NCBI GenBank assembly: GCA_902555985.1 | Contig: CACDUI010000002.1 | Coordinates: 62,001-126,000, forward strand | Direction: 5' to 3' | From: an uncultured Candidatus Actinomarina sp. | GTDB taxonomy: Bacteria; Actinomycetota; Acidimicrobiia; Actinomarinales; Actinomarinaceae | Length of the DNA: 64,000 bases | Part shown: one piece after another, positions 1 through 64,000 of the stretch | Position numbering within the stretch: the first letter of the stretch is position 1 | Layout: the number at the start of each line of letters is the position of its first letter | Program-made: the position numbers and the translations under genes | The notes under the pieces: generated by a model | What the model saw: the letters and a program-made list of their open reading frames with translations, nothing else | What the model was told of the DNA's origin: nothing | Database searches by the model: none

Positions 1-843
1 TTGAAAATCTTCAGCAGTTTCAGTAGGAGCAGTATTTGTCCACCGTCCCCACCAAACTCCTACAATTGAAACTCCCTTAACTAATGTCAGATTAAGAGAT
101 ATTTTAGGAATTGAACCATTAGCAAAGCCAATTACTAGAAGTCTTCCATTGAAAGCTGTAGCTCTTAAAGCTTGTTCGGTAGCCTCACCTCCAACTGGAT
201 CAATAACAATATCGACACCTTTGCCATCAGTTAACTCTTTTACTGTTTCTTTTAAATCCACTTGATCATATCTAACTATTTCATCTGCACCTAAACTTTT
301 TACATAATCAGCTTTTTCATTTGATCCAACTGCACAGATAGTATGTAATCCCATAACTTTAGCTAATTGAATTGTTGACGTTCCGATTCCACCAGATGCG
401 CCAAGTACTAAAAGAGTTTCTCCATTCTTAGCATTAGCTCTTCTTTTCAAAGCATAATAGGAAGTTCCATAATTAATCGGTAAGCTCGCACCAGCTAGTG
501 AATCAAAATTATTTTTTACAGGTATAACTAAGTTTTCATTTACTGCTACATATTCAGCAAAACCACCAATGGGAGGGATTCCAATTACTTTTGTGCCAAT
601 TGGAATATTTACTTTTTCACCTTTATCTTCTACAAAACCGCATACTTCATTACCAGGTGTAAATGGTGGATCCATCACAATTTGATACTTACCTTGAACT
701 AGAAGAGCATCTGGAAAATTTACTCCAGCTGCTTCAACTTTAATTAAGACTTCATTCTCAGCAATTTTAGGTTTATCTATTTCTTGAATTTCTAAAAGAT
801 TTGGTTCACCTAACTTTGTACAAACAATAGCTTTCATATTCAT
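1..843 (-). CDS. NADPH:quinone oxidoreductase-like (MDR/zinc-alcohol dehydrogenase superfamily), 3' end cut by window
   Basis: The minus-strand frame is open from the window edge to an ATG at 843 (281 codons); the C-terminus lies outside the window. The translation begins MNMKAIVCTKLGEPNLLEI and shows the GroES-like N-terminal fold typical of medium-chain reductases, then a Rossmann segment LVLGASGGIGTSTIQLAK. No structural or catalytic zinc cysteine pattern is visible, which favours the quinone oxidoreductase (QOR/acryloyl-CoA reductase-like) branch; the exact substrate cannot be told. The start at 843 overlaps the stop of the upstream dehydratase as TAATG and has AAGGA six bases before it; a second ATG at 837 is possible. 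It is likely co-transcribed with the CoA-catabolism genes upstream. Confidence 0.85.
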   Translation of the reverse strand, partial: MNMKAIVCTKLGEPNLLEIQEIDKPKIAENEVLIKVEAAGVNFPDALLVQGKYQIVMDPPFTPGNEVCGFVEDKGEKVNIPIGTKVIGIPPIGGFAEYVAVNENLVIPVKNNFDSLAGASLPINYGTSYYALKRRANAKNGETLLVLGASGGIGTSTIQLAKVMGLHTICAVGSNEKADYVKSLGADEIVRYDQVDLKETVKELTDGKGVDIVIDPVGGEATEQALRATAFNGRLLVIGFANGSIPKISLNLTLVKGVSIVGVWWGRWTNTAPTETAEDFQ

Positions 844-2291
844 TATCTTTCCTTGATGCCTGAAAGTTTTTTAGCAAAGTCTTTCTTTTCTTCAATGTCA
901 ACTTTTCTTCTTATCTGAACTCTTTGTGCTTGTGGCGACCCCGCACCGTGAAGTGATTCTGTTAGATATGCAACTGCATTTCTTCCAAGTGTCATATTTT
1001 CAATAAGTCTTAATATTTTAACCCTATCTTCTGAATTTATATCCTTTTTACCTTTAAGGTATTTCTTTAAGTCTTCAGACATATTTCCTTCATTAAAATC
1101 AATACCTGAAGGCATAGATCCAACAAGCCCACCTGCTAAATCTTGTGCAAGCCTTCCAATTTCATAAGTTTCTTTTGTAACATGTTGCTTACAAACATTT
1201 GCCAATAAATCATCATTAATAAAGTTTCCAGACTTTGTTTGTGTTCCTTGAAGGGATGAAGCTATACCTGTTGCGTAAATAGTTTCATTAAGTTTATTCA
1301 TTTCTACTAATTTATCTTTTATGTGGGATGCTTCTTCTACACCATTATATTCAGCAATCGTTGCAGCAGCTCCTATCAATACATCTCCTACTCCTGATTT
1401 ACATACATAAGATCTTCTATGATACGTTGTAAATCTTTCTACAAGCATTGAGGAAAATTCAAATTCTCCATTCATAAAAATATATTTATTTGGTATGAAA
1501 ACATTATCAAAAATTACCATTGCTTCTTGTCCTGCAAAATATTTATTCCCAACATCATACTCTCCAGGTTCCATACTTCTTGTATCACAAGATTGTCTTC
1601 CATATATGTATGTAATTCCTTCTGCGTCTACAGGAATAGCACCTACAATTGCATAGTCTCTATCTTTATCTGATAATCTCAAAGTTGGCATAACAACCAT
1701 CCAGTGAGAGTTAATGCACCCAGTCTGATGTGCTTTAGCACCCTTTACATACACACCTTCTTCAGTTCTTTTAACAATTCTTAAATAAACATCTTCATCT
1801 TCTTGTTCGTGAGGTAATTTTGACCTGTCTCCTTTGACATCTGTCATTGCTCCGCCTATTACAAGATTGTCTTTATGCATCTCTGTAAGAAAATTTATAA
1901 AATTCTTGTGGTAGCCAGTATTATGTTTTTCATCTACTTCATAAGTTATAGAATGTAGAGCATTGAATGCATCCATACCTACACATCTTTGAAAACAGGT
2001 TCCAGTTAATTGTCCAAGCTTTCTTTGCATTTTATTTTGCATAAATAAATCTTCATTGTTTTCAGCTATATGCAAAAATCTATTTATTTTTTCCCCCGTA
2101 TATGGTGATGTTACTGAAGCCAATTCTGGTTCTCTGACAGCAAGTTCATAAGTTTCGGCCATTGCTTCTATACTTGGTTTTATAATTGGGTTTTCTAGTG
2201 GTTCTTTTACCAATTCACCCATAAGATAAATCTTTAAATTTCTATTTTTAATTGATTTTAAATAAGTATCTCTATCGATGATTTTATTCAT
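843..2291 (-). CDS. abfD: 4-hydroxybutyryl-CoA dehydratase / vinylacetyl-CoA isomerase family protein
   Basis: About 482 residues of the HpaB/AbfD flavin-dependent family. In AbfD enzymes a [4Fe-4S] cluster and FAD carry out radical dehydration of 4-hydroxybutyryl-CoA to crotonyl-CoA. The cluster-ligand pattern is visible: GTCFQRCVG (C-x3-C near residues 99 and 103) and YHRRSYVCKSGVGD (His and Cys near 281 and 287), so this is more likely a dehydratase than a plain 4-hydroxyphenylacetate oxygenase. The start is taken as ATG 2291; a TTG at 2297 is in frame. A perfect TATAAT lies five bases before ATG 2291. Thiolase and MaoC genes upstream on the same strand support a role in taking 4-hydroxybutyrate to acetyl-CoA. 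Substrate is inferred from family residues. Confidence 0.85.
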   Translation of the reverse strand: MNKIIDRDTYLKSIKNRNLKIYLMGELVKEPLENPIIKPSIEAMAETYELAVREPELASVTSPYTGEKINRFLHIAENNEDLFMQNKMQRKLGQLTGTCFQRCVGMDAFNALHSITYEVDEKHNTGYHKNFINFLTEMHKDNLVIGGAMTDVKGDRSKLPHEQEDEDVYLRIVKRTEEGVYVKGAKAHQTGCINSHWMVVMPTLRLSDKDRDYAIVGAIPVDAEGITYIYGRQSCDTRSMEPGEYDVGNKYFAGQEAMVIFDNVFIPNKYIFMNGEFEFSSMLVERFTTYHRRSYVCKSGVGDVLIGAAATIAEYNGVEEASHIKDKLVEMNKLNETIYATGIASSLQGTQTKSGNFINDDLLANVCKQHVTKETYEIGRLAQDLAGGLVGSMPSGIDFNEGNMSEDLKKYLKGKKDINSEDRVKILRLIENMTLGRNAVAYLTESLHGAGSPQAQRVQIRRKVDIEEKKDFAKKLSGIKER

Positions 2292-2296
2292 ATGCA

Positions 2297-2302
2297 ATTA
2301 TA
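2297..2302 (-). promoter_or_regulatory. -10 box (TATAAT) for the 4-hydroxybutyryl-CoA dehydratase gene
   Basis: On the minus strand TATAAT is followed by five bases and then ATG 2291, with no Shine-Dalgarno sequence. This fits a leaderless or nearly leaderless transcript separate from the thiolase gene upstream. Confidence 0.45.
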
Positions 2303-2342
2303 CGTATAGATTTTAATGCAGGTCTTTTAAATAATTGTTAAT

Positions 2343-3521
2343 TTATATAACTTCAAATAAACCTGCTGCGCCCATGCCTCCGCCAACACACATGGTAACA
2401 ACAACATATTTTGCTCCTCTTCTCTTACCTTCCATAAGAGCATGCATTGTCATTCTTGCGCCAGTCATTCCATATGGGTGTCCAATAGATATTGACCCAC
2501 CATTTACATTATAAATTTCATTGTCAATGCCTAAGTAATCTCTACAGTACAAAGCTTGAACTGCGAATGCTTCGTTTAATTCCCAGAGACCAATGTCATC
2601 GATACTTAAGTTATATTTTTCAAGTAATTTAGGTACTGCATAAATTGGTCCTATTCCCATTTCTTCAGGAGCTAAACCTGCAACTGCCATACCTCTGTAA
2701 TAACCTAGAGGAGTGAGACCTTTATTTTCTGCAACTTTTGACTCCATAACTACCACAGATGCTGATCCATCAGATAGCTGAGAAGCATTTCCTGCTGTAA
2801 TGAACTTACCTTCTCCATAAACTGGAACTAAAGATGAAAGACCTTCTAAATTAGTTTCTGGTCTATTTCCCTCATCTTTTTCTAAAGTAACTTCCTGCTC
2901 AGAAACTTCGCCAGTCTCTCTATCCTTAACTAATTTGGAAGTTGTCGTTGATATGATTTCATCTTTGTAGACATTTGTTTCCTGAGCTGCCGCAGTTCTT
3001 TGTTGACTTTGTAGAGAATATTCATCTTGACTTTCTCTTGTTACTTTATATTTTTCTGCAACTAAATCTGCAGTTTCAATCATTGGCATATAAGCATGTT
3101 GAGCATGTTCGGTAACATTTGGATCAATTTCTACTCTAAACTCTGCAGTTTGGACAAGTGATATTGATTCTACTCCACCTGCTACAACGATATCCATATT
3201 ATCTGTAATGACTTGTTTAGATGCAGTTGCAATTGCCATCATCCCTGAAGAGCACTGCCTGTCTATTGTCATTCCGGGAACATTGTCCGGTAATCCAGCT
3301 GCAATTCCAGACAATCTACCAATGTTTATAGCTTGAGTACCCTGTTGCTGTGCACATCCCATTACCACATCTTCGACTTCTTTAGGGTCAATACCAGCTC
3401 TATCCACAGCTTCTTTAATTGAATATGAAGCTAGTGTTGGAGCTGCAGTTTTATTGTAAGCACCCCTATAAGCCTTACCAATAGGCGTTCTTGCTGCTGA
3501 TACAATTACTGCTTCTCTCAT
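2343..3521 (-). CDS. acetyl-CoA C-acetyltransferase (thiolase)
   Basis: A full-length thiolase of 392 residues. All three catalytic positions are present: Cys90 in DRQCSSGMM, His348 in [10 protein letters not shown] and Cys378 in [10 protein letters not shown]. Thiolases cleave acetoacetyl-CoA or longer 3-ketoacyl-CoA to acetyl-CoA; the glycine-rich C-terminal motif is the usual one. A GGAG Shine-Dalgarno sequence sits just before the ATG at 3521. It lies 15 nt downstream of the MaoC-like gene and upstream of the 4-hydroxybutyryl-CoA dehydratase, so it probably supplies the last step of the same catabolic route. Chain-length preference cannot be read from the sequence. Confidence 0.93.
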
Positions 3522-3536
3522 AAATATCTCCTCTTA

Positions 3537-3998
3537 TTATTCGTTTACAACATATAAAGTTAAAGCTTCAACAACTGCTGCAGGCTTTTCTTTACCTTCA
3601 ATTTCAACAGTTACTGTAAATTTAACTAACCATCTTCCATTTTTTTTATAATTAACTTCTGATAGAACAAAACGACCTCTTATTTTACTGTTTACAGGAA
3701 CAGCTTCCATAAATCTTACTTTATCTGCTCCATAATTAATTGCCATTTGTAAACCATCAGGCATAAATCCATTCTGCGCTGACATGAATGATAAAAGACT
3801 TAATGTCAAAAAACCATGAGCTATAGTTGTTCCCCAAGGTGTTGCCTTTGCCATTTCAGGATCAACATGTATAAATTGATGATCATTAGTTGCATCTGCA
3901 AATTGATTTATTCTTTCTTGAGTTATTTCAATCCAATCAGTAACTCCAGTTTCTTGACCTAAATAATTTTCAAATTCACTTGCTGGAATAACTTTCAA
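3537..3998 (-). CDS. MaoC-like hot-dog fold dehydratase / (R)-specific enoyl-CoA hydratase
   Basis: A single hot-dog domain of 153 residues. The hydratase-2 signature is visible: an Asp/Asn followed by His in ATNDHQFIHVDPEMA, then TTIAHGFLTLSLLS. Family members hydrate trans-2-enoyl-CoA to (R)-3-hydroxyacyl-CoA. The start overlaps the stop of the upstream kinase gene by 4 nt, so the two are translationally coupled. The dehydrogenase at 6272-7132 belongs to a family usually specific for the (S)-isomer, so this enzyme may serve a different substrate; that mismatch is inference. Confidence 0.88.
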   Translation of the reverse strand: MKVIPASEFENYLGQETGVTDWIEITQERINQFADATNDHQFIHVDPEMAKATPWGTTIAHGFLTLSLLSFMSAQNGFMPDGLQMAINYGADKVRFMEAVPVNSKIRGRFVLSEVNYKKNGRWLVKFTVTVEIEGKEKPAAVVEALTLYVVNE

Positions 3999-5011
3999 AA
4001 TATCTCCTTAAGTAGATTTTTAGTTGAAGCTTTTTTTGCGAAGTTTAATGTACTTTCCCCAAATGCCTCAACATCTTTCTTATCAACATTACCATAATAA
4101 CCTAATGAATACCTAACAAATACACCCTCCATTATCATTGCATGTTTCCAAAATGAAAGCCTTACATAAAATTCGATTTCATCAAGATTAAGCTCAGATT
4201 TGTTTTCGTACATAGTTAAGATGTTTTTTCTACTTGGAAAACCGTCACTTAACGAAGGTGAGTAAATAAACGGAGTATTCTTTTCGTTTTTATCTGCCCA
4301 AGAAGCAATAACTGTACCTAAGTCTGCTAGTGGGTCTCCTAAAGTACAAAGTTCCCAATCAACAACTGCTGCTACAGAATTATTATTAATCCTTACATTA
4401 TCTAATCTATAGTCACCATGAACAATGCTTACTTTTTGCTGAGATGGCATATTGTCAAAAAGTAATTTTGTAGCAATATCTAAATCACTTATGTCTCTTA
4501 CCTTCTGAGCATTAAATTGTTTACTCCATCTATTTAATTGTCTTTCAACGTAGTTTTCATGCTTTCCTAAATCCTTCAAACCTGACTTTTCTACATCAAA
4601 AAAATGAAGCTCGGCAAGAGTTGATATAAATGATTCAGTAATCTTTTCTTTATCTAAGTCAGAGTATTTTTCAGCAATAAGATTGTCAGCGATTGTTTCA
4701 CCTTCAATATACTCCATAATGTAAAAGTCATCATCACATATCAACCTATCAATACATAAAAGAATAGGTTTTGGAACTTTCAAATTGTTTTTACTTAATT
4801 CAGTAATGATTTTGAATTCTCTTTGCATATTATGAGCAGACTCAAGTTTATTTCCAAAAGGAGGTCTTCTTAGGACAAGAACATTTGAATCATCAAAAAT
4901 TTTGAAAGTAATATTTGATCTGCCTACTTTAAATTGTTCATATTCAAATTCATATTTTAAATTTGTATTTGAAGAGATATAATCTCTTATTTTTTCATCA
5001 AAAAATTCCAT
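3995..5011 (-). CDS. APH-family phosphotransferase, ACAD10/11-N-domain / LvaA-like
   Basis: An aminoglycoside-phosphotransferase-fold kinase of 338 residues. The catalytic loop IVHGDYRLDNVRI, with the metal-binding Asp in VVDWELCTLGDPLADLG, is intact. Close family members are not resistance enzymes: the same domain is fused to acyl-CoA dehydrogenases in animal ACAD10/11, and in LvaA it phosphorylates 4-hydroxyacyl-CoA. The divergently placed gene at 5070 encodes an ACAD10/11-like dehydrogenase, which supports that reading. ATG 5011 is preferred; TTG 5017 is in frame and slightly longer. The 4-nt overlap with the MaoC gene downstream indicates one operon. Confidence 0.85.
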   Translation of the reverse strand: MEFFDEKIRDYISSNTNLKYEFEYEQFKVGRSNITFKIFDDSNVLVLRRPPFGNKLESAHNMQREFKIITELSKNNLKVPKPILLCIDRLICDDDFYIMEYIEGETIADNLIAEKYSDLDKEKITESFISTLAELHFFDVEKSGLKDLGKHENYVERQLNRWSKQFNAQKVRDISDLDIATKLLFDNMPSQQKVSIVHGDYRLDNVRINNNSVAAVVDWELCTLGDPLADLGTVIASWADKNEKNTPFIYSPSLSDGFPSRKNILTMYENKSELNLDEIEFYVRLSFWKHAMIMEGVFVRYSLGYYGNVDKKDVEAFGESTLNFAKKASTKNLLKEIF

Positions 5012-5057
5012 TAACAAATATCTTATGAATTAATTCTCTTGGACTCAAGTTAATTGA

Positions 5058-5063
5058 TAGAAT
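5058..5063 (+). promoter_or_regulatory. -10 box TAGAAT, leaderless promoter of the acyl-CoA dehydrogenase gene
   Basis: TAGAAT is followed by exactly six bases and then ATG 5070; no Shine-Dalgarno sequence precedes the ATG. The spacing places the transcription start on the start codon. Confidence 0.5.
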
Positions 5064-5069
5064 AAAACA

Positions 5070-6275
5070 ATGGATTTTAATTATTCTGATAAATCTTTAG
5101 AGCTTCAGGAAAAGCTTCGAAAATTTTTTGATGATTATATTTTTCCTAATGAAGAAGCATATGAAAAAGCTATTGTTGAATCGGGAGATCCTCTTCATAT
5201 TCCTGTCATATTAGATGAGTTAAAACAAAAAGCAAAAGAACAAAATTTATGGAATTTATTTTTACCTGACAGTGAATATGGTGCAGGCTTAACAAATGTT
5301 GAGTATGCACCTTTAGCTGAAATTACAGGACAGAGTTGGTGGGCTCCAGAAGTATTTAACTGTTCTGCACCCGATACTGGCAATATGGAAATTCTTGCAG
5401 ACTTTGGAACACCTGAACAAAAAGATCAATGGTTGAGGCCATTACTTGATGGTGAAATTCGTTCTTGTTTTGCAATGACTGAACCTAATGTAGCCTCATC
5501 TGATGCAACTAATATTTCAAGCTCTATAGTTTCTGATGGTGAAAATTATGTTATTAATGGAAGAAAATGGTGGACTTCAAATGCAATAAATCCAAGGGCA
5601 AAAATTTGCATTTTTATGGGTATTACTAATCCAGAAAACCCTCCATATACAAGACAAAGTCAAGTACTCGTTCCAATGGATTCAGAAGGAATTACTATCG
5701 TACGGCCAATGCACGTTTACGGATATGATGATGGTTACACTGGTCACCCTGAACTTAAATTTGAGAATGTAATTGTTCCAAAAGCAAACATTATAGGAGG
5801 AGAAGGGATGGGTTTTAAAATTGCTCAGGCAAGATTGGGCCCCGGAAGAATACACCATTGCATGAGAACTATTGGAATGGCTGAAAGAGCTTTAGAGCTG
5901 ATGATTAAGAGAACTATGTCTAGAGAAACTTTTGGCACAAAAATTTCTGATCATGGGGTAGTTCAAGATTGGATAGCAAGGTCAAGAATAAAAATTGAAG
6001 AAGCAAGATTATTAACTTTAAAAACAGCCTGGCTAATTGATAATGTAGGAAAAGAACAAGCAAAAATTGAAATATCAGCAATAAAAGTTGGAGTTATTGA
6101 AGCTGCGTCATATGTCATAGATAAGGCTATACAAGCACATGGAGCTATGGGACTTTCACAAGACACACCACTTGCAAGAATGGCCGCAGGCGCAAGGACA
6201 CTTAGAATTGCTGATGGTCCAGATGAAGTTCATCTAAGATCAATTGCAAGAAGAGAAATAAATAAGCATTCATGA
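5070..6275 (+). CDS. acyl-CoA dehydrogenase, ACAD10/11-like
   Basis: A full-length FAD acyl-CoA dehydrogenase of 401 residues. The FAD/substrate loop AMTEPNVASSDATNI and the dimer-interface segment RLGPGRIHHCMRTIGMAERA are characteristic of the ACAD10/11 branch. Near the C-terminus, IADGPDEVH places Asp where medium-chain enzymes have the catalytic Glu (aligned by eye), as is usual in this branch. ACAD10/11 proteins work on 4-hydroxyacyl substrates together with an APH-type kinase, and such a kinase is encoded divergently at 3995-5011. Electrons would pass to EtfAB (31314-32977). Its stop overlaps the following dehydrogenase by 4 nt. Confidence 0.93.
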   Translation: MDFNYSDKSLELQEKLRKFFDDYIFPNEEAYEKAIVESGDPLHIPVILDELKQKAKEQNLWNLFLPDSEYGAGLTNVEYAPLAEITGQSWWAPEVFNCSAPDTGNMEILADFGTPEQKDQWLRPLLDGEIRSCFAMTEPNVASSDATNISSSIVSDGENYVINGRKWWTSNAINPRAKICIFMGITNPENPPYTRQSQVLVPMDSEGITIVRPMHVYGYDDGYTGHPELKFENVIVPKANIIGGEGMGFKIAQARLGPGRIHHCMRTIGMAERALELMIKRTMSRETFGTKISDHGVVQDWIARSRIKIEEARLLTLKTAWLIDNVGKEQAKIEISAIKVGVIEAASYVIDKAIQAHGAMGLSQDTPLARMAAGARTLRIADGPDEVHLRSIARREINKHS

Positions 6276-7132
6276 ATGAAAAAATAGCAGTTATAGGCGG
6301 TGGACAAATGGGAAGCCAAATTGCTGCGTTAGCAGCTATGGCTGGATATGAAACTAGTCTTTATGATGAGAATGAAGAAAACTTAGAATATAGATATAAA
6401 TTTGTTGAAGAAAATATAAAAAACTTAATAGATAAAAAAATATATTCAGAAGATAAATTAGATGCCTATAAAAAGAATTTAGAACTTAAATTTACACTTG
6501 AAGAAGTAATTCATGAAAAGTCCTTTGTAATAGAAGCTGTTGTTGAGAAATTTGATGTAAAACTTGAAATTTTCAAGAAGATTTCAAGTTTGATGAATGA
6601 TGAAGTTGTTATGGCTACTAACAGTTCATTCATTCAAGCTTCTGAATTGTCTAAACACTGCAACCATCCTGAGAGATTTATAAATATGCACTTTTTCTAT
6701 CCTCCTATAAGAATGGATTTGGTTGAAATTTCATACCCTGAGAATGTCTCAAAAGTTATTTTAGAACGAACTAAAACTATTAGTAAAAATATGGGCAGGT
6801 CCGTTGTTGTACTAAAAAAAGAAACTCCTGGTTTTATTGTCAACAGAATGCTTGCTGCATTAGTTGATGAAGCATACGAGCTCTATGATGAGGGAATTGC
6901 AGATTTTGAAGATATAGATATTGCAATAAAAAAAGGCTTAAATCATCCACTGGGTCCATTTGAATTATCAGATTACTCAGGACTAGATATTCACTATTAT
7001 GCAAAATTAAAAAAGTTTAAAGAAACAGGAAGCTCAGAGGATAAACCTAAAAAGTTTTTGGAAGAAAAAGTATTAAATGGAGATCTGGGTGTGAAAACTG
7101 GAAAAGGTTTCTATGAATACAAGAAAGATTAG
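6272..7132 (+). CDS. 3-hydroxyacyl-CoA (3-hydroxybutyryl-CoA) dehydrogenase
   Basis: A 286-residue NAD(P)-dependent dehydrogenase. The Rossmann loop IAVIGGGQMGSQIA is at the N-terminus, the conserved Ser of TNSSFIQASEL and the catalytic His in NMHFFYPPIRMDLVEI follow, and the C-terminal helical domain ends with GVKTGKGFYEY. The length matches single-function 3-hydroxybutyryl-CoA dehydrogenases rather than FadB fusions. It overlaps the acyl-CoA dehydrogenase gene by ATGA, so both are co-translated. It would convert 3-hydroxyacyl-CoA to 3-ketoacyl-CoA for the thiolase at 2343-3521. Confidence 0.92.
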   Translation: MNEKIAVIGGGQMGSQIAALAAMAGYETSLYDENEENLEYRYKFVEENIKNLIDKKIYSEDKLDAYKKNLELKFTLEEVIHEKSFVIEAVVEKFDVKLEIFKKISSLMNDEVVMATNSSFIQASELSKHCNHPERFINMHFFYPPIRMDLVEISYPENVSKVILERTKTISKNMGRSVVVLKKETPGFIVNRMLAALVDEAYELYDEGIADFEDIDIAIKKGLNHPLGPFELSDYSGLDIHYYAKLKKFKETGSSEDKPKKFLEEKVLNGDLGVKTGKGFYEYKKD

Positions 7133-7133
7133 A

Positions 7134-7544
7134 TTACTGAAAATCTTCATCCTTCAAATTAAATAGTACTTCTTTATTTGGTTTAACAATTAAGACTACT
7201 CTCTCTGTTTGAATTGGGAAGGGGTAGAGCTTATTCCAATACTTTTTTGATAATTTGTCTATATTTTCTCTAGCCTCTTGGCCCGTGATTTCACCAATTA
7301 CTTCGCCTCTTATTTCTACAAATTTAAACGGATCATCATGCTTCCATATCATGACTGTAACTCTTGGATCTTTTGAAACATTTTTATATTTGAATCTGTG
7401 AATTTCAGTATTAATTAGAATATTTTCACCATCTGTGTCAACCCACATAACATGTGTTTGAGGTACTCCATCCTTAAACAAAGTTGTTAATGCTGCATAG
7501 TTTGGTCCAGATGCCATTTGTATAGTTTTATTGTCTAGCTTCAT
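7134..7544 (-). CDS. PPOX-class flavin/F420-dependent oxidoreductase
   Basis: A 136-residue split-barrel protein of the pyridoxamine-phosphate-oxidase-like family. The sequence NYAALTTLFKDGVPQTHVMW and the later DPRVTVMIWKHDDPFKFVEI are typical of actinobacterial members annotated as F420-dependent oxidoreductases or biliverdin reductases. The F420 assignment is supported by the FO synthase genes at 40046-42992 but the cofactor cannot be proven from sequence. It converges with the dehydrogenase gene with one base between the stops. Its start is 17 bp from the divergent dtd gene. Confidence 0.82.
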   Translation of the reverse strand: MKLDNKTIQMASGPNYAALTTLFKDGVPQTHVMWVDTDGENILINTEIHRFKYKNVSKDPRVTVMIWKHDDPFKFVEIRGEVIGEITGQEARENIDKLSKKYWNKLYPFPIQTERVVLIVKPNKEVLFNLKDEDFQ

Positions 7545-7561
7545 CTGTTAAATTATAGTTT
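7545..7561. promoter_or_regulatory. 17-bp divergent promoter with overlapping -10 boxes
   Basis: The gap between ATG 7544 (minus) and ATG 7562 (plus) holds TAAATT on the plus strand (7549-7554) and TATAAT on the minus strand (7557-7552). Each is seven bases from its start codon. Both genes therefore look leaderless, and the two RNA polymerase sites overlap. Confidence 0.5.
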
Positions 7562-8026
7562 ATGAAAGTTGTTTTGCAGAGAGTAAAAAGTGCTTATGTA
7601 AAAGTTGATTCAAAAATTATTTCAGAAATCAATAATGGTTTTTTACTTCTTTGGGGAATTGAAGAACTAGACACAAAAGTTGAAAGTGAAATATTAATAA
7701 ATAAGATATTAAATTTTAGAATTTTTGCTGACGAGAACTTAAAAATGAATAAATCGATAATCGATATTTCAGGAGAAGTACTGATTGTAAGTCAATTTAC
7801 TCTTGCTGGTAAATTTTTAAAAGGCAATAGGCCCTCATTTGTAAATGCTAAAGATCCTAAAATTGCTGAAGAAATGATAACCAGTATTGTTAATGAGTTT
7901 TCAAAACATTTAACAATTAAAACTGGAAGCTTTGGTGCAATGATGGATGTTGGTTTAGTGAATGATGGACCAGCTACTTTTGTATTAACTGCTAGAAATG
8001 GAAAATTAGTAGATCAGGCAGACTGA
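7562..8026 (+). CDS. dtd: D-aminoacyl-tRNA deacylase
   Basis: A 154-residue DTD that removes D-amino acids from mischarged tRNA. Both signatures are present: SQFTLAG (the usual SQFTL) and GNRPSFVNA, and near the C-terminus LVNDGPATFVL takes the place of the canonical NxGP(V/F)T motif. The start is an ATG seven bases after a -10-like TAAATT, with no Shine-Dalgarno sequence. The 3' end overlaps the convergent Rad52-like gene by 13 bp. Cytosolic; no partner gene nearby. Confidence 0.95.
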   Translation: MKVVLQRVKSAYVKVDSKIISEINNGFLLLWGIEELDTKVESEILINKILNFRIFADENLKMNKSIIDISGEVLIVSQFTLAGKFLKGNRPSFVNAKDPKIAEEMITSIVNEFSKHLTIKTGSFGAMMDVGLVNDGPATFVLTARNGKLVDQAD

Positions 8027-8442
8027 AGATTTGCTTTTTTCTTCATACCTTTTTTATCAAGCTGTTTATCAAGATAGTATTCATCACCAGCCCACAAATG
8101 AAGACCTAGGCCTAATTTCATGGCACATCTTTTAAATGCATCTGATTCAGCGTGTTTTGCATTACTTCCATCATTTTTTTGATCATGTTCAACATCTCCG
8201 ATCGATGTTACAGTAACTAGCTTCCCATCAACCTCTACAGTCAATTTCCCGAAACACCCAACAACTGATCCACTTTTTTCTTGCCTAATTAATTCCACAA
8301 CTTCCCAGTCAAAAGGGCCACAAACTTCTAAAAGTCTTTGAGTAATAACGGGGTGGGGGACATAATTTCCAAATTTTCCTTTGGGTGCTTTTTTAATCCA
8401 CTCTTTAGGAAATTTTCTCGATAATTCATACAATTGTTTCAT
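8014..8442 (-). CDS. Rad52/Rad22-like single-strand annealing protein (probable)
   Basis: A 142-residue protein. The segment HPVITQRLLEVCGPFDWEVV and the later SNAKHAESDAFKRCAMKLG resemble the Rad52/Rad22 annealing fold also found in phage Sak-type recombinases, where a conserved stretch ends in a similar SDAxKRxAxxxG helix. The C-terminus is a lysine-rich tail (KKGMKKKANLQ), reasonable for DNA contact. It is the last gene of a minus-strand operon, overlapping the 173-residue gene by 4 nt. Annealing of complementary ssDNA is the family role; here it is inferred. No phage structural genes are nearby, so this looks like a resident gene. Confidence 0.6.
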   Translation of the reverse strand: MKQLYELSRKFPKEWIKKAPKGKFGNYVPHPVITQRLLEVCGPFDWEVVELIRQEKSGSVVGCFGKLTVEVDGKLVTVTSIGDVEHDQKNDGSNAKHAESDAFKRCAMKLGLGLHLWAGDEYYLDKQLDKKGMKKKANLQSA

Positions 8443-8960
8443 TTTCTTCTCTCCATTTCTTGCAAATCTTTAGCCCAAACTGGCGCAGTGTCGTTACTTG
8501 ATTTAATAACTTGCAATTTTGGCTCTTCATCCCATATCTTTTCTATAAAAGTATCTCTTGCTAATTGTTTATCCATACCTTTTTTTTCTGCAACAGCATC
8601 TAAACCTCTTAATTTAGGAACAAAACTATTACCACACAATGCAACTAAATTTTCAATATCGTCATCAGATAACTTTTTGCTAGTTGCCCAATCAAGCAAA
8701 CGCTTTAAGTCAATTGTCTTAGACTTATAACTTTTGGAATAATTAAATACTGTATCAGAGATTTTTATTGCACCATTTTCTTTAACGTCATGTGCAATTT
8801 TATTGTCAACAAACCTATTAATTTTGTAAGTACTGTCTTTTGCTTCTAGAGAAACTCCTCTTGCAACGAATAGTTCTTTTGGCTCTTCAATGCTTTGAAG
8901 TTCAGTATTTTCAAGAACTTGCTCACCACTCTTAGCAATATCCCATATTAGATCTTTCAT
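8439..8960 (-). CDS. hypothetical protein upstream of the Rad52-like gene
   Basis: I do not recognise this 173-residue protein. It is soluble, charged, with no signal peptide or membrane segment. An N-terminal beta-rich half (residues 1-80, with VARGVSLEAKDSTYKINRFV) is followed by a helical half containing DLKRLLDWATSKKLSDDDIE and a C-terminal tail ending LQEMERRK. The start at 8960 has a strong AGGAG Shine-Dalgarno sequence. The 4-nt overlap with the Rad52-like gene implies a partner or a regulator of it. The lysine/aspartate-rich make-up resembles phage recombination accessory proteins only loosely. Confidence 0.75.
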   Translation of the reverse strand: MKDLIWDIAKSGEQVLENTELQSIEEPKELFVARGVSLEAKDSTYKINRFVDNKIAHDVKENGAIKISDTVFNYSKSYKSKTIDLKRLLDWATSKKLSDDDIENLVALCGNSFVPKLRGLDAVAEKKGMDKQLARDTFIEKIWDEEPKLQVIKSSNDTAPVWAKDLQEMERRK

Positions 8961-8975
8961 TTTAACTCCTATAAA

Positions 8976-9092
8976 TTATGCAGCTTCATCATATATTCTA
9001 TGACAATTACACCTGTCATTATGGTCAGAGCAAATAAAATTTGCTTTCATTCCAGATTTTTCTAATAATTTAAGTATTTCTTTTTCTTTCAT
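8976..9092 (-). CDS. 38-residue cysteine/histidine-containing small protein
   Basis: An ATG at 9092 opens a 38-codon frame ending at 8976, 15 nt before the AGGAG-led gene at 8960. The C-terminal half reads FICSDHNDRCNCHRIYDEAA, with three Cys and two His in 12 residues, which could bind a metal ion. A TAGATT box lies seven bases before the ATG (9105-9100 on the minus strand), the spacing seen at other leaderless genes here. I judge it the first gene of the Rad52-like operon. It is too short for family assignment, and a non-coding leader remains possible. Confidence 0.45.
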   Translation of the reverse strand: MKEKEILKLLEKSGMKANFICSDHNDRCNCHRIYDEAA

Positions 9093-9160
9093 ATTTAGTA
9101 ATCTACAAATTCAGTGTGACAAAAAAATGAAAATAACAGTCTTTCTAGCAAAAACCTATA

Positions 9161-9166
9161 TATGAT
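9161..9166 (+). promoter_or_regulatory. -10 box TATGAT, leaderless promoter of the glutamate dehydrogenase gene
   Basis: TATGAT is followed by six bases and then the GTG start at 9173. No Shine-Dalgarno sequence is present. Confidence 0.5.
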
Positions 9167-9172
9167 GAGCAT

Positions 9173-10438
9173 GTGATAGTTGAAAACAACCTCTTTGACT
9201 CACATATGTATAAAGAAGTCATCAGACAATATGATGAGGTCTCTGATTTAATAAATCTTGATTCCAATATTAGGGAAAGACTTAAGCTACCTCAAAGATC
9301 TTTAGTAGTTACATTTCCATTTAGAAGAGATGAATATGACGAAGTAGAAACTGTTATGGGCTACAGGGTACAGCATGTTTTATCTATGGGGCCTACAAAA
9401 GGTGGAATTAGATACGCACCTGATGTAAATTTAGGTGAAGTAACTGCCTTAGCGATATTGATGTCATGGAAGTCTGCAATTGTAGGATTGCCTTATGGTG
9501 GTGCTAAAGGCGGTGTAGCAATAGACCCTAACCCATTAACTAGATCAGAAAAACAAAGAGTTACCAGAAGGTATACAGCAGAATTGTTACCAATTATTGG
9601 AGTAGACAAAGACATTCCTGCTCCAGATCTTGGAACTGATGAGCAAACCATGGCGTGGATAATGGATACATATAGCAACTTTGTTGGCTCCCCTCAACCT
9701 GGCATAGTAACTGGAAAGCCGGTGTCTATTGGTGGATCAATAACCAGAAGAGAATCTACAGGAAGAGGAGCAGTGGCTGTAGGACATGCAGCTATGGAAA
9801 AAATTGGCAAAAGCTATAAAGACTCTAGAGTTGCAATTCAGGGGTTTGGAAATGTTGCAAGATACGCAGCATTAGATTCTTATGAAAGAGGAGCTAAGGT
9901 TATTGCAATTAATGATCTTGGTGGAGCAGTTATAAATAAAGATGGCCTCAATATTCCGGAGCTTTTTAAGCATATTGCCAAAAACCCTTCTGTTAAAGGT
10001 TTTCCAGGTGGAGAAGATTATGATGGAGAGATACTTGAAGTAGAATGTGATGTTTTGATTCCTGCAGCTATTGGAGGAGTTATAACATCCAATAATGCAG
10101 ATAAAATTAAAGCAAATGTAATTATAGAAGGAGCAAACTCTCCCACAACTGTAGATGCCGATAAAATCCTGAGAGAAAATGATGTGATGATTGTTCCAGA
10201 TATTTTAGCTAATGCTGGAGGAATTACTGCTAGCTATTTTGAATGGGTGCAAAATACGCAAAATTACTTATGGAAAGAAACCGAGTTATACGAAAAGCTA
10301 ATTGATGTAATGATTACTTCATTTGAAGAAGTTTGGACTATTTCACAAAAACAAAATTGTGATTTGCGAACTGCTGCACTTATAAAAGGCATTAGAAGAG
10401 TTGCAGCGGCAAAATTAACTAGAGGTTTGTTCCCTTAG
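9173..10438 (+). CDS. gdhA: Glu/Leu/Phe/Val dehydrogenase (glutamate dehydrogenase)
   Basis: A 421-residue enzyme of the hexameric glutamate dehydrogenase family, interconverting glutamate and 2-oxoglutarate plus ammonia. The substrate loop GPTKGGIRYAP, the catalytic Lys in PYGGAKGGVAIDP, the catalytic Asp region PAPDLGTDEQTMAW and the Rossmann motif QGFGNVARYAA are all intact. The length fits the short bacterial/archaeal GDH class. Translation starts at GTG 9173, leaderless by spacing. The last 24 bp overlap the convergent nuclease gene. NAD versus NADP use cannot be told reliably. Confidence 0.95.
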   Translation: MIVENNLFDSHMYKEVIRQYDEVSDLINLDSNIRERLKLPQRSLVVTFPFRRDEYDEVETVMGYRVQHVLSMGPTKGGIRYAPDVNLGEVTALAILMSWKSAIVGLPYGGAKGGVAIDPNPLTRSEKQRVTRRYTAELLPIIGVDKDIPAPDLGTDEQTMAWIMDTYSNFVGSPQPGIVTGKPVSIGGSITRRESTGRGAVAVGHAAMEKIGKSYKDSRVAIQGFGNVARYAALDSYERGAKVIAINDLGGAVINKDGLNIPELFKHIAKNPSVKGFPGGEDYDGEILEVECDVLIPAAIGGVITSNNADKIKANVIIEGANSPTTVDADKILRENDVMIVPDILANAGGITASYFEWVQNTQNYLWKETELYEKLIDVMITSFEEVWTISQKQNCDLRTAALIKGIRRVAAAKLTRGLFP

Positions 10439-11398
10439 AAGCTCTTCAATTTCGGATTGAATATCATTTTTTTGATTTTCAAGCTCAACTATTTTATTTT
10501 GTATTTCACTTCTATCTTTGCTTCCAATAGGACTTTCTTTTGGTATATCTTTATCATCTTTAAACATGTCTAATGCTTCAACTTCTTCTTGTAATTCTGA
10601 AATAGTTTCATTAATAACCCTTAATTCTTCAGTACTTGGGGCGTTTTTGTTAAACACTGGACAAATAGGTTTATAGTAACACCAGTCACATAAGTTATTT
10701 TTGACCGCAGGGAAATCATTATTTTCATATGCTTTTTTTATATTTTCCCAAATTTCAATAATTTCATTTCTTGCATCTATTAAATCTTGTTCGGTAATTT
10801 TTAATGTATGAATTGTAGAATTTTTTAGATAAATTAATTTAAGTTCAGCAGGCATTTCACCAAGTTCATCTTTAATTAACAGTGCATACAATTTAAGAGC
10901 AAAAAATCTAGGTTCTTTATATTTTGCCATTGGAGCTTTACCACTTTTATAATCAACAATGATGAGTTCACCCTTTTGATTTCTGTCCATTCTGTCAAGT
11001 ATTCCCCTTAAATTCAAATCATCAATTGATCCTCTCACCCAACGTTCTCGCTCTAATGGTTCAAAACTTGTAGGGTCTTCTATAGACATATAGTTGTTTA
11101 ATAATTTAAGCCCATCGACACCCCACTCTCTTTCCTCATCAACACTAGAAAAAAGATTATGGTGTTCGTCTGTACCTCTTACTTTTGTCCATGCATCACG
11201 AAATAGATTATGAAGCTTCTCAGTATTTCTTTCTTCTTTTGGCAAGTCGAATAAATCTTCTAATGCCTGATGAACAGTTGTTCCTTTAGCCTGTACTTCA
11301 TTGGTAGGTTCTTTTAATTTATCAACATTTGAAAATTTGAATTGTTTTGGACACGTTTTAAATTGAGATGCTCTTGAGGGAGATAAATTTTTAATCAT
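10415..11398 (-). CDS. RecB-family PD-(D/E)XK exonuclease (Cas4-like fold)
   Basis: A 327-residue nuclease. The N-terminal motif LSPSRASQFKTCPKQF, the PD-(D/E)XK core GILDRMDRN...ELIIVDYKSGK, and a late cysteine group CDWCYYKPIC match RecB-like single-domain exonucleases; with Cys13-14 residues from the start (TCPK), four Cys could hold an iron-sulfur cluster as in Cas4/AddB. The C-terminal 70 residues form a charged coiled coil not needed for the nuclease. Related single-domain RecB nucleases are common in Actinobacteria outside CRISPR loci, and no CRISPR array is seen. TATAAT sits six bases before its ATG. Confidence 0.88.
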   Translation of the reverse strand: MIKNLSPSRASQFKTCPKQFKFSNVDKLKEPTNEVQAKGTTVHQALEDLFDLPKEERNTEKLHNLFRDAWTKVRGTDEHHNLFSSVDEEREWGVDGLKLLNNYMSIEDPTSFEPLERERWVRGSIDDLNLRGILDRMDRNQKGELIIVDYKSGKAPMAKYKEPRFFALKLYALLIKDELGEMPAELKLIYLKNSTIHTLKITEQDLIDARNEIIEIWENIKKAYENNDFPAVKNNLCDWCYYKPICPVFNKNAPSTEELRVINETISELQEEVEALDMFKDDKDIPKESPIGSKDRSEIQNKIVELENQKNDIQSEIEELLREQTSS

Positions 11399-11404
11399 AA
11401 GTAA

Positions 11405-11410
11405 ATTATA
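11405..11410 (-). promoter_or_regulatory. -10 box TATAAT, leaderless promoter of the RecB-like nuclease gene
   Basis: On the minus strand TATAAT, six bases, then ATG 11398; a consensus box with the same spacing as other leaderless starts in this window. Confidence 0.55.
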
Positions 11411-11432
11411 TCTATATTAATTGCAATATTTG

Positions 11433-11438
11433 TAAAAT
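11433..11438 (+). promoter_or_regulatory. -10 box TAAAAT before the 37-residue membrane ORF
   Basis: TAAAAT, six bases, then GTG 11445. It lies 23 bp from the oppositely directed -10 box of the nuclease gene. Confidence 0.35.
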
Positions 11439-11444
11439 GTAATT

Positions 11445-11558
11445 GTGAACAGCTTTATAAAAATCTTACAATTAATTGGAATAATTACTTTTATTTTATA
11501 TTTTGTTGCTGGCATATTGTACAGTTCATTTAGTTGGTTTAATTTTCTTTTTAATTAA
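11445..11558 (+). CDS. 37-residue single-pass membrane microprotein (putative)
   Basis: A GTG-started frame of 37 codons. A short N-terminal VNSFIK precedes a hydrophobic stretch ILQLIGIITFILYFVAGIL, long enough to cross the membrane, followed by an aromatic tail SSFSWFNFLFN. No Shine-Dalgarno sequence exists, but the TAAAAT-6 nt-GTG spacing is that of leaderless genes nearby. It fills most of the 197-bp space between the nuclease and inositol-phosphate synthase genes. Function unknown; AT-rich DNA can give such hydrophobic frames by chance. Confidence 0.35.
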   Translation: MNSFIKILQLIGIITFILYFVAGILYSSFSWFNFLFN

Positions 11559-11595
11559 TCCCTCAAGTATTTATATAACTCACTGTTGCTAAGGT

Positions 11596-12678
11596 ATGGA
11601 AATGGAAAATAAAAATATCAAAGTAGCAATTTTAGGTGTTGGTAATTGTGCTAGTTCTTTTGTGCAAGGTGTTGAGTACTACAGCAATTCTGACAATGAA
11701 GATGGGCTGATATCTGATGTAATTGGCGGTTATAAAGTTTCTGATATAGAAATTGTTGCAGCTTATGATATTAACGAATCAAAAGTTGGTAAAGATTTAA
11801 GTGAAGCTATATTTGCTGAGCCTAATAATACATTGAAATTTTCAGAAGTTCCAAGCACTGGGGTTATTGTGGAGCCGGGTGTTGTTAAAGATGGAGTTGG
11901 TAAATTCGTAAAAGATATTATAAAAACATCACCTGATTCAAAGAATTTTGAAGATTCACTAAAAAACTCTGGAGCAGAAATATTAATAAATTTACTACCA
12001 GTCGGTTCAGATGATGCGGTCAAGTTCTATGCTCAAGCTGCTATCAACTCTGATGTCGGATTTATAAACTGTATACCAGTATTTATCGCTCGAGATGATG
12101 AATGGTATCAAAAATTTAAAGATGCATCTGTTCCACTTATTGGAGATGATATTAAAAGTCAAGTAGGAGCAACTATTGTTCATAGAGCTTTAGCTCAATT
12201 GTTTTCAGATAGAGGAGTCAAACTTGAGAATACTTACCAATTGAATGTTGGAGGAAACATGGACTTTTTAAATATGTTAGAGGAAGACAGACTAGAAACT
12301 AAAAGAACCAGCAAAACCTCTTCAGTTACATCTGTTGCAAATAAAGGCTCAGGAATTTCACCAGATAATGTAAGAATTGGTCCATCTGATTATGTAAAGT
12401 GGCTTGAGGATCGAAAGAAAGCATTTATTAGGCTTGAAGGCAAAGCTTTTGGGGGAGCTCCTCTAAATATAGAAGTTCAACTAGAAGTTTGGGACTCTCC
12501 AAATAGTGCTGGTGTCACTATTGATGCTGTTAGGTATATGAAATTTTTTAATGAAAAAAATGATTTAGATTCATTAGATCTTGTTTCTGCATGGTTAATG
12601 AAGGCACCGTTTAAATCAGTAAAAGATGGTGACGTATTAACTACATTACATAAACTTACACACGTCGACAGAGACTAG
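11596..12678 (+). CDS. ino1: inositol-3-phosphate synthase
   Basis: A 360-residue myo-inositol-1-phosphate synthase of the short actinobacterial/archaeal type. It makes inositol-3-phosphate from glucose-6-phosphate with bound NAD, feeding phosphatidylinositol and mycothiol-type pathways. The Rossmann motif VAILGVGNCASSFVQG, the segment GDDIKSQVGATIVHRALAQ and LEVWDSPNSAGVTIDAVR near the C-terminus are family hallmarks. The ATG at 11596 has AAGG only one base away; ATG 11602 has a TAAGGT box six bases before it and may be the real, leaderless start. It overlaps the convergent aminotransferase by 4 bp. Confidence 0.95.
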   Translation: MEMENKNIKVAILGVGNCASSFVQGVEYYSNSDNEDGLISDVIGGYKVSDIEIVAAYDINESKVGKDLSEAIFAEPNNTLKFSEVPSTGVIVEPGVVKDGVGKFVKDIIKTSPDSKNFEDSLKNSGAEILINLLPVGSDDAVKFYAQAAINSDVGFINCIPVFIARDDEWYQKFKDASVPLIGDDIKSQVGATIVHRALAQLFSDRGVKLENTYQLNVGGNMDFLNMLEEDRLETKRTSKTSSVTSVANKGSGISPDNVRIGPSDYVKWLEDRKKAFIRLEGKAFGGAPLNIEVQLEVWDSPNSAGVTIDAVRYMKFFNEKNDLDSLDLVSAWLMKAPFKSVKDGDVLTTLHKLTHVDRD

Positions 12679-13937
12679 TTTAAAGAGTTTTTAAATATTT
12701 CTAGCGCTTCTTCTACTTGGTTTATAGGAGTTGTCAATGGACCCATAAACCTAATAACGTTTCCATTTTCACCACAAGAAACAAGTAAAAGGCCATTATC
12801 TTTACATTTAGAAATGATTTGCATTGTTTTATCTTTGTCTGGAGAATTTAAATCTTTACCTTTTACAATTTCAACACCTATCATTGGCCCATAGCCTCTT
12901 ACGTCACCAATAAAATCATATTCCTTTAGCATATTGAGTAATTGACTATTCATGATTTCTGATTGTTTGGTAGCATTTTCTAAAATATTCTCATTATCAA
13001 AGGCTTCCAACACGCCTAGAGCTGCAGCACATGAAACAGGTGACGCACCAAAGGTGCTTCCAATACCTGCATCATGTATTGAATCCATGATTTCTGATTT
13101 TCCTAAAACTGCAGCTAGTGGAAAACCACCAGCTATTCCTTTGGCTAGGGTAACGATATCTGGTACAACATTAACAGTTTCTGCTCCAAACATATTTCCA
13201 GTACGTCCAAAGCCTGTTTGCACTTCATCAAAAATTAATAAAATATTTTTCTCATTACATATTTCTCTTAAATTTTGAAGAAAATAACTCGAAGCAGGAA
13301 TATATCCACCTTCTCCGAGCTGCACTTCAACTATCATTGCTGCTGTATCATTTGGATCAAGTGTGGTATTAAATAATTCTTTTACACTTTCCAATGCTTG
13401 GTCATCAGAGATATCTCGATAGGCATAAGGGTAAGACGCATGTTTTACGAATTCTGGGAATGGCCCAAATCCTTCTTTGTATGGTTTATCTTTACCAGTC
13501 AGACCCATTGCAAGATATGTTCTACCGTGAAAACCTCCCTTAAATGAAAGAATTCCTTTTTTGTTAGTAAAGTATCTAGCTATTTTGACTGCATTTTCAA
13601 CTGCTTCAGCACCACTATTAACCATAAAAGTTTTTGTATCAGAATTTATAGGGTATCTTTTATTTAATTCCTCAGAAAGCTTTACTGCATTTTCATGTGG
13701 TGCAAATGCAAAGCATGAATGTGAAAAATCATCAAGTTGGGCTTTAACCCTTTCAATTACTGTAGGATGTAAATGACCCGTGTTCAAAACAGCGTACCCA
13801 CCAACATAATCCAAGAAACGTTTACCTTCAGAGTCCCAAATTTCTGCGTTTCTGCCTTTTACAATATAATTTTCCAAAGAACTATACCACGCACTTGGAA
13901 CGTTAGATGCTATTTTATCGTTTTCGATATAAACCAT
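12675..13937 (-). CDS. gabT: class III aminotransferase, probable 4-aminobutyrate aminotransferase
   Basis: A 420-residue PLP enzyme. The sequence GGYAVLNTGHLHPTVIE, the segment NSGAEAVENAVKIAR, the cofactor Asp in IFDEVQTGFGRTGNMF and the Schiff-base Lys in TLAKGIAGGFPLAAV are all present, and the first of these closely resembles E. coli GabT rather than ArgD. The likely reaction is GABA plus 2-oxoglutarate to succinate semialdehyde plus glutamate; ornithine-type activity cannot be excluded. It stands alone on the minus strand, with no semialdehyde dehydrogenase beside it. The PuuD-like hydrolase at 36861 could supply GABA. Confidence 0.88.
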   Translation of the reverse strand: MVYIENDKIASNVPSAWYSSLENYIVKGRNAEIWDSEGKRFLDYVGGYAVLNTGHLHPTVIERVKAQLDDFSHSCFAFAPHENAVKLSEELNKRYPINSDTKTFMVNSGAEAVENAVKIARYFTNKKGILSFKGGFHGRTYLAMGLTGKDKPYKEGFGPFPEFVKHASYPYAYRDISDDQALESVKELFNTTLDPNDTAAMIVEVQLGEGGYIPASSYFLQNLREICNEKNILLIFDEVQTGFGRTGNMFGAETVNVVPDIVTLAKGIAGGFPLAAVLGKSEIMDSIHDAGIGSTFGASPVSCAAALGVLEAFDNENILENATKQSEIMNSQLLNMLKEYDFIGDVRGYGPMIGVEIVKGKDLNSPDKDKTMQIISKCKDNGLLLVSCGENGNVIRFMGPLTTPINQVEEALEIFKNSLN

Positions 13938-13986
13938 TAAGTTTCACTGTAACTGATTAATTATTAATACTCAATTTTGTAACCAC

Positions 13987-13992
13987 TAAAAT
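13987..13992 (+). promoter_or_regulatory. -10 box TAAAAT, leaderless promoter of the 13999-17680 operon
   Basis: TAAAAT, six bases, then ATG 13999; no Shine-Dalgarno sequence. It would drive the membrane protein, hydrolase, Mur-like and ligase genes. Confidence 0.45.
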
Positions 13993-13998
13993 GAATTT

Positions 13999-14367
13999 AT
14001 GGATTTTTATTTTTTAGAATTACCTTCATATATAAGTTTGGCTGTATGCGGAGCTATAGGGTTAGTTTTATTGATAATACATTTTGGAAAGTATGAAGTA
14101 AGTATTAAATTAACAAACAATTTAATTATATTCTCACTTTCATCAGTACTACTGCAAGTCCTTGTGGTTGTATATTTTTCACAAAATAATGAAATCGGTT
14201 CTTTTAGTCTTTTTTATAATATTGTAAATTTATTCGTGTTGACATTTTTATATATATATAGAAATGAGATGAAATTGAATTATTATCTTTATTGGTCATT
14301 TGCATTATTCTTTCTAATGGGAATGGAAATTAGAGCAATTCAAACATTAGGTTTAGGACTTAACTAA
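13999..14367 (+). CDS. hypothetical four-helix membrane protein
   Basis: An unrecognised 122-residue protein dominated by about four hydrophobic helices: YISLAVCGAIGLVLLIIHF, NLIIFSLSSVLLQVLVVVYF, LFYNIVNLFVLTFLYIY and LYWSFALFFLMGMEI. No enzymatic motif is seen. Its stop overlaps the start of the alpha/beta hydrolase (TAATG), so it heads a tight operon that continues into envelope-building genes. A role in the cell envelope is plausible only from this context. Confidence 0.75.
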   Translation: MDFYFLELPSYISLAVCGAIGLVLLIIHFGKYEVSIKLTNNLIIFSLSSVLLQVLVVVYFSQNNEIGSFSLFYNIVNLFVLTFLYIYRNEMKLNYYLYWSFALFFLMGMEIRAIQTLGLGLN

Positions 14368-15074
14368 TGGCATATAGAGTTTTAAGTGATGATTTGACAT
14401 ATGCAAATATGAATACCGATCTACCCAAAGTTTGTTTTTTACATGGATGGGGAGGAAGTGGTAAAGATTTTAGTAAAGTTGATTCTAATTTTGAATATAT
14501 TACATTTGATTTACCAGGATTTGGTAAATCAGTACCCTTTCAAATTAGTTTCTCACCAAAGCAATACGCAGAATATCTGAATAAATTAATCCCTGATTCG
14601 GTTGAAATTATTGTTGGACATTCATTTGGTGGAAGAGTTGCAGTTCACTTATCTCAATTAAAAGAATATAAAAAACTTGTAATAATTGCTGCGCCTCTCA
14701 TAAGAAGTAAAAAAATTAATAATAACTTTTCTATTTACAAAATATTTAAATTTTTGAATAAAATCAACCTAATTAGTGATATTTTTCTTGATGGAATGAA
14801 AAATAAATATGGCTCTGAAGATTATAAAAAAGCAAATAAAGTTTTAAAAGATACGTTAGTTATGGCTGTTAATGATGATTTATCAACTATTCTTCCAAAT
14901 ATAAATACTAAAGTTAATCTAATTTATGGTGAAGACGATTTAGTTGTTCCTATCAAAGTAGGTATTGATTCAGGTAGTATAATTCCTGATTCTGAATTAA
15001 CGATAATTCCTGATGAAGGTCACAATATGCTAAGAAGTAGTTCTGAAAAAATTATTGAGATAATCAAAAAATGA
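14367..15074 (+). CDS. alpha/beta-hydrolase fold protein
   Basis: A 235-residue hydrolase. The oxyanion segment FLHGWGGSGKDF, the nucleophile elbow VGHSFGGRVAV (Ser), an Asp in YGEDDLVVP and a His in PDEGHNML form a complete catalytic triad. It has a short lid between residues 105 and 170 rich in Lys and Ile. It overlaps the membrane-protein gene by 1 nt and the Mur-like gene by 4 nt, so it is coupled to peptidoglycan-precursor genes. The substrate is not evident; an esterase or peptidase acting on envelope precursors is a guess. Confidence 0.85.
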   Translation: MAYRVLSDDLTYANMNTDLPKVCFLHGWGGSGKDFSKVDSNFEYITFDLPGFGKSVPFQISFSPKQYAEYLNKLIPDSVEIIVGHSFGGRVAVHLSQLKEYKKLVIIAAPLIRSKKINNNFSIYKIFKFLNKINLISDIFLDGMKNKYGSEDYKKANKVLKDTLVMAVNDDLSTILPNINTKVNLIYGEDDLVVPIKVGIDSGSIIPDSELTIIPDEGHNMLRSSSEKIIEIIKK

Positions 15075-16594
15075 ATTTAATTTATATCATTGTTGTATTT
15101 TTGCTCACTTTGAGCTCATGTATTAGTTCAGTTCGATGGGGTAGAGTTGCACAAAGAGAACATTACATACCTGGATATGTTACAAAGTTTTACTTTAGAT
15201 GGGTTAGGTTAGTTCCATTTAATAATCTATATTTCTTCTTTTGTTTAGTTTTAATAATTTCAAGCTTATGGTCACCTTATCCAGCAATAATATTAGCTGT
15301 AGTTACTCTAATTACTCCTGTGGGATTAAGCTTCCAATATAGAACCTCAAAAGTAAGCATGACTCAAAGACTAAAAAGGTTAAATCTTACTTACTATTTG
15401 TTACTAATTATTATTTCAACTGTTTCTATATATATGGATCTAGGTTATTTTTTAGCAATGTTTGCTAATCTATTTTCTTTCTATGTTTATGATCAATCTC
15501 TTAGAATTACTAAAGGATATGAAAAAAACACATCACAAAAATTTATTGATGACGCAGAAGATGAGTTAAAAAATTTTCAAGGACCTATTGTTGCAATTAC
15601 AGGGTCGTACTCTAAAACTACAACTAAAAATATTTTGTCTCAAATATTATCTCAAAAAAATAAAACTTTTGTGACACCTGAAAGTTTTAATAATCGCCTT
15701 GGAATTGCAAAGGCAATTAATGAAAATTTAAAACGTGATGATGAAATTGCAATTGTAGAAATGGGCACATATGGTTTTGGAGAAATTAGAGAAATGTGTT
15801 CATGGGTCAGGCCTCACATATCTGTAATTACTGGAATTGCTCCTGTTCATTTAGAAAGAATGAAAACTCTTGAAAATATTCTTGATGCTAAATCTGAAAT
15901 TGTTGACCTTACCGGTTCTGTAGTAATCAATGGTGACGATGAGCTTCTACTTAACCAAGCAAGACTTTGGACCGCACAAAAAATGGTTATAGATTGTTCA
16001 ATTACTTCGGAAAGAGCTGCTGTTTATGTAGATTTTAAAGATGGAATTCATAAGGTTTACATTGGCGGTGAGTTTATTGGAGATATAACTGCACCAAAAA
16101 TATTACAATTGTCCATTTCTTTATCAGTAGGGGTAATGGTGTCTCTAGAAATGGATGTTAAATCTTATATTGCAAAAATAGATACTTTAGAAAAAACTGA
16201 TCATCGACAAACTATTGTTCAAGGCAATATGGGACAAACTATCATTGATAATTCGTTTAATTCTAATCCAGTTTCTTGCATTTCATCGCTTGAAGTACTT
16301 GATGAAATTGAAACTGAAGGTAAAAAATACCTTATCACTCCTGGCATGGTTGAGTTAGGTCCGGAACAGTTCAGTTACAATTATGAATTTGCTCATATTG
16401 CGAGTGAAGTAATTGATGAAGCACTTATTGTTGGTTTTACTAATAAAGGACCTCTTATGCTTGCGTTTGATGAGAATAAAATACCTGTAAAATATTTTAA
16501 AAATAGAGATTTGGCAGTTTCTTATCTAAACTCTGTTGTGGAAGATAATGACGTTGTACTTTTTGAAAATGATTTACCGGATCACCATCCATAA
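15071..16594 (+). CDS. membrane-anchored Mur-ligase-like protein (MurF-like)
   Basis: A 507-residue protein. Residues 1-150 hold about five hydrophobic segments, an arrangement seen in membrane-linked MurF-like proteins of Actinobacteria and Deinococcus. A Mur ligase core follows: P-loop AITGSYSKTTTKN, NRLGIAKAINENL, the carboxylate-rich IAIVEMGTYGFGEI and VVINGDDELLL, then a C-terminal domain with IIDNSFNSNP. It ends with VLFENDLPDHHP. The P-loop reads GSYSKTTT rather than the usual GxxGKTTT. Typical MurF joins UDP-MurNAc-tripeptide to D-Ala-D-Ala, and the D-Ala-D-Ala ligase gene lies 3 nt downstream. Substrate uncertain. Confidence 0.85.
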   Translation: MNLIYIIVVFLLTLSSCISSVRWGRVAQREHYIPGYVTKFYFRWVRLVPFNNLYFFFCLVLIISSLWSPYPAIILAVVTLITPVGLSFQYRTSKVSMTQRLKRLNLTYYLLLIIISTVSIYMDLGYFLAMFANLFSFYVYDQSLRITKGYEKNTSQKFIDDAEDELKNFQGPIVAITGSYSKTTTKNILSQILSQKNKTFVTPESFNNRLGIAKAINENLKRDDEIAIVEMGTYGFGEIREMCSWVRPHISVITGIAPVHLERMKTLENILDAKSEIVDLTGSVVINGDDELLLNQARLWTAQKMVIDCSITSERAAVYVDFKDGIHKVYIGGEFIGDITAPKILQLSISLSVGVMVSLEMDVKSYIAKIDTLEKTDHRQTIVQGNMGQTIIDNSFNSNPVSCISSLEVLDEIETEGKKYLITPGMVELGPEQFSYNYEFAHIASEVIDEALIVGFTNKGPLMLAFDENKIPVKYFKNRDLAVSYLNSVVEDNDVVLFENDLPDHHP

Positions 16595-16597
16595 AAA

Positions 16598-17680
16598 ATG
16601 ACTGATACATTAGCAGTAGTTTTTGGTGGACCTTCTGACGAACACGATATTTCAATTCTGACTGGATTGCAGAGTTCAAGGATACTTTCTAACAAATACG
16701 ATGTTCTAAATATATATTGGTCAAAAGATAATAAATGGTACTTAGTAGATAAAAATCTTGAATCTATTGATTTTCTTGATAATGATAAAGTTTTAAACAA
16801 AGAATTAACAATAAAATATGATTCAAATGCTGGTTTTTATTTTAAAAGAAAAAAAGTTCATTTTAATATTGCAGTAAATGCTTGTCACGGCGGTCCCGGA
16901 GAAGATGGAACTTTACAAAGCTTACTAACTTTACTTGGAATAAAATATACAGGTCCTACATTAACCACCTCACAAATTGGTATGGATAAATATATTTTCT
17001 ATACACTAATGAAAGAAAGGGGAATATCAGTACTTGATAAACATCTGGTGACACAAAATTCTAATCCTAAATTTGAGGGTCCATATATATTAAAACCTCG
17101 CTTTGGAGGTTCTTCGATAGGAGTAGAAGTAGTTGAAGATTACAACACTGCATTAAAACTTAAAGAAAATTCTAAATTTTACATTCAAGGAGCTACTGTA
17201 GAAAAATATTTAGAAAATTCTCAAGATTTATTAATTGGTGTAAGAACTTATCCACATGTCGATTTTTCTGAAATCGAAAAACCAATCAGGACAAATAATT
17301 ATGATTTGTTTTCTTATAACGATAAGTATCTTGACAATGGTGGATTAGAGGGATCTAAAAGAGAATTGCCTGCAAATATAGATAATAAAATAGAAAAATT
17401 AATTAAAGATATGCTTGTTAAATTTTTAGAAACAATAGAAATAAAAGGAATTTCTAGAGTAGATTTTTTACACCACAAAGAACAAATTTATTTGAATGAA
17501 GTCAATACAATACCTGGAAGCCATGCATTGTATCTCTGGCAAAATATTGGTAAAAGTAAATTCGATCTCCTAAACGATATGATTGATGAAGCAAAGTTGA
17601 ATAATAATTATTGGAGTACAGATGGTTCTGATGGCATTGCACTAAAAAGTGCAAAAGATATTCAAAGTAAATTAGGATAA
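16598..17680 (+). CDS. ddl: D-alanine--D-alanine ligase
   Basis: A 360-residue ATP-grasp ligase making D-Ala-D-Ala for peptidoglycan. The N-terminal VVFGGPSDEHDISILTG, the ATP-grasp segment PYILKPRFGGSSIGVEVV and the metal/substrate end LNEVNTIPGSHALYLW are visible. The last motif is the GS-x-A-x-YLW variant rather than the classic GFT-x-x-S-x-YP, so it belongs to a less common subfamily. It starts 3 nt after the Mur-like gene, a natural metabolic partner. No lactate-ligase (Van) gene set accompanies it. Confidence 0.9.
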   Translation: MTDTLAVVFGGPSDEHDISILTGLQSSRILSNKYDVLNIYWSKDNKWYLVDKNLESIDFLDNDKVLNKELTIKYDSNAGFYFKRKKVHFNIAVNACHGGPGEDGTLQSLLTLLGIKYTGPTLTTSQIGMDKYIFYTLMKERGISVLDKHLVTQNSNPKFEGPYILKPRFGGSSIGVEVVEDYNTALKLKENSKFYIQGATVEKYLENSQDLLIGVRTYPHVDFSEIEKPIRTNNYDLFSYNDKYLDNGGLEGSKRELPANIDNKIEKLIKDMLVKFLETIEIKGISRVDFLHHKEQIYLNEVNTIPGSHALYLWQNIGKSKFDLLNDMIDEAKLNNNYWSTDGSDGIALKSAKDIQSKLG

Positions 17681-17683
17681 CAA

Positions 17684-18322
17684 TTGATACATGGAATTTT
17701 TTGGGACTGTGATGGAACCATTATGGATACAGAGACTTCTTACGGCCTAGCTTGGAAAGAACATTTAAAAAGTTTTGGTCTTGATATTTCAGAAAAAGAG
17801 ACAAGGCAATGGGTAGGAGTTGACGATAGGTTAGTCCACAGTTTTTATGCAAAAATAGTTGATTTAGAAAATTTTGAAAAAACTATGGATTCTCTTGGAA
17901 AAATTATTGAAGGAACCTTAAATGAAAGATTACTGTTTCAGGATGCAAAAGATGTATTGTTTGAAGCTAGTGACAGAGGTTGGGTTTCTGCTTGTGTCTC
18001 TGCAAGTCCATACGAGCTATTGAAGAACAAACTAATAAAAGCAAATATATTAGATTACTTTTCATTTGTTATTGGAGGTGATTTAGTTGAACGTAATAAA
18101 CCTTATCCAGATATTTATAATAAAGCTATAGCGGAGCTTCAAACAACAAGAAATATTGTTATTGAAGATAGCCCTCCAGGAATAGCGGCTGGGAAAGCAT
18201 CGGGTACTTATGTTGTTGCTGTTGATAGAGGTATTTTTTCAGAAGCTGAATTAAGCAAGGCTGATATTATTGTAAACAACTTAACTGTCGAAGTTATAGA
18301 AAATGCTTTTAATAGCTTATAA
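17684..18322 (+). CDS. HAD-superfamily hydrolase (beta-phosphoglucomutase/phosphatase-like)
   Basis: A 212-residue HAD enzyme with all four motifs: nucleophile Asp in WDCDGTIMDTE, Ser in CVSASPYELL, Lys in VERNKPYPDIY and acidic residues in VIEDSPPGIAAGKASG. The cap is helical (C1 type), as in beta-phosphoglucomutase and phosphoglycolate phosphatase. The start is TTG 17684; an ATG at 17691 is out of frame. It follows ddl by 3 nt, so it is in the same transcript, but its substrate is unknown. Confidence 0.88.
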   Translation: MIHGIFWDCDGTIMDTETSYGLAWKEHLKSFGLDISEKETRQWVGVDDRLVHSFYAKIVDLENFEKTMDSLGKIIEGTLNERLLFQDAKDVLFEASDRGWVSACVSASPYELLKNKLIKANILDYFSFVIGGDLVERNKPYPDIYNKAIAELQTTRNIVIEDSPPGIAAGKASGTYVVAVDRGIFSEAELSKADIIVNNLTVEVIENAFNSL

Positions 18323-18357
18323 ACACTAGATATATTCAAAATAAACTACAAAACTGA

Positions 18358-18380
18358 CTTAGGCGCAAATATAGCCTAAG
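18358..18380. terminator. inverted repeat between convergent genes, possible bidirectional terminator
   Basis: CTTAGGC, a nine-base loop, then GCCTAAG (perfect 7-bp stem). It overlaps the stop of the minus-strand gene. Flanks are moderately T-rich for the minus strand only, so termination is more credible there. Confidence 0.45.
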
Positions 18381-18798
18381 ACAGAGTAAGAACTAATACC
18401 GGAATTTTCCTTGAGGTTCTTAGTTGATAATTTGAATAGCCACCTTTATTCATATAGTCCATTTTGTGCCACCACTCGTCTCTTTCATCATCAAAAATTT
18501 CTCTTGCGATTGCATTATATCTATTTCTTCCAATTTGGATTTCACACTTTGGATTTGATATTAAGTTATGATACCAGCCAGGATTAGTCGGGCTACCACC
18601 TTTGGATGCTACTAAACATATTTGGTCTGCTTCTTTCAAAAATACAAGTACATTTTTTCGTAATAAATTTGTTTTTGCCCCTGTCGAGTAGAGGATTAAA
18701 CATGGTCTTCCTTGGAGAAGTTTACCAATTCTTCCATTTGAATAGATATATATATAGTTGTGAAAAAATAAAAAAAGAAATATTAGATATCTTCTCAT
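18376..18798 (-). CDS. Ddn-like deazaflavin(F420)-dependent nitroreductase family protein
   Basis: A 140-residue split-barrel protein of the nitroreductase/Ddn family. The signature LLQGRPCLILYSTGAKTN followed by VASKGGSPTNPGWYHNL is diagnostic. Family members use reduced F420 for reductions; the physiological substrate here is unknown. The N-terminus is strongly hydrophobic and aromatic (LIFLFLFFHNYIYIYS), suggesting membrane attachment, as reported for the mycobacterial protein. It overlaps the photolyase gene by 4 nt. F420 supply is supported by cofG/cofH at 40046-42992. Confidence 0.85.
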   Translation of the reverse strand: MRRYLIFLFLFFHNYIYIYSNGRIGKLLQGRPCLILYSTGAKTNLLRKNVLVFLKEADQICLVASKGGSPTNPGWYHNLISNPKCEIQIGRNRYNAIAREIFDDERDEWWHKMDYMNKGGYSNYQLRTSRKIPVLVLTLS

Positions 18799-19994
18799 AC
18801 TTTTAATTTAATCTTTTTCTTCCATGAACTGTAGCTAGAAGGATAAAAATTTATTGGTTCTACGAGCCTTGGTGCTGGGAATTCTACTGAGGGAATATTT
18901 TGCTTAGTTATTTCTCGATACTTTGGTACTGGTGCAAAAGTAGATGCAAAATTTTTATTATTAAGATATTCTTTTGGATCAGTTAAATGAACCTCTAATT
19001 CTTTTTTATCATTTATTTCCTTTAAACAATCCAATATAAAATTTATTCTTTTGGTAGATAGTTGTAGTTTATTAAGTAATTTGACATCGAATATAAAGAC
19101 TATAGGTAGTTCATTGTAATAACTTACTGCAGGATCACCGTCTCCTAATGATTCTCCAGTGATCCAAACAAAAGATGGTTTACTTTTTTCATTTTCTATT
19201 GTGAATTGTGGTCCAAATATTCTTTCATTGTGTAGATCTATATCAATTTCTAATTTCTCAGTGATTGATGTTTGTGGCCATTCCTGGATGGGGCAGTTGT
19301 TTTTTAATTGGCAGTTATTACATAATTCTGGCGCTCGTTTCTCAACTTGAAATTTTGAAAATCCGTATGGCTTTCCAGTTTGTGAACCCATTACCCATTG
19401 CCATCCAAGCCTATTTGAAAATCGTGAACCATCAATAAGATGTTTAAACATATAATCCTCTGATTCATTCCAGTTTGTACCTTTTCTTAATGAGTTATGT
19501 GACGCGTACCACATTCGAGTTTGGTTAACCATGTATCCTGTAGTTTCTAGCTCTTCTTCAATTGTTGATATACATTTCATTCCTTCATATAAATGCTTAT
19601 TTAAATTTGGTATTTCAACTTTATAATTTAAATAATTTGATGATTTTTTTCCAACTATTGCATAAAGATGTCTTGAAAACTCTTGCCATAAGAGCTCATC
19701 ACGGAATTTTGACTTATCTTTATATTCAAAGCTATCAACAGCATTCCAAACATCATTAAGACTTAGTAATCCATGTCGAATATATGGTGAAAGATAAGAA
19801 GACCCTCTTTTACTTTTTGGGTATACGTTATTTCTCTTAGTTGAGTATCTATCGATATTTAATTGATTTAGCGCAGTATCAGCATTAGATTGGCCACCTT
19901 TTAAAAAAGGAATAGTGTAATTATCACAGCACAAATTTTCAAAATACTCATCTATTATCTGTTCATTTTCTAATTGAAGATTGATTAAAGACAT
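18795..19994 (-). CDS. photolyase/cryptochrome-family protein with swapped domain order
   Basis: 399 residues. Residues 1-235 match the photolyase FAD domain, which is normally C-terminal: YLSPYIRHGLLSLNDVW, RDELLWQEFSRHLYAI, TTGYMVNQTRMWYASH and HLIDGSRFSNRLGWQWVMGS. Residues 273-365 look like the alpha/beta antenna domain, which is normally N-terminal: FVWITGESLGDGDPAVSYY, PIVFIFDVKLL, then KRINFILDCLKEI. Cysteines 225, 228 and 234 (CNNCQLKNNC) could belong to an iron-sulfur site. The likely role is light-driven repair of UV lesions, or photoreception. It lies 9 nt after the cold-shock-like gene and overlaps the Ddn-like gene. Confidence 0.8.
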   Translation of the reverse strand: MSLINLQLENEQIIDEYFENLCCDNYTIPFLKGGQSNADTALNQLNIDRYSTKRNNVYPKSKRGSSYLSPYIRHGLLSLNDVWNAVDSFEYKDKSKFRDELLWQEFSRHLYAIVGKKSSNYLNYKVEIPNLNKHLYEGMKCISTIEEELETTGYMVNQTRMWYASHNSLRKGTNWNESEDYMFKHLIDGSRFSNRLGWQWVMGSQTGKPYGFSKFQVEKRAPELCNNCQLKNNCPIQEWPQTSITEKLEIDIDLHNERIFGPQFTIENEKSKPSFVWITGESLGDGDPAVSYYNELPIVFIFDVKLLNKLQLSTKRINFILDCLKEINDKKELEVHLTDPKEYLNNKNFASTFAPVPKYREITKQNIPSVEFPAPRLVEPINFYPSSYSSWKKKIKLKV

Positions 19995-20003
19995 TAAAAT
20001 TAT

Positions 20004-20219
20004 TTAATATTTGTCTTGTCCAATTCGGATATTTACAATCGTTGGTATTTCTTCTCTTTGCTCAATATCAAAGTTAACTCGTTGTCCTTGCCTAAGTGTC
20101 CTAAATATGGAACCTTTTAAAGATCCGGGAGCTAAAAAGACTTCAGTTTTATCAGTGTCAAGAATGACAATTCCATTTCCCGTATTGGGGTCATAGGATT
20201 TAACAACGCCTTGAGCCAT
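20004..20219 (-). CDS. cold-shock-domain-like small protein
   Basis: 71 residues with a CSD-like beta-barrel layout: GVVKSYDPNTGNGIVI, EVFLAPGSLKGS, then GQRVNFDIEQ. The aromatic positions of RNP1 (KGFGFI in CspA) are replaced (TGNGIVI), and RNP2 (VFVHFS) reads VFLAPG, so nucleic-acid stacking residues are largely lost. The start overlaps the rpmB stop as TAATG, so it is translated with L28. A role in RNA or ribosome contacts is possible but not shown. Confidence 0.75.
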   Translation of the reverse strand: MAQGVVKSYDPNTGNGIVILDTDKTEVFLAPGSLKGSIFRTLRQGQRVNFDIEQREEIPTIVNIRIGQDKY

Positions 20220-20455
20220 TAAACTTTTTCGCCCCTAGTTCTAATTTCTTTAACTACGGACTCTATTCCACGTCTATCAATAATTTTGTTGCCTTTTGTA
20301 CTGACTTTAAGTTTTACCCATCGATTTTCGCTTCCAAGCCAATATTTTTTGGTCTGTATATTTGGCTTAAACCAACGATTATTTCTTCTATGGGAGAAAG
20401 AAACACGTTTACCTGATTTAGGTTCTCTTCCAGTTACTTGACATCTGTTCGCCAT
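20219..20455 (-). CDS. rpmB: 50S ribosomal protein L28
   Basis: 78 residues, starting [20 protein letters not shown] and ending in a basic [10 protein letters not shown] tail; the [14 protein letters not shown] segment is diagnostic. Only one Cys is present, so it is a zinc-free form. AGAGGA precedes the ATG at 20455. It is the first gene of a minus-strand transcript that continues through the CSD-like, photolyase and Ddn-like genes, linking translation with DNA repair expression. Confidence 0.95.
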
Positions 20456-20534
20456 TTTATTTTCCTCTAAATTACAACTTTAACTATAACTAATTTATTA
20501 ATTTGTAGGTACTTTCATTTTAAATCTTTTTAGG

Positions 20535-20540
20535 TAATGT
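20535..20540 (+). promoter_or_regulatory. -10 box TAATGT, leaderless promoter of recG
   Basis: TAATGT, six bases, then GTG 20547. The AGG two bases before the box is too far from the GTG to act as a Shine-Dalgarno sequence. Confidence 0.4.
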
Positions 20541-20546
20541 TTTATT

Positions 20547-22667
20547 GTGGTTGAAAGAAGCATTACTTATTTGAACAATATAAAGCTGGACTCATTAAAA
20601 GGGTTCGGTGAAAAGAGGTATTCAAGTTTAAAAAAAAGCAACCTCTCATCCGTAGCTGATCTGCTTAGATTTTTTCCTAAAAAGCATATTGATAGATCGA
20701 AAATTAAAAAAATTGTTGAGATAGATGAATCAGATATTGATAAAGAAGTAACAATGATAGGTAGTATTTTAAAAGTATCAGTGTTTACTACTAGGTCTAG
20801 ATTGAGAATAACAACACTATCTATTTCAGATAGTTCTGGAAATGTAAAAGCTAAATGGTTCGGTCCTCAATATATTGAATCGCGATTTAAAGAGGGAGAC
20901 GATGTTGCTTTGTCAGGCAAGCCAGATATAAAAAAAACAGGATCTATTGAATTTAAAAATCCTACAATTGAAAAATTTGCCGACATTGAAGAGCTTAACG
21001 AAACAGGTTCATTGATACCAATTTATCCAAAAGTTGATGGCATATCTAGTGCAGTAATTAGAAAAGCTTTAAAAGAGGTTCTACAGATTGTTGATTCCCC
21101 AAAAGATGAATTTCTTCCTGGTATAAAAGATGTTTTACCTCAAAAGATTTTAGAAAAATACTCCAAGATTTCTAGATCTGAAAGTTTTAAATCAATACAT
21201 TTCCCAAAAAATCTTAAAGAATATAATCTAGCAAAAGAACGCCTAGCTTTAGATGAATTTATATATCTAAGGTCAATATTTGAAAATTTAAAATCAGAAT
21301 TTAAAAATAAAAATAAAGGCCCTATATACGATTTTGATGATACAGAAATTAATAATTTTATTTCAGAATTACCATTTAAACTTACTCAATCTCAAATAAG
21401 TTCTTATAAAGAAATACTAGATGATTTAACAAATACTTTTCCAATGAAAAGGCTTTTACAAGGTGACGTTGGTTCTGGTAAAACTGTAGTTGCAGCAATA
21501 GCTGTATATGCTGTTGTGAAATCTGGATTTCAAGTAGCCTTTATGGCACCAACAGAAGTATTAGCTGAGCAACATTTAAAGTCCATAAGTGAATTTTTAA
21601 AATATTCAAAAATTGATATATTTTTTCTTTCTTCATCTGTAAAAGACAGAGAGACTGTTATGGAAAGTATATCTACAGGCAAACCAGGTTTGTATATTGG
21701 AACTCATGCGTTAATTCAAGAAAAGGTTCTTTTTTCTAATTTAGGACTAGTAATAATTGATGAGCAACAAAGATTTGGAGTAGATCAGAGAAAAAAATTA
21801 ATTGCTGAATCAAATATTGTCCCAGACCAGTTAGTTATGACTGCGACACCAATTCCAAGAACTACAGCTTTATCTATATATGGAGATCTTGATATTTCCT
21901 CTATCAATGAGTTACCTCCTGGTAGAAAAGAAATTGTTTCTTATTTATTTACAGGCTTAAAAGGGGATAACAATCTTGTATTTGATAAATGCAAAGAGCA
22001 CTTAAATCAGAATTCTCAAATATTTGTAGTTTGTCCTTATATTGATGAAAGTGAAAACTCTGATATTCAAGCAGCTGAAATAGTTTACAAAGAGTATAAG
22101 GAAAAATTTGAAGACAAAAATGTAGCTATACTGCACGGAAAAATGCCTTATGAGGAAAAAGAAAGAATAATGAGCGACATGACAGAATATCGTATAGATA
22201 TCCTGGTATCTACAGTTGTAATTGAGGTAGGAATAGATATTCCAAACGCATCATTGATGGTTATAGAAAGTGCTGAAAGATTTGGGCTTAATCAACTTCA
22301 CCAATTGAGAGGAAGAGTTGGTAGAGGTGAGAAGCAATCTGAATGTATATTTCATATTACAAAAAAGAAATCACTTAGCACTATTAGCGAAGATGGAAAA
22401 AAGAGATTAGAAGCAATTGTCGAGCTCAGTGATGGTTTCAAACTGTCTGAAATAGATTTGGAAATAAGAGGTGAGGGGAAAGTAACCGGTAAAAACCAAT
22501 CTGGTAGATCGGATCTTAAAATTGCAGACTTAAGATATGACTATGAATTGCTTCTTGAATCTAAGAGTATATATGAAAATATAAAGGGAACTGATGATTC
22601 AATTGAAATATTTCAAGAAGCAAAATTATTATTTCCTAATTATTTTGTTGCCGAAGGAACAACATGA
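20547..22667 (+). CDS. recG: ATP-dependent DNA helicase RecG
   Basis: 706 residues, full length for the family. RecG remodels stalled replication forks and Holliday junctions. The N-terminal wedge/OB domain contains VTMIGSILKVSVF; helicase motifs follow: QGDVGSGKTVVAA (Walker A), IIDEQQRFGVDQR, VMTATPIPRTTALSI, and QLRGRVGRGEKQSECI near the end. GTG 20547 is the start by frame and promoter spacing. Its stop overlaps rsmD by 4 nt (ATGA), beginning a long co-directional housekeeping run. Confidence 0.96.
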   Translation: MVERSITYLNNIKLDSLKGFGEKRYSSLKKSNLSSVADLLRFFPKKHIDRSKIKKIVEIDESDIDKEVTMIGSILKVSVFTTRSRLRITTLSISDSSGNVKAKWFGPQYIESRFKEGDDVALSGKPDIKKTGSIEFKNPTIEKFADIEELNETGSLIPIYPKVDGISSAVIRKALKEVLQIVDSPKDEFLPGIKDVLPQKILEKYSKISRSESFKSIHFPKNLKEYNLAKERLALDEFIYLRSIFENLKSEFKNKNKGPIYDFDDTEINNFISELPFKLTQSQISSYKEILDDLTNTFPMKRLLQGDVGSGKTVVAAIAVYAVVKSGFQVAFMAPTEVLAEQHLKSISEFLKYSKIDIFFLSSSVKDRETVMESISTGKPGLYIGTHALIQEKVLFSNLGLVIIDEQQRFGVDQRKKLIAESNIVPDQLVMTATPIPRTTALSIYGDLDISSINELPPGRKEIVSYLFTGLKGDNNLVFDKCKEHLNQNSQIFVVCPYIDESENSDIQAAEIVYKEYKEKFEDKNVAILHGKMPYEEKERIMSDMTEYRIDILVSTVVIEVGIDIPNASLMVIESAERFGLNQLHQLRGRVGRGEKQSECIFHITKKKSLSTISEDGKKRLEAIVELSDGFKLSEIDLEIRGEGKVTGKNQSGRSDLKIADLRYDYELLLESKSIYENIKGTDDSIEIFQEAKLLFPNYFVAEGTT

Positions 22668-23200
22668 GAGTATTAGCTGGTAAATATAAATCAAAAAAAA
22701 TTCAAACAATTAACAATTCAAATACAAGACCAATGATGAGTAAAGTCAGGGAAGCAATTTTTAATTCAATACAATTTTTAATTGATGATAAAGATGTACT
22801 TGACCTTTATGCTGGATCTGGAAGTTTGGGCATAGAAGCTTTAAGTAGGGGAGCAAAATTTGTTACTTTTGTAGAAAAATCAAAAGATTGCATAGAAATA
22901 TTAAATAAAAATCTCAAAGAGTTTGAAAATAATTTTATAATTACTAGTTCACCTGTAGATACTTTTATTAAATCTTCTATTAATACTTATGACATTATTT
23001 TTTATGACCCCCCTTTTGAGTTAGACAAAAATATTGTTGAAAATGAGATAAATAATTTAGAAAATTTACTTAACGATAGCGGTTATGTAATTATCCACAG
23101 GCATAAAGCAACGTCAGAAATTGAATTTTCAAAAAATTATGAAATACATAGAGAAAAAAATTATGGGCAAAGTAAAATTATCATATTAAGGAAAATATGA
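22664..23200 (+). CDS. rsmD: 16S rRNA (guanine(966)-N2)-methyltransferase
   Basis: 178 residues. The SAM-binding motif DLYAGSGSLGIEALSRG and the catalytic FYDPPFE (N/D-PPF type) are intact, with the usual N-terminal basic segment RVLAGKYKSKKIQ and TRPMMSKVREAIFN. It modifies 16S rRNA G966 in the assembled small subunit. It overlaps recG and coaD by 4 nt each, the standard neighbour order in Actinobacteria. Confidence 0.94.
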   Translation: MRVLAGKYKSKKIQTINNSNTRPMMSKVREAIFNSIQFLIDDKDVLDLYAGSGSLGIEALSRGAKFVTFVEKSKDCIEILNKNLKEFENNFIITSSPVDTFIKSSINTYDIIFYDPPFELDKNIVENEINNLENLLNDSGYVIIHRHKATSEIEFSKNYEIHREKNYGQSKIIILRKI

Positions 23201-23661
23201 AAATTTTAATTCCAGGCTCATTTGACCCGCCAACAAATGGTCACATAGATATTATAAATAGATGCACGAATATATTTTCAAATATAGTCGTAGGTGTAGT
23301 TGTAAATCCATCAAAGGATTCATTATTTTCGCCTCAAGAACGCTCTTCGATACTTGAAGAAATTTATGAAGATAAAAGCAATGTAATAGTTGAAAGTTTT
23401 GAAGGACTTTTGGTAGATTTTGCTACTTCTCAATCCGTTGATGCTATTGTAAAAGGTCTTAGAGCTATGACTGATTTTGACTACGAATTTCAAATGGCAC
23501 AAGCAAATTCAAATTTAAAAGGTTTTGAAACAATATTTATTCCTTCTTCTCCAGAGTATGGTTATTTATCAAGCTCAATGGTCAAAGAAATACATTCCTA
23601 TGGAGGGGATATTTCTTCTTTAGTACCAAAAAATGTATTAGAAAAAATGAAAAATGTCTGA
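23197..23661 (+). CDS. coaD: pantetheine-phosphate adenylyltransferase
   Basis: 154 residues, penultimate step of CoA synthesis. The nucleotidyltransferase motif IPGSFDPPTNGHIDII, the substrate segment VKGLRAMTDFDYEFQMA and SSSMVKEIHSYG (ISSTxxR-like) are visible. It overlaps rsmD by 4 nt and the next gene by 8 nt. CoA supply is relevant to the CoA-linked catabolism at the left of the window, though expression is surely constitutive. Confidence 0.96.
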   Translation: MKILIPGSFDPPTNGHIDIINRCTNIFSNIVVGVVVNPSKDSLFSPQERSSILEEIYEDKSNVIVESFEGLLVDFATSQSVDAIVKGLRAMTDFDYEFQMAQANSNLKGFETIFIPSSPEYGYLSSSMVKEIHSYGGDISSLVPKNVLEKMKNV

Positions 23662-24151
23662 ATCTAAAATTAATTTTGAGGATTTAGCAAAAGGAAATGT
23701 CTCCATTGAAATAGTAGATAAACTAGAAAATTTGAGATCAAGTCTTGAGTCAAACACGCTTACTGGAAGAGTTAATAAAAAAGAGATTCTAAAAAGTATT
23801 GATGAAATTATTGATACTATTCCGGTAGAGTTAAGGACAGCAAGATGGATTGTTAGAGAGCAAGAATCATTTATAAGTAAAGCTAAAGATGAGTCGATTT
23901 CAATTGTTGAAGATGCTAAAAAAGAATCCGAAAAGTTAATTGAAGATTCTTACGTACTTAAAGAAGCAGTTATTGAAGCTAATGCTCTAATTAAACATTC
24001 TGAACTTGAATCTCAATCATATAGGTCAACCATAGAAGATGCTGTTGATAAAAAAATGGAAGAAATACAAAATAAAATTAATCAGTTAAATGAATTTTTA
24101 GATAAAGAAAGATCAAAACTTCGTCAACCAAGAGATATAGATAAACCTTAG
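23654..24151 (+). CDS. coiled-coil protein between coaD and DUF177 (DivIVA/AtpF-like annotation)
   Basis: 165 residues without an enzymatic motif. Residues 85-150 form a long charged helix (SKAKDESISIVEDAKKESEK and on) that would make a coiled coil; the N-terminal 60 residues carry TLTGRVNKKEILKSIDEIID. Actinobacteria have a similar helical protein in this position, often annotated as ATP-synthase-b-like or DivIVA-like; no membrane helix is present here, so the ATP-synthase name is misleading. Role unknown. Confidence 0.8.
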   Translation: MSESKINFEDLAKGNVSIEIVDKLENLRSSLESNTLTGRVNKKEILKSIDEIIDTIPVELRTARWIVREQESFISKAKDESISIVEDAKKESEKLIEDSYVLKEAVIEANALIKHSELESQSYRSTIEDAVDKKMEEIQNKINQLNEFLDKERSKLRQPRDIDKP

Positions 24152-24153
24152 CT

Positions 24154-24651
24154 ATGATTCTTGATACAAAAGTCAAGTCTTCGGACTTGACTATATTTAA
24201 AGACAAAAAAAGTATTGAAAGAGAAGGTTACCTTCCAATAAATTACGGTAATAATTTTATCGATGAAAATGATGAGATCAAATTATTTACTGAGCTTGAA
24301 CTTGAAGATGATTTATTATCTGTAATTATCAAAATAGATTTTAGCTACAAAAGAATATGCGTAAGATGTTTAAGCCCCTCTAGTAACAATGTGGTAAATG
24401 AGCTTAGTTCGAAAGTCAATATTTATGGAGAAAACGATTATGAAATTGGTCACAATGATGAATATTTTGATTTAGAGCCAATTATTTCTGAACTGATTAT
24501 TGATAAAATGCAAAATAATTTTATCTGTGATATTAAATGTAAGGGGCTTTGTGCGTATTGTGGCAATAATTTAACTAAAAAAGCATGTAATTGCGAAGAA
24601 AAAAACTTAAAAGAAAGTCCGTTTTCTTCTCTAAGTCAGCTAGATTTATAG
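24154..24651 (+). CDS. DUF177 (YceD-type) protein
   Basis: 165 residues of the YceD/DUF177 family, which almost always lies upstream of rpmF. Two Cys pairs are visible: IKIDFSYKRICVRCLSPS and a C-terminal cluster CDIKCKGLCAYCGNN...CNCEE that likely binds zinc. The family is connected with large-subunit rRNA accumulation in plants and bacteria, so a ribosome-assembly role is likely. It starts 2 nt after the coiled-coil gene and ends 17 nt before rpmF. Confidence 0.9.
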   Translation: MILDTKVKSSDLTIFKDKKSIEREGYLPINYGNNFIDENDEIKLFTELELEDDLLSVIIKIDFSYKRICVRCLSPSSNNVVNELSSKVNIYGENDYEIGHNDEYFDLEPIISELIIDKMQNNFICDIKCKGLCAYCGNNLTKKACNCEEKNLKESPFSSLSQLDL

Positions 24652-24668
24652 TTTGAAAGGATTTAATT

Positions 24669-24851
24669 ATGGCAGTACCTAAGAAGAAAATGTCTAAGTC
24701 AAGAACTAGGCGTAGAAAAGCAACTCATAAAGTTTCAAAGCCACATTTCGTAGTTGATCCTGAGACTGGTGTTGCAAAGCAATCACATAGAGTCAATCCT
24801 AACGATGGTACTTACAACGGTCGACAAGTAAAAGAACCTGAAGTAAGCTAG
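24669..24851 (+). CDS. rpmF: 50S ribosomal protein L32
   Basis: 60 residues: MAVPKKKMSKSRTRRRKA is the classic L32 N-terminus. The four zinc cysteines found in some L32 proteins are absent, giving the C-minus form. GAAAGGA just before the ATG serves as ribosome binding site. It lies between DUF177 and plsX, as in most bacteria. Confidence 0.96.
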   Translation: MAVPKKKMSKSRTRRRKATHKVSKPHFVVDPETGVAKQSHRVNPNDGTYNGRQVKEPEVS

Positions 24852-24860
24852 AAAAACATT

Positions 24861-25832
24861 ATGAATACTATTGCTGTCGATGCAATGGGTGGCGATTCCG
24901 CTCCTGTAGAAGTAGTCAAAGGTGCAATTAAAGCAAAAGAAGATGGCGTAAATGTTGTTTTATGTGGTGATGAGAATTTAATAAAACCATATTTAGGTTC
25001 TTCAGAAATTCCTATATATCACTATCCTCAGGTTATTTCAATGGATGAAGATCCGCTTAAAGCCATTAGGGCAAAAAAAGAATCATCGATTATTGGCTGT
25101 ATGCAGCTGTTAAAAGAAAAAAAAGTTGAAGCAGTATTTTCTGCAGGCTCTACCGGAGCAACATTAATAAGTGCAATAACTATTTTAGGCAAACAAAAAG
25201 GAGTAATCAGGCCAGCTATTGCTTCTGTATTACCAACTATTAATGGGAGTGTCATTTTGCTTGATTCAGGAGCAAGCCTTGATGTCAAACCAAAAGTACT
25301 GTATCAATTTGCTGTAATAGGTTCAAAGCTTGCTGAAGTTCTACTCGACATAGATGCACCTAGGGTTGGCCTTTTAAATAATGGCGAAGAAGAATCAAAG
25401 GGAAGAGATTTAGAAAAGTCTGCTTATAAACTACTATCTTCAAGCAATTTAAATTTTATTGGAAACGTTGAAGGAAGAGATTTTGCAAATGAAAAAGTTG
25501 ATGTTTTTGTTACAGATGGTTTTACAGGAAATGTAGTTTTAAAAACTCTTGAAGGTACTGCCAGGCTCCAACAAAAACTAATTTCTGATTCTTTAAATAG
25601 AAATCTTTTAAAACCTTTGCTTCCCATAGTAAAGAATGCTTTTAAGCCCGTTAAAGATAAGTTAAATCCAGATAAAACTAATGCATCATATTTGCTTGGT
25701 GTTGATGGCTTAGTAACAATTGGTCATGGTTCGTCAAAGCAGGAAGCAATTAAAAATGGAATAAAGTACACAAGCAGTTCAATACAAAAAGATTTTATTG
25801 GAAAGTTTTCCGAGACATTAAAGGAATTATGA
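24861..25832 (+). CDS. plsX: phosphate acyltransferase
   Basis: 323 residues. PlsX turns acyl-ACP into acyl-phosphate for phospholipid synthesis. The N-terminus MNTIAVDAMGGDSAPVEVV, the segment FSAGSTGATLISA and VDVFVTDGFTGNVVLKTLEG are family signatures. It starts 9 nt after rpmF and overlaps rnc by 4 nt. The partner PlsY is not in this window. Confidence 0.96.
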   Translation: MNTIAVDAMGGDSAPVEVVKGAIKAKEDGVNVVLCGDENLIKPYLGSSEIPIYHYPQVISMDEDPLKAIRAKKESSIIGCMQLLKEKKVEAVFSAGSTGATLISAITILGKQKGVIRPAIASVLPTINGSVILLDSGASLDVKPKVLYQFAVIGSKLAEVLLDIDAPRVGLLNNGEEESKGRDLEKSAYKLLSSSNLNFIGNVEGRDFANEKVDVFVTDGFTGNVVLKTLEGTARLQQKLISDSLNRNLLKPLLPIVKNAFKPVKDKLNPDKTNASYLLGVDGLVTIGHGSSKQEAIKNGIKYTSSSIQKDFIGKFSETLKEL

Positions 25833-26506
25833 ATAACCTTTCTGATTTAGAAAAAAGTATTGGATATAAATTTAAAGATAAGAAGTATTTAAAAATAGCT
25901 TTGACACATAAGTCATATTTAGACGAATATCCAGAGTTGCATTCAAATCAAAGATACGAATTTTTTGGTGATGCAATATTAGATTTTGATCTTACTGAAT
26001 ACTTGTTTGAAAAATATCCTGATTTAGATGAAGGAAGCTTAACAAAAATTAGATCAAGCGCAGTAAACCAGTTCTATTTAGTAAAGCTAGGTAGAAAAAT
26101 AAATATTGGTCAGTATTTATATTTGAGTAAAGCCGAAGAATCTACCGGAGGTAGAGAAAAAGACTCAATTTTAGAAGATTCACTAGAAGCTCTTATTGCA
26201 GCACTATATTTCGACGGTGGATTAAAAGCTGTTAATGATTTTGTATCTAAATTTATATATCCAAGTATTAAAGAATTATCACTAAACCCAGGTCAAAAAG
26301 ATTATAAAACTCGACTTCAAGAATTTTTTGCTAAACAGGGACTTAAGGTAAATTATGAAGATGTTTCAGAAGGACCAGATCATGATAAAAACTTTTCAAC
26401 GAATGTCCTATTAGATGAAAAGATTATTGGCAGTGGGGTAGGAAAATCAAAAAAATCAGCCCAACAATCAGCTGCTAAAGATGCATTAAATATATTAGAT
26501 GCCTGA
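25829..26506 (+). CDS. rnc: ribonuclease III
   Basis: 225 residues. The catalytic RNase III domain holds RYEFFGDAILDFDLTEYLF and DSILEDSLEALIAALYFDGG with the metal-binding acidic residues; the C-terminal dsRNA-binding domain (residues 150-225) includes GSGVGKSKKSAQQSAAKDAL. It cleaves rRNA precursors and structured mRNA; a strong hairpin before pnp (63071-63128) is a natural candidate substrate. It overlaps plsX by 4 nt and mutM by 8 nt. Confidence 0.96.
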   Translation: MNNLSDLEKSIGYKFKDKKYLKIALTHKSYLDEYPELHSNQRYEFFGDAILDFDLTEYLFEKYPDLDEGSLTKIRSSAVNQFYLVKLGRKINIGQYLYLSKAEESTGGREKDSILEDSLEALIAALYFDGGLKAVNDFVSKFIYPSIKELSLNPGQKDYKTRLQEFFAKQGLKVNYEDVSEGPDHDKNFSTNVLLDEKIIGSGVGKSKKSAQQSAAKDALNILDA

Positions 26507-27293
26507 GTTACCAGAAGTTGAATCTGTACGAAAAGTACTTGAAAAATCTTTAATAAATCAAAAAATAAAAAAATATAACATAACCGATAAAAGAATAAAT
26601 AGATTTAACAACAAAAATCCAAAAATTAATGGTTTACTATGTGACATCAAAAGAAAAGGTAAGGTTCTTCAATTTAAATTTGATAATATTTCCTTTTTAT
26701 TTCATCTAGGTATGAGTGGAAGGCTTGCTCTAAACAGTGCTAAAAATAAACATACTCATGGAGTATTTGTTTTTGAACGAGATATATTGATTTTTGATGA
26801 TATTCGAAAATTTGGATTTATAAAAATATTGAATAATGATGAAGTATTTAATCATTTTGAAAAACTCGGTCCTGATTCGCTCAACTTAACTCAATCAAAC
26901 AAAATTCAAATAATGCAAAAAGCAAGTAGAAGTTCTGTTGGAGTAAAAAAATTTTTGTTAAACCAAAAAAATATAAGTGGCTTGGGAAATATTTATGTAA
27001 ATGAGATATTATTTTTATCCAAGATCAATCCTTTTTTATCTACATTTAGATTAAATACCGATAGTTGGAGTACTATTTTTTCAAATACAAGAAAAATTCT
27101 TAAAAAAGCTATAAAGAATAATGGAACAACATTAAGTGATATGACATACTACCTACCCTTAGGTGACTATGGCACTCATCAGAATAATTTATTAGTTTAT
27201 GGAAGTAACATTTGTTTTTTTTGTTCAGGGAAAATTGATAAACTGTATATAGATTCAAGAGCTACATATATGTGTAATAAATGTCAGAGATAA
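26499..27293 (+). CDS. mutM: formamidopyrimidine-DNA glycosylase
   Basis: 264 residues. Fpg/MutM excises oxidised purines. The catalytic N-terminus PELPEVESV (Pro2, Glu3), the helix-two-turn-helix with ISGLGNIYVNEILF and a zinc finger made of CFFC and CNKC at the C-terminus are complete. Numerous Asn and Lys residues reflect the AT-rich genome. It overlaps rnc by 8 nt and the asparaginase-like gene by 13 nt. Confidence 0.95.
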   Translation: MPELPEVESVRKVLEKSLINQKIKKYNITDKRINRFNNKNPKINGLLCDIKRKGKVLQFKFDNISFLFHLGMSGRLALNSAKNKHTHGVFVFERDILIFDDIRKFGFIKILNNDEVFNHFEKLGPDSLNLTQSNKIQIMQKASRSSVGVKKFLLNQKNISGLGNIYVNEILFLSKINPFLSTFRLNTDSWSTIFSNTRKILKKAIKNNGTTLSDMTYYLPLGDYGTHQNNLLVYGSNICFFCSGKIDKLYIDSRATYMCNKCQR

Positions 27294-28216
27294 ATAATTT
27301 AACGGTCAATATCTATAGGGATGGATTTGTAGAATCTTCTCATGAAGTTTGTGTTTATTCAAATTCAAAAATATCTAATGATTATTTTTTTCCGCGTTCG
27401 GCAGTTAAGCCAATGCAAGTCATGCCATTATTAATTGAAGCTTCAAAACAAAATGTTGAATTTAATTTAAAAGAGATAGCATTATTTGCATCTTCTCACT
27501 CTGGGCAAAGAGAACACACAGATTTCATAGATAGTGTTGCAAATAAATTTTTTATTAATTTAGAAAATTTAGAATGCGGTCCGCAAAGACCCTTTCATGA
27601 AGAAACTGCAGATTTACTTGTTAGACAAGGTAAAAATTTTACAAATCTACATAATAACTGTTCTGGAAAGCATTTGTCGATGCTTATTTTTTCAAAATTA
27701 TTAGGAGAAGATCAAAATGAATATTGTCAACTGTCTCACAAAACCCAAGAAGTTATTAAAAATTATTTCATTGAAATATTTGATACGAAAGATATAGGGT
27801 TTGGTATTGATGGATGTGGACTGCCTGCTATTAAGTTAAAAGTTTCGAATTTTTTAAATTCAATACAAAAAATGCAAGATAGTAATAATTCTAAAATTTG
27901 GAATAATGTGTTCAAAGCATATATGCAATATCCGATAATAATTGGGGGAGAACAACGGACAGATACAAATATAATTATCAATTCAAAACAAGACCTAATG
28001 GCCAAATCAGGAGCAGAGGGTGTTTTATTTGTAAGTAATAATAACGAATCTTTAGTATTTAATTGTAAGGATGGTAGCAAAAGGGGTGTTGATTTAGCAG
28101 CTACCTCTTATTTACATAAAATAGGTTGGATATCTAAAGAACCTTATAAATATATTGAAAGTACTTTAATTTTTAATAAACAAAATATTCGTGCTGTAGA
28201 AATAGAAGTGGTATAA
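27281..28216 (+). CDS. asparaginase (type II-like, bacterial asparaginase_II family)
   Basis: 311 residues of the Asparaginase_II family, distinct from the classical AnsA/AnsB fold. Visible landmarks are FPRSAVKPMQVMPLL near residue 35, LFASSHSGQREHTDF near 68 and NNCSGKHLSMLIFS near 125, then GIDGCGLPAIKL and KSGAEGVLFV. Hydrolysis of asparagine is the family annotation and is not proven widely. It overlaps mutM by 13 nt and is followed by a hairpin before smc. Its place inside the mutM-smc run is unusual. Confidence 0.85.
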   Translation: MSEINNLTVNIYRDGFVESSHEVCVYSNSKISNDYFFPRSAVKPMQVMPLLIEASKQNVEFNLKEIALFASSHSGQREHTDFIDSVANKFFINLENLECGPQRPFHEETADLLVRQGKNFTNLHNNCSGKHLSMLIFSKLLGEDQNEYCQLSHKTQEVIKNYFIEIFDTKDIGFGIDGCGLPAIKLKVSNFLNSIQKMQDSNNSKIWNNVFKAYMQYPIIIGGEQRTDTNIIINSKQDLMAKSGAEGVLFVSNNNESLVFNCKDGSKRGVDLAATSYLHKIGWISKEPYKYIESTLIFNKQNIRAVEIEVV

Positions 28217-28228
28217 AAATAATTCGAA

Positions 28229-28248
28229 AATAAGAAATTTATCTTATT
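28229..28248 (+). terminator. weak AT-rich hairpin between asparaginase and smc
   Basis: AATAAGA, six-base loop, TCTTATT (7-bp stem, all but one pair A-T). The stem is weak and followed by a mixed T/A run; it may reduce read-through into smc. Confidence 0.3.
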
Positions 28249-28282
28249 TATTACTATTATGTAATTAACAACAGGGTAATAA

Positions 28283-30928
28283 ATGTATTTAAAATCATTA
28301 GATATTAATGGGTTCAAGTCTTTTGCTGAAAAGACTAATATTCAATTATCAGAAGAAGTTAATGTAATTGTTGGGCCTAATGGCTCAGGGAAATCTAACG
28401 TAGTTGATGCTATATCTTGGGTACTTGGAACACAAAGCCCAGCTTCATTAAGAACTAATAAAATGGAAGATGTAATCTTTGCAGGAACTGAAAAGTTAGC
28501 TGAAAAAGGTTTTGCTGAAGTATATTTAAATTTTGAAGTAGATGAAAAAATATTTAATGGAAATTCTGAAATTTCTATAGGAAGAAAACTTTTCAGAGAT
28601 GGAACCTCTGAATACTTTATGAATGGTCTAAATTGTAGGCTATTAGATATACAGGAATTTTTAAGTGATGTTGGAATTGGTAAGCAGCAGCACATCATCA
28701 TTTCACAAGGCCAAATTGCAGAGATTCTTAATTCAAAACCTGAAGACCACAGACTTACTATTGAAGAGGCTTCAGGGATTCTTCCATTGAGATCAAAAAA
28801 AGAAAGATCTTTGAAAAGAATTGAGTCTGGTGATAAAGAAATTAAAAGGGCAAAAGATGTCTTGCGTGAAATTAAAAAACAACTAAAACCTCTTCAAGAG
28901 CAAGCAGAGCAGGCAAAGCTTCATGAAGACACCACTAACCAACTAAAAGAAAATAATGTAAAACTTAATGTTCTTTTATACAAAAATATTCAACAAGCTA
29001 TAAATGCACTAGATGAAACTGATAAGAGGATTACTTTTGAAATTAGTAATACTGAGTCAAAAATTAAATCCTTAAAAGAAGAAAAGTACAAATTTAATAA
29101 CAATCTTGGCGATGGAATTTCAATAGGTTCAACATTTAAAGACTACTCTTCAAAAATTAATAATATTACTGAGCAACTCAGATCTATCGCTCAGGTCGCC
29201 AATGAAAGAAAAGATAATCTTGATAGAGAAGATTTTAAAAATTTAGAACAAGTTAATAAAATTACAAAAAAAATTGAACAAAATACAAATCAAATAAGTT
29301 CTTTATCTACCCAACTAGTTTCTAAACAACATACATTAAAGAATTTACAGTCCACTTATGATGATCTCAAAAATAATCTTGAATCTGTTATAAAAAAATC
29401 ATCAGCTTCTATTGAAGTTAATGAAGCTTTGCTTGAAACTGAAATAAAAACATTACAAAAAAATATAAATGAAGCATCTGGTAGATTAAATACTCTTAGT
29501 GAAGATTTGCGTAAGTGGCAAAACGATGTAAGTAAGTCAGAAGGATTACTTATAGAATTAAATAATGATTTATATGAAGCAAATATTTTTCTTGAATCTA
29601 AAAATAAATACGTTGAGTTCAACAATGGGATACTAGATAGAGAAATATTATCCAAAAATAATAATATCGATAAATTAAATCAACATAAAGATTCAATAAA
29701 AAATCAATTAATAGAAAAGCAGGAGTTACTTTCTGGTATTAATGAAAATGAATCATTTAAGTTAGATATAAACAATCAAAAAAATAACTTGGAAAATCAA
29801 ATAAGTGAGATTGAAAAACAAATATCTGCGGTATCTAATCAATTAGTTTCTTCACAAGAAAGAATTAAAACTTTAACAGAACAAAATATTGAATTTAAAA
29901 ATGAAAAGGAAAATATAGCATCAAATAAGAATACAAATTCTAAAGATGAATTGTCTAATCTTGTTGGTGTGGTAAAAACCTATATTAACTTTACTAATAA
30001 AGCTTCTGAATTATTAGATAGTAAATCTGATGAATTCGATTCAAAGTACGGCAATACAAATAAAAAAATTCAAAGTATTGATAATGAAATAGAAGAATTA
30101 AGTAAAAATTACTATGAATACAAAGACTTGAAAACTTCTAATGTAATAAAATTATCTGAAAATCAAAATCAACTTTCCAATCATTATTCAACTTTAAAAA
30201 ATATATATGGACTTAGTGAAGAATGGATTAAAAATTATTCTATTGAAGGCTTAAATCAAAATGAATTACAGAATCAAATTAAATTAAATGAGTCTGAACT
30301 TGAGAAAATTGGAACAGTTAATTATCTAGCTAGAGATGATTTTGAGTCGTTGAATGAAAGATTCAATGAAATCACTAAAAATATTGATGATCTTAAATTA
30401 GCTAAGATTGAATTAGTTTCACACATTAAAGAAATTGAAAATGAGATTGAATTTAGAATTCAATCTTCATTCAATTCAATATCTGTTCACTTCTCAGAAA
30501 TATTTGAAACATTATTTCCCGGAGGAAAGGGTTCTTTATCATTTACAGATAAGGAGAATATTTTAGAGACAGGAATAGATATTTCAGTTCAACCAAAAGG
30601 CAAAAAAGTTAAAAAATTAAGCTTATTGTCAGGTGGAGAGAGATCTTTAGCTGCAATAGCATTCCTTTTTTCAATATTTAAATCATTTCCTAGTCCTTTT
30701 TATATTCTTGACGAAGTTGAAGCTGCATTAGATGATGCTAATTTACATAGAATGATTAATTTACTTAAACATGTAAAAAATGATGCTCAATATATTATTG
30801 TTACACACCAACAACAAACTATGCATGCTGGAGATGTACTCTATGGTGTTACTATGGAACCTGGCTCAGGCTCCAGAGTATTTATAAAAACAAAAGCAGA
30901 TTTTGAAGCGTTAATTAAAAAATCATGA
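28283..30928 (+). CDS. smc: chromosome segregation protein SMC, short form without recognisable hinge
   Basis: 881 residues, against roughly 1,150-1,200 for typical bacterial SMC. The head is complete: Walker A VGPNGSGKSNVVDA at 31-39, the Q-loop region IISQGQIAEIL, the ABC signature LLSGGERSLAAIA at about 782 and Walker B FYILDEVEAALDDAN. Residues about 170-690 read as continuous coiled coil rich in Asn, Lys, Glu and Ser. I see no hinge domain (no glycine-rich GxxGxxxDL segment or GRATF-like motif) in the middle. It overlaps cdd by 4 nt. ftsY, which often follows smc, is absent. It could alternatively be another SMC-like family. Confidence 0.9.
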   Translation: MYLKSLDINGFKSFAEKTNIQLSEEVNVIVGPNGSGKSNVVDAISWVLGTQSPASLRTNKMEDVIFAGTEKLAEKGFAEVYLNFEVDEKIFNGNSEISIGRKLFRDGTSEYFMNGLNCRLLDIQEFLSDVGIGKQQHIIISQGQIAEILNSKPEDHRLTIEEASGILPLRSKKERSLKRIESGDKEIKRAKDVLREIKKQLKPLQEQAEQAKLHEDTTNQLKENNVKLNVLLYKNIQQAINALDETDKRITFEISNTESKIKSLKEEKYKFNNNLGDGISIGSTFKDYSSKINNITEQLRSIAQVANERKDNLDREDFKNLEQVNKITKKIEQNTNQISSLSTQLVSKQHTLKNLQSTYDDLKNNLESVIKKSSASIEVNEALLETEIKTLQKNINEASGRLNTLSEDLRKWQNDVSKSEGLLIELNNDLYEANIFLESKNKYVEFNNGILDREILSKNNNIDKLNQHKDSIKNQLIEKQELLSGINENESFKLDINNQKNNLENQISEIEKQISAVSNQLVSSQERIKTLTEQNIEFKNEKENIASNKNTNSKDELSNLVGVVKTYINFTNKASELLDSKSDEFDSKYGNTNKKIQSIDNEIEELSKNYYEYKDLKTSNVIKLSENQNQLSNHYSTLKNIYGLSEEWIKNYSIEGLNQNELQNQIKLNESELEKIGTVNYLARDDFESLNERFNEITKNIDDLKLAKIELVSHIKEIENEIEFRIQSSFNSISVHFSEIFETLFPGGKGSLSFTDKENILETGIDISVQPKGKKVKKLSLLSGGERSLAAIAFLFSIFKSFPSPFYILDEVEAALDDANLHRMINLLKHVKNDAQYIIVTHQQQTMHAGDVLYGVTMEPGSGSRVFIKTKADFEALIKKS

Positions 30929-31317
30929 ATGACCAAGAATTAGCAAATCTAGCTAGTGAAATAGCGAAGAAAGCTTACGCACCGTATTCAAACTTTAGAG
31001 TTGGAGCTGCTCTTATTACAGATTCTGGAAATATATATACTGGCTGTAATATTGAAAACGTTTCTTATCCGGCAACTGTCTGCGCTGAGGATGTTGCAGT
31101 TGTGAAAGCAATTTCAGAAGGCGAAACAAAGATTGATATTCTTGCTGTTTCATGCATAGATGCAATTGATGAACCCATTTTTCCTTGTGGCATATCTAGA
31201 CAACGTATGGCAGAATTTGGTGTTGAAGATGTGATTGTTGTTTATAAGGGTGATTTCAAAAAATATAAATTTGATGAAGTGCTTCCTTTTGATAATAAAA
31301 TAAAATTTAAAGATTAA
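30925..31317 (+). CDS. cdd: cytidine deaminase with altered zinc site
   Basis: 130 residues of the tetrameric cytidine deaminase family. The substrate segment YSNFRVGAALI and NIENVSYPATVCAED hold the zinc Cys53 and the proton-shuttle Glu55. The second motif reads FPCGISRQRM: Cys88 is present but the expected second Cys (PCGxCRQ) is Ser91 (TCT codon). One of three zinc ligands therefore appears lost or replaced. It overlaps smc and converges with etfA by 4 nt, and neighbours a nucleoside-salvage cluster, so the biological role is still likely cytidine/deoxycytidine salvage. Confidence 0.85.
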   Translation: MNDQELANLASEIAKKAYAPYSNFRVGAALITDSGNIYTGCNIENVSYPATVCAEDVAVVKAISEGETKIDILAVSCIDAIDEPIFPCGISRQRMAEFGVEDVIVVYKGDFKKYKFDEVLPFDNKIKFKD

Positions 31318-32231
31318 ATATTTTCATTAAGTTTTGGTATGACGCTTAGGGTATCACCAACTATACCCAGATCAGCTAACTGAAATATAGGTGCTTCCTC
31401 ATCTTTGTTAATTGCTATTACAAATTTTGAATCCTTCATTCCAACTTGATGTTGGGTTGCTCCAGATATACCACAAGCAATATAAATATCTGGCTTAACA
31501 GTCTTACCAGTTTGACCTACTTGCTGAGAGTAAGGCATCCATCCAGCGTCAACAATAGCTCTAGTTCCGCCAATTGCAGCATTTAGTTTGTTTGCTAATG
31601 TTTCAATCATTTCCAAATTTTCTTTTTCAACCATACCTCTACCAGCAGAAATCACCACTTTAGAATCTTCAAGCTGAGGACCTGTTTTTTCTTCAATATA
31701 GATATCAAAGACATCTAAATCAGTGTTTTCAACTTCAATAGTTTCATAATCCGAATTAACTTCAATTTCAACTGGATCAAACGCTTTTGGTCTAATTAAA
31801 AGTAGAGAATGATCTGAATTAATTTTTGCTTTATATAAACTTTCACCACCATTAATAGAGTTAATTGTAGAAATCTTTCCATCTTCTAAGTTAAAATCGA
31901 CAACATTAGAAACTGGACTACTGTTTAAATCCACAGAAATAAATGAAATTAAATCTCTGCACATATAAGTTGAAGAACCTAAAATGAGCTTGATATCTTC
32001 ATTTTTAATAATTTCAGAAATTTTAGAGGCAATTTTTGAAAAATTAAAAGAGCTGCTGGCCCTTTTAAGATATGTTTGCTTAACTTCATTTAATCCAATT
32101 GCAGGACTATCTTCGCTTCCGACAGTTATTAACTGGACATCTAATTCCATAGATTTAGCTTTACCTAATATCTCAAGTGTTCCTGAACTTAAATTTTTAT
32201 TTATAACTTCTCCAATAATTAATGTTTTCAT
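31314..32231 (-). CDS. etfA: electron transfer flavoprotein subunit alpha
   Basis: 305 residues. The C-terminal FAD domain is clear: VVISAGRGMVEKENLEMI, the segment GWMPYSQQVGQTGKTVKPDIY and CGISGATQHQVGM, with the final AINKDEEAPIFQLADLGIVG. ETF accepts electrons from acyl-CoA dehydrogenases; the candidate donor is encoded at 5070-6275. It overlaps etfB by 4 nt and is the last gene of the minus-strand run. ETF-quinone oxidoreductase is not in the window. Confidence 0.95.
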   Translation of the reverse strand: MKTLIIGEVINKNLSSGTLEILGKAKSMELDVQLITVGSEDSPAIGLNEVKQTYLKRASSSFNFSKIASKISEIIKNEDIKLILGSSTYMCRDLISFISVDLNSSPVSNVVDFNLEDGKISTINSINGGESLYKAKINSDHSLLLIRPKAFDPVEIEVNSDYETIEVENTDLDVFDIYIEEKTGPQLEDSKVVISAGRGMVEKENLEMIETLANKLNAAIGGTRAIVDAGWMPYSQQVGQTGKTVKPDIYIACGISGATQHQVGMKDSKFVIAINKDEEAPIFQLADLGIVGDTLSVIPKLNENI

Positions 32232-32977
32232 ATGATTTTTAATTCCTTTAACTTATTAACTATTTCTTGATAGGCTTCACCCTCATCAATAATTTTTTCA
32301 CCGGACTTAGAACTTTCTACTGACTCAACATTTAAAAATTCAAGATTTTGATTAGTAACAATATTTAACTCACCCAATGGTATTTGCTCTATTGACTTAG
32401 ATTTAGCTGCCATAATATCTTTAAAATTTGGATATCTTGGTTCTACCCCTCCTGCTGTAACAGAAATCACACATTTATCTGGCATGTTTACTTTTTCTGA
32501 ACCTTCACCAGTTTGTCTAGTTAATGTAATATTGTCACCAGTTTCGATAGCTTTGACATATGATATACATTCAACATCTAGGAATCGAGAAACTTGCTGA
32601 GGAACAGTCCCTGAGTATCCATCAGTAGATTCTGTTCCAAAAATTACAATATCCGCTGTTAATGATTTTGCTAATTCACTAAGAACATTAGCGGTCATTA
32701 GAGAATTTGAACCTTTTAATGAGTCATCATCGACATAGATAGCCTTATCAGCTCCCATTTGTAAAGCTTGTTGGAGCCCTTTTTGTGTTCCTGAAGGTCC
32801 CATAGATATTATTGTCACTTCTGCGTCAAATTTCTCTTTTAATTGTAGAGCAACTTCAATTCCATATCTGTCAGTATCATCTAATACTTGTTCTTCAGGT
32901 CGATTTATTATTCCATCGGAATACGTAACTTCATTAGCTGGATCAGGAATTTGCTTAGCGCATACTGCAATTTTCAT
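32228..32977 (-). CDS. etfB: electron transfer flavoprotein subunit beta
   Basis: 249 residues. MKIAVCAKQIPDPANEV is the standard N-terminus; the AMP-binding segment ADIVIFGTESTDGYSGTVPQ and the recognition loop RYPNFKDIMAAKSKSIE are intact. The latter (with the Leu/Lys region) is the contact for acyl-CoA dehydrogenases. It follows punA by 22 nt and overlaps etfA by 4 nt. Confidence 0.95.
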   Translation of the reverse strand: MKIAVCAKQIPDPANEVTYSDGIINRPEEQVLDDTDRYGIEVALQLKEKFDAEVTIISMGPSGTQKGLQQALQMGADKAIYVDDDSLKGSNSLMTANVLSELAKSLTADIVIFGTESTDGYSGTVPQQVSRFLDVECISYVKAIETGDNITLTRQTGEGSEKVNMPDKCVISVTAGGVEPRYPNFKDIMAAKSKSIEQIPLGELNIVTNQNLEFLNVESVESSKSGEKIIDEGEAYQEIVNKLKELKII

Positions 32978-32999
32978 ATGTATATATTAATTTATGTAA

Positions 33000-33824
33000 T
33001 TAATTATCTGAATTTAATTCAGTTAAAAATTCTTTCATAAAACCTTGTAATTTCTTCTTTGATTGATCTGCAATTTCAACAACTTCCTCATGGTTCAAAG
33101 GATTTTTACTTATCCCTGCTGCAAGGTTTGTAACCAAAGAAAAAGCACAAATACTCATACCTGCATGTTTTGCTACTATCGCTTCAGGAACTGTTGACAT
33201 TCCTACTAAATCTGCTCCAATTCTTTTAGCAAATTGAACTTCTGCAGGCGTCTCATATGAGGGTCCTGTAAACCAAGCATAAATTCCTGTTTTGAAATCA
33301 AAATGATTTTTGGAAACTTTTTTTGCCAAATTTATAAAATTTTTGTCATAAACTTCAGACATGTCTGGAAATCTTGGGCCGAAAGTATCAAAATTTTTAC
33401 CCATTAACGGGTTGTTCCCAGTTAAATTTATATGGTCGGTGATTGAAATTATATCTCCTGGAACATAATTTTCAGAAATACCTCCAGCAGCATTTGTTAA
33501 AATAAGATTTTTTACACCAAGTTGTGAAAAAGCTCTAACTGGTATTACTAAATCTTGTATCGGATAGCCTTCGTAATAATGTGCTCTTCCCGACAATATA
33601 GCAGTCAATTTTTCATTAATAGAGACAATTGACAACTTACCAGCATGACCTTCAACTGATGGTGCTAAAAAATTGGGTATATCTGAATAATCAACTTGAT
33701 ATAATGGATCATAATTTTCTTCAAAACCACCCATTCCAGATCCTAAAATTATCATCGTTTCTATTTTTTGATTGTTTATTAGCTTAGAAATAAAATCTTT
33801 AGCTTCGTTAATTTTTTCTATCAT
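33000..33824 (-). CDS. punA: purine-nucleoside phosphorylase (trimeric type)
   Basis: 274 residues of the trimeric PNP family, cleaving inosine/guanosine with phosphate. Landmarks: MIILGSGMGGFEENY at the N-terminus, LSGRAHYYEGY, LILTNAAGGISENY and GADLVGMSTVPEAIVAKHAG. It sits in an operon upp-deoB-punA-etfB-etfA, the first three of which form a nucleoside salvage route (base, ribose-1-phosphate to ribose-5-phosphate). The gap to deoB is 21 nt. Confidence 0.93.
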   Translation of the reverse strand: MIEKINEAKDFISKLINNQKIETMIILGSGMGGFEENYDPLYQVDYSDIPNFLAPSVEGHAGKLSIVSINEKLTAILSGRAHYYEGYPIQDLVIPVRAFSQLGVKNLILTNAAGGISENYVPGDIISITDHINLTGNNPLMGKNFDTFGPRFPDMSEVYDKNFINLAKKVSKNHFDFKTGIYAWFTGPSYETPAEVQFAKRIGADLVGMSTVPEAIVAKHAGMSICAFSLVTNLAAGISKNPLNHEEVVEIADQSKKKLQGFMKEFLTELNSDN

Positions 33825-33845
33825 TACATATTTAAGATTAATAAT

Positions 33846-34997
33846 TTATATTTGATTTAAAAAGCTTTTACCTGGGAATATATTTTCTAAGTTAAAAAAA
33901 TCTGAAATAGTTGAAGCAACATTAGAAAATCCCTCTATATCTCCAATATATTCTGCTTTACCATTATTTTTATAGGCTATGAACGGGACATATTCCCTTG
34001 AGTGATCTGTTTTGCCATCAGTCGGATCAGTACCATGATCACCAGTAAGTATAAGGAGATCATTTTCATCCATATTGTTTAATATTTTTTCAATATTGTT
34101 ATCAATTAATTGCAAACCTCGGTAGTAGCCTACTGGATCTTCTCTGTGACCATAAAGCATGTCAAGATCAACTAAATTTACAAAAGTAAAATTATGATTA
34201 CCTGATTTAATATTTTTGATTAAAAAATCTAATCCATTTTGATCGCCTTCTGTATGAACATAATCATGAAGATAATCAGTTCCAAATAAATCAGTTATTT
34301 TTCCTATACCATAAGTTTTGAAATCGTTTTTGTATAGGTAACTTAGTAATGTTTCACCGGGTGGATTCATTCCAAAATCTTTTCTGTCATATGTTCTTTC
34401 AAATTTTCCAACCAAGCCTTTGAATGGTCTGGCAATTACTCTTCCTATGTTGTATTCGTCACAATATTTTCTTGAAATTTCGCATATTTTGTATAATTCT
34501 TTTAAGCTACACACATCTTCATGAGCAGCGATTTGAAATACAGAATCTCCAGATGTATATAAAATAAGTTCCTTAGTTTTTAAATGTTGTTCACCAAGGT
34601 TTTCAATTATTTCAGTACCTGATGCATGGATATTTCCAATAAATCTACAATCAGCATCTATTTCTATTTTTTGAATTAATTCTGCAGGAAAACCATTTGG
34701 AAATATTTGAAATTCCTTTTTTGTAATTAAACCAGCTAATTCCCAGTGTCCAGTTGTTGAGTCATTTCCAACAGACTGTTCTGAAAGCCTTCCAACTGTA
34801 GCTGTATGTTTAGTCTCCATACCTTGAACACTAGTAATTTTCCCAAATCCTAACTTATTGAGATTTGGTAAGTTAACTCCACCAACAAATTTTGATACAT
34901 TTGCAAGTGTGTTGGTTCCTATATCACCATATTCTTCTGCATCAGGCGCTTCTCCAACACCTAGAGAATCAATTACAACTAAGAAGCATCTTTTCAT
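33846..34997 (-). CDS. deoB: phosphopentomutase
   Basis: 383 residues of the alkaline-phosphatase superfamily. The N-terminal metal site VIDSLGVGEAPDAEEYGD, the phosphothreonine loop GNDSTTGHWELAG and the C-terminal TGDHGTDPTDGKTDHSREYVP (metal-binding His/Asp) are all intact. It converts ribose-1-phosphate from punA to ribose-5-phosphate. The start overlaps the upp stop by 1 nt. Confidence 0.95.
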   Translation of the reverse strand: MKRCFLVVIDSLGVGEAPDAEEYGDIGTNTLANVSKFVGGVNLPNLNKLGFGKITSVQGMETKHTATVGRLSEQSVGNDSTTGHWELAGLITKKEFQIFPNGFPAELIQKIEIDADCRFIGNIHASGTEIIENLGEQHLKTKELILYTSGDSVFQIAAHEDVCSLKELYKICEISRKYCDEYNIGRVIARPFKGLVGKFERTYDRKDFGMNPPGETLLSYLYKNDFKTYGIGKITDLFGTDYLHDYVHTEGDQNGLDFLIKNIKSGNHNFTFVNLVDLDMLYGHREDPVGYYRGLQLIDNNIEKILNNMDENDLLILTGDHGTDPTDGKTDHSREYVPFIAYKNNGKAEYIGDIEGFSNVASTISDFFNLENIFPGKSFLNQI

Positions 34998-35617
34998 TAG
35001 GTAGTTCCGAAAAGCCTGTCTCCCATATCGCCTAATCCAGGAACTATGTACCAGTTTTCATCTAATTTTTCGTCGATTTTTGCAGTGACTAATGTTATAT
35101 CGTTATGCTCTTTTTCTAGCCTGGAAATACCTTCAGGTGAAGAAATTACTGTTAAAGCAATTATACTTTTAGGGCTATGTTCTTTAACTTTATCAATTGC
35201 GAATGATAATGAACCCCCAGTTGCAAGCATTGGCTCAAGGATAAATACATTTTTATTTTCAAGATTTGGTAAATTTTCATAGTAGTACTCGGGTGTTGCT
35301 GTTTCTTCATTACGTTGGACCCCTATGTAACCAAATGAGGTATCTGGTAGTAAATTTTTCACACCATCAACTAGACCCAGTCCTGCTCTAAGTACTGCTA
35401 TTGCTACATTTTCATTTTCTATTTCTAAACCTTCAGTTTTAATTAATGGAGTTTCTATTGTTTTACTTTTTGTTGATATATTTTTAGTACCCTCAATAAA
35501 TAATAAATATGATAATTTTGAAGAGTATTCTCTGAAATTTTCAAAGTTTGTGTCTTTATCTCTAATAATTGTTAGATAGTGATCTTTAAGGGGATGAGAT
35601 ATTTCAATTATTTCCAT
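34997..35617 (-). CDS. upp: uracil phosphoribosyltransferase
   Basis: 206 residues. The PRPP loop LEPMLATGGSLSFAI and the uracil site YIVPGLGDMGDRLFGT are typical. ATG 35617 is preferred to TTG 35620, which precedes it directly. TAATCT lies seven bases before ATG 35617, the spacing of leaderless genes here. It heads the minus-strand salvage/ETF operon; cdd, on the other strand, yields uridine for the same salvage network. Confidence 0.94.
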   Translation of the reverse strand: MEIIEISHPLKDHYLTIIRDKDTNFENFREYSSKLSYLLFIEGTKNISTKSKTIETPLIKTEGLEIENENVAIAVLRAGLGLVDGVKNLLPDTSFGYIGVQRNEETATPEYYYENLPNLENKNVFILEPMLATGGSLSFAIDKVKEHSPKSIIALTVISSPEGISRLEKEHNDITLVTAKIDEKLDENWYIVPGLGDMGDRLFGTT

Positions 35618-35711
35618 CAAAATCAGATTAGCAAAACATTAAATCTTTTCTAGTTATTTTTATGAAGAAGTTAATCTAATTAAAGTACGTTTTATGTTTT
35701 ACATCATGTAA

Positions 35712-35717
35712 TATAAT
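35712..35717 (+). promoter_or_regulatory. -10 box TATAAT of the rpsP promoter
   Basis: A perfect TATAAT 28 bp before the rpsP start; no clear -35 hexamer is seen 17 bp upstream. AAAGGA sits before the ATG, so this gene has a normal leader. Confidence 0.45.
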
Positions 35718-35744
35718 GTATTGCAATTTAAATAAAGGAAATTA

Positions 35745-36149
35745 ATGCCTGTACGAATAAGACTTGCTCAAAGAGGCAAGAAAAAGAATAGAACTTTTAG
35801 AGTTATTGTTGCTGACTCTAGATCGCCAAGAGATGGAAAATTTATTGAAGATTTAGGTTATTACGATCCACACCACAATCCATCAATGGTTGAAATAGAT
35901 GTTGATAAAGCAGTATCTTGGCTTGATAAAGGAGCACAACCTTCTGAAAGAGCTCAAAAAATACTAGAAATATCTGGTGCATGGGCTCAGTGGCGTTCTA
36001 CTAAAGGTGAAGTAGTTTCGATACCAAAAGCTCCAGAAGAAAAAATAAAGAGCAGTTCTAAAGCAAACAACAAGAAACAAGAAGAAAATTTAGATGAAGA
36101 GGATAAAGACAATTCAGAAGATGTAACTTCTGATAAGGAAGAAGAATAA
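35745..36149 (+). CDS. rpsP: 30S ribosomal protein S16 with acidic tail
   Basis: 134 residues. The S16 body is clear: MPVRIRLAQRGKKKNRTFRV and DSRSPRDGKFIEDLGYYDPH. After about residue 90 there is a 40-residue lysine- and glutamate-rich tail ending DNSEDVTSDKEEE, longer than the E. coli protein (82 residues). Tails of this kind occur in actinobacterial S16. It starts the classic rpsP-khpA-rimM group; its stop overlaps the khpA start (TAATG). Confidence 0.95.
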   Translation: MPVRIRLAQRGKKKNRTFRVIVADSRSPRDGKFIEDLGYYDPHHNPSMVEIDVDKAVSWLDKGAQPSERAQKILEISGAWAQWRSTKGEVVSIPKAPEEKIKSSSKANNKKQEENLDEEDKDNSEDVTSDKEEE

Positions 36150-36400
36150 TGGCATCTGGAAAAATTATAAAAAATGTTGTTGAATATATTGTTAAAGAAA
36201 TTGTCGAAGATACTAAATCTGTCAAAGTTGACGTTGCAGACTCTGATGATGAAAATATCACGATAGAAGTAAGAACTTCTCCTGATGACATGGGAAGAGT
36301 CATTGGTAAAAGAGGAAGAGTTGCTAGAGCAATCAGAACTGTAGCACAAGCTGCAGCTGATGAAGAAGGCTTAAATTCCTCTGTAGAATTTATTGATTGA
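36149..36400 (+). CDS. khpA: KH-domain RNA-binding protein KhpA
   Basis: 83 residues with a single KH domain; the GxxG loop is in DDMGRVIGKRGRVARAIRTV. KhpA binds RNA and affects cell-elongation mRNAs in Firmicutes; in Actinobacteria it has the same position between rpsP and rimM. It overlaps rpsP by 1 nt and the rimM start by 8 nt. Confidence 0.94.
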   Translation: MASGKIIKNVVEYIVKEIVEDTKSVKVDVADSDDENITIEVRTSPDDMGRVIGKRGRVARAIRTVAQAAADEEGLNSSVEFID

Positions 36401-36872
36401 TCAAAAATTTTTTCCTGTAGGTAAGTTAGGTAAACCGCATTCCTTAAAAGGGTATCAATATATAAACATTGAATATTTTTTTCGTAATTTTGATTTAAAA
36501 GAAACTACATTTCAAATTGAAGGAAAAGATATAGTTGTCGAAGATTTTAAAAAACATTTAAAAAATAGAAATTTAATTAAGTTTTATTCTTATGATTCTA
36601 TTGAGAAAGTAAGTGAATTAAGAAATAAAACAGTCAAAATTAATACGGAAGTATCAGATTTATTTATTAATGAAGAAAATTTGCCATGGCCTGGGTTTTT
36701 TATTGGTCATGAATTAAAAAAGAATATGTACAATTTACTAAGTTATGAAGTACTAAATAATATTTATTTTTGCAAAATTACTGGAATCGAAATGAATGTA
36801 CCATATAATAGTAATTTTTTTAATTTTGAAAATGGTGTTCTCTCTTTATTGGATAGTAGTTTAACTATTTAA
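36393..36872 (+). CDS. rimM: 16S rRNA processing protein RimM (divergent)
   Basis: 159 residues, slightly short. The N-terminal barrel signature FFPVGKLGKPHSLKGYQYI is recognisable; the PRC-barrel part (from about residue 95, LPWPGFFIGHELKKNMY) is divergent and carries no obvious IPF-type core, so the assignment rests on the N-terminus and position. Start is TTG 36393, overlapping khpA by 8 nt. It assists 30S maturation. It converges with the PuuD-like gene by 12 bp and is 6 kb from its usual partner trmD. Confidence 0.85.
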   Translation: MIDQKFFPVGKLGKPHSLKGYQYINIEYFFRNFDLKETTFQIEGKDIVVEDFKKHLKNRNLIKFYSYDSIEKVSELRNKTVKINTEVSDLFINEENLPWPGFFIGHELKKNMYNLLSYEVLNNIYFCKITGIEMNVPYNSNFFNFENGVLSLLDSSLTI

Positions 36873-37577
36873 CCATTCAAACAATTTAATGCTTACAGGA
36901 TCCTCAAGCATATTTTCAGGATGCCACTGAACTCCTAAAGCATCCCAGTCATTTGTAAGTTCAATCCCCTCAATAACACCGTCTGGAGATTTAGCCGTTA
37001 TTTTTAATTCATGACCAAGTTTGTTTATAGCTTGGTGATGAATTGAATTAACTTTTATTTCATTTTCCTGAATTATTGTATATAACTTTGAGTTGGTTTC
37101 TATATTTACATCATGAACATGCGAACGGGCATCTTTGAAAGGTTTTTCATGGTCAATTTGAGTAAAGCCATTATCTTTTAAATCTTGATAAAGTGAGCCA
37201 CCTTTATAAATATTAAGTAATTGATGTCCTCTACATATAGCAAGAGTTTTAACATTATTTTCTTCTGCAGACTTAAGCATCGCTAATTCAGTGCTATCTC
37301 TATAATCTGAAACTCTTATAGTTTTTTCTATTTTATCTTCTCCGTAAGTTGCTGGGTTGATGTCACCACCACCAGAAATTACAATTGCATCAAATTTTGA
37401 TATATCTACTAATTCTGAGTTTTCATGAGGTCCAAAAATTACAGCATTATTTCCAAAGTTATTACATGCTTTAACAAAATCATTATTTATAACTACACAT
37501 GGTATATTACCAGGCGCCATTTCCACATCTTTTAAGCCAGTAGATATTGCGATTAACTTACTCATGAATAAACACAC
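36861..37577 (-). CDS. class I glutamine amidotransferase-like hydrolase (gamma-glutamyl-GABA hydrolase, PuuD-like)
   Basis: 238 residues of the peptidase C26 family. The nucleophile elbow LAICRGHQLLNIYKG with Cys, SIHHQAINKLG and the His-Glu pair in GVQWHPENM complete the triad. PuuD-like enzymes release GABA from gamma-glutamyl-GABA during putrescine degradation, but closely related proteins act on other gamma-glutamyl amides. A gabT-like gene is at 12675-13937. It follows the RidA gene with a 20-nt overlap. Confidence 0.82.
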   Translation of the reverse strand: MCLFMSKLIAISTGLKDVEMAPGNIPCVVINNDFVKACNNFGNNAVIFGPHENSELVDISKFDAIVISGGGDINPATYGEDKIEKTIRVSDYRDSTELAMLKSAEENNVKTLAICRGHQLLNIYKGGSLYQDLKDNGFTQIDHEKPFKDARSHVHDVNIETNSKLYTIIQENEIKVNSIHHQAINKLGHELKITAKSPDGVIEGIELTNDWDALGVQWHPENMLEDPVSIKLFEWLNS

Positions 37578-37974
37578 ACTGCACTTCTACGCATACGTTC
37601 AAGGGTAAACTAGCCACACCAACAGCTGATCTCGTTGATTTTTCGCTAAAAAATTCAGATAATTTATCTGTAAATCCATTTAAAACTTTTGCATGATCAG
37701 TAAAGCCTTCATTGGCATTTACAAAACCGATTACATTAATAGGTTGCAGGTTTTCAATAGAGCCGTGTTTTCTAATTGTCGCGATCGTCAGTTCAGCACA
37801 TAATTTAGCAGCTGCGTAACCCTCATCAGTTGAAACATCAGCTGGTATTTTACCTATAAATTTTTTTTCTTCTGTAATAGGAACATGTCCCGATGTGTAG
37901 ACATATTTGCCAACTTTTTTATAAGTAACATAATTTCCAATTGCTTCTGGAGCTATTGGAAGACCTTTATCCAT
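37558..37974 (-). CDS. RidA (YjgF/YER057c/UK114) family protein
   Basis: 138 residues of the RidA fold. The stretch KKVGKYVYTSGHVPIT and the C-terminal AVGVASLPLNVCVEVQCVF are typical; the conserved arginine of the deaminase active site that usually follows LP (R105 in RidA) is not present as LPxxxxVE reads LPLNVCVEV, so it belongs to the longer, non-canonical subgroup. Canonical RidA destroys reactive enamines from PLP enzymes. It overlaps the gapA stop region by 8 nt and the PuuD-like gene by 20 nt. Confidence 0.8.
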   Translation of the reverse strand: MDKGLPIAPEAIGNYVTYKKVGKYVYTSGHVPITEEKKFIGKIPADVSTDEGYAAAKLCAELTIATIRKHGSIENLQPINVIGFVNANEGFTDHAKVLNGFTDKLSEFFSEKSTRSAVGVASLPLNVCVEVQCVFIHE

Positions 37975-38971
37975 TATTTAAAAGATTTCCAATAAGATCT
38001 ACAACCCTATTTGAATATCCCCACTCGTTGTCATACCAGCAAACAACTTTAATGTGATTCCCATCTAAAAGTTGAGTTGATGAAGCATCATAAATACTTG
38101 AATGTGGATTATTTAATATATCAGTTGATACAAGAGGAATTTCTGAATACTCTAAAATTCCTTTCAGTTCATTATCTGCAGCATGCTTTACAGCTTTATT
38201 TACATCATCAATTGAAACAGTTTTTTCTAATTCAACTACTAAATCAACAACACTTCCATCTGGGACTGGAACTCTCATAGCCATTCCATCTAATTTACCA
38301 TTTAAATCAGGTAAAACCATACCAACCGCTTTGGCTGCACCTGTTGAAGTAGGAATAATGTTTTGGGTAGCACTCCTGCCTCTTCTAAAGTCACTATGTG
38401 TTGTTTCAGCTAAAGCTTGGTCATTGGTGTAAGCATGTACCGTAGTCATAAGACCAGATTTTATACCAAAATTATCATCTAATACTTTAGCTATTGGCGC
38501 TAGACAATTTGTAGTACAGGATGCATTTGAAACAATTTTATCATCTGGTTTTAAGTCATCATCATTTACGCCTAAAACTATAGTTGCATCAATTTCATCT
38601 TTAGGTGGTACAGTAAGTAATACTTTTTTAGCACCAGCACTTAAATGTTTATTGAGAGATTCATTATCTCTGAAAATTCCTGTAGATTCAATTACAACAT
38701 CTATGTCCAATTCATTCCATGGAAGTTCAGCTGGGTCCTTTATAGAAGTTAGTTTAATTACTCTATCATCAACTAAAAGCTTATCTCCATCAATACTTAC
38801 ATCACTCTCTAGAATGCCCATTACAGAATCGTGTTTCAATAGATATGCAAGATTTTCATAATCACCAAGATCATTAATGGCAACAATATTGATATCAGAA
38901 TTGTTCTCGACAATAATTCTTAATATAGAACGTCCAATTCTACCAAAACCGTTTATTGCAACATTACCCAT
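37967..38971 (-). CDS. gapA: glyceraldehyde-3-phosphate dehydrogenase (catalytically complete copy)
   Basis: 334 residues. The NAD site AINGFGRIGRSILRI, the nucleophile Cys152 in SNASCTTNCLAP, the activating His179 in TTVHAYTNDQ and the final WYDNEWGYSNRVVDL match active type I GAPDH. It is immediately downstream of a second, degenerate GAPDH gene on the same strand (next gene starts one base away), so the pair is a tandem. Central glycolysis; it could use NAD (Asp33-like residue in AINDLG). Confidence 0.97.
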   Translation of the reverse strand: MGNVAINGFGRIGRSILRIIVENNSDINIVAINDLGDYENLAYLLKHDSVMGILESDVSIDGDKLLVDDRVIKLTSIKDPAELPWNELDIDVVIESTGIFRDNESLNKHLSAGAKKVLLTVPPKDEIDATIVLGVNDDDLKPDDKIVSNASCTTNCLAPIAKVLDDNFGIKSGLMTTVHAYTNDQALAETTHSDFRRGRSATQNIIPTSTGAAKAVGMVLPDLNGKLDGMAMRVPVPDGSVVDLVVELEKTVSIDDVNKAVKHAADNELKGILEYSEIPLVSTDILNNPHSSIYDASSTQLLDGNHIKVVCWYDNEWGYSNRVVDLIGNLLNNG

Positions 38972-39976
38972 TTATATCACTTGTCCAAGTTTTTTAATTG
39001 TATCAATAATCCTAGCTGCATAACCCCACCCGTTATCAAACCAGATAATGAGTTTTATTTTTTGATTATTTATACCCATTGTAGCTAATCCATCTACGAG
39101 ACCAGATAGCGAGCTTCTTACAACATCAGAGGAAACAATTGGATCATAAGTTATACCAATAATATTTTTTAAATCCGTATCAGACGCATTTGAAATTATT
39201 TTATTAATATCTTCAATACTGCATTCGTTTTTGATATCTACTGTAAGATCAACTGTGCTTCCATCAGGAATTGGCACAGTCATCGAAGAAGAAGCAATTT
39301 TATTTTTAATGAAAGGAAGAACATTTGCTACTACATCAGATGATTTTGTAATACTAGGTATAATATTTTCACCAGCTGCTCTGTTAAGTCTAAAACCCTC
39401 ACCTGCAACATCTGCTAATCGATTTGAATTTGAATAACCATGTATAGTTGTTAGGAATGCTCTTTCAACCCCAACTTCATTGTTCAAAACTTTAAGGATG
39501 GGAGCTACTGCATTTGCTGTATTAGAACCTAGGGAAAATACATTAGAGTTCAAATCTATACTCTCATCGTTTGCACCAGGCACATATATTTGTATATCTT
39601 CAAAATTTTCAGGTGTAGATGCAACAATAACTTTTTTGCAACCCTTGGATAAATGATTATCAACTTCATTTTTTGTTTTAGGTTTACCGGTAGCAAGAAC
39701 TACGATTTCAGTATTTAATTCAGCCCAATTTGCTTCATCACCATTTTTCCAAGAATTAAAAAGTATTTCTTTTCCGTTTACAATAATACCTGTTTCTGAC
39801 TCTTCAATGTTTGCATCAAGTTTTCCATATATTGAGTCGTACTTTAACAAATATATTAAATTTGCTTTATCAGCAGTATCTGAGATAGAGACAATATTTA
39901 TAGCTTCATCATTTAATGTTTGTCTAAATAGATCTCTACCTATTCTTCCAAATCCAACTAATGAAATATTTGTCAT
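38972..39976 (-). CDS. GAPDH paralogue lacking the catalytic cysteine
   Basis: 334 residues, the same length as gapA. The Rossmann motif LVGFGRIGRDLFRQ and the ending IWFDNGWGYAARIID show it is a GAPDH. The nucleophile position 152 reads SLGSNTANAVAP, with Asn for Cys (AAT codon) and Ala for the second Cys. His179 is kept in TTIHGYSNSN. The catalytic thiol cannot be replaced by Asn, so ordinary oxidation of glyceraldehyde-3-phosphate is unlikely. The start has AGGG three bases upstream (GTGAGGG). It stands upstream of gapA, suggesting a regulatory or subunit role. No frameshift is seen. Confidence 0.92.
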   Translation of the reverse strand: MTNISLVGFGRIGRDLFRQTLNDEAINIVSISDTADKANLIYLLKYDSIYGKLDANIEESETGIIVNGKEILFNSWKNGDEANWAELNTEIVVLATGKPKTKNEVDNHLSKGCKKVIVASTPENFEDIQIYVPGANDESIDLNSNVFSLGSNTANAVAPILKVLNNEVGVERAFLTTIHGYSNSNRLADVAGEGFRLNRAAGENIIPSITKSSDVVANVLPFIKNKIASSSMTVPIPDGSTVDLTVDIKNECSIEDINKIISNASDTDLKNIIGITYDPIVSSDVVRSSLSGLVDGLATMGINNQKIKLIIWFDNGWGYAARIIDTIKKLGQVI

Positions 39977-40045
39977 AAACCCTCACAGGACTATTGAATA
40001 ATTGTTGTTACAATCAACTAATAATATACCTTAAAACTATTATTT

Positions 40046-41167
40046 ATGACAGATTTAACAAGAAATATTAATAATTCAATCTTTGGATCTATCTCTACTG
40101 ATGAACTTCTAGCTAAAGCTTTTGAGAAAAAAATTGAATACTTCGGCAAAAATATAACATATAGCCCTAAAGTATTCATTCCATTAACAACTATGTGTAG
40201 AGACAATTGTGGATATTGTACTTTTGTAAAGTCACCTAAAGAAGGGGGAACTTATTTAAATCTAGAAGAAGTTCTTTCTATAGCAAAAGCTGGTGATGAT
40301 TCGGGATGTTATGAAGCCTTATTTACTTTAGGAGATAAACCAGAACTTAAATGGGATTATGCTTTGACTCAACTTCAGGAATTAGGCCATTCATCAACAC
40401 ATGAGTATTTAATTAGTTCAATGAAAAATGTAAATGAAAAATATAATTTATTTCCCCATGCAAATCCTGGTTTGATGACCCAACAAGAAATTAAGGAGTT
40501 AAAAGAATACTCTCCGTCTGGGGGAATTATGATTGAATCATTTTCTAAAAATATTTATGACAAGGGAAAAGCCCATTACAAAACAGGAACAAAATACATT
40601 GATTTAAGATTAGAAACTCTTAACAATGCACTTTTAGAAAAGTATCCTGTTACGACTGGACTACTCCTTGGTTTAACCTCAACAAAAGACGAAATTGTAA
40701 ATGATATTTCAAATTTAATTATTTATTTAAATGAGAACTTAGCAATACAAGAAGTAATACTGCAAAATTTCAGAGCTAAGAAAAATACTTTAATGAAAAA
40801 TAGTTCAGAAATAACAAATGATTTATTTTTAAGAATCATTGCAACTACTAGGATTTATGCACCTTCACATATTTCTATTCAAGTTCCTCCCAATCTTTCA
40901 CCAGACATAAATATATTTTTAAAAAGTGGAATTAATGATTTAGGTGGTATATCACCAATAACAATAGACTGGGTCAACCCTGATCACTTATGGCCAAATA
41001 TTAAAAATTTAAAATTAGATATTTCAAATACAGGGCAGAAACTTAAAAAGAGGCTTCCTGTTTACCCAGAATTCATAAAAAAAGAATGGTTAAGTAGTAA
41101 AATATTTGAGAAAGTTAATAATATTGTTGATACAGATGGATACCCAAGAGAAACAAATGAATCATAA
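40046..41167 (+). CDS. cofG: FO synthase subunit CofG (N-terminal half of FbiC)
   Basis: 373 residues. The radical-SAM cluster motif CRDNCGYC (Cys51, 55, 58) is in MCRDNCGYCTFVKSPKEGG, and the C-terminal part includes KKRLPVYPEFIKKEWL. FO synthase (CofG+CofH) makes the deazaflavin chromophore of F420 from tyrosine and a pyrimidine intermediate. In most Actinobacteria CofG and CofH are fused in FbiC; here the reading frame stops at 41167 and the second gene overlaps by 11 nt. There is no Shine-Dalgarno sequence near ATG 40046. Confidence 0.93.
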   Translation: MTDLTRNINNSIFGSISTDELLAKAFEKKIEYFGKNITYSPKVFIPLTTMCRDNCGYCTFVKSPKEGGTYLNLEEVLSIAKAGDDSGCYEALFTLGDKPELKWDYALTQLQELGHSSTHEYLISSMKNVNEKYNLFPHANPGLMTQQEIKELKEYSPSGGIMIESFSKNIYDKGKAHYKTGTKYIDLRLETLNNALLEKYPVTTGLLLGLTSTKDEIVNDISNLIIYLNENLAIQEVILQNFRAKKNTLMKNSSEITNDLFLRIIATTRIYAPSHISIQVPPNLSPDINIFLKSGINDLGGISPITIDWVNPDHLWPNIKNLKLDISNTGQKLKKRLPVYPEFIKKEWLSSKIFEKVNNIVDTDGYPRETNES

Positions 41168-42992
41168 TATCTCATTTCTAAGAATAAGACCGTGCGATAA
41201 CGATAATGAAATATATTTAAATTCTAGAAAAAAAGAGGGTACTTCGGGATTCTTATTAAAGGAAGAATTAAATCTTAATTTAAATCAAATACATAAAAAG
41301 GGTTTTCAAACTTTATCAAAAAATTTAGAAGATGATTCTGATGTATGGTTGATTAAAGATGATAATTGGAAAAATTTTAAAGAGATTAATCCAAAAAGAT
41401 TAATTTACTTATTCAAAAACAATAAGGAGAGTGCACTTGAAGTTATAGATAGATTAAGTCCTCATACAATATTGATATCAAAAACAACAGATTTAGATTT
41501 TATAAAATCAATTAATACAAAAGTTAACTTCATGACATCTGTATATGTAGACACAATTGAAGATGCAATTAAATTTATAAGTAGTGGTGTCTCAGACCTT
41601 CTACTAAGAGATTGGAGTTCTGAGCAAATTGAAGAACTGCAAGAAGTTGAAGGTTTAAATCTTTACGAAAGAACTCTTTTATCTCCAATATTTTCTGTTG
41701 ATGAGGCTAGAAATGAATTTGATAAAGAGAGATATTTCAGATATCTGAATACAAGAAATGTCCGAGGCTTTAGAAGAGAATATACAGAATGGTCACCGGG
41801 TAGTGGAAAAAATATCCCTAAATTAAACAATTTTGTATTTAATAATAAGAGCCAAATCTATCATTCTGATGTAGACGCAATATTAAAAAGTGTATTAGAT
41901 GGTTACCAAATATCGGATGAAGAACTCAAACTACTTTTTAATACAGCTGGCGAAAAAATAAATGATATAGCAAATGTTGCTAATCATTTAAATTTTATCA
42001 AAAATGGAAATAATGTAACTTACGTCATCAATCGAAATATAAATTATACAAATCAGTGTTATTACAAATGTGGTTTTTGTGGATTCTCTAAAGGTCCAAA
42101 TAGCTTGAATCTTAAAGAAAAACCATACTCTATAGACATTGAAGAAGTGGTAGCAAGGTCTTCTGAAGCATTTGAGATGGGTGCATCAGAGGTTTGTTTA
42201 CAGGGAGGAATACACCCAGATTACACTGGAGAATTCTATTTAAAAATGGTCAGAGATATAAAAGATGCAGTCCCTGACATGCACATACATGGCTTTACTC
42301 CTCTAGAAATATGGCAAGGTGCAGAAACTATCAATATGGGGATAGAGGAATATTTAAAACTACTTAAAACTGCTGGACTAAATACATTGCCTGGCACAGC
42401 TGCAGAGATACTTGATGACAGAGTAAGAAAATTTTTATGTCCAGATAAAATAACATCAGCTCAGTGGGCTTATGTTATGGAAGTTGCTCATAGTTTAGGA
42501 ATTAAATCTACAGCAACAATTATGTTTGGCCATATAGATGATATAGATTCTTGGGTAAATCATTTTTCATTAATTAGGAATATACAAAAAAATACTGGCG
42601 GATTTACTGAAGTAGTTCCTCTTCCTTTTGTCCATATGGGTTCGCCAATATATCTACAAGGCAAGAGTATGCCGGGTCCAACTTGGGATGAAGTAATTCT
42701 TGTACATTCTCTTGCTCGGATTTATTTTGCAAATGTTATCGACAACATTCAAGCTAGTTGGGTTAAGTTAGGACATGATGGTGCAGGTAAGCTTCTTCAT
42801 GCTGGAGTGAACGATCTTGGTGGAACCCTCATAAATGAAAACATAAGTAGGGCATCAGGTGCTGATCATGGTCAAGAGACAACACAAAATGAATTTATTC
42901 AAATAATTAAATCAAATAATAAAAATCCTGTTTTAAGAAATACGCTTTATACAGATTTAAAAGAAACAAAAAGTATTTTAGAAAATAGATGA
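41157..42992 (+). CDS. cofH: FO synthase subunit CofH with extra N-terminal domain
   Basis: 611 residues from ATG 41157 (a TTG at 41106 would add 17). The CofH domain starts near residue 260: TYVINRNINYTNQCYYKCGFC with the Cys-x3-Cys-x2-Cys of radical-SAM enzymes, then VPLPFVHMGSPIYLQ and NDLGGTLINENISRASG. Residues 1-215 are additional; I see an alpha/beta pattern (RLSPHTILISKTTDLDFI, VYVDTIEDAIKFISSGVSDLL) that could be half a TIM barrel. Domain identity unknown. It overlaps cofG by 11 nt and trmD by 4 nt. Confidence 0.92.
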   Translation: MNHNISFLRIRPCDNDNEIYLNSRKKEGTSGFLLKEELNLNLNQIHKKGFQTLSKNLEDDSDVWLIKDDNWKNFKEINPKRLIYLFKNNKESALEVIDRLSPHTILISKTTDLDFIKSINTKVNFMTSVYVDTIEDAIKFISSGVSDLLLRDWSSEQIEELQEVEGLNLYERTLLSPIFSVDEARNEFDKERYFRYLNTRNVRGFRREYTEWSPGSGKNIPKLNNFVFNNKSQIYHSDVDAILKSVLDGYQISDEELKLLFNTAGEKINDIANVANHLNFIKNGNNVTYVINRNINYTNQCYYKCGFCGFSKGPNSLNLKEKPYSIDIEEVVARSSEAFEMGASEVCLQGGIHPDYTGEFYLKMVRDIKDAVPDMHIHGFTPLEIWQGAETINMGIEEYLKLLKTAGLNTLPGTAAEILDDRVRKFLCPDKITSAQWAYVMEVAHSLGIKSTATIMFGHIDDIDSWVNHFSLIRNIQKNTGGFTEVVPLPFVHMGSPIYLQGKSMPGPTWDEVILVHSLARIYFANVIDNIQASWVKLGHDGAGKLLHAGVNDLGGTLINENISRASGADHGQETTQNEFIQIIKSNNKNPVLRNTLYTDLKETKSILENR

Positions 42993-43624
42993 ATTTATTT
43001 AATGTAATTACACTGTTTCCAAACCTTATAGATGAGTGGAAAAATACCGGCATTATTTCTCAAGCAATAAAAAATAACATTATAGAAATCAACTCTGTAA
43101 ATCTTAGAGATTATGGTACTGGATCTTATAAACAAGTTGATGATGCCCCATATGGGGGAGGCCCGGGAATGGTATTAATGCCGGAGCCATTAGATAATGC
43201 AATTAATTCCACAAATGTAAATATTAATGTTTTTTTAACTCCCTCTGGAGCAGAGTTGGATGAATCTTTGATTAGTGAATTACTTGAGTTTGAATCAATT
43301 AATTTAATATGTGGAAGGTATGAGGGATTTGATCAGAGGATTTTAGACTTACACTCTGATTATGAAGTTTCTGTTGGAAAATCAGTTGTTTCAGGAGGCG
43401 AAGTTCCAGCAATGTATTTACTTGAAGCACTAATTAGGAGAATTCCAGATGTATTAGGAAATCCAGAATCTCTTATCAATGAGACTTTTACAGACAACAA
43501 AGTTGATTATCCTGTTTACACAAGGCCTGAAAAATATAAAAATTTAGAAGTTCCTGATGTACTATTATCTGGAAATCACCAAAAAATAGATGAGTGGAAA
43601 AAGAATAATTTAAAAGACATATAA
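42989..43624 (+). CDS. trmD: tRNA (guanine(37)-N1)-methyltransferase
   Basis: 211 residues, shorter than E. coli TrmD (255) mainly in the C-terminal extension. The SPOUT-knot motifs are clear: DAPYGGGPGMVLMPEPL, ICGRYEGFDQRILDL and SGGEVPAMYLLEALIRR, then YTRPEKYKNLEVPDVLLSG. It methylates G37 of tRNA, preventing frameshifting. It overlaps cofH by 4 nt and is 37 nt before rplS. Normally trmD follows rimM directly; about 6 kb has been inserted between them. Confidence 0.95.
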   Translation: MNLFNVITLFPNLIDEWKNTGIISQAIKNNIIEINSVNLRDYGTGSYKQVDDAPYGGGPGMVLMPEPLDNAINSTNVNINVFLTPSGAELDESLISELLEFESINLICGRYEGFDQRILDLHSDYEVSVGKSVVSGGEVPAMYLLEALIRRIPDVLGNPESLINETFTDNKVDYPVYTRPEKYKNLEVPDVLLSGNHQKIDEWKKNNLKDI

Positions 43625-43638
43625 TCTAAATTTACTTA

Positions 43639-43644
43639 TATAAT
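43639..43644 (+). promoter_or_regulatory. -10 box TATAAT before rplS
   Basis: A perfect TATAAT 18 bp before the rplS start, with GGAG as ribosome binding site between them. It suggests separate initiation for the rplS-lepB-rnhB part. Confidence 0.4.
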
Positions 43645-43661
43645 TCTCAACTGGAGTAACT

Positions 43662-44006
43662 ATGGACTTAATTAAAAGCATTGAAAATGACTATCTAAAA
43701 GAAGAATTACCATCCTTTAATTCTGGAGATAGCATTAAAGTTAATGTAAAAGTTTCTGAAGGTAATAGAGAACGTATTCAAACATTCGAAGGTGTAATCA
43801 TCGCAATAAATGGCGTAGGGGTAAACAAAACTATTACTGTAAGAAAACTTTCATTTGGTGTTGGGGTGGAAAGAATATTTCCCGTTCACGCACCGATTGT
43901 TGACTCAATTGAAGTTATTAGAAAAGGTAAAGTTAGACGCTCAAAGCTTTATTATCTCCGTGATCGTGTTGGTAAATCTGCAAAAATAAAAGAAGATCGA
44001 AATTAA
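43662..44006 (+). CDS. rplS: 50S ribosomal protein L19
   Basis: 114 residues. [39 protein letters not shown] and [18 protein letters not shown] are L19 hallmarks. The ATG at 43662 has GGAG at good spacing. The TAA at 44004-44006 is followed in the same frame by the lepB coding sequence with no ordinary start codon, which is unusual (see lepB). Confidence 0.97.
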
Positions 44007-44015
44007 ACTAGCCTC

Positions 44016-44603
44016 ATTATAAAAAAATTTTTTAAAACACTATTTACAATTTTTTTAGCTATTGCAGCAGCTACATTAGTTAGAACTTTTTTAATTCAAG
44101 TTTATTATATTCCTTCTTCATCAATGGAGCCAACATTACAAGTAGATGACAGAGTTTTAGTTCTTAAGAATACTTTTATTGAAGCAGACATCTCGTCAGG
44201 CGATATTGTTGTTTTCTACAGCCCACAGACACAATTTAAAGAGGATTATTTTGAAGAATTTGTGGAATCTGTTCAAATATGGAAATTAAGAAATGATGAC
44301 ACATATTTAAACACTGCATTGATCAAAAGAGTTGTAGGCAATAGTGGGGATGAAGTAACTGTTAAAGAATCTGGAGAGGTTTTTGTAAACGGAAACAGGT
44401 TTACAGTTTTAAATATAAATGAAGGGCGTAATTTTAAGGAACAGACATATATTGTCCCTGCAAATGAAATATTTGTCCTAGGTGATAATAGAATAAACAG
44501 CCAGGACTCAAGGTATATTGGAACAATACCAAATAAAAATATTGTGGGAAAAGCAATATATGTAATCTTTCCATTCGACAATTTTAAAAAAATAGATGAT
44601 TGA
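44016..44603 (+). CDS. lepB: signal peptidase I, non-AUG start
   Basis: From ATT 44016 the frame gives 195 residues: a Lys-rich start (KKFFKTLF), one membrane helix, then IPSSSMEPTL with the catalytic Ser at about 36, and LIKRVVGNSGDEV with the catalytic Lys. The first ATG (44124) lies immediately after the catalytic Ser, so it cannot be the start of an active enzyme. Between the rplS stop and 44124 there is no ATG, GTG or TTG in frame. ATT 44016 or ATA 44019 must initiate, or ribosomes read through the rplS stop in the same frame. LepB releases exported proteins. It overlaps rnhB by 8 nt. Confidence 0.85.
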   Translation: MIKKFFKTLFTIFLAIAAATLVRTFLIQVYYIPSSSMEPTLQVDDRVLVLKNTFIEADISSGDIVVFYSPQTQFKEDYFEEFVESVQIWKLRNDDTYLNTALIKRVVGNSGDEVTVKESGEVFVNGNRFTVLNINEGRNFKEQTYIVPANEIFVLGDNRINSQDSRYIGTIPNKNIVGKAIYVIFPFDNFKKIDD

Positions 44604-45183
44604 AGACAAAATTTGGGAAAAAGATCCTGAAAAATATATCATAGGGTCTGATGAAGTTGGAAGAGGTTCTTTTGCTGGCCCAATTTGTGCTTCAGCTGTA
44701 AAAATTAACCATAAGCAACTTCATTTGCTTGATAGTGTAAAAGATTCAAAAAAATTAAGTGCAAAAAAAAGAGAAGAAATATACGAAATAGTTATTAAAA
44801 ACAATATTGAATTTTCTTTTGAGGAGGCTTCAAATACATACATTGATAACTTTGGAATAAAAAATGCTAATGAAAAGGTATTAAATGATTCAATTTCGAG
44901 ACTTTACACAGGTGGAGAAGTTGTTTATGTTGATCATTTTAAAATAAAAAACTTTAATGCTATATCAGTCATAAGGGGAGAAGATAATTGCCGTGCAATT
45001 GCTTTAGCTAGTATTGTTGCAAAAGTTTTAAGAGATAAGCTTATGGTTGATTTCTCTATGGATTTCCCCGAATACTCTCTTGATAAAAATAAAGGATATG
45101 GAACTAAAGAACATAGGCAGGCAATATTTAATTATGGATTGTCAGAGATACATAGAAAATCGTTTAGTTTAAAGCCCATATAA
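44596..45183 (+). CDS. rnhB: ribonuclease HII
   Basis: 195 residues. The acidic active site is in IIGSDEVGRGSFAGPIC and VDHFKIKN, with KVLRDKLMVDFS later and GYGTKEHRQAIFNYG near the end, all typical. RNase HII nicks RNA in RNA-DNA hybrids and single ribonucleotides. It overlaps lepB by 8 nt, the usual order in Actinobacteria, and its 3' end overlaps a convergent 35-residue ORF by 20 bp. Confidence 0.95.
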   Translation: MIEDKIWEKDPEKYIIGSDEVGRGSFAGPICASAVKINHKQLHLLDSVKDSKKLSAKKREEIYEIVIKNNIEFSFEEASNTYIDNFGIKNANEKVLNDSISRLYTGGEVVYVDHFKIKNFNAISVIRGEDNCRAIALASIVAKVLRDKLMVDFSMDFPEYSLDKNKGYGTKEHRQAIFNYGLSEIHRKSFSLKPI

Positions 45184-45271
45184 TAACGATAACTGTCAGT
45201 ATGAGTGCTGCAATGATATTTAAGTAGTCAGTTTTATTAGCTTTGTATGGTTTATTTGGATCAAATCCCAT
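45164..45271 (-). CDS. 35-residue single-pass membrane protein
   Basis: ATG 45271 opens a 35-codon frame. The N-terminus MGFDPNKPYKANKTDYLNI is hydrophilic and Pro/Lys-rich, then IAALILTVIVIIWALN spans the membrane. TAGAAT lies six bases before the ATG (45283-45278, minus strand), the leaderless spacing found throughout this window. I recall similar MGFDPN(K/R)P-type membrane microproteins near rnhB in Actinobacteria, but cannot check it. It overlaps the 3' end of rnhB by 20 bp on the other strand. Function unknown. Confidence 0.55.
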   Translation of the reverse strand: MGFDPNKPYKANKTDYLNIIAALILTVIVIIWALN

Positions 45272-45277
45272 ACTTAC

Positions 45278-45283
45278 ATTCTA
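45278..45283 (-). promoter_or_regulatory. -10 box TAGAAT of the 35-residue membrane ORF
   Basis: Minus-strand TAGAAT, six bases, then ATG 45271; no Shine-Dalgarno sequence. Confidence 0.45.
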
Positions 45284-45296
45284 AATTAAAATATAT

Positions 45297-45302
45297 TAAA
45301 CT
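45297..45302 (+). promoter_or_regulatory. -10 box TAAACT, leaderless promoter of the PaaG-like gene
   Basis: TAAACT, six bases, then ATG 45309. It lies 14 bp from the oppositely directed TAGAAT box. Confidence 0.4.
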
Positions 45303-45308
45303 CTAAAT

Positions 45309-46064
45309 ATGGTTTTAGAAACAGAAAGTATTAACAGTACTAAATTTATTCAATTTAATGACATAGAATCATTAAACGCAGTAGGTGCTGATGATTGGAA
45401 AGCACTAAAAAAAGAAATAGAATCTTTTGAAAAAAGTGAGCTTAAGTATCTTGTCATAAGACATATAAATGGAAATTACTCAGCTGGTGCTCAGCTAGGT
45501 GAAAATATAAATGCATTAATGCAAGATGTATCAAATGCGGCTGAAGCATTATGGAATTGTAAAAAACCAGTTATATCTCTAGTTGATGGAATTGCCGCTG
45601 GTGCAGGATCTAATATGATGTTGTTAAGTGATTTTATAATTGCTACTCCTGAAACTAGATTTATAGAAGTTTTTGTTAGAAGAGGATTAGTTGTTGATTT
45701 TGGTGGATCATGGGTATTACCTAGAATTATTGGTATCCAAAAAGCAAAATCACTAATGATGACAGGAAATGAAATTAATGGAGATGAGTTAAATAATTTA
45801 GGTATTCTTTACAAATTATGTAACCGCGAGGATATGGATGACGAGTTTAATTCTTTAATTGAATCCTTAGATAAGCAAAGTTTTATTTCAATATGTATGG
45901 TTAAGCAACAAATTAGAGAAGGCTTAGATAAAACATTTTCTGAATCTCTTGATTTAGAAACAGTTAATCAAAATAAAAGATTTCTACATTCAGATGCTGC
46001 AGAAGGAATGTCAGCATTTCTTGAAAAAAGGGCCCCGAATTATAAAAATACATTAGATGAATAA
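45309..46064 (+). CDS. enoyl-CoA hydratase/isomerase family protein, PaaG-like
   Basis: 251 residues of the crotonase fold. The oxyanion region GNYSAGAQLGENI and GIAAGAGSNMMLLSDFIIA are recognisable. By eye alignment the two hydratase glutamates (rat ECH Glu144 and Glu164) are replaced by Asn and Phe, whereas LVVDFGGSWVLPRIIG retains the Asp of PaaG-type isomerases. It is thus more likely an isomerase than a crotonase. Substrate is unknown. It is a single gene by strand and spacing; the next gene is 71 nt downstream. Confidence 0.85.
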   Translation: MVLETESINSTKFIQFNDIESLNAVGADDWKALKKEIESFEKSELKYLVIRHINGNYSAGAQLGENINALMQDVSNAAEALWNCKKPVISLVDGIAAGAGSNMMLLSDFIIATPETRFIEVFVRRGLVVDFGGSWVLPRIIGIQKAKSLMMTGNEINGDELNNLGILYKLCNREDMDDEFNSLIESLDKQSFISICMVKQQIREGLDKTFSESLDLETVNQNKRFLHSDAAEGMSAFLEKRAPNYKNTLDE

Positions 46065-46135
46065 TAAAAATTTATAATTATTCATTTATATGTATTCTTA
46101 TGCAATAATCAATACGTAAGATAACGGAGGTTTAA

Positions 46136-47023
46136 TTGAAAAATAAGAAATCACTCCTATTAATTTTTGTTCTCGCATTAGTTGCGACTGCCTGTGGTGG
46201 TGGCTCAGCAACACCTTGTGATGAAGTAGAAATTACAACTGGAGAAAATGGTTTACCAGATCTTGATGGATGTGAGTTCACATTTGCTGTTGAGAATGCG
46301 TACTTACCATTTAATTATATCGATGCAGCTGATGGCGTAGCAAAAGGTTGGGACTATGATGTCTTTAACCATATGGGCGAATTAATGAATTTCGTACCAG
46401 TTTATGTACCAGCAGCATGGGATGGAATGATCCAAGCAGTTGCTGACGGTCAATTCATGGTTGCAGGTGACGGAATCACTATAACTGCTGAAAGAGATGA
46501 AATTATTGATTTTTCAGATGGATATATTAATTTAGCACAAAGAGTACTTGTAGCAGCAGGAAACACTGATATTACAAGTATTGATGATCTTAAAAATGGC
46601 GACTATACAGTAGCTACACAAAAAGGTACAACAAACTATGAGTTTGCAGTCTCTGAGCTTGGTGAAGATAAAGTAAAAGCTTTTGATGACTTCAACTTTG
46701 CTATCCAAGCTGTTATTTCTGGTGATGCAGATGCATCAATCATTGATGAAACAGCTGGACTAGGATACATGGGAGCTAATAAAGACCAAGTAAAATTGGT
46801 TGGTGGCGATCTAACTTCAGAGCAACTTGGTTTTGCATTTCCTAATGGAAGCGCATTAGTTGATGTAGTTAATCAAGGATTAGCAGCTATGAAAGACAGT
46901 GGAAAATTAGCTGAAATTAATGCTAAGTTTTTCTCACCTGACTTTTCAGTAACTTATGATGATATCGCTGAATGTGATGAAAACATTCCTGCAGAATATC
47001 TACCAGAGGATTGCGAAGTATAA
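46136..47023 (+). CDS. ABC transporter substrate-binding lipoprotein, family 3 (polar amino acid type)
   Basis: 295 residues. A type II signal peptide ends in the lipobox VATAC (Cys20). The mature part shows family 3 segments: AVENAYLPFNYIDAADG, AAWDGMIQAVADGQF, ITITAERDEIIDFSDGY. Two extra Cys pairs flank the domain (CDEV...DGCEF and CDEN...EDCEV) and may form disulfides. The start is TTG 46136, chosen because GGAGG sits five bases before it. The permease gene follows behind a strong hairpin. It likely captures amino acids at the outer membrane face. Confidence 0.92.
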   Translation: MKNKKSLLLIFVLALVATACGGGSATPCDEVEITTGENGLPDLDGCEFTFAVENAYLPFNYIDAADGVAKGWDYDVFNHMGELMNFVPVYVPAAWDGMIQAVADGQFMVAGDGITITAERDEIIDFSDGYINLAQRVLVAAGNTDITSIDDLKNGDYTVATQKGTTNYEFAVSELGEDKVKAFDDFNFAIQAVISGDADASIIDETAGLGYMGANKDQVKLVGGDLTSEQLGFAFPNGSALVDVVNQGLAAMKDSGKLAEINAKFFSPDFSVTYDDIAECDENIPAEYLPEDCEV

Positions 47024-47052
47024 GTAAGAAACAACTTAATATATAAATTTGT

Positions 47053-47078
47053 AATAGGCACGGAAAACCGTGCCTATT
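47053..47078 (+). promoter_or_regulatory. 11-bp perfect hairpin between binding-protein and permease genes
   Basis: AATAGGCACGG, loop AAAA, CCGTGCCTATT. No T-run follows, so it is more likely an mRNA-stabilising or attenuating element that lowers permease expression relative to the binding protein than a full terminator. Confidence 0.7.
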
Positions 47079-47096
47079 GCTTTAATATGGGTACAA

Positions 47097-47852
47097 ATGA
47101 AATTAAAAAATCTTCTTAAACCAGACAATTGGTGGATTCTAATTTTAAGTGGCGTAATAGCTTATATGTTATTCATGATTTATTCTGAACCAGAATACAA
47201 CAAAGCTTTTAATTTTATTCTTCCTGGTCTCACAATAACTTTCTTATCAACCCTGATATCCTTTGTAGTTGCATTATTTCTTGGTTTAATTTCAGGCATT
47301 GGAAGGATATCTAAAAATAAATTTGCAAGCACAATCTCTAGAACATACATTGAATTTATTCGTGGTGTTCCAGTTCTTATTCTTATTTTTACAATCGCTT
47401 TTGTGGTTGTTGTGAGAGGTGCTGAATTATTCAATATTAATAATGGAAATGTACCCATGTTAGTTAGAGCAATTATTGCTCTCTCTGTATTTTATGGTGC
47501 ATATATAGCCGAAGTATTTAGAGCTGGTATAGAATCTGTACCAGTAGGCCAGAGAGAGGGTGGTGCATCCTTAGGACTATCTGATAGACAAGTTATGAGA
47601 CATATTGTATTACCTCAGGCTTTTCGCAACATGCTTCCAGCACTTGGAAATGACTTTATTTCAATGATGAAGGATTCATCTCTATTGTCAGTATTGGCCG
47701 TAGAGGATCTTACATACAGAGGAAGACTGTATTCCGGAAGTACATTTAGATTTGCTGAAACTTACCTTGTTCTTACTGTGATGTATTTGATTATTACACT
47801 TATACTTTCTGGACTACAGAGAAGGCTTGAGAAAAGACTTGAATCTAAATAA
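47097..47852 (+). CDS. amino-acid ABC transporter permease (HisM/GlnP type)
   Basis: 251 residues from ATG 47097. About five transmembrane helices, with FILPGLTITFLSTLISF near the start and the EAA loop VPVGQREGGASLGLSDRQ (contact with the ATPase) near residue 150. A GTG at 47070 in the same frame lies inside the hairpin and is less likely. The matching ATP-binding protein is not present in this window. It partly overlaps the recombinase start region downstream. Confidence 0.93.
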   Translation: MKLKNLLKPDNWWILILSGVIAYMLFMIYSEPEYNKAFNFILPGLTITFLSTLISFVVALFLGLISGIGRISKNKFASTISRTYIEFIRGVPVLILIFTIAFVVVVRGAELFNINNGNVPMLVRAIIALSVFYGAYIAEVFRAGIESVPVGQREGGASLGLSDRQVMRHIVLPQAFRNMLPALGNDFISMMKDSSLLSVLAVEDLTYRGRLYSGSTFRFAETYLVLTVMYLIITLILSGLQRRLEKRLESK

Positions 47853-48696
47853 CAAGAACGATCAAGTAGAGATTTTAAATCAGTATTTAGATTCTCTTGA
47901 AAAAATAAAAAATTATTCCCCCAACACTGTTAAGTCATACAAAAATGATATTTTACAATATTTAAAAGAAGAAATTGTTTTAGGAGAATTTGCGAAGTTT
48001 TTAAAAATCTGTTCTAAAAAGGAATATTCTAAATCAACAATTAATAGAAAAATTACATCAATAAAAACTTTTTTAAACTGGTGTATTGAAAAAAATTATT
48101 TAAACAGCTCTGCGCTAAAGTCTGTTAAAAATTTAAAAAATGAAAAAAAACTTCCAAATGTACTCACAGCTAATTATATAAATGAATTGCTAGATGGTTT
48201 ACCAACAAGCGATGCCAAAGGCTTAAGAGATAAGGCGATCCTTGAAATTATGTACTCTTCAGGATTAAGGGTGAGCGAGGTCAGCAATCTCAAACTTAAA
48301 AATTTTAAAAAAAATAAATCTATAAAAGTATTAGGTAAAGGAAATAAAGAAAGGGTTCTTCCAATAACTTCTAGAGCATATGATTCAGTAAATAAATATA
48401 TTGAAAATTCAAGAAATATTTTTGTAAATGAAAAATCAAAATCTTATCTATTCCTCGGCATTAGAGGGGGACAACTAAGTGACAGAGAAATAAGAAGAAT
48501 TGTAAAACTAAGAGCTGGAACATTTCCTCATAGCTTACGACACACTTTTGCAACACACCTTTTAGACGGCGGTGCAGACTTAAGAATAGTTCAAGAATTA
48601 CTCGGCCATAATGACCCTAGTACAACACAAATATATACACATGTTTCGAAAAAGCAGATGAAAAAAAAATATGAACAATCTCATCCAAGGGGTTGA
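47827..48696 (+). CDS. xerC: tyrosine recombinase XerC/XerD
   Basis: 289 residues. An N-terminal SAM-like DNA-binding domain (YSPNTVKSYKNDILQYL) precedes the catalytic domain with Arg in SSGLRVSEVSNLKL, Lys in VLGKGNKERVLPI, HSLRHTFATHLL and GHNDPSTTQIYTHV (His, Arg, His, Tyr). The location just upstream of rpsB matches xerC in Actinobacteria. It likely resolves chromosome dimers at dif. The start may be TTG 47827 or the TTG at 47839. No dif site was identified in this window. Confidence 0.9.
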   Translation: MRKDLNLNNKNDQVEILNQYLDSLEKIKNYSPNTVKSYKNDILQYLKEEIVLGEFAKFLKICSKKEYSKSTINRKITSIKTFLNWCIEKNYLNSSALKSVKNLKNEKKLPNVLTANYINELLDGLPTSDAKGLRDKAILEIMYSSGLRVSEVSNLKLKNFKKNKSIKVLGKGNKERVLPITSRAYDSVNKYIENSRNIFVNEKSKSYLFLGIRGGQLSDREIRRIVKLRAGTFPHSLRHTFATHLLDGGADLRIVQELLGHNDPSTTQIYTHVSKKQMKKKYEQSHPRG

Positions 48697-48726
48697 ATAA
48701 TATTGCATTGGTATTAGAATTTTATA

Positions 48727-48823
48727 AAAATAGACACCACATTTACAAGTTTCCTTGGTGAACGAAAGTTTGGAAACCGCTTAGGCAAGGAATGTGGGAT
48801 GAATTAACCAAAGGAGAAAAAAG
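48727..48823 (+). ncRNA. structured leader RNA of rpsB (putative S2-responsive leader)
   Basis: A promoter with TTGAAT (48693-48698), 16-bp spacer and TAGAAT (48715-48720) is followed by a 97-nt leader. Its stems: CCACATT (48737-48743) with AATGTGG (48791-48797), and GTTTCC (48749-48754) with GGAAAC (48772-48777); CAAGG at 48786-48790 can alternatively pair with CCTTG at 48753-48757. The latter two cannot form together completely, as in a switch or pseudoknot. A good AAGGAG lies before the ATG. S2 autoregulation is known in other bacteria; here it is inferred. Confidence 0.6.
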
Positions 48824-49534
48824 ATGTCTACATCGATGAAAGACCTGCTCGAAGCAGGGGTGCATTTTGGCCATCAAACACAAAGGTGGAATCCTAAAAT
48901 GGACAAATATATTTATAGTGCAAAAAGTGGTATTCATATTCTTGATTTAAGAATTACTTATGATGCTATAGAGCAAGCTCAAGAATACGTGCAAAAACTT
49001 GTCGCTAATAGCGGTAAGGTTTTATTTGTTGGGACAAAACCACAAGCTACACAGGTAATTGAAGATCAAGCAATTAGAGCTGGTATGCCATATGTTAATT
49101 TCAGATGGCTTGGAGGAATGCTAACAAATTTCAAAACAATTATTAAGAGAGTTGTTTATCTTAAAGAATTAATTTCACTTGAATCGTCAGGAGAGATTAA
49201 TGCTTATACCAAATCAGAAAGATTAAAAATTAAACGTGAAATTGAAAAGCTTAATAAATCAATTGGTGGAATTGTAAATCTTAATAAACTTCCAGATGCT
49301 ATTTTTGTTGTTGATTTAGCTAATGAAATAACTGCTATAACAGAAGCTAAAAAGCTTGGTATACCAGTTATAGGACTAGCTGACTCAAATGTAAATCCTG
49401 ATGGTGTAGATTTTTTAATACCAGGAAATGATGATGCAATAAGATCAATTGAACTAATTACATCATCAATTGCAGATGCATGCTTAAAAGGCTCTGGAAA
49501 AAGAGAAGAAGTAGAAAATAAGGAAAACGAGTAA
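48824..49534 (+). CDS. rpsB: 30S ribosomal protein S2
   Basis: 236 residues. MKDLLEAGVHFGHQTQRWNP, VLFVGTKPQATQVIE and MPYVNFRWLGGMLTNFKTI are S2 hallmarks; the C-terminus is slightly longer with KREEVENKENE. AAGGAG precedes the ATG at 48824. Its stop overlaps tsf by 1 nt. The structured leader upstream suggests feedback control of rpsB-tsf. Confidence 0.97.
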   Translation: MSTSMKDLLEAGVHFGHQTQRWNPKMDKYIYSAKSGIHILDLRITYDAIEQAQEYVQKLVANSGKVLFVGTKPQATQVIEDQAIRAGMPYVNFRWLGGMLTNFKTIIKRVVYLKELISLESSGEINAYTKSERLKIKREIEKLNKSIGGIVNLNKLPDAIFVVDLANEITAITEAKKLGIPVIGLADSNVNPDGVDFLIPGNDDAIRSIELITSSIADACLKGSGKREEVENKENE

Positions 49535-50142
49535 TGGCTATTTCAGCTTCAGATGTAAAAAAATTGAGAGATATGACCGGTGCTGGCATGATGGATGCAA
49601 AGAAGGCATTGTCTGAAAGTGATGGCGATTTTGATAAAGCAGTAAAATTTCTTCGAGAGAAAGGGTTGGCTGACTCAAAAAAACGTGCAGACAAGGATGC
49701 TAATCAAGGAACGATTGGTGATTATATTCATTATCAACAAGATAGGGCAATATCTGGCGTATTGGTTGAATTAGCTTGCGAAACAGATTTTGTTGCAAAA
49801 TCAGATGAGTTTAAAAATGTAGCTAAGCAAATAGCAATGCATGTTGCTGCTTTAAAACCTGAATTTGTAAATATCGAAGATGTTCCTTCAAATAGAATTG
49901 ATGAAGAAAAAGATATCATTCAAAAACAATCTGAAAATGAAGGAAAACCAAAAGAAGTTATTGAAAAAATAGTGGAAGGAAAGATATCATCTTTTTATAA
50001 AGACTATGTTTTGAATGAACAAATATTCTGTAATCCTGAATTCTATGAAGGTCAGGTTGGAACTATGATTGAAGAACTTTCTGGTAGATTAGGAGAAAAA
50101 ATATACATTAAAAAATTCTCAAGACTTGAAGTAGGAGCTTAA
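49534..50142 (+). CDS. tsf: elongation factor Ts
   Basis: 202 residues, the short form with one core domain pair. The N-terminal UBA segment VKKLRDMTGAGMMDAKKALSE and ELACETDFVAKSDEFK are diagnostic. EF-Ts recycles EF-Tu. Overlaps rpsB by 1 nt and is 3 nt before pyrH. Confidence 0.97.
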   Translation: MAISASDVKKLRDMTGAGMMDAKKALSESDGDFDKAVKFLREKGLADSKKRADKDANQGTIGDYIHYQQDRAISGVLVELACETDFVAKSDEFKNVAKQIAMHVAALKPEFVNIEDVPSNRIDEEKDIIQKQSENEGKPKEVIEKIVEGKISSFYKDYVLNEQIFCNPEFYEGQVGTMIEELSGRLGEKIYIKKFSRLEVGA

Positions 50143-50145
50143 CGG

Positions 50146-50847
50146 ATGAGTAGGGTTCTTCTAAAATTATCTGGAGAATCATTTGCTGATCCTGATAGTA
50201 ACTTTGGTATACAACCCGAAACTATTGACAGAATCGCAAAAGAGATTACTGAGGCAAGCCAAAAAGGAGTTCAAGTTGGTGTTGTAGTAGGAGGAGGTAA
50301 CTTCTTTAGGGGTGTTCAAGAATCTGCAAAAAATATGGCTCAAGCAAATGCTGATTATATGGGTATGTTAGCAACAGTAATTAATGCTGTTGCTCTGAAA
50401 GATGCTTTAGACAAAAATGGTATTCAAACAAGAGTTCAATCAGCAATTACTATGACTGCCGTAGCTGAACCATATATAAGATTAAGAGCTATAAGGCATC
50501 TTGAAAAAGGAAGAGTAGTTATTTTTGCTGCTGGAACTGGAAATCCTTATTTTACAACTGATACAGCTGCTTCTTTAAGAGCTGCAGAAATTGACGCTAA
50601 TTTAATGCTTAAATCTACAAGAGTAGATGGTGTATATGACGAAGATCCAGAAAAAAATAATAATGCAGAAAAATATGATGAAATATCATACAAAGAAGTC
50701 GTCTCAAGCAAACTTAAGGTTATGGATTTGACAGCTATTACTTTATGTGAAGAAAACGAAATGCCAATACGTGTTTTTGATGGCACTATTCCAGGAAATA
50801 TATATAACGCTTTAACTGGTGAATCAATTGGAACTTTAATAAAATAG
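50146..50847 (+). CDS. pyrH: UMP kinase
   Basis: 233 residues of the amino-acid-kinase fold. [32 protein letters not shown] and [20 protein letters not shown] are intact, with [13 protein letters not shown] later. It phosphorylates UMP to UDP. It lies in the classic tsf-pyrH-frr-cdsA order. Confidence 0.97.
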
Positions 50848-50851
50848 ACTT

Positions 50852-51403
50852 ATGTCTGAAGAATTAATTAAAGATGTGGAGAGCAAAATGCTCACTACAG
50901 TTAATCACCTTATAGATGAGTTTTCAACCATTAGGACAGGAAGAGCTAATCCAGCATTGGTTGATAAGTTATCAGTTGAATATTATGGTACAAAAACTCC
51001 GCTACAACAATTGTCAACCATATCTGTTCCTGACCCAAAGTTACTAGTAATACAACCATTTGATAAAAGTTCACTTGAGGAAATTGAAAAAGCAATATTG
51101 AATGCAGATATAGGATTAAATCCAACTAACGATGGAGAAGTTATAAGAATTCCTATTCCTCCTCTTTCAGAAGAAAGAAGAAAAGAACTAGGAAAAGTTG
51201 CATCTAAATCATCTGAAGAAGCCAAAGTGTCAGTTCGAACACATAGACGTTTTGGTATAGATGAAATATCTAAATTGAAAGATGATCATTCTGCTGATGA
51301 TATTAAACGCCTAGAAACTCAAGTACAAGATTTAACAAATAATTTTGTTACCAAAATAGATGAGTTGCTATTGATAAAGCAAAATGAACTTCTTGAAGTC
51401 TAA
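50852..51403 (+). CDS. frr: ribosome recycling factor
   Basis: 183 residues. FSTIRTGRANPALVDKLSVEY, DKSSLEEIEKAI and IPPLSEERRKELGKVAS are the usual motifs. It splits post-termination ribosomes with EF-G. It overlaps cdsA by 20 nt. Confidence 0.97.
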   Translation: MSEELIKDVESKMLTTVNHLIDEFSTIRTGRANPALVDKLSVEYYGTKTPLQQLSTISVPDPKLLVIQPFDKSSLEEIEKAILNADIGLNPTNDGEVIRIPIPPLSEERRKELGKVASKSSEEAKVSVRTHRRFGIDEISKLKDDHSADDIKRLETQVQDLTNNFVTKIDELLLIKQNELLEV

Positions 51404-52304
51404 AAAATATTTACAGTCTGATAATGACGGAACATTTTGGCCTGGTTATATAGAATTACCTGAAGAGGAAAACTTAAATAATAATAATGATTTTCAAAAC
51501 GAGACAAAAGAAGGCAGATTTACTTCCAACCCAAGAATTTACACAGGTTTAGGGCTCTTATTATTAGTTGCTGTTTTATTTCTTAATCAAACTTCAGCAT
51601 TTATATTATTAGTTTTAGTTGCTTTAGTCTCTACTAAAGAATGGTTTGATATATTTGACTATGGAATAATAATTCCATATCCATTACTACTTTACTCCTC
51701 AATTGCACCGTTAGTTATTGCTTACTTTTACGGTTTAGATAATATTCATATTCCTATGTTTATATTTCCAATAGGCGTAATTATCTATACTGGTACTTTT
51801 GTTTCTTATGGTATTTATGAAAAATTTGGTAGTTCATTTTTATTTTTAATATGGTTTGGAACTGGAATAGCTTCTATCGGTTATGTTTTGAAAAACTTAG
51901 GACCTTTATTTACATTTTTAGCATTAATTTCAATCTCATTATCTGATATCGCTGCTTATGAATTTGGTAGAAGATTTGGTAAAAGAAAACTTTCTGAAAG
52001 TATCTCTCCAAATAAAACTGTGGAAGGATTTTTCATTGGTTTATTAGTAGGTTCTTTTTCTATGTGTATAGTTTTATATAATTTCTTTGAATTAGATTTT
52101 ATTCAAATTTTAATTATTTCTTTGATATTCATACTTTTTGGAGTTTTAGGAGATCTATTTGAATCAAAAATAAAGAGATCTGTGGAAATAAAAGACTCTA
52201 GTGATTTTCTTCCTGGACATGGGGGTGTTTTAGACAGGGTAGACTCCCAAATATTAAGCTTTCCAATACTGGTTCTTTTTATTCAGTTTTTAGATTTAAT
52301 TTAA
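51384..52304 (+). CDS. cdsA: phosphatidate cytidylyltransferase
   Basis: 306 residues. After a polar 50-residue start there are about seven hydrophobic helices; the CdsA signature is visible as EFGRRFGKRKLSESISPNKTVEG, and near the end FLPGHGGVLDRVDSQILSF. It makes CDP-diacylglycerol in the membrane, precursor of phosphatidylinositol here (inositol is supplied by ino1). The ATG at 51384 lies within frr. Confidence 0.95.
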   Translation: MNFLKSKKYLQSDNDGTFWPGYIELPEEENLNNNNDFQNETKEGRFTSNPRIYTGLGLLLLVAVLFLNQTSAFILLVLVALVSTKEWFDIFDYGIIIPYPLLLYSSIAPLVIAYFYGLDNIHIPMFIFPIGVIIYTGTFVSYGIYEKFGSSFLFLIWFGTGIASIGYVLKNLGPLFTFLALISISLSDIAAYEFGRRFGKRKLSESISPNKTVEGFFIGLLVGSFSMCIVLYNFFELDFIQILIISLIFILFGVLGDLFESKIKRSVEIKDSSDFLPGHGGVLDRVDSQILSFPILVLFIQFLDLI

Positions 52305-52323
52305 TAAGTGTAATAATTAAAGT

Positions 52324-53427
52324 ATGAACGCTTTTCTAACAATTGCTTTATTGACACTTTTTGTAGTATTACATGAATTAGGTCATTATATTTCTGCAAA
52401 AAGGTCAAAAATTGCTGTATCTGAATTTTTTGTGGGATTTGGTCCAAAATTATTTTCTTTCAAAAAGAATGACACAGAGTATGGTTTAAAAGCACTTCTT
52501 CTTGGCGGTTATGTAAAAATACCCGGTATGGATGAGAATGAAGAGGTTGAAGGTTTTGAATCCGAAGAATTGTTTCACACTGCTTCTTGGACAAAAAAGC
52601 TTTATATTGCATCTTCAGGTATCATCGTAAACTTTTTATTAGCTTGGTTGATACTGTTTTCTATTTTTACATTTTATGGAGTTGAGCAGCCAACTCTTGA
52701 AATTGACACTATAGGAGTATCATCTGTTAATCCAGAAAATGAAGCTCCTTCCTCTATTGCAGGTTTAAAGCCAGGAGATACAATTGTTTCTTTTAATGGC
52801 AATGAGGTTAATTCTTGGAGTGAACTTGTAAGTTATATTGAGGTTAATCCAAATAATTTTGTATCAATTGGTTATTTGAGAAATAATCAAAGCTACATCA
52901 CAACTACAACACTTGAGTCAAGGATAATTTCAAACTCAGAAACTGGTTATTTAGGAGTTTCACCTAGTATCCAAAATCAGAAACTCGGCATAATTCAATC
53001 AATATCAGCTACAACATTAGTAGAAATAGATATGACAAAAGCAGCTATAGAGGGAATTTTTACCCTATTTAGTCCTCAAAATTTACAGACTTTACTTGGA
53101 ACTTATTCAGGAGAAGTCATTCCAGATGAAGTAAGACCTCTAAGTCCAATTGGATTAGCACAAGCAGGCAACCAAATAGCAGAGGGGGGATATGTTAATC
53201 TATTTACTCTTCTTGCATTTGTAAATATTTTTCTTGCCGTATTTAATTCAATTCCATTAGTTCCATTAGATGGCGGTAGGGTAGTGCTTGCTCTTTATGA
53301 AGGAATTACTGGTAAAAAAATTCCTGATAGAAAATTGTATCCTGTAGCTGCTTTAGTTATTTTTATCTTTGTGTTCTTAGGTGTTACCGCATTTTATCTA
53401 GACATTACCCAACCAATTAAATTATGA
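52324..53427 (+). CDS. rseP: RIP metalloprotease RseP/site-2 protease
   Basis: 367 residues. The zinc motif LHELGHYISAKRS at the N-terminus and NSIPLVPLDGGRVVLA near the C-terminus form the active site across membrane helices, with one PDZ domain containing SIAGLKPGDTIVSFNGN. It cleaves membrane-bound anti-sigma factors or signal peptides. The dxr gene that often sits between cdsA and rseP is absent. It overlaps ispG by 4 nt. Confidence 0.95.
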   Translation: MNAFLTIALLTLFVVLHELGHYISAKRSKIAVSEFFVGFGPKLFSFKKNDTEYGLKALLLGGYVKIPGMDENEEVEGFESEELFHTASWTKKLYIASSGIIVNFLLAWLILFSIFTFYGVEQPTLEIDTIGVSSVNPENEAPSSIAGLKPGDTIVSFNGNEVNSWSELVSYIEVNPNNFVSIGYLRNNQSYITTTTLESRIISNSETGYLGVSPSIQNQKLGIIQSISATTLVEIDMTKAAIEGIFTLFSPQNLQTLLGTYSGEVIPDEVRPLSPIGLAQAGNQIAEGGYVNLFTLLAFVNIFLAVFNSIPLVPLDGGRVVLALYEGITGKKIPDRKLYPVAALVIFIFVFLGVTAFYLDITQPIKL

Positions 53428-54644
53428 TTGGCAGAAGAAAGACCACTCAAATTAAAGTAGGAAAAGTTGGTGTTGGGTCGGATTATCCAATTTCAGTACA
53501 ATCTATGACTACTACCAAAACCAGAGATACGGATGAAACCTTAGGGCAAGTATATGAGTTAGCAAATAATGGTGCAGACTTAGTAAGAGTTACTTGTAAT
53601 GAAATTGAAGCTGCAGAATCACTCGTTAAAATATGTGCAAGAAGTCCAGTTCCAATAATTGCTGATATTCATTTTCAATACAAACTAGCACTTGCTGCTA
53701 TTGAAGCTGGTGTAGATGGTCTTCGGTTAAATCCAGGAAATATAAGAAACGAACAACAGATTAAAGAAGTTGCTAAAGAATGTTTAAAAGCAGAAATCCC
53801 AATTCGTATAGGAGTAAATGCTGGATCACTAGATAAGGATATCTTAGAAAAATATGGTGACTCAGTGCCAGAAGCACTTGTTGAGTCAGCAATGTTAGAA
53901 GCTAGATATCTTGAAGATGTTGGATTTCATAATATAAAAATTTCAGTGAAACATTCAAACGTTCCTTTAATGATCGAATCATATAGATTACTTGCTGAGT
54001 CTGTTGAATATCCTCTTCACCTTGGAGTAACAGAAGCAGGGCCGCTTCCAGGAGGCCTTATTAAATCTATTGCAGGTATATCAACTCTTTTGTCAGAAGG
54101 AATTGGAGATACTATAAGATTATCTTTAACAACTGATCCTGTCGAGGAAGCAAAATATGGTCGTCAGTTACTTGAATACTTAAGTTTACGTGAAAGAAAA
54201 TCATTAGATTTAATAGCATGTCCAAGTTGTGGTAGAGCAGAAGTAGATGTAATAAAAGTTGCTAGTGATGCTCAAGATGTGCTGGAAAAAGAAGGATTAC
54301 CTATTCAAGTTGCTGTTATGGGATGTGTCGTTAACGGACCAGGTGAGGCAAGATCTGCAGATTTAGGTATAGCTGCTGGAAAAAAAAGAGGTCACTTGTT
54401 TATAAAAGGTCAAGTTGTAAAAGTAGTTGATGAAAAAGATATGGTTGATGCTTTGCTTAAAGAAGGTAGATTAATAGCTGAAGAAGGCATAGAAGCCAGA
54501 CTTGCTGCTGCGGATACTAATGCAGCAAAAATTGCTGAAGAGGATGTGCAAGCATTATTAAACATTCAAGGTGATATCAATAACTTTGAAGAAAGAACTA
54601 AATCTGTCATAGAGATTACTACAAATAAAGATATTGAAAATTAA
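53424..54644 (+). CDS. ispG: 4-hydroxy-3-methylbut-2-enyl diphosphate synthase (IspG)
   Basis: 406 residues. The TIM-barrel part includes VQSMTTTKTRDTDET and VKHSNVPLMIESYRLLAE; the [4Fe-4S] motif is CPSCGRAEVDV with MGCVVNGPGEARSADLGIA, all as in active IspG. It makes HMBPP in the MEP isoprenoid pathway. The start is ATG 53424 overlapping rseP by 4 nt. Confidence 0.97.
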   Translation: MIGRRKTTQIKVGKVGVGSDYPISVQSMTTTKTRDTDETLGQVYELANNGADLVRVTCNEIEAAESLVKICARSPVPIIADIHFQYKLALAAIEAGVDGLRLNPGNIRNEQQIKEVAKECLKAEIPIRIGVNAGSLDKDILEKYGDSVPEALVESAMLEARYLEDVGFHNIKISVKHSNVPLMIESYRLLAESVEYPLHLGVTEAGPLPGGLIKSIAGISTLLSEGIGDTIRLSLTTDPVEEAKYGRQLLEYLSLRERKSLDLIACPSCGRAEVDVIKVASDAQDVLEKEGLPIQVAVMGCVVNGPGEARSADLGIAAGKKRGHLFIKGQVVKVVDEKDMVDALLKEGRLIAEEGIEARLAAADTNAAKIAEEDVQALLNIQGDINNFEERTKSVIEITTNKDIEN

Positions 54645-54662
54645 AACCTTTAATATATAAAC

Positions 54663-56093
54663 ATGGTTGAAAAGCTTACGCCAATGTCAGAAGATTTTAA
54701 TGAATGGTATACAGATATTATTCAACAAGCTCAATTAGCTGACTATTCTCCGGTTAAGGGAACTATGGTAATTAGGCCATACGGATACTCTATTTGGGAA
54801 AGCGTCCAGTCATATCTTGATAAGAAGTTTAAAAAGACTGGACACCAAAATGCTTATTTTCCTTTATTCATCCCTAATTCTTTTATACAAAAAGAAGCTG
54901 AACATGTTGAAGGATTTTCTCCTGAATTAGCAATGGTGACACATGCTGGAGGTAAAGAGCTTGAAGAACCATTGGTTGTTAGGCCAACATCAGAAACAAT
55001 TATTAACCATATGTTTGCTAAATGGATTAAAAGCTATAGAGATTTACCAATGTTGATAAACCAATGGGCGAATGTTGTCCGTTGGGAAATGAGAACAAGA
55101 TTATTTTTAAGAACATCCGAATTTCTCTGGCAAGAAGGACATACAGCACATGCTACTGAAGAAGAAGCAACTGAAGAAGCATTAAAAATGTTAAATATTT
55201 ATGCAGAATTTGCTGAAAACGCAGCTGCAGTATCGGTGGTAAAAGGAATTAAATCAGCAAATGAGAGATTTGCTGGTGCTACACGTACTTATTCAATTGA
55301 AGCAATGATGAAAGACATGAAAGCATTACAAGCTGGAACATCACATGAGTTAGGTCAAAATTTTTCTAAAGCGTTTGAGATACAATTTTCTGATGAAGAA
55401 AATAATTTAAAACATCCTTATCAAACTAGTTGGGGAGTAAGCACCAGATTAATCGGAATGATAATTATGGCACATGGAGATGATAAGGGTTTAAATTTGC
55501 CACCTAAGCTTGCTCCTTACCAAGTAGTAATTATTCCTATCACACCAAATGAAGATTCAAGATCAATGATTTTAGAATCAGCACAAAAAATTATTAATGA
55601 GATAGATGGAGATTTTAGGGTACATATAGACGATAGAGATAATATATCTCCTGGTTTTAAATTTAATGAATGGGAATTAAAAGGTGTTCCTTTAAGATTG
55701 GAAATAGGTCCACGTGATATTGAAAATAACTCAGTTGTATTTTCTAGGAGGGATGGAGTTGAAGGAAAGTTTAATGTTCCTATTTCAGAGATAAAAAATA
55801 AAATATCAGAGAATTTGGATGACATTCATAACAAACTTCTTGAATCATCCAAGATATTTCGTGAAGAAAATACCAAACATGTTGAAAATTATGAAGCACT
55901 TATAGCTGCATTAAACTCTGAACCAGGATTTGTAACATGTTATTGGGACGAAAATAGCTCAGATGAAGATAGAGTTAAACAGGAAACAAAGGCGACACTA
56001 AGATGTTATGTTTTAGACAATGATAAAACAGGTTCAGCTGTAAATAATGAAAATGCACAAGGTAAATTAGCTATTTTTTCAAAAGCTTATTAA
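54663..56093 (+). CDS. proS: prolyl-tRNA synthetase, archaeal/eukaryotic-like type
   Basis: 476 residues. The class II motifs appear as PVKGTMVIRPYGYSIWE, NQWANVVRWEMRTRLFLRTSEF and the motif 3 segment TSWGVSTRLIGMIIMAHGD; there is no bacterial-type editing (INS) insertion and the length matches the archaeal-like ProRS found in some Actinobacteria. A C-terminal region after residue 400 carries a short Cys-poor zinc-like domain (GFVTCYWDENSS). It starts 18 nt after ispG. Confidence 0.94.
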   Translation: MVEKLTPMSEDFNEWYTDIIQQAQLADYSPVKGTMVIRPYGYSIWESVQSYLDKKFKKTGHQNAYFPLFIPNSFIQKEAEHVEGFSPELAMVTHAGGKELEEPLVVRPTSETIINHMFAKWIKSYRDLPMLINQWANVVRWEMRTRLFLRTSEFLWQEGHTAHATEEEATEEALKMLNIYAEFAENAAAVSVVKGIKSANERFAGATRTYSIEAMMKDMKALQAGTSHELGQNFSKAFEIQFSDEENNLKHPYQTSWGVSTRLIGMIIMAHGDDKGLNLPPKLAPYQVVIIPITPNEDSRSMILESAQKIINEIDGDFRVHIDDRDNISPGFKFNEWELKGVPLRLEIGPRDIENNSVVFSRRDGVEGKFNVPISEIKNKISENLDDIHNKLLESSKIFREENTKHVENYEALIAALNSEPGFVTCYWDENSSDEDRVKQETKATLRCYVLDNDKTGSAVNNENAQGKLAIFSKAY

Positions 56094-56123
56094 AAATATC
56101 TTTTAATATATTTGAATATTTGA

Positions 56124-56129
56124 TATAAT
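56124..56129 (+). promoter_or_regulatory. extended -10 promoter TGnTATAAT of the rimP leader
   Basis: TGA-TATAAT at 56121-56129, an extended -10; transcription would begin near 56136, leaving a leader of about 59 nt that contains the hairpin at 56153-56180. Confidence 0.5.
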
Positions 56130-56152
56130 TAATATTGACAATTTAGCTACGT

Positions 56153-56180
56153 AAAGTGGGAGTCAAGCCCGCTTTTTTTT
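56153..56180 (+). terminator. terminator-like hairpin with T-run in the rimP leader (possible attenuator)
   Basis: AAAGTGGG (56153-56160), loop AGTCAAG, CCCGCTTT (56168-56175), then a run of T to 56180. A Rho-independent terminator of this form directly precedes GAGGAGG and the rimP ATG, so it can switch the rimP-nusA-infB operon on or off. Confidence 0.7.
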
Positions 56181-56194
56181 ATGAGGAGGTTTAT

Positions 56195-56668
56195 ATGGTT
56201 TCTGAAGATGAAATCTACCATCAAATTGACTCATATTTAAAAGTTGAAAATATGGAACTTTATGATCTAAATATATTAAATTTTCCAAATATATCAAAAA
56301 TTGAAGTATTCATTTATTCAGTTGAAGATATTAATCTTGACACGACTGCCAGATTGAATAAGCAGCTTACGAGAGTTATTGAGGAATTTGGTTATGAAAA
56401 AGGTTCCTTCGAAATGATTGTCTCAAGCCCTGGTATTGAAAGAAAATTAAAATCTTTACGACATTTTGAATTATCAATTGGGGAATTAGTAAAAATTAAA
56501 CTTATAAATCCAATAGATGATGTCTATACATTTGAAGGAACTCTTGCTTCAGTAGACGATAAAACTATAAATTTAAAAATAGAAGATGATGAGATTGAAA
56601 TAAAAATTTCAGATATAAAAAATGCAAAAATTGAATTTAAACAATTTAAAGAAAAAGTAAAAGGATAA
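56195..56668 (+). CDS. rimP: ribosome maturation factor RimP
   Basis: 157 residues from ATG 56195, chosen because GAGGAGG lies directly before it. A longer in-frame start at GTG 56156 lies within the hairpin and is rejected. The segment SSPGIERKLKSLRHFELSIG and EIKISDIKNAKI are RimP hallmarks. It assists 30S assembly. It precedes nusA by 2 nt, as almost always. Confidence 0.95.
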   Translation: MVSEDEIYHQIDSYLKVENMELYDLNILNFPNISKIEVFIYSVEDINLDTTARLNKQLTRVIEEFGYEKGSFEMIVSSPGIERKLKSLRHFELSIGELVKIKLINPIDDVYTFEGTLASVDDKTINLKIEDDEIEIKISDIKNAKIEFKQFKEKVKG

Positions 56669-56670
56669 AA

Positions 56671-57705
56671 ATGAAACTAGGAAATGAAAGTAAACAAGCG
56701 ATTGAATCTTTAGCTCTTGATAAAGGTGTGACGGTAGAAAGCATGTATGAAGCTTTGGTATCTGCTTTTCGTTCTGCATATATGAGAATACCTGGTGCTG
56801 CAGAAGAAGCTAGAGTAACTCTAAATCCTGAAAGTGGTGAGGTTTTGATTTACGCTCAAGAGCTTGATGTTGAAGGTAATGTTATTGAAGAATGGAAGGT
56901 AGAGCTAGATGAGGATGAATTTGGAAGAATTGCTGCTCAATCATTTAAACAAATGATGACTACCAAAATTCGCGATGCAAAAAGAGCGACTGTTTTAGAT
57001 GCATACATTGGAAGAGAAGGAGAACTAATTACAGGAATAGTTACACAGTTTGATCCTAGATTTAATCAAACAATATTAGATCTTCAAGATGCGGAAGCTG
57101 TGATACCATCAGGTGAAAGAGTACCATTTGAAAGGCTCGAAAGAGGCAATAGAGTAAAAGCATTAATTACTGAAGTACGTGAAGATGCTAAAGGGGCCCC
57201 AATAATTGTTAGCAGAAGTAAAGCAGAATTTGTTGAAAGAATGCTTGAATTAGAAGTACCTGAATTAACCGATGGCACAGTTGAGTTAAGAGCAATAGCC
57301 AGAGAAGCTGGTAGCAGAACAAAAATTGCTGTATTTTCTAATGATCCAAATGTTGATCCTAAAGGTGCTTGTGTTGGCTCAAGAGGAAATAGAGTTAGGC
57401 AAATTGTAAATGAGCTTAGAGGTGAAAAATTAGATGTAGTTGAATGGAGGGAAGACAAAGTTCGATTTATCAAGGAAGCACTAGGACCAGCAGATATAGA
57501 TGAAGTTGAGATTGATGAACATACAAAATCCGCAAAAGTTGTTGTAAAAGACAACCAACTTTCTCTTGCAATTGGAAAAGAGGGGCAAAATGCCCGTCTT
57601 GCGGCTAAATTAACTGGTTACAAGATAGATATAGTAGGACTTGGAGACTCACCTCAGATTGAGGAGTCTGAAACTGAAGAGAATTCATCAAACGAGGAAG
57701 AATAA
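56671..57705 (+). CDS. nusA: transcription termination/antitermination protein NusA
   Basis: 344 residues: N-terminal RNAP-binding domain, S1 domain near GREGELITGIVTQFDPRFNQ, KH1 and KH2 (GACVGSRGNRVRQIVNE and AIGKEGQNARLAAKLTGY), then an acidic tail ESETEENSSNEEE. The C-terminal repeats of E. coli NusA are absent, normal for Actinobacteria. The ylxR gene usually between nusA and infB is missing; infB starts one base after the stop. Confidence 0.96.
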   Translation: MKLGNESKQAIESLALDKGVTVESMYEALVSAFRSAYMRIPGAAEEARVTLNPESGEVLIYAQELDVEGNVIEEWKVELDEDEFGRIAAQSFKQMMTTKIRDAKRATVLDAYIGREGELITGIVTQFDPRFNQTILDLQDAEAVIPSGERVPFERLERGNRVKALITEVREDAKGAPIIVSRSKAEFVERMLELEVPELTDGTVELRAIAREAGSRTKIAVFSNDPNVDPKGACVGSRGNRVRQIVNELRGEKLDVVEWREDKVRFIKEALGPADIDEVEIDEHTKSAKVVVKDNQLSLAIGKEGQNARLAAKLTGYKIDIVGLGDSPQIEESETEENSSNEEE

Positions 57706-59724
57706 ATGGCAAAAAAGCGAATTCATCAAATCGCTAAAGAGCTGGACCTAGCATCAGCAGACATACTTCACCAGGCTAAAGAACTTGGTATTGAAGTTAA
57801 AACTGCATCGTCTGGATTAACTGAAGAGGAAGAAGAATTAGTTAAATTAGCATTAGCTCCAGTTCAGGATGAAAAAAATGTAGTTCAAGAAGTTGAAGAA
57901 ATTAAGAATGAGATTGAAGAAGAAATAGTTGAACTTCCAGAAGAAGAAACAGCAGCAGATGGTGATGATGTACAAATAGTCGAAGTTTCTAGAAATTCAT
58001 CACCTCAAAAATTAAGTTCGCTCATAGAGACTGATGCTACGCAAATAGTAGGTGATTTAATGGGTTTAGGAATTATGAAAGCTATAGATTCACCTTTAGA
58101 AGATAACGAGATAGAAAAACTGTTTGAGAAATATAATTTAATTCCAGATTTAATTGATGAAGTAACAATATCTAGAGAGGATATTATTGAATTTAAGGAA
58201 TTCGAGGATGAACAGGATAGTTTAAATCTACGAGCTCCAATTATTACAGTTATGGGGCATGTTGATCACGGAAAAACAAGTCTTCTTGACTACATTAGAA
58301 ATGAAAAAGTTGCAGATGGAGAGGCTGGAGGTATTACTCAACATGTAGGTGCTTACAAAGTTGATTCTGGTGAAACAGGTATAACTTTTATCGATACACC
58401 TGGACATGAAGCTTTTACACAAATGAGAGCAAGGGGAGCAAACGTAACCGATATTGTTGTTCTTGTAGTAGCTGCTGATGATGGTGTTATGCCTCAAACT
58501 ATAGAAGCTATAAATCATTCAAAAGCTGCTGAAGTTCCTATTGTTGTTGCAATTAATAAATGCGATCTTCCTGAAGCGAACCCTTCAATGATTAAAGCTG
58601 AACTAACAAAATATGATGTTATATCCGAAGATCTTGGAGGCGATACTCCTGTAGTTGAAGTTTCAGCGACAAAAGGTGAAGGAGTAGATGATTTACTGGA
58701 AACTCTTTCTTTAGTTGCTGAAATTGAAGAACTTAAAGCAAATTTTAATACAGAGGCGTCCGGATACATAGTTGAATCGAGAATGGAAGTTGGAAAAGGC
58801 AATGTTGCAACTGTTATTGTAACTAGAGGAACTTTAAAGCAAGGTGATTTCTTATATGCTGGTCAGGCTTTTTGTAGGATAAAGTCTATGTTTGATCATA
58901 ATAACAAAGTACAAAAAACAGTTGAACCTGGATCACCAATTGACATTATTGGTTGGGATGAATCTCCAACAGCTGGAGATCAATTTGTTGCAGTAAAAAA
59001 TCAAAAAGAAGCAAAGTCTAAAGCTGAAGAAAATAAAAGTAAATTAAAAGATCATGACAATTCATCATTTTCTGTTGAGTCAAGGGTGAGTGACATGATG
59101 AAGCTTCTACAAGAAGGCGAATTAAATACAGTTAATTTAATATTAAAAGCTGATACAAATGGTTCAGTCGAAGCAATTAAGGATGGAGTAAACAAGCTTG
59201 CAACAGATGATGTAAATATTCAAGTTGTTCACGGTGCAGTTGGAGGAATAGTATTGTCAGATGTTGATCTTGCTAGTGCAACTGATTCGATGATAATTGG
59301 TTTCAATGTTAGGCCAGACAGTCAATCTAGAAACATGGCACAAAGTAAAGGAATAGATGTAAGAACATATAGTATTATTTATGAACTTCTTGATGATATT
59401 TCAGAAGCTGTACTTGGTCAAATGACAATTAAAACTGAAGAAGCAGTCATTGGCATGGTAGATGTAAAAACTACTTTTAGAGCTCCAAAGGTTGGCGTAG
59501 TTGCAGGATCTATTGTTTCTGAAGGAAAAGTAGAATTAGATGCCAAAGCTAGATTACTACGAGACGGAATTGTTATCTATGAAGGCACAATAGTATCTCT
59601 GAGAAGATTCAAAGACAATGTAGAAGTTGTAAATGAAGGTCTTGAATGTGGAATCGGATTGTCAGATTATAAAGATATTAAAGAGGGTGATACTATAGAA
59701 ATACTTGCTGAAGTCGAAGTATAA
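57706..59724 (+). CDS. infB: translation initiation factor IF-2
   Basis: 672 residues. An N-terminal 170-residue acidic and variable region with [18 protein letters not shown] is much shorter than in typical Actinobacteria (often over 900 residues total). The G domain starts [14 protein letters not shown] at about 184, with DTPGHEAF and NKCDLP following. It delivers fMet-tRNA to the 30S subunit. The next gene rbfA is 9 nt downstream. Confidence 0.97.
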
Positions 59725-59733
59725 GAAATCAAA

Positions 59734-60081
59734 ATGAGTAATCAAAAACGTGGTGGAAGAATAAATAGAATTAATCCACTTATTCAAAAAATTGTTTCTG
59801 AAGCATTATTGAGAAATTCAGATCCATCTTTAAATAAAGCAACTGTCACTCATGTGTCTACATCACCAGATTTAAAGAAATCTATGATATTTGTATCAAC
59901 CTTGGAAGGAAATGAAGGTTCTTTAAAAACATCTCTAGAAAAAAATAGAACCAAAATACAAAAAGTAGTCAGCAAAGAAATGACTACTAAGAATGTACCC
60001 AAGATAATTTTTGAAGTAGATAATACATTCAGTAATGTTATAAGAATAAACGAACTTTTAGATAGGACTCAAAATGAGTGA
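59734..60081 (+). CDS. rbfA: ribosome-binding factor A
   Basis: 115 residues. NPLIQKIVSEALLR, VTHVSTSPDLKKSMIFVST and KIIFEVDNTFSNVIRINELLD match the RbfA KH-like fold. It binds 30S during cold adaptation and 16S maturation. It overlaps nrnA by 8 nt. Confidence 0.95.
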   Translation: MSNQKRGGRINRINPLIQKIVSEALLRNSDPSLNKATVTHVSTSPDLKKSMIFVSTLEGNEGSLKTSLEKNRTKIQKVVSKEMTTKNVPKIIFEVDNTFSNVIRINELLDRTQNE

Positions 60082-61015
60082 ATTATTTAATAATATTGGT
60101 AATTCATCAAATTTAATTACAGGTCATATAAATCCAGATGGTGATGCTTTAGGCTCAGCTTTGGCGTTTAAATTAATTTTGGATAGTAAAGGTATCAGTT
60201 CTGATGTCTGTTTTGATATTAAAGGTAACATTCCATCTAATTTAAACCATTTACCAATTAATTTAATTTCTAATAACGCAATGAATAAATATGAAAATGT
60301 TTATGTATTTGATTGTGGAAATTCTGAACGTCTAGGAAGCTTAGAGGAAATAGCATTGAAATCAGACCAAGTTATTGTAATTGATCATCACATCGAACCT
60401 TCATTTGGAGATATTCAAGTTATAGATTCAACTGCTGCAAGCACTACTCAAGTTCTCTATAGGGAAATTATCTCTGCGGATATTGAAATAGATAAAAATA
60501 TAGCAAATTGCCTTATGACAGGCCTAATTACTGATACTGGAAGATTTCAATATTCAAATACAGATTATGAAGTATTTCAAATAGCTTCAAAATTAATGCT
60601 GAGTGGTGCTGAACTAACATCTATAAGCGATAATATTTACGGTTCAATTCCTATGAATGCTATCAAGCTTCAAAGTGAGGTATTGAACAGAATTAAACTA
60701 TTTGATGATGAGGAGTTGGTTGTTTCCTATGTTTTGCACGAAGATTATAAAAAATTTAATATTGAATCTTCGGAGATTGACTTTTTAATCGACTCTATCC
60801 GATTAGTTAAAGAATCAAATGTAGCATTGCTTTTAAAAGAGCAAGATGATAAATCTTTTAAAGGTAGTTTAAGATCTAGAACTAAATTAGATGTCCAAAA
60901 AATTGCATCATTATTTGGCGGAGGAGGACATAAAGCTGCATCTGGTTTTTCTACCGCACTAAGTATGGATGAAATTACAACAAAAGTTAAGAATGCGATC
61001 AGATCACAAGCCTAA
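60074..61015 (+). CDS. nrnA: DHH-family nanoRNase/pAp phosphatase
   Basis: 313 residues. GHINPDGDALGSALAFKL, VIVIDHHIEPSFGD and a C-terminal DHHA1 GGGGHKAASGFS are complete. It degrades nanoRNAs and converts pAp to AMP. It overlaps rbfA by 8 nt and truB by about 23 nt. Confidence 0.95.
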   Translation: MSELFNNIGNSSNLITGHINPDGDALGSALAFKLILDSKGISSDVCFDIKGNIPSNLNHLPINLISNNAMNKYENVYVFDCGNSERLGSLEEIALKSDQVIVIDHHIEPSFGDIQVIDSTAASTTQVLYREIISADIEIDKNIANCLMTGLITDTGRFQYSNTDYEVFQIASKLMLSGAELTSISDNIYGSIPMNAIKLQSEVLNRIKLFDDEELVVSYVLHEDYKKFNIESSEIDFLIDSIRLVKESNVALLLKEQDDKSFKGSLRSRTKLDVQKIASLFGGGGHKAASGFSTALSMDEITTKVKNAIRSQA

Positions 61016-61874
61016 TTTTTACCTATTAGATAAACCTAAAACTTGGACTTCTCAAGATCTGTGTACTAAATTAAAAAAAAATTTTAATTTTAATAAAGTT
61101 GGACATTCTGGAACTTTAGACCCCAACGCAGATGGATTGATGCTTTTGGCAACAGATGGGTATACAAAATTATTTGATTATATTAATAAAACAGAAAAAA
61201 CATACAATGTAACCGCTATTTTAGGATTTTCTTCACCAACACTAGATGTTGATTCTGAACTTTCCTTTCATGATAAAGTTGACGCAGTTAGTCTTAAAAA
61301 TGATATTGAGGATTTTCTCAGAAATATATTGGGCGAATCATTTCAAACCCCACCAATTTATTCAGCAGTAAAAGTAAAGGGAAAGAGATTATATAAATAT
61401 GCTAGACAGAACCAAGATGTTGATATACCAGTTAGGAAAATTGTAGTAGAAAATACAAAGTTATTATCAGTTATGAAAAACAAAGTAAAATTTGAAATAA
61501 CTGTAAGCAAGGGAACGTATATTAGGAGCATAGTTGAACAATTAGGTAAATTTTTAAATACTGAAGCAGTTGTTGAAATGCTTACAAGAACATCTATCGG
61601 AAATTTAGATATAAACCATAATAAATTAAATAAAAATGTGGAGAAAATTAATTATAAATCTAATCTCCATTCTTTGAATTGGAAAGAGGTAATTGATCTA
61701 CCTGTCTTAGATTTAAATCAAGACATGTTAGAAACAATTCAACATGGACAACTAATTTTAAGCAGTATGTTTTCGAAAAAAAATAAATATATAGTATCTA
61801 TTAATAATGATATTGTTGCAGTTTATGAACCATTTAATGAAAAATATTTCAAACCAGATAAGGTACTTATATGA
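60993..61874 (+). CDS. truB: tRNA pseudouridine(55) synthase
   Basis: 293 residues from ATG 60993; a longer ATG at 60969 would extend into nrnA and lacks support, because TruB usually begins a few residues before FYLLDKPKTWTSQDL. The catalytic Asp is in GHSGTLDPNADGLMLLA and TYIRSIVEQLGKFL is present. The C-terminal PUA domain is reduced. Overlaps ribF by 4 nt. Confidence 0.94.
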   Translation: MRSDHKPNFYLLDKPKTWTSQDLCTKLKKNFNFNKVGHSGTLDPNADGLMLLATDGYTKLFDYINKTEKTYNVTAILGFSSPTLDVDSELSFHDKVDAVSLKNDIEDFLRNILGESFQTPPIYSAVKVKGKRLYKYARQNQDVDIPVRKIVVENTKLLSVMKNKVKFEITVSKGTYIRSIVEQLGKFLNTEAVVEMLTRTSIGNLDINHNKLNKNVEKINYKSNLHSLNWKEVIDLPVLDLNQDMLETIQHGQLILSSMFSKKNKYIVSINNDIVAVYEPFNEKYFKPDKVLI

Positions 61875-62764
61875 AAATATATAAAAACTTTACTTCTGAC
61901 GATAATATTTTTAACGATGTATCTACAACTTGTATAGGTGGTTTTGATGGTGTACATCAAGGACATCAACAGCTAATAAAATCAGCTTATAACTTTAATA
62001 AAGATTATCAGATCGTAACTTTTGATACATTACCAAAAAAATATTTTAACAAAGATCACAAACTCCTCACTACCAATGAAACAAAAATGAAGTTAATTCA
62101 AAATTTTAATCCTAGTAATTTAGTATTTATTAATTTTGGCCATGTTGTTAACTATTCTCCCAATGAATTTTGCAATATGTTAAAAATTAATCTTAAAACA
62201 AAAAATATTTTTGTAGGAAGTGATTTCAAATTTGGTTTAAATAGGGAAGGTGATGTTGATTATTTAATTAATTTTTTTGGTGATGATTCGATCCATATTA
62301 TTGACGACTATAAACATAAAGAAAATAAAGTCTCTTCAACGTTAATTAAATCTTATCTTTCTGAAGCAAAAATAGAACTAGCTAATGAATCTTTAGGTTA
62401 TAAATATTCTATCTCTGGAAATGTGATTAAAGGTGAGCAAAAAGGAACTTTGATTGGATTTCCAACGGCAAACTTAGAAATAGATAATAGTATTCAGATT
62501 CCAAAAAATGGTGTTTACGAAGTTGGTGTGAAAATAAATGATGAAAATTATGAAGGAATAATGAATATTGGATATAAACCTACTGTATCTGAAGACAAAA
62601 AACATAGTTTAGAGGTTCATATTTTCAAATTTAATAACGATATTTACAATTACGATTTAACTGTAAGTTTTAAATCTTTTATTAGAGATGAAAAAAAATT
62701 CAACAATATTGATGAATTAGTACAACAGATTAACACCGATATTGAAAAAATTAATAAAAATTAA
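61871..62764 (+). CDS. ribF: bifunctional riboflavin kinase/FAD synthetase
   Basis: 297 residues. The N-terminal nucleotidyltransferase has TCIGGFDGVHQGHQQLI; the C-terminal kinase has GEQKGTLIGFPTANLEI and VYEVGVKINDENYEGIMNIG. It makes FMN and FAD, cofactors for many enzymes in this window. It ends 42 nt before rpsO. Confidence 0.95.
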   Translation: MKIYKNFTSDDNIFNDVSTTCIGGFDGVHQGHQQLIKSAYNFNKDYQIVTFDTLPKKYFNKDHKLLTTNETKMKLIQNFNPSNLVFINFGHVVNYSPNEFCNMLKINLKTKNIFVGSDFKFGLNREGDVDYLINFFGDDSIHIIDDYKHKENKVSSTLIKSYLSEAKIELANESLGYKYSISGNVIKGEQKGTLIGFPTANLEIDNSIQIPKNGVYEVGVKINDENYEGIMNIGYKPTVSEDKKHSLEVHIFKFNNDIYNYDLTVSFKSFIRDEKKFNNIDELVQQINTDIEKINKN

Positions 62765-62806
62765 ATAGTGTCACATTAGATATAGTCAGTATTATCATTA
62801 TCTCGA

Positions 62807-63064
62807 ATGAAAACAAACCAAGATATTATAAAAGAATACGGTAAATCTGACATTGATACCGGTTCTGCAGAAGTACAGGTTGCTTTATTGAGTAACAGAA
62901 TTGATCATTTAACAGATCATTTGAAAACACATAAAAAAGACCACCATACAAGAAGAGGATTATTAATGCTTGTTGGTAAGCGAAAAAGACTACTTCAGTA
63001 CCTTCAGAATCAAGACGTTCAAAGATACCGTGATATTATAGATAAACTTGGTCTAAGAAGATAA
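62807..63064 (+). CDS. rpsO: 30S ribosomal protein S15
   Basis: 85 residues. [19 protein letters not shown] and [22 protein letters not shown] are diagnostic. The ATG at 62807 has no clear Shine-Dalgarno sequence but a TATCAT box eight bases before it, so it may be nearly leaderless. It pairs with pnp, as usual. Confidence 0.97.
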
Positions 63065-63070
63065 ATATTT

Positions 63071-63128
63071 GACCTAGTGTTGTTAATTGAGAGCTTTTGT
63101 TGAAAGCTGACAATTAATAACCTTGGTC
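63071..63128 (+). ncRNA. long hairpin in the rpsO-pnp intergenic leader
   Basis: Nested stems: GACC (63071-63074) with GGTC (63125-63128), GTTGTTAATTG (63079-63089) with CAATTAATAAC (63111-63121, one G-T pair), and AGCTTT (63092-63097) with AAAGCT (63103-63108). Its position before pnp matches the RNase III-cleaved leader of E. coli pnp; an rnc gene exists at 25829. No T-run follows, so it is not a terminator. Confidence 0.6.
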
Positions 63129-63142
63129 ACGAAAGAGGTTAT

Positions 63143-64000
63143 ATGTCGATTGATAATGTAAAAGTAAGTATTGGGAATTCTGAAATAGCTTTCGAAACGG
63201 GTAAATTAGCAATTCAAGCGCCTGGTTCTGTAGTTGTTACATCTGGAGATACTAATGTTTTAGTAACAACTGTATCTAATAAGTCAGTAAGAGATGGTAT
63301 AGATTTTTTCCCTTTAACTGTTGATGTTGAGGAAAGAATGTACTCAGCTGGAAAAATTCCTGGTGGATTTTTTAGAAGAGAAGGTAGGCAAACTGAAAAA
63401 GCAATATTAGCTTGTCGTCTAATAGATAGACCACTCAGACCTTCATTTAAAGATGGATTTAGATGTGAAACTCAGATAATTGCAACTGTTTTAAGTGTTG
63501 ATAATGAAAATGAATATGATATTTTAGCATTAAATGCAGCTTCATTGGGATTACAACTAGCTGGAGTGCCACTTGAGTCTGCTGTTGGTGCAGTAAGAAT
63601 GTCTTTAATTAATGATAATTGGGTAGTTCAAGCAACAAATTCTGAATTAGAAGAATCTGTGTTTGATATGGTTGTAGCAGGTAGTTTAAATAGCAGTGGT
63701 GAAGTAGATATTGTTATGGTTGAAGCTGGCGCAACAGATAATGCATTTAATAAAATAGATGAAGGCAGTGTTGCTCCATCAGAAAATATTGTTGCTGATG
63801 GTATTGATTCATCTAAAGAATATATTGCAAAATTAATTGAAGCACAAAAAGAGTTAGTAGCTAAAAGAGATGTACCACAAGTTGATTGGCCTATAGTTGA
63901 AGATTATTCGGAAGAATTGAAAAATGACATTAGTAATGACTTTGGTTCACAAATTGAAGAAGCCACAGCGTTGACTGACAGAGCTGAAAGAAGTGAAAAA
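63143..64000 (+). CDS. pnp: polyribonucleotide nucleotidyltransferase, 3' end beyond window
   Basis: 286 codons are present from ATG 63143, the frame remaining open to the window edge. The first RNase PH domain is recognisable: GKLAIQAPGSVVVTSGDTNV, SAGKIPGGFFRREGRQTEKA and CRLIDRPLRPSFKDGF. PNPase degrades RNA 3' to 5' with phosphate. AGAGG lies before the ATG. Leader structure at 63071-63128 suggests autoregulation. Confidence 0.96.
   Translation, partial: MSIDNVKVSIGNSEIAFETGKLAIQAPGSVVVTSGDTNVLVTTVSNKSVRDGIDFFPLTVDVEERMYSAGKIPGGFFRREGRQTEKAILACRLIDRPLRPSFKDGFRCETQIIATVLSVDNENEYDILALNAASLGLQLAGVPLESAVGAVRMSLINDNWVVQATNSELEESVFDMVVAGSLNSSGEVDIVMVEAGATDNAFNKIDEGSVAPSENIVADGIDSSKEYIAKLIEAQKELVAKRDVPQVDWPIVEDYSEELKNDISNDFGSQIEEATALTDRAERSEK

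Follow-up and report, generated by a model that had tools for sequence, protein, structure and literature searches.

The window analysed here, a stretch of 64,000 nucleotides from an uncultured Candidatus Actinomarina sp., carries on its forward strand an smc gene that runs from an ATG start at 28283 to a stop at 30928 and encodes an SMC protein of 881 amino acids, very likely without a hinge. Upstream on the same strand lie rnc, encoding RNase III (25829..26506), as well as mutM/fpg (26499..27293) and an L-asparaginase II-like gene (27281..28216). Downstream, the cytidine deaminase gene cdd (30925..31317, forward strand) overlaps the smc stop by four bases and is followed on the reverse strand by etfA (31314..32231) and etfB (32228..32977). 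Much of this neighbourhood is shared with UBA5794, the sister order of Actinomarinales (PMC12008989), in which the smc gene encodes a hinged protein of 1146-1148 amino acids. The window reads rnc-mutM-asparaginase-smc-cdd-etfA-etfB, whereas the UBA5794 order is rnc-smc-ftsY-cdd with etfA and etfB encoded on the opposite strand, so that rnc lies upstream of smc in both and cdd downstream, in UBA5794 after ftsY. The ftsY gene adjoins smc in UBA5794 and not in the window, where mutM and the asparaginase-like gene are found upstream of smc instead.

The ATPase head of the protein is split into two halves, as listed here with forward-strand coordinates. The N-terminal half (amino acids ~1-165, 28283..28777; boundary set by the B. 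subtilis spacing) is near-invariant throughout the genus and contains the Walker A motif GPNGSGKS (amino acids 31-38, 28373..28396), which is invariant in 35/35 sequences. The C-terminal half (amino acids ~706-881, 30398..30925) was delimited by the SMC_N match and the family alignment; the latter also places the ABC signature LLSGGER (amino acids 781-787, 30623..30643) and the Walker B motif with D-loop PFYILDEVEAALDD (amino acids 805-818, 30695..30736), both likewise invariant in the 35 sequences. Pfam SMC_N covers residues 2-859. Against the bacterial Smc model TIGR02168 (SMC_prok_B) the protein scores 652 bits, exceeding the equivalog cut-off of 567, while the cut-offs of the related models are not reached: RecN (48.9 bits, cut-off 407.9), ASRP (86 bits, cut-off 300) and the best Rad50 models (64-76 bits, cut-offs of at least 700). 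The best PDB matches of the predicted structure, identified with Foldseek, are condensin, Smc5/6 and SMC head structures. By descent, heads and partners the protein is a genuine orthologous bacterial Smc, in which the textbook hinge architecture is absent; that it homodimerises, entraps DNA and extrudes loops is inferred. A search of its own genome with SMC_N did not find a second SMC, the remaining matches being weaker, ABC- or RecF-like and in frames of at most 593 amino acids. This search included no MksB-specific models, and the genome is ~91% complete.

The usual partners of bacterial Smc are present in the same genome. The scpA and scpB genes are adjacent to each other (G000:C3:146007-147063), ParB is encoded as well, and an exact parS site, TGTTTCACGTGAAACA, is located ~0.9 kb from parB. 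An exact site also occurs near parB in another genome of the genus (G016); the exact copies of the 16-base parS consensus near parB in two Actinomarina genomes lie at L257:8924-8939 and L258:11479-11494. The presence of ScpA, ScpB, ParB and parS is shown in this way; a condensin function of the Actinomarina SMC is inferred. The ScpA of Actinomarina (L149:2888-3586; L260-L266) is without the N-terminal GPFDLLL motif of its relatives in the class and retains a LLASSLFELKAKRMLP-type helix. A tie between hinge loss and loss of this ScpA motif was considered and is not general, as the match of ScpA from Marinimicrobia extends over almost all of the profile.

Several observations show that the hinge is missing. 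The Pfam model SMC_hinge (PF06470) has no match in the protein even at E<=10, and neither does it match anywhere in the six-frame translation of its genome. This search works, because the same procedure gives matches in 10/14 control genomes. None of the 35 Actinomarina genomes (the own genome plus the 34 sampled, G001-G034) matches PF06470 anywhere, whereas such a match exists in 22/24 of the remaining class genomes, usually within an SMC frame of 1098-1257 amino acids. The two exceptions are G048, which has no SMC match, and G046, whose SMC is long and probably contains a diverged hinge. In the latter protein (L234:808-4155, 1115 amino acids), the probable hinge region is not recognised by PF06470; G046 yields a ScpB match and no ScpA match. 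Since this hinge escapes the model, a Pfam negative alone is weak evidence. The spacing between the head motifs provides a second measure. The distance from the Walker A lysine to the signature serine is 746 residues without exception in the full-length Actinomarina SMCs measured; the complete hinged proteins of Acidimicrobiia in the same comparison have 1011-1074, with 1016 in UBA5794. Profile alignment to the hinged SMCs of the class yields the landmark pairs Q313~T316 and Q524~T799, between which 211 residues remain in Actinomarina compared to 483 in the hinged protein. Outside both landmarks, the arms align with little difference in length. The ~270 residues missing relative to the UBA5794 SMC correspond to the hinge (~160) plus roughly 50-55 residues per arm, a division that depends on the hinge borders chosen.

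The predicted structure agrees with this. AlphaFold2, run on the 35 family sequences for a single chain, yields a model (mean pLDDT 72.5, pTM 0.32) that is helical between residues 167 and 744, interrupted by short loops only, without a globular domain in the middle of the protein. The helices are fairly confident (pLDDT mostly 75-90), but the overall arrangement is not. The N-terminal arm (amino acids 167-433, 28781..29581, forward strand) has short breaks at 273-280 and 377, and the C-terminal arm (amino acids 439-705, 29597..30397, forward strand) has breaks near 488, 547, 583-595 and 642-658. Between them, at the expected site of the hinge, the model places a turn of five residues (amino acids 434-438, 29582..29596, forward strand), hereafter the apex. 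Helix breaks are approximately symmetric about residue 436 (272-281 versus 582-596; 376-378 versus 487-490), as expected for a hairpin. Because this turn coincides with the arithmetic midpoint between the heads (residue 433), the protein is predicted to form a long coiled-coil hairpin with a bare tip, with arms of ~270 residues by the B. subtilis borders. Near the apex, W412 and D415 on the N-terminal helix (29516..29527, forward strand; W412 in 32/35 sequences, D415 in 35/35) lie opposite R453 and E454 on the C-terminal helix (29639..29644, forward strand; 34/35 and 35/35) if the hairpin is centred at ~433.5. In the model, these residues would face one another at a distance of ~20 residues from the tip. 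Two hydrophobic doublets, 422-423 and 450-451, are found at matching distances from the turn. The apex was also examined for an excess of hydrophobic residues, which might mark a dimer interface, and has none.

The architecture is constant within the genus. The closest matches with a name come from SAGs and MAGs of uncultured Candidatus Actinomarina, with identities from 84% downward. An SMC match is present in all 34 sampled genomes, and 30 of them contain a full-length open frame of 881-912 amino acids (counted stop to stop). The remaining genomes have a match that is incomplete, divided between contigs or broken by one stop. Alignment of the 35 sequences requires no internal gaps, with identities down to 51%. 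The gene is under purifying selection, as dN/dS is 0.13-0.14 overall. It is lowest in the heads (0.02-0.04), rises to ~0.11-0.28 along the arms and reaches 0.38-0.54 near the apex, which is the fastest-evolving stretch of the protein. This rate, together with the lack of a hydrophobic excess, means that the sequence gives no sign of a strong tip-to-tip interface. The idea that arms free of insertions and deletions are a hallmark of hinge-less SMCs was dropped, as the spacing in hinged Firmicutes is nearly constant too (1056-1059), and a fixed arm length therefore does not set hinge-less SMCs apart. Conversely, the hinge-less family f19 of Actinomycetota varies in spacing.

A preliminary description, made from sequence alone, had read the gene as an 881-residue SMC with both head halves complete, a continuous coiled coil at about 170-690, no hinge and no CxxC hook. 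These claims held: the open reading frame is exact, the predicted helix reaches slightly further than proposed, the missing hinge is supported by Pfam, genome search, spacing and structure prediction, and CxxC is absent from the middle of every Actinomarina SMC. The only cysteine in the middle of the family proteins occurs near residue 669, in one subgroup only and far from the apex. Of the outcomes that would have overturned that description, a compact central domain is not predicted in the single chain, which turns instead, and an assembly deletion is refuted by the relatives in the genus, which have full-length frames of the same hinge-less architecture. The scpA and scpB genes, also named there, were found, and a second SMC was not found by SMC_N.

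Hinge-less SMCs are not restricted to Actinomarina. Two Marinimicrobia genomes encode SMCs of the 867-residue type that have a CxxC motif, resembling the Rad50 zinc hook, exactly midway between the heads: CKYC in one, a MAG that surfaced in the same search as the nearest named records, at residues 428-431 (L116:8001-10601), and CKFC in the other (L155:1501-4101). Single-sequence AlphaFold2 of the hook-type protein is poor overall (pLDDT 42), but in its best-predicted part the CxxC falls at a turn (421-428) between two helices. In nine more Marinimicrobia, with genomes of 0.8-1.0 Mb, the SMC frames are shorter still (688-740 amino acids). The midpoint of these proteins carries a single CxxC in 2/9 (L187, L189), a CxxC-x9-CxxC in 3/9 (L191, L192, L195) and no cysteine in 4/9 (L188, L190, L193, L194), and on the tree the apex type switches at least four times inside this 700-residue group. 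None of the five Marinimicrobia SMCs scanned with Pfam (L116, L155 and the short-type L158, L170 and L181) matches SMC_hinge at E<=0.01; four of them (L116, L158, L170, L181) exceed the SMC_prok_B cut-off. ScpA and ParB were each detected in 10/11 of these genomes. A tree built from the heads alone contains three separate groups of short SMCs, each with support 100/100. A single origin of all three is rejected (p-AU 3.8e-5), whereas the rejection is weak for a single origin shared by both groups from Marinimicrobia (p-AU 0.032).

Additional cases occur in other Actinomycetota, of which 199 genomes were surveyed and most of the listed hinge-negative ones re-examined. Short, hinge-negative SMCs (L219-L235) were noted in the families f16, f19, f37, f41 and f44. 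Members of f16 have an SMC of ~1020 amino acids with a Walker A-signature spacing of 888 in 6/6 and genomes of 2.4-3.8 Mb; the SMC lengths are 736-790 in f19, ~885-900 in f37, 787 in f41 and 916 in f44. The head tree separates f16, f19+f37, f41 and f44 from Actinomarina. One protein (L253, family f49, spacing 941) was automatically labelled short, yet its hinge is present, so that f41 is nested with the hinged f49 and f29. Individual Pfam scans covered representatives of the families only, and these families are called hinge-less because of length and a Pfam negative, without structural models. Taken together, the head-domain trees indicate that the hinge was lost separately in Actinomarina, twice in Marinimicrobia, a split that is weakly supported, and in about four more Actinomycetota lineages, with the reservation just given for the latter.

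These comparisons bear on the remaining claims of the preliminary description. Secondary reduction, proposed there, is supported as far as the hinge is concerned, because the smc of UBA5794, the nearest lineage with a hinge, shares the neighbourhood of the Actinomarina gene and the hinge-less proteins nest among hinged ones in the head trees. Genome streamlining, offered as its cause, is not sufficient and is not required either, because the f16 genomes are not small. The statement that the hinge is universal for dimerisation needs correction, as the hinge fold is dispensable and B. subtilis Smc works with a Rad50 zinc hook (PMC5344682). That dimerisation and DNA entry would have to work differently is still an inference.

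The hinge normally joins two SMC molecules, and the question is what would take over this role. In the mechanism proposed here, the ancestor of the genus would have lost the entire hinge of ~160 residues together with roughly 50-55 residues from the hinge-proximal part of either arm. What remains would be an unbroken antiparallel coiled coil, ~270 residues in each arm, closed by a tight turn. The complex would act as an SMC-ScpAB, loaded by ParB at parS. ATP would unite the two heads, ScpA would bridge both SMC molecules, and side-by-side packing of the arms in a rod would replace the holding role of the hinge; the tips might in addition touch weakly near W412/D415-R453/E454. The rod dimer is favoured because the precedents of zinc-hook Smc and RecN show that the hinge fold is replaceable. 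Separately graded, the hinge-less architecture stands on much firmer ground than the proposal as a whole, a working hinge-free SMC-ScpAB held together by arms, engaged heads and kleisin, towards which the balance of evidence leans only slightly; dimerisation, its mode and the condensin function are inferred. DNA entry via an opened hinge, as usually drawn, cannot occur in this protein.

Two alternative explanations concern the absence itself. A diverged hinge might be present and overlooked by the Pfam model, as happens for the probable hinge of the 1115-residue SMC of G046 in the same class. However, the Actinomarina protein is ~270 residues shorter than that of UBA5794 and its middle is helical save for the five-residue turn, which leaves no room for a hidden domain, and this explanation is all but excluded. 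The same verdict applies to an assembly deletion, a frameshift or a decaying gene. Apart from the incompleteness of the own genome no evidence in favour of it was found, and it is contradicted by the 30 other genus members that, in independent SAGs and MAGs, keep full-length open frames with the same architecture, as well as by the gap-free alignment and purifying selection.

Other alternatives concern the way in which two molecules would be held together. A less likely possibility than the rod is that there is no apical dimerisation at all. ATP-engaged heads and bridging by ScpA would then be the sole links between monomers, and the complex would be a clamp with two open arms instead of a closed tripartite ring, with DNA held by clamping or in the kleisin compartment. 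The fast-evolving apex without extra hydrophobic surface or cysteine fits this reading, as does the lack of an apical cysteine motif in several hinge-less Marinimicrobia SMCs. Against it, W412, D415, R453 and E454 are almost invariant, and other hinge-less SMCs bear a CxxC or zinc-ribbon-like motif exactly at the apex, an indication that apical pairing may be worth keeping. Slightly less likely still is that a specific tip-to-tip helical homodimer substitutes for the hinge. RecN, whose dimer interface consists of apical helices (PMC4255302), is a precedent for such a helix-only dimer, and the conserved pairs W412/D415 and R453/E454 as well as the two hydrophobic doublets are equidistant from the turn; the rest of the tip, however, is poorly conserved and lacks a general hydrophobic excess. 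Finally, another protein could supply the apical link in trans, as a split hinge or an adaptor. In the absence of interaction data this cannot be excluded, but it is very unlikely, as PF06470 is absent from 35/35 genus genomes and there is no candidate beside smc or scpAB.

Returning to the favoured rod-like SMC-ScpAB, a bolder reading can be formulated. In this reading, bacteria that retain ScpAB and ParB would have shed the hinge on several occasions; in Marinimicrobia its place would have been refilled by zinc hooks or ribbons, while in Actinomarina there would be no replacement and the machine would work without a dedicated dimerisation domain, making the hinge an exchangeable accessory and not a defining gate. 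This remains tentative and is less likely than not. The hinge is generally regarded as a universal part of SMC proteins and as one candidate DNA entry gate. Its loss in several bacteria casts doubt on whether an SMC machine requires such a part. Hinge-less SMCs found in nature alongside ScpAB and ParB/parS are ready tests of which models for DNA entry and loop extrusion need a hinge, and the natural series of hinge, zinc hook, zinc ribbon and bare turn on comparable heads parallels a published engineering experiment. What appears to be new is an Smc by descent, heads and partners from which the defining domain is absent. No report of a natural hinge-less Smc was found in the open-access full texts searched, and SMC is not mentioned in the genome papers on Actinomarinales and UBA5794 (including PMC12008989). 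While the absence of the hinge is shown, novelty is not proven, because subscription journals and preprints were outside the scope of the search.

Among known systems, RecN is likewise SMC-like and hinge-free, but its coil is much shorter and its role is in repair. The archaeal ASRP, ClsN and Sph proteins (PMC9389158) share an SMC-related hairpin with a non-canonical tip; they differ in being archaeal and in that most of them have a zinc hook, and the Actinomarina SMC falls below the ASRP cut-off. Rad50/SbcC has a hinge-free coiled-coil hairpin in common with it, yet Rad50 has a CxxC hook and Mre11 as partner, whereas the Actinomarina protein has no CxxC and scores as an SMC. The closest resemblance is to bacterial Smc-ScpAB, with which it shares the head motifs, the TIGR02168 match, the scpAB, parB and parS partners and the antiparallel arms. 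Arm lengths show evolutionary modes at 238, 341 and 515 residues in prokaryotes and at 272 and 345 in eukaryotes (PMC5344682). The B. subtilis Smc has a hinge and wild-type arms of 344 residues, and hinged mini-Smc variants are functional again at 253-267 (PMC5344682). The hinge-free Actinomarina SMC, with arms of ~270 residues, is close to this working range. When the hinge of B. subtilis Smc is replaced by the Pyrococcus Rad50 zinc hook, growth is normal (PMC5344682; a further precedent from B. subtilis is PMC5526789). This engineered Smc(Zh) has its hinge removed, as in the Actinomarina SMC, but the latter contains no recognised module for dimerisation, neither a zinc hook nor another. The CxxC-bearing SMCs of Marinimicrobia (L116, L155, L187, L189), on the other hand, resemble natural versions of Smc(Zh).

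Follow-up and report, generated by a model that had tools for sequence, protein, structure and literature searches.

A tandem GAPDH paralogue without the catalytic cysteine in Candidatus Actinomarina and its relatives across phyla: a candidate non-catalytic subunit

Results

The window, a stretch of 64,000 nucleotides from an uncultured Candidatus Actinomarina sp. whose genome comprises about 1.03 Mb in 26 contigs, carries two genes of the glyceraldehyde-3-phosphate dehydrogenase (GAPDH) family in tandem on the minus strand. The first of them, the front paralogue (38972..39976, minus strand), encodes 334 aa in an open reading frame that begins with ATG and has no frameshift; its start codon follows a GAGGG ribosome-binding site by a few bases. 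The second (37967..38971, minus strand) is a canonical type I GAPDH gene, gap, which also encodes 334 aa, bears the active-site motif SNASCTTNC and is proposed here as the partner of the front gene. The intact length and the good ribosome-binding site had been recognized in a sequence-only reading of this DNA and were found again. That reading placed the paralogue one base from gap, but the actual distance is 0 bases, because the gap ATG directly follows the TAA of the paralogue.

On the other side of gap, a gene for a RidA/YjgF-like protein (37558..37974, minus strand) runs in the same direction, its start overlapping the gap end by 8 bases, and is itself overlapped by a gene for a peptidase C26/glutamine amidotransferase-like protein (36861..37577, minus strand). 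These overlaps, by which alone the last two genes are assigned, suggest an operon of four genes that includes the GAPDH pair. Upstream of the pair and divergent from it are CofG-like and CofH-like radical SAM genes of coenzyme F420 synthesis (40046-42992); at a locus of a sister family (L035), a CofH-bearing gene likewise adjoins the GAPDH pair. Besides the pair, the genome contained only one weak and distant match to the GAPDH family. This match (L003:1363-2409, minus strand, contig C4) encodes 348 aa with an ASCNTHN motif and is distant kin of archaeal-type (type II) GAPDH, scoring 78 bits where the cut-off is 185.

The Gp_dh_N and Gp_dh_C domains are present in both proteins, with Pfam scores above cut-off (86 and 137 bits) for the paralogue. 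Only gap, with 446.5 bits, passed the 367.2-bit cut-off of the GAPDH-I equivalog model TIGR01534; the paralogue scored 273.6 bits and attained no NCBIfam cut-off, and five front copies of other lineages were likewise under the TIGR01534 threshold. The two proteins align over 331 residues at 38% identity; the alignment has two gaps of one residue each, both of them away from the active site, which agrees with the gapless active-site alignment reported earlier.

GAPDH has a catalytic dyad of Cys149 and His176 and two sites, Ps and Pi, for the substrate phosphates (PMC9287727). We use the standard GAPDH numbering and give the paralogue's own numbering, with minus-strand positions in the window, in brackets. 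The motif reads SLGSNTANA in the paralogue against SNASCTTNC in gap, and both active-site cysteines are indeed gone in the alignment: Cys149 is replaced by Asn (Asn152, 39521..39523) and Cys153 by Ala (Ala156, 39509..39511). The alignment also revealed changes that had been overlooked, namely Arg231 of the substrate phosphate site to Thr (Thr233, 39278..39280), Arg195 of the phosphate site to Leu (Leu197, 39386..39388), Thr208 to Ile and Glu314 to Gly. His176 (His179, 39440..39442) and the NAD site (GxGRIG, Asp32, Asn313 and Tyr317) are kept, as the sequence-only reading had stated, and so are Arg194, Arg197 and the S-loop of the tetramer core. Because the thiol and the phosphate-site arginines are gone, the paralogue is not expected to carry out the phosphorylating oxidation of glyceraldehyde 3-phosphate by the known mechanism.

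Among 59 relatives surveyed, nearly every genome of the genus had the paralogue, and the three genomes without it (74-80% complete) also had no neighbouring gap. Among 296 Acidimicrobiia genomes, high-scoring tandem copies occurred in five families (f1, f2, f10, f27 and f29) and in one genus of a sixth (f20), and most other families had a single GAPDH. The Asn in place of the catalytic Cys is not due to chance, since all 76 aligned paralogues, from several Acidimicrobiia families and always in tandem, have Asn149. Residue 231 is Thr in 33 of 33 paralogues of the genus and Asn in 42 of 43 from other Acidimicrobiia. A dN/dS comparison across relatives had been set beforehand as a check; within Actinomarina, pairs with a dS of 0.05 to 1.2 gave a median of 0.092 in the paralogue and 0.048 in gap. 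This result indicates no relaxed selection, and the front copy evolves at about twice the rate of gap in the genus. Stop codons in relatives, or absence from them, were also looked for and were not found. The one exception among about 40 genus genomes was a metagenome-assembled genome (MAG) whose front gene is split into two frames by one additional base in an A-run (L085:4100-4200), which is possibly or even probably an assembly error.

A scan of genome contigs detected front copies directly upstream of a canonical gap in Acidobacteriota, Planctomycetota, Krumholzibacteria, Eisenbacteria and a few other MAGs. Relatives in other families and phyla thus rule out a paralogue private to one genome or genus. 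Tandem pairs were present in at least 19 of 149 genomes sampled from Acidobacteriota, 8 of 149 from Planctomycetota, 14 of 58 from the phylum of Krumholzibacteriia (L104), 9 of 47 from that of Eisenbacteria (L100) and 3 of 118 from the phylum of locus L118, all of these being lower bounds because reading was limited to the 25-30 best loci of each search. The genomes are mostly MAGs, and the recorded names may be wrong in single cases (for example L124). Many carriers of the pair had no further type I GAPDH. A DNA pattern of the Asn motif, judged by match counts only, also had scattered matches in the phylum beyond the class, and its reversed control matched about equally often.

Tree inference on 126 proteins (IQ-TREE, C20 by PMSF) united the front copies in one clade (SH-aLRT 99) and the standalone GAPDHs in another (98). 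The tandem partners made up the rest of the tree, and their subgroups mirrored those of the front copies. Because the front copies form a clade of their own, a recent duplication of the neighbouring gap is ruled out. The distance matrices of front copies and partners in 71 pairs were correlated with a Mantel r of 0.70, to which shared genome ancestry contributes, and none of 999 permutations was as high. A contrast case is L255, an unrelated and more recent tandem duplication whose two copies have retained Cys149 and Arg231 and fall among the standalone GAPDHs.

None of the 71 partners and 25 standalone copies of the set has lost Cys149. In the 71 front copies, residue 149 is Cys in 29, Asn in 20, Ser in 12, Ala in 3, Phe in 3, Val in 2, and Gly and Ile in 1 each. 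On a tree built leaving out the residue columns in question, this amounts to at least 11 changes of residue 149, and at least 8 changes between Cys and non-Cys. Arg231 is changed in 68 of the 71, mostly to Asn, Glu314 is Gly in 68, and most of the front copies with Cys149 lack Arg231. Because Arg231 is changed in nearly all front copies whereas Cys149 persists in 29, what the family has in common appears to be the lost phosphate site, with loss of the thiol as a recurrent consequence, an order that we infer. The ancestor of the family may have had catalytic activity, since those 29 copies retain the cysteine. An extreme loss of the active site was seen in L181-L185 (Acidobacteriota), which have Phe149 and Arg176 (SSVRAYGA) on a very long branch. 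In L180, L203, L204 and L207, the conserved WYDNEWGY near the nicotinamide has become WYEQGGGI/L, and because of this change coenzyme binding may be altered or lost in these front copies.

Within genomes, front and partner proteins agreed at 46% per position on average. The S-loop (178-201) sits at the core of the GAPDH tetramer. The 24-residue stretches in which the two proteins are most alike lie at 173 to 205 and cover this loop (0.67-0.69, against 0.46 overall), and the stretch 178-201 ranked 8th of 310. Consensus identity between front and canonical proteins was 87.5% in the S-loop, 36% in the Pi loop and 66% overall. Residue 188, in this loop, contacts the coenzyme of the adjacent subunit (PMC9287727).

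In 120 tandem pairs with start codons chosen by script, the distance from the front stop to the partner start was -4 bases in 54 (a 4-base overlap) and between -8 and +5 bases in 102. Because of this spacing, the data point to translational coupling of the two genes, which would favour stoichiometric synthesis. The genes flanking the pair vary between phyla, and no conserved third gene was found beside it across phyla; because the flanks vary, the pair itself is the conserved unit.

Discussion

We suggest that the front protein is probably a non-catalytic, NAD-binding GAPDH subunit in a mixed oligomer with the canonical subunit. The front gene would be translated together with the canonical gap, and the two products would assemble into a mixed oligomer, probably a tetramer. 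Because its coenzyme fold and the S-loop of the tetramer core are kept, the front subunit could bind NAD(H) and shape the coenzyme pockets of its neighbours. It would neither form the thioester nor bind substrate phosphate, so that turnover would be carried out by the canonical subunit only, and it may tune stability, cooperativity or the response to NAD(H). The basis of this proposal consists of the observed sequence losses, purifying selection, clade structure, strict tandem coupling and repeated loss of the cysteine, from which we infer NAD binding, the hetero-oligomer and a regulatory effect. The earlier idea of a maintained inactive subunit is strongly supported by the purifying selection, the near-universal tandem retention in the genus and the repeated independent loss of Cys149 across phyla. 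Its further suggestion, that mixed tetramers might regulate GAPDH, would accord with coupled translation, S-loop conservation and joint inheritance of the pair.

Several observations speak against the mixed oligomer. Operon coupling and co-inheritance can arise without a complex, 29 of the 71 front copies keep Cys149, and the front copy of Actinomarina evolves fast, with a stem branch of 1.42. Conservation of the S-loop would also fit a homotetramer of front subunits, and this leads to the main rival explanation, in which the front protein forms its own homo-oligomer, serves as a regulator that binds NAD(H) or moonlights (for example on RNA or another enzyme), and is linked to gap for co-expression only. 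The retained NAD fingerprint and the interface-like features would serve such a protein equally well. However, the gene order, nearly invariably abutting or overlapping in the 120 pairs, and inheritance together with a single distinct group of canonical partners suggest that the partner is the canonical protein itself, and we regard the separate homo-oligomer as unlikely.

The sequence-only reading had also offered a reaction that needs no thiol at residue 149. Such an enzyme would accord with the Cys still present in 29 of 71 relatives and with the largely retained His176, Asp32 and fold. Yet no single chemistry fits a position occupied by N, S, A, F, V, I or G; some lineages have K or R in place of His176, and acidic or bulky residues have taken over at the phosphate site. 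Given this variability of residue 149 and the loss of the phosphate site, we disfavour another reaction and consider it improbable. Still less probable is an assembly factor or stabilizer that binds the canonical subunit transiently: the front protein is made first and directly beside its client gene, but such a factor would not need a conserved NAD site. A decaying duplicate or an assembly artefact, to which the single frameshift and the twofold rate of evolution might point, has a negligible chance, as pseudogene decay is refuted by the purifying selection (dN/dS about 0.09), the intact gene in independent genomes throughout the genus and in other families, and the invariant Asn149.

The non-catalytic subunit that we favour can be compared with known systems. 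The paralogue resembles type I phosphorylating GAPDH (gapA, TIGR01534, EC 1.2.1.12) in its two Pfam domains, length, collinear sequence, His176, NAD fingerprint and S-loop, but it lacks Cys149, Cys153, Arg231 and Arg195 and scores under the equivalog cut-off. It also shares the GAPDH fold, and presumably a distinct role, with two other kinds of paralogue, erythrose-4-phosphate dehydrogenase (epd) and the ArsJ-associated GAPDH, both of which keep the catalytic cysteine. Identity with either was rejected, as the front copies score far under their cut-offs.

Bacterial GAPDH is usually regarded as a homotetramer. The closest functional precedent is the A2B2-GAPDH of plant plastids, a regulatory hetero-oligomer with GapB that is regulated via an added CP12-like tail (PMC4436894). 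Like the plastid enzyme, the proposed oligomer would contain a second, diverged GAPDH subunit for regulation. GapB has a CP12-like C-terminal tail with two cysteines, whereas the front paralogue, of different lineage and origin, is collinear with GAPDH over all of its 334 aa, lacks both a tail and terminal cysteines, and has lost the active site instead. In trypanosomes, the prozyme of AdoMetDC is a catalytically dead paralogue that binds and activates the active enzyme (PMC6221367). The front copy is alike in the loss of a catalytic residue under purifying selection and in the inheritance as a coupled pair with the active paralogue (gene order, overlap and co-inheritance), but enzyme and fold are different and the association is a candidate drawn from sequence. 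In the open-access literature that our search covered, we found no description of a cysteine-less or heteromeric bacterial GAPDH or of this gene family.

A wider claim would make the glycolytic GAPDH of several bacterial phyla an obligate hetero-oligomer of the canonical subunit and an ancient, upstream-encoded, NAD-sensing pseudo-subunit, whose active site was dismantled many times independently; to this we would give an even chance. If true, one of the most thoroughly studied enzymes would have an architecture not described so far, and a widespread two-subunit GAPDH with a dead NAD-binding partner would alter the view of how glycolytic flux is controlled in abundant, mostly uncultured bacteria. 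The streamlined Actinomarina of the ocean keep the front gene in a genome of about 1 Mb. The eight or more independent changes of the catalytic Cys provide a natural series for studying the evolution of pseudoenzyme subunits, in genes that annotation pipelines would label as plain GAPDH.
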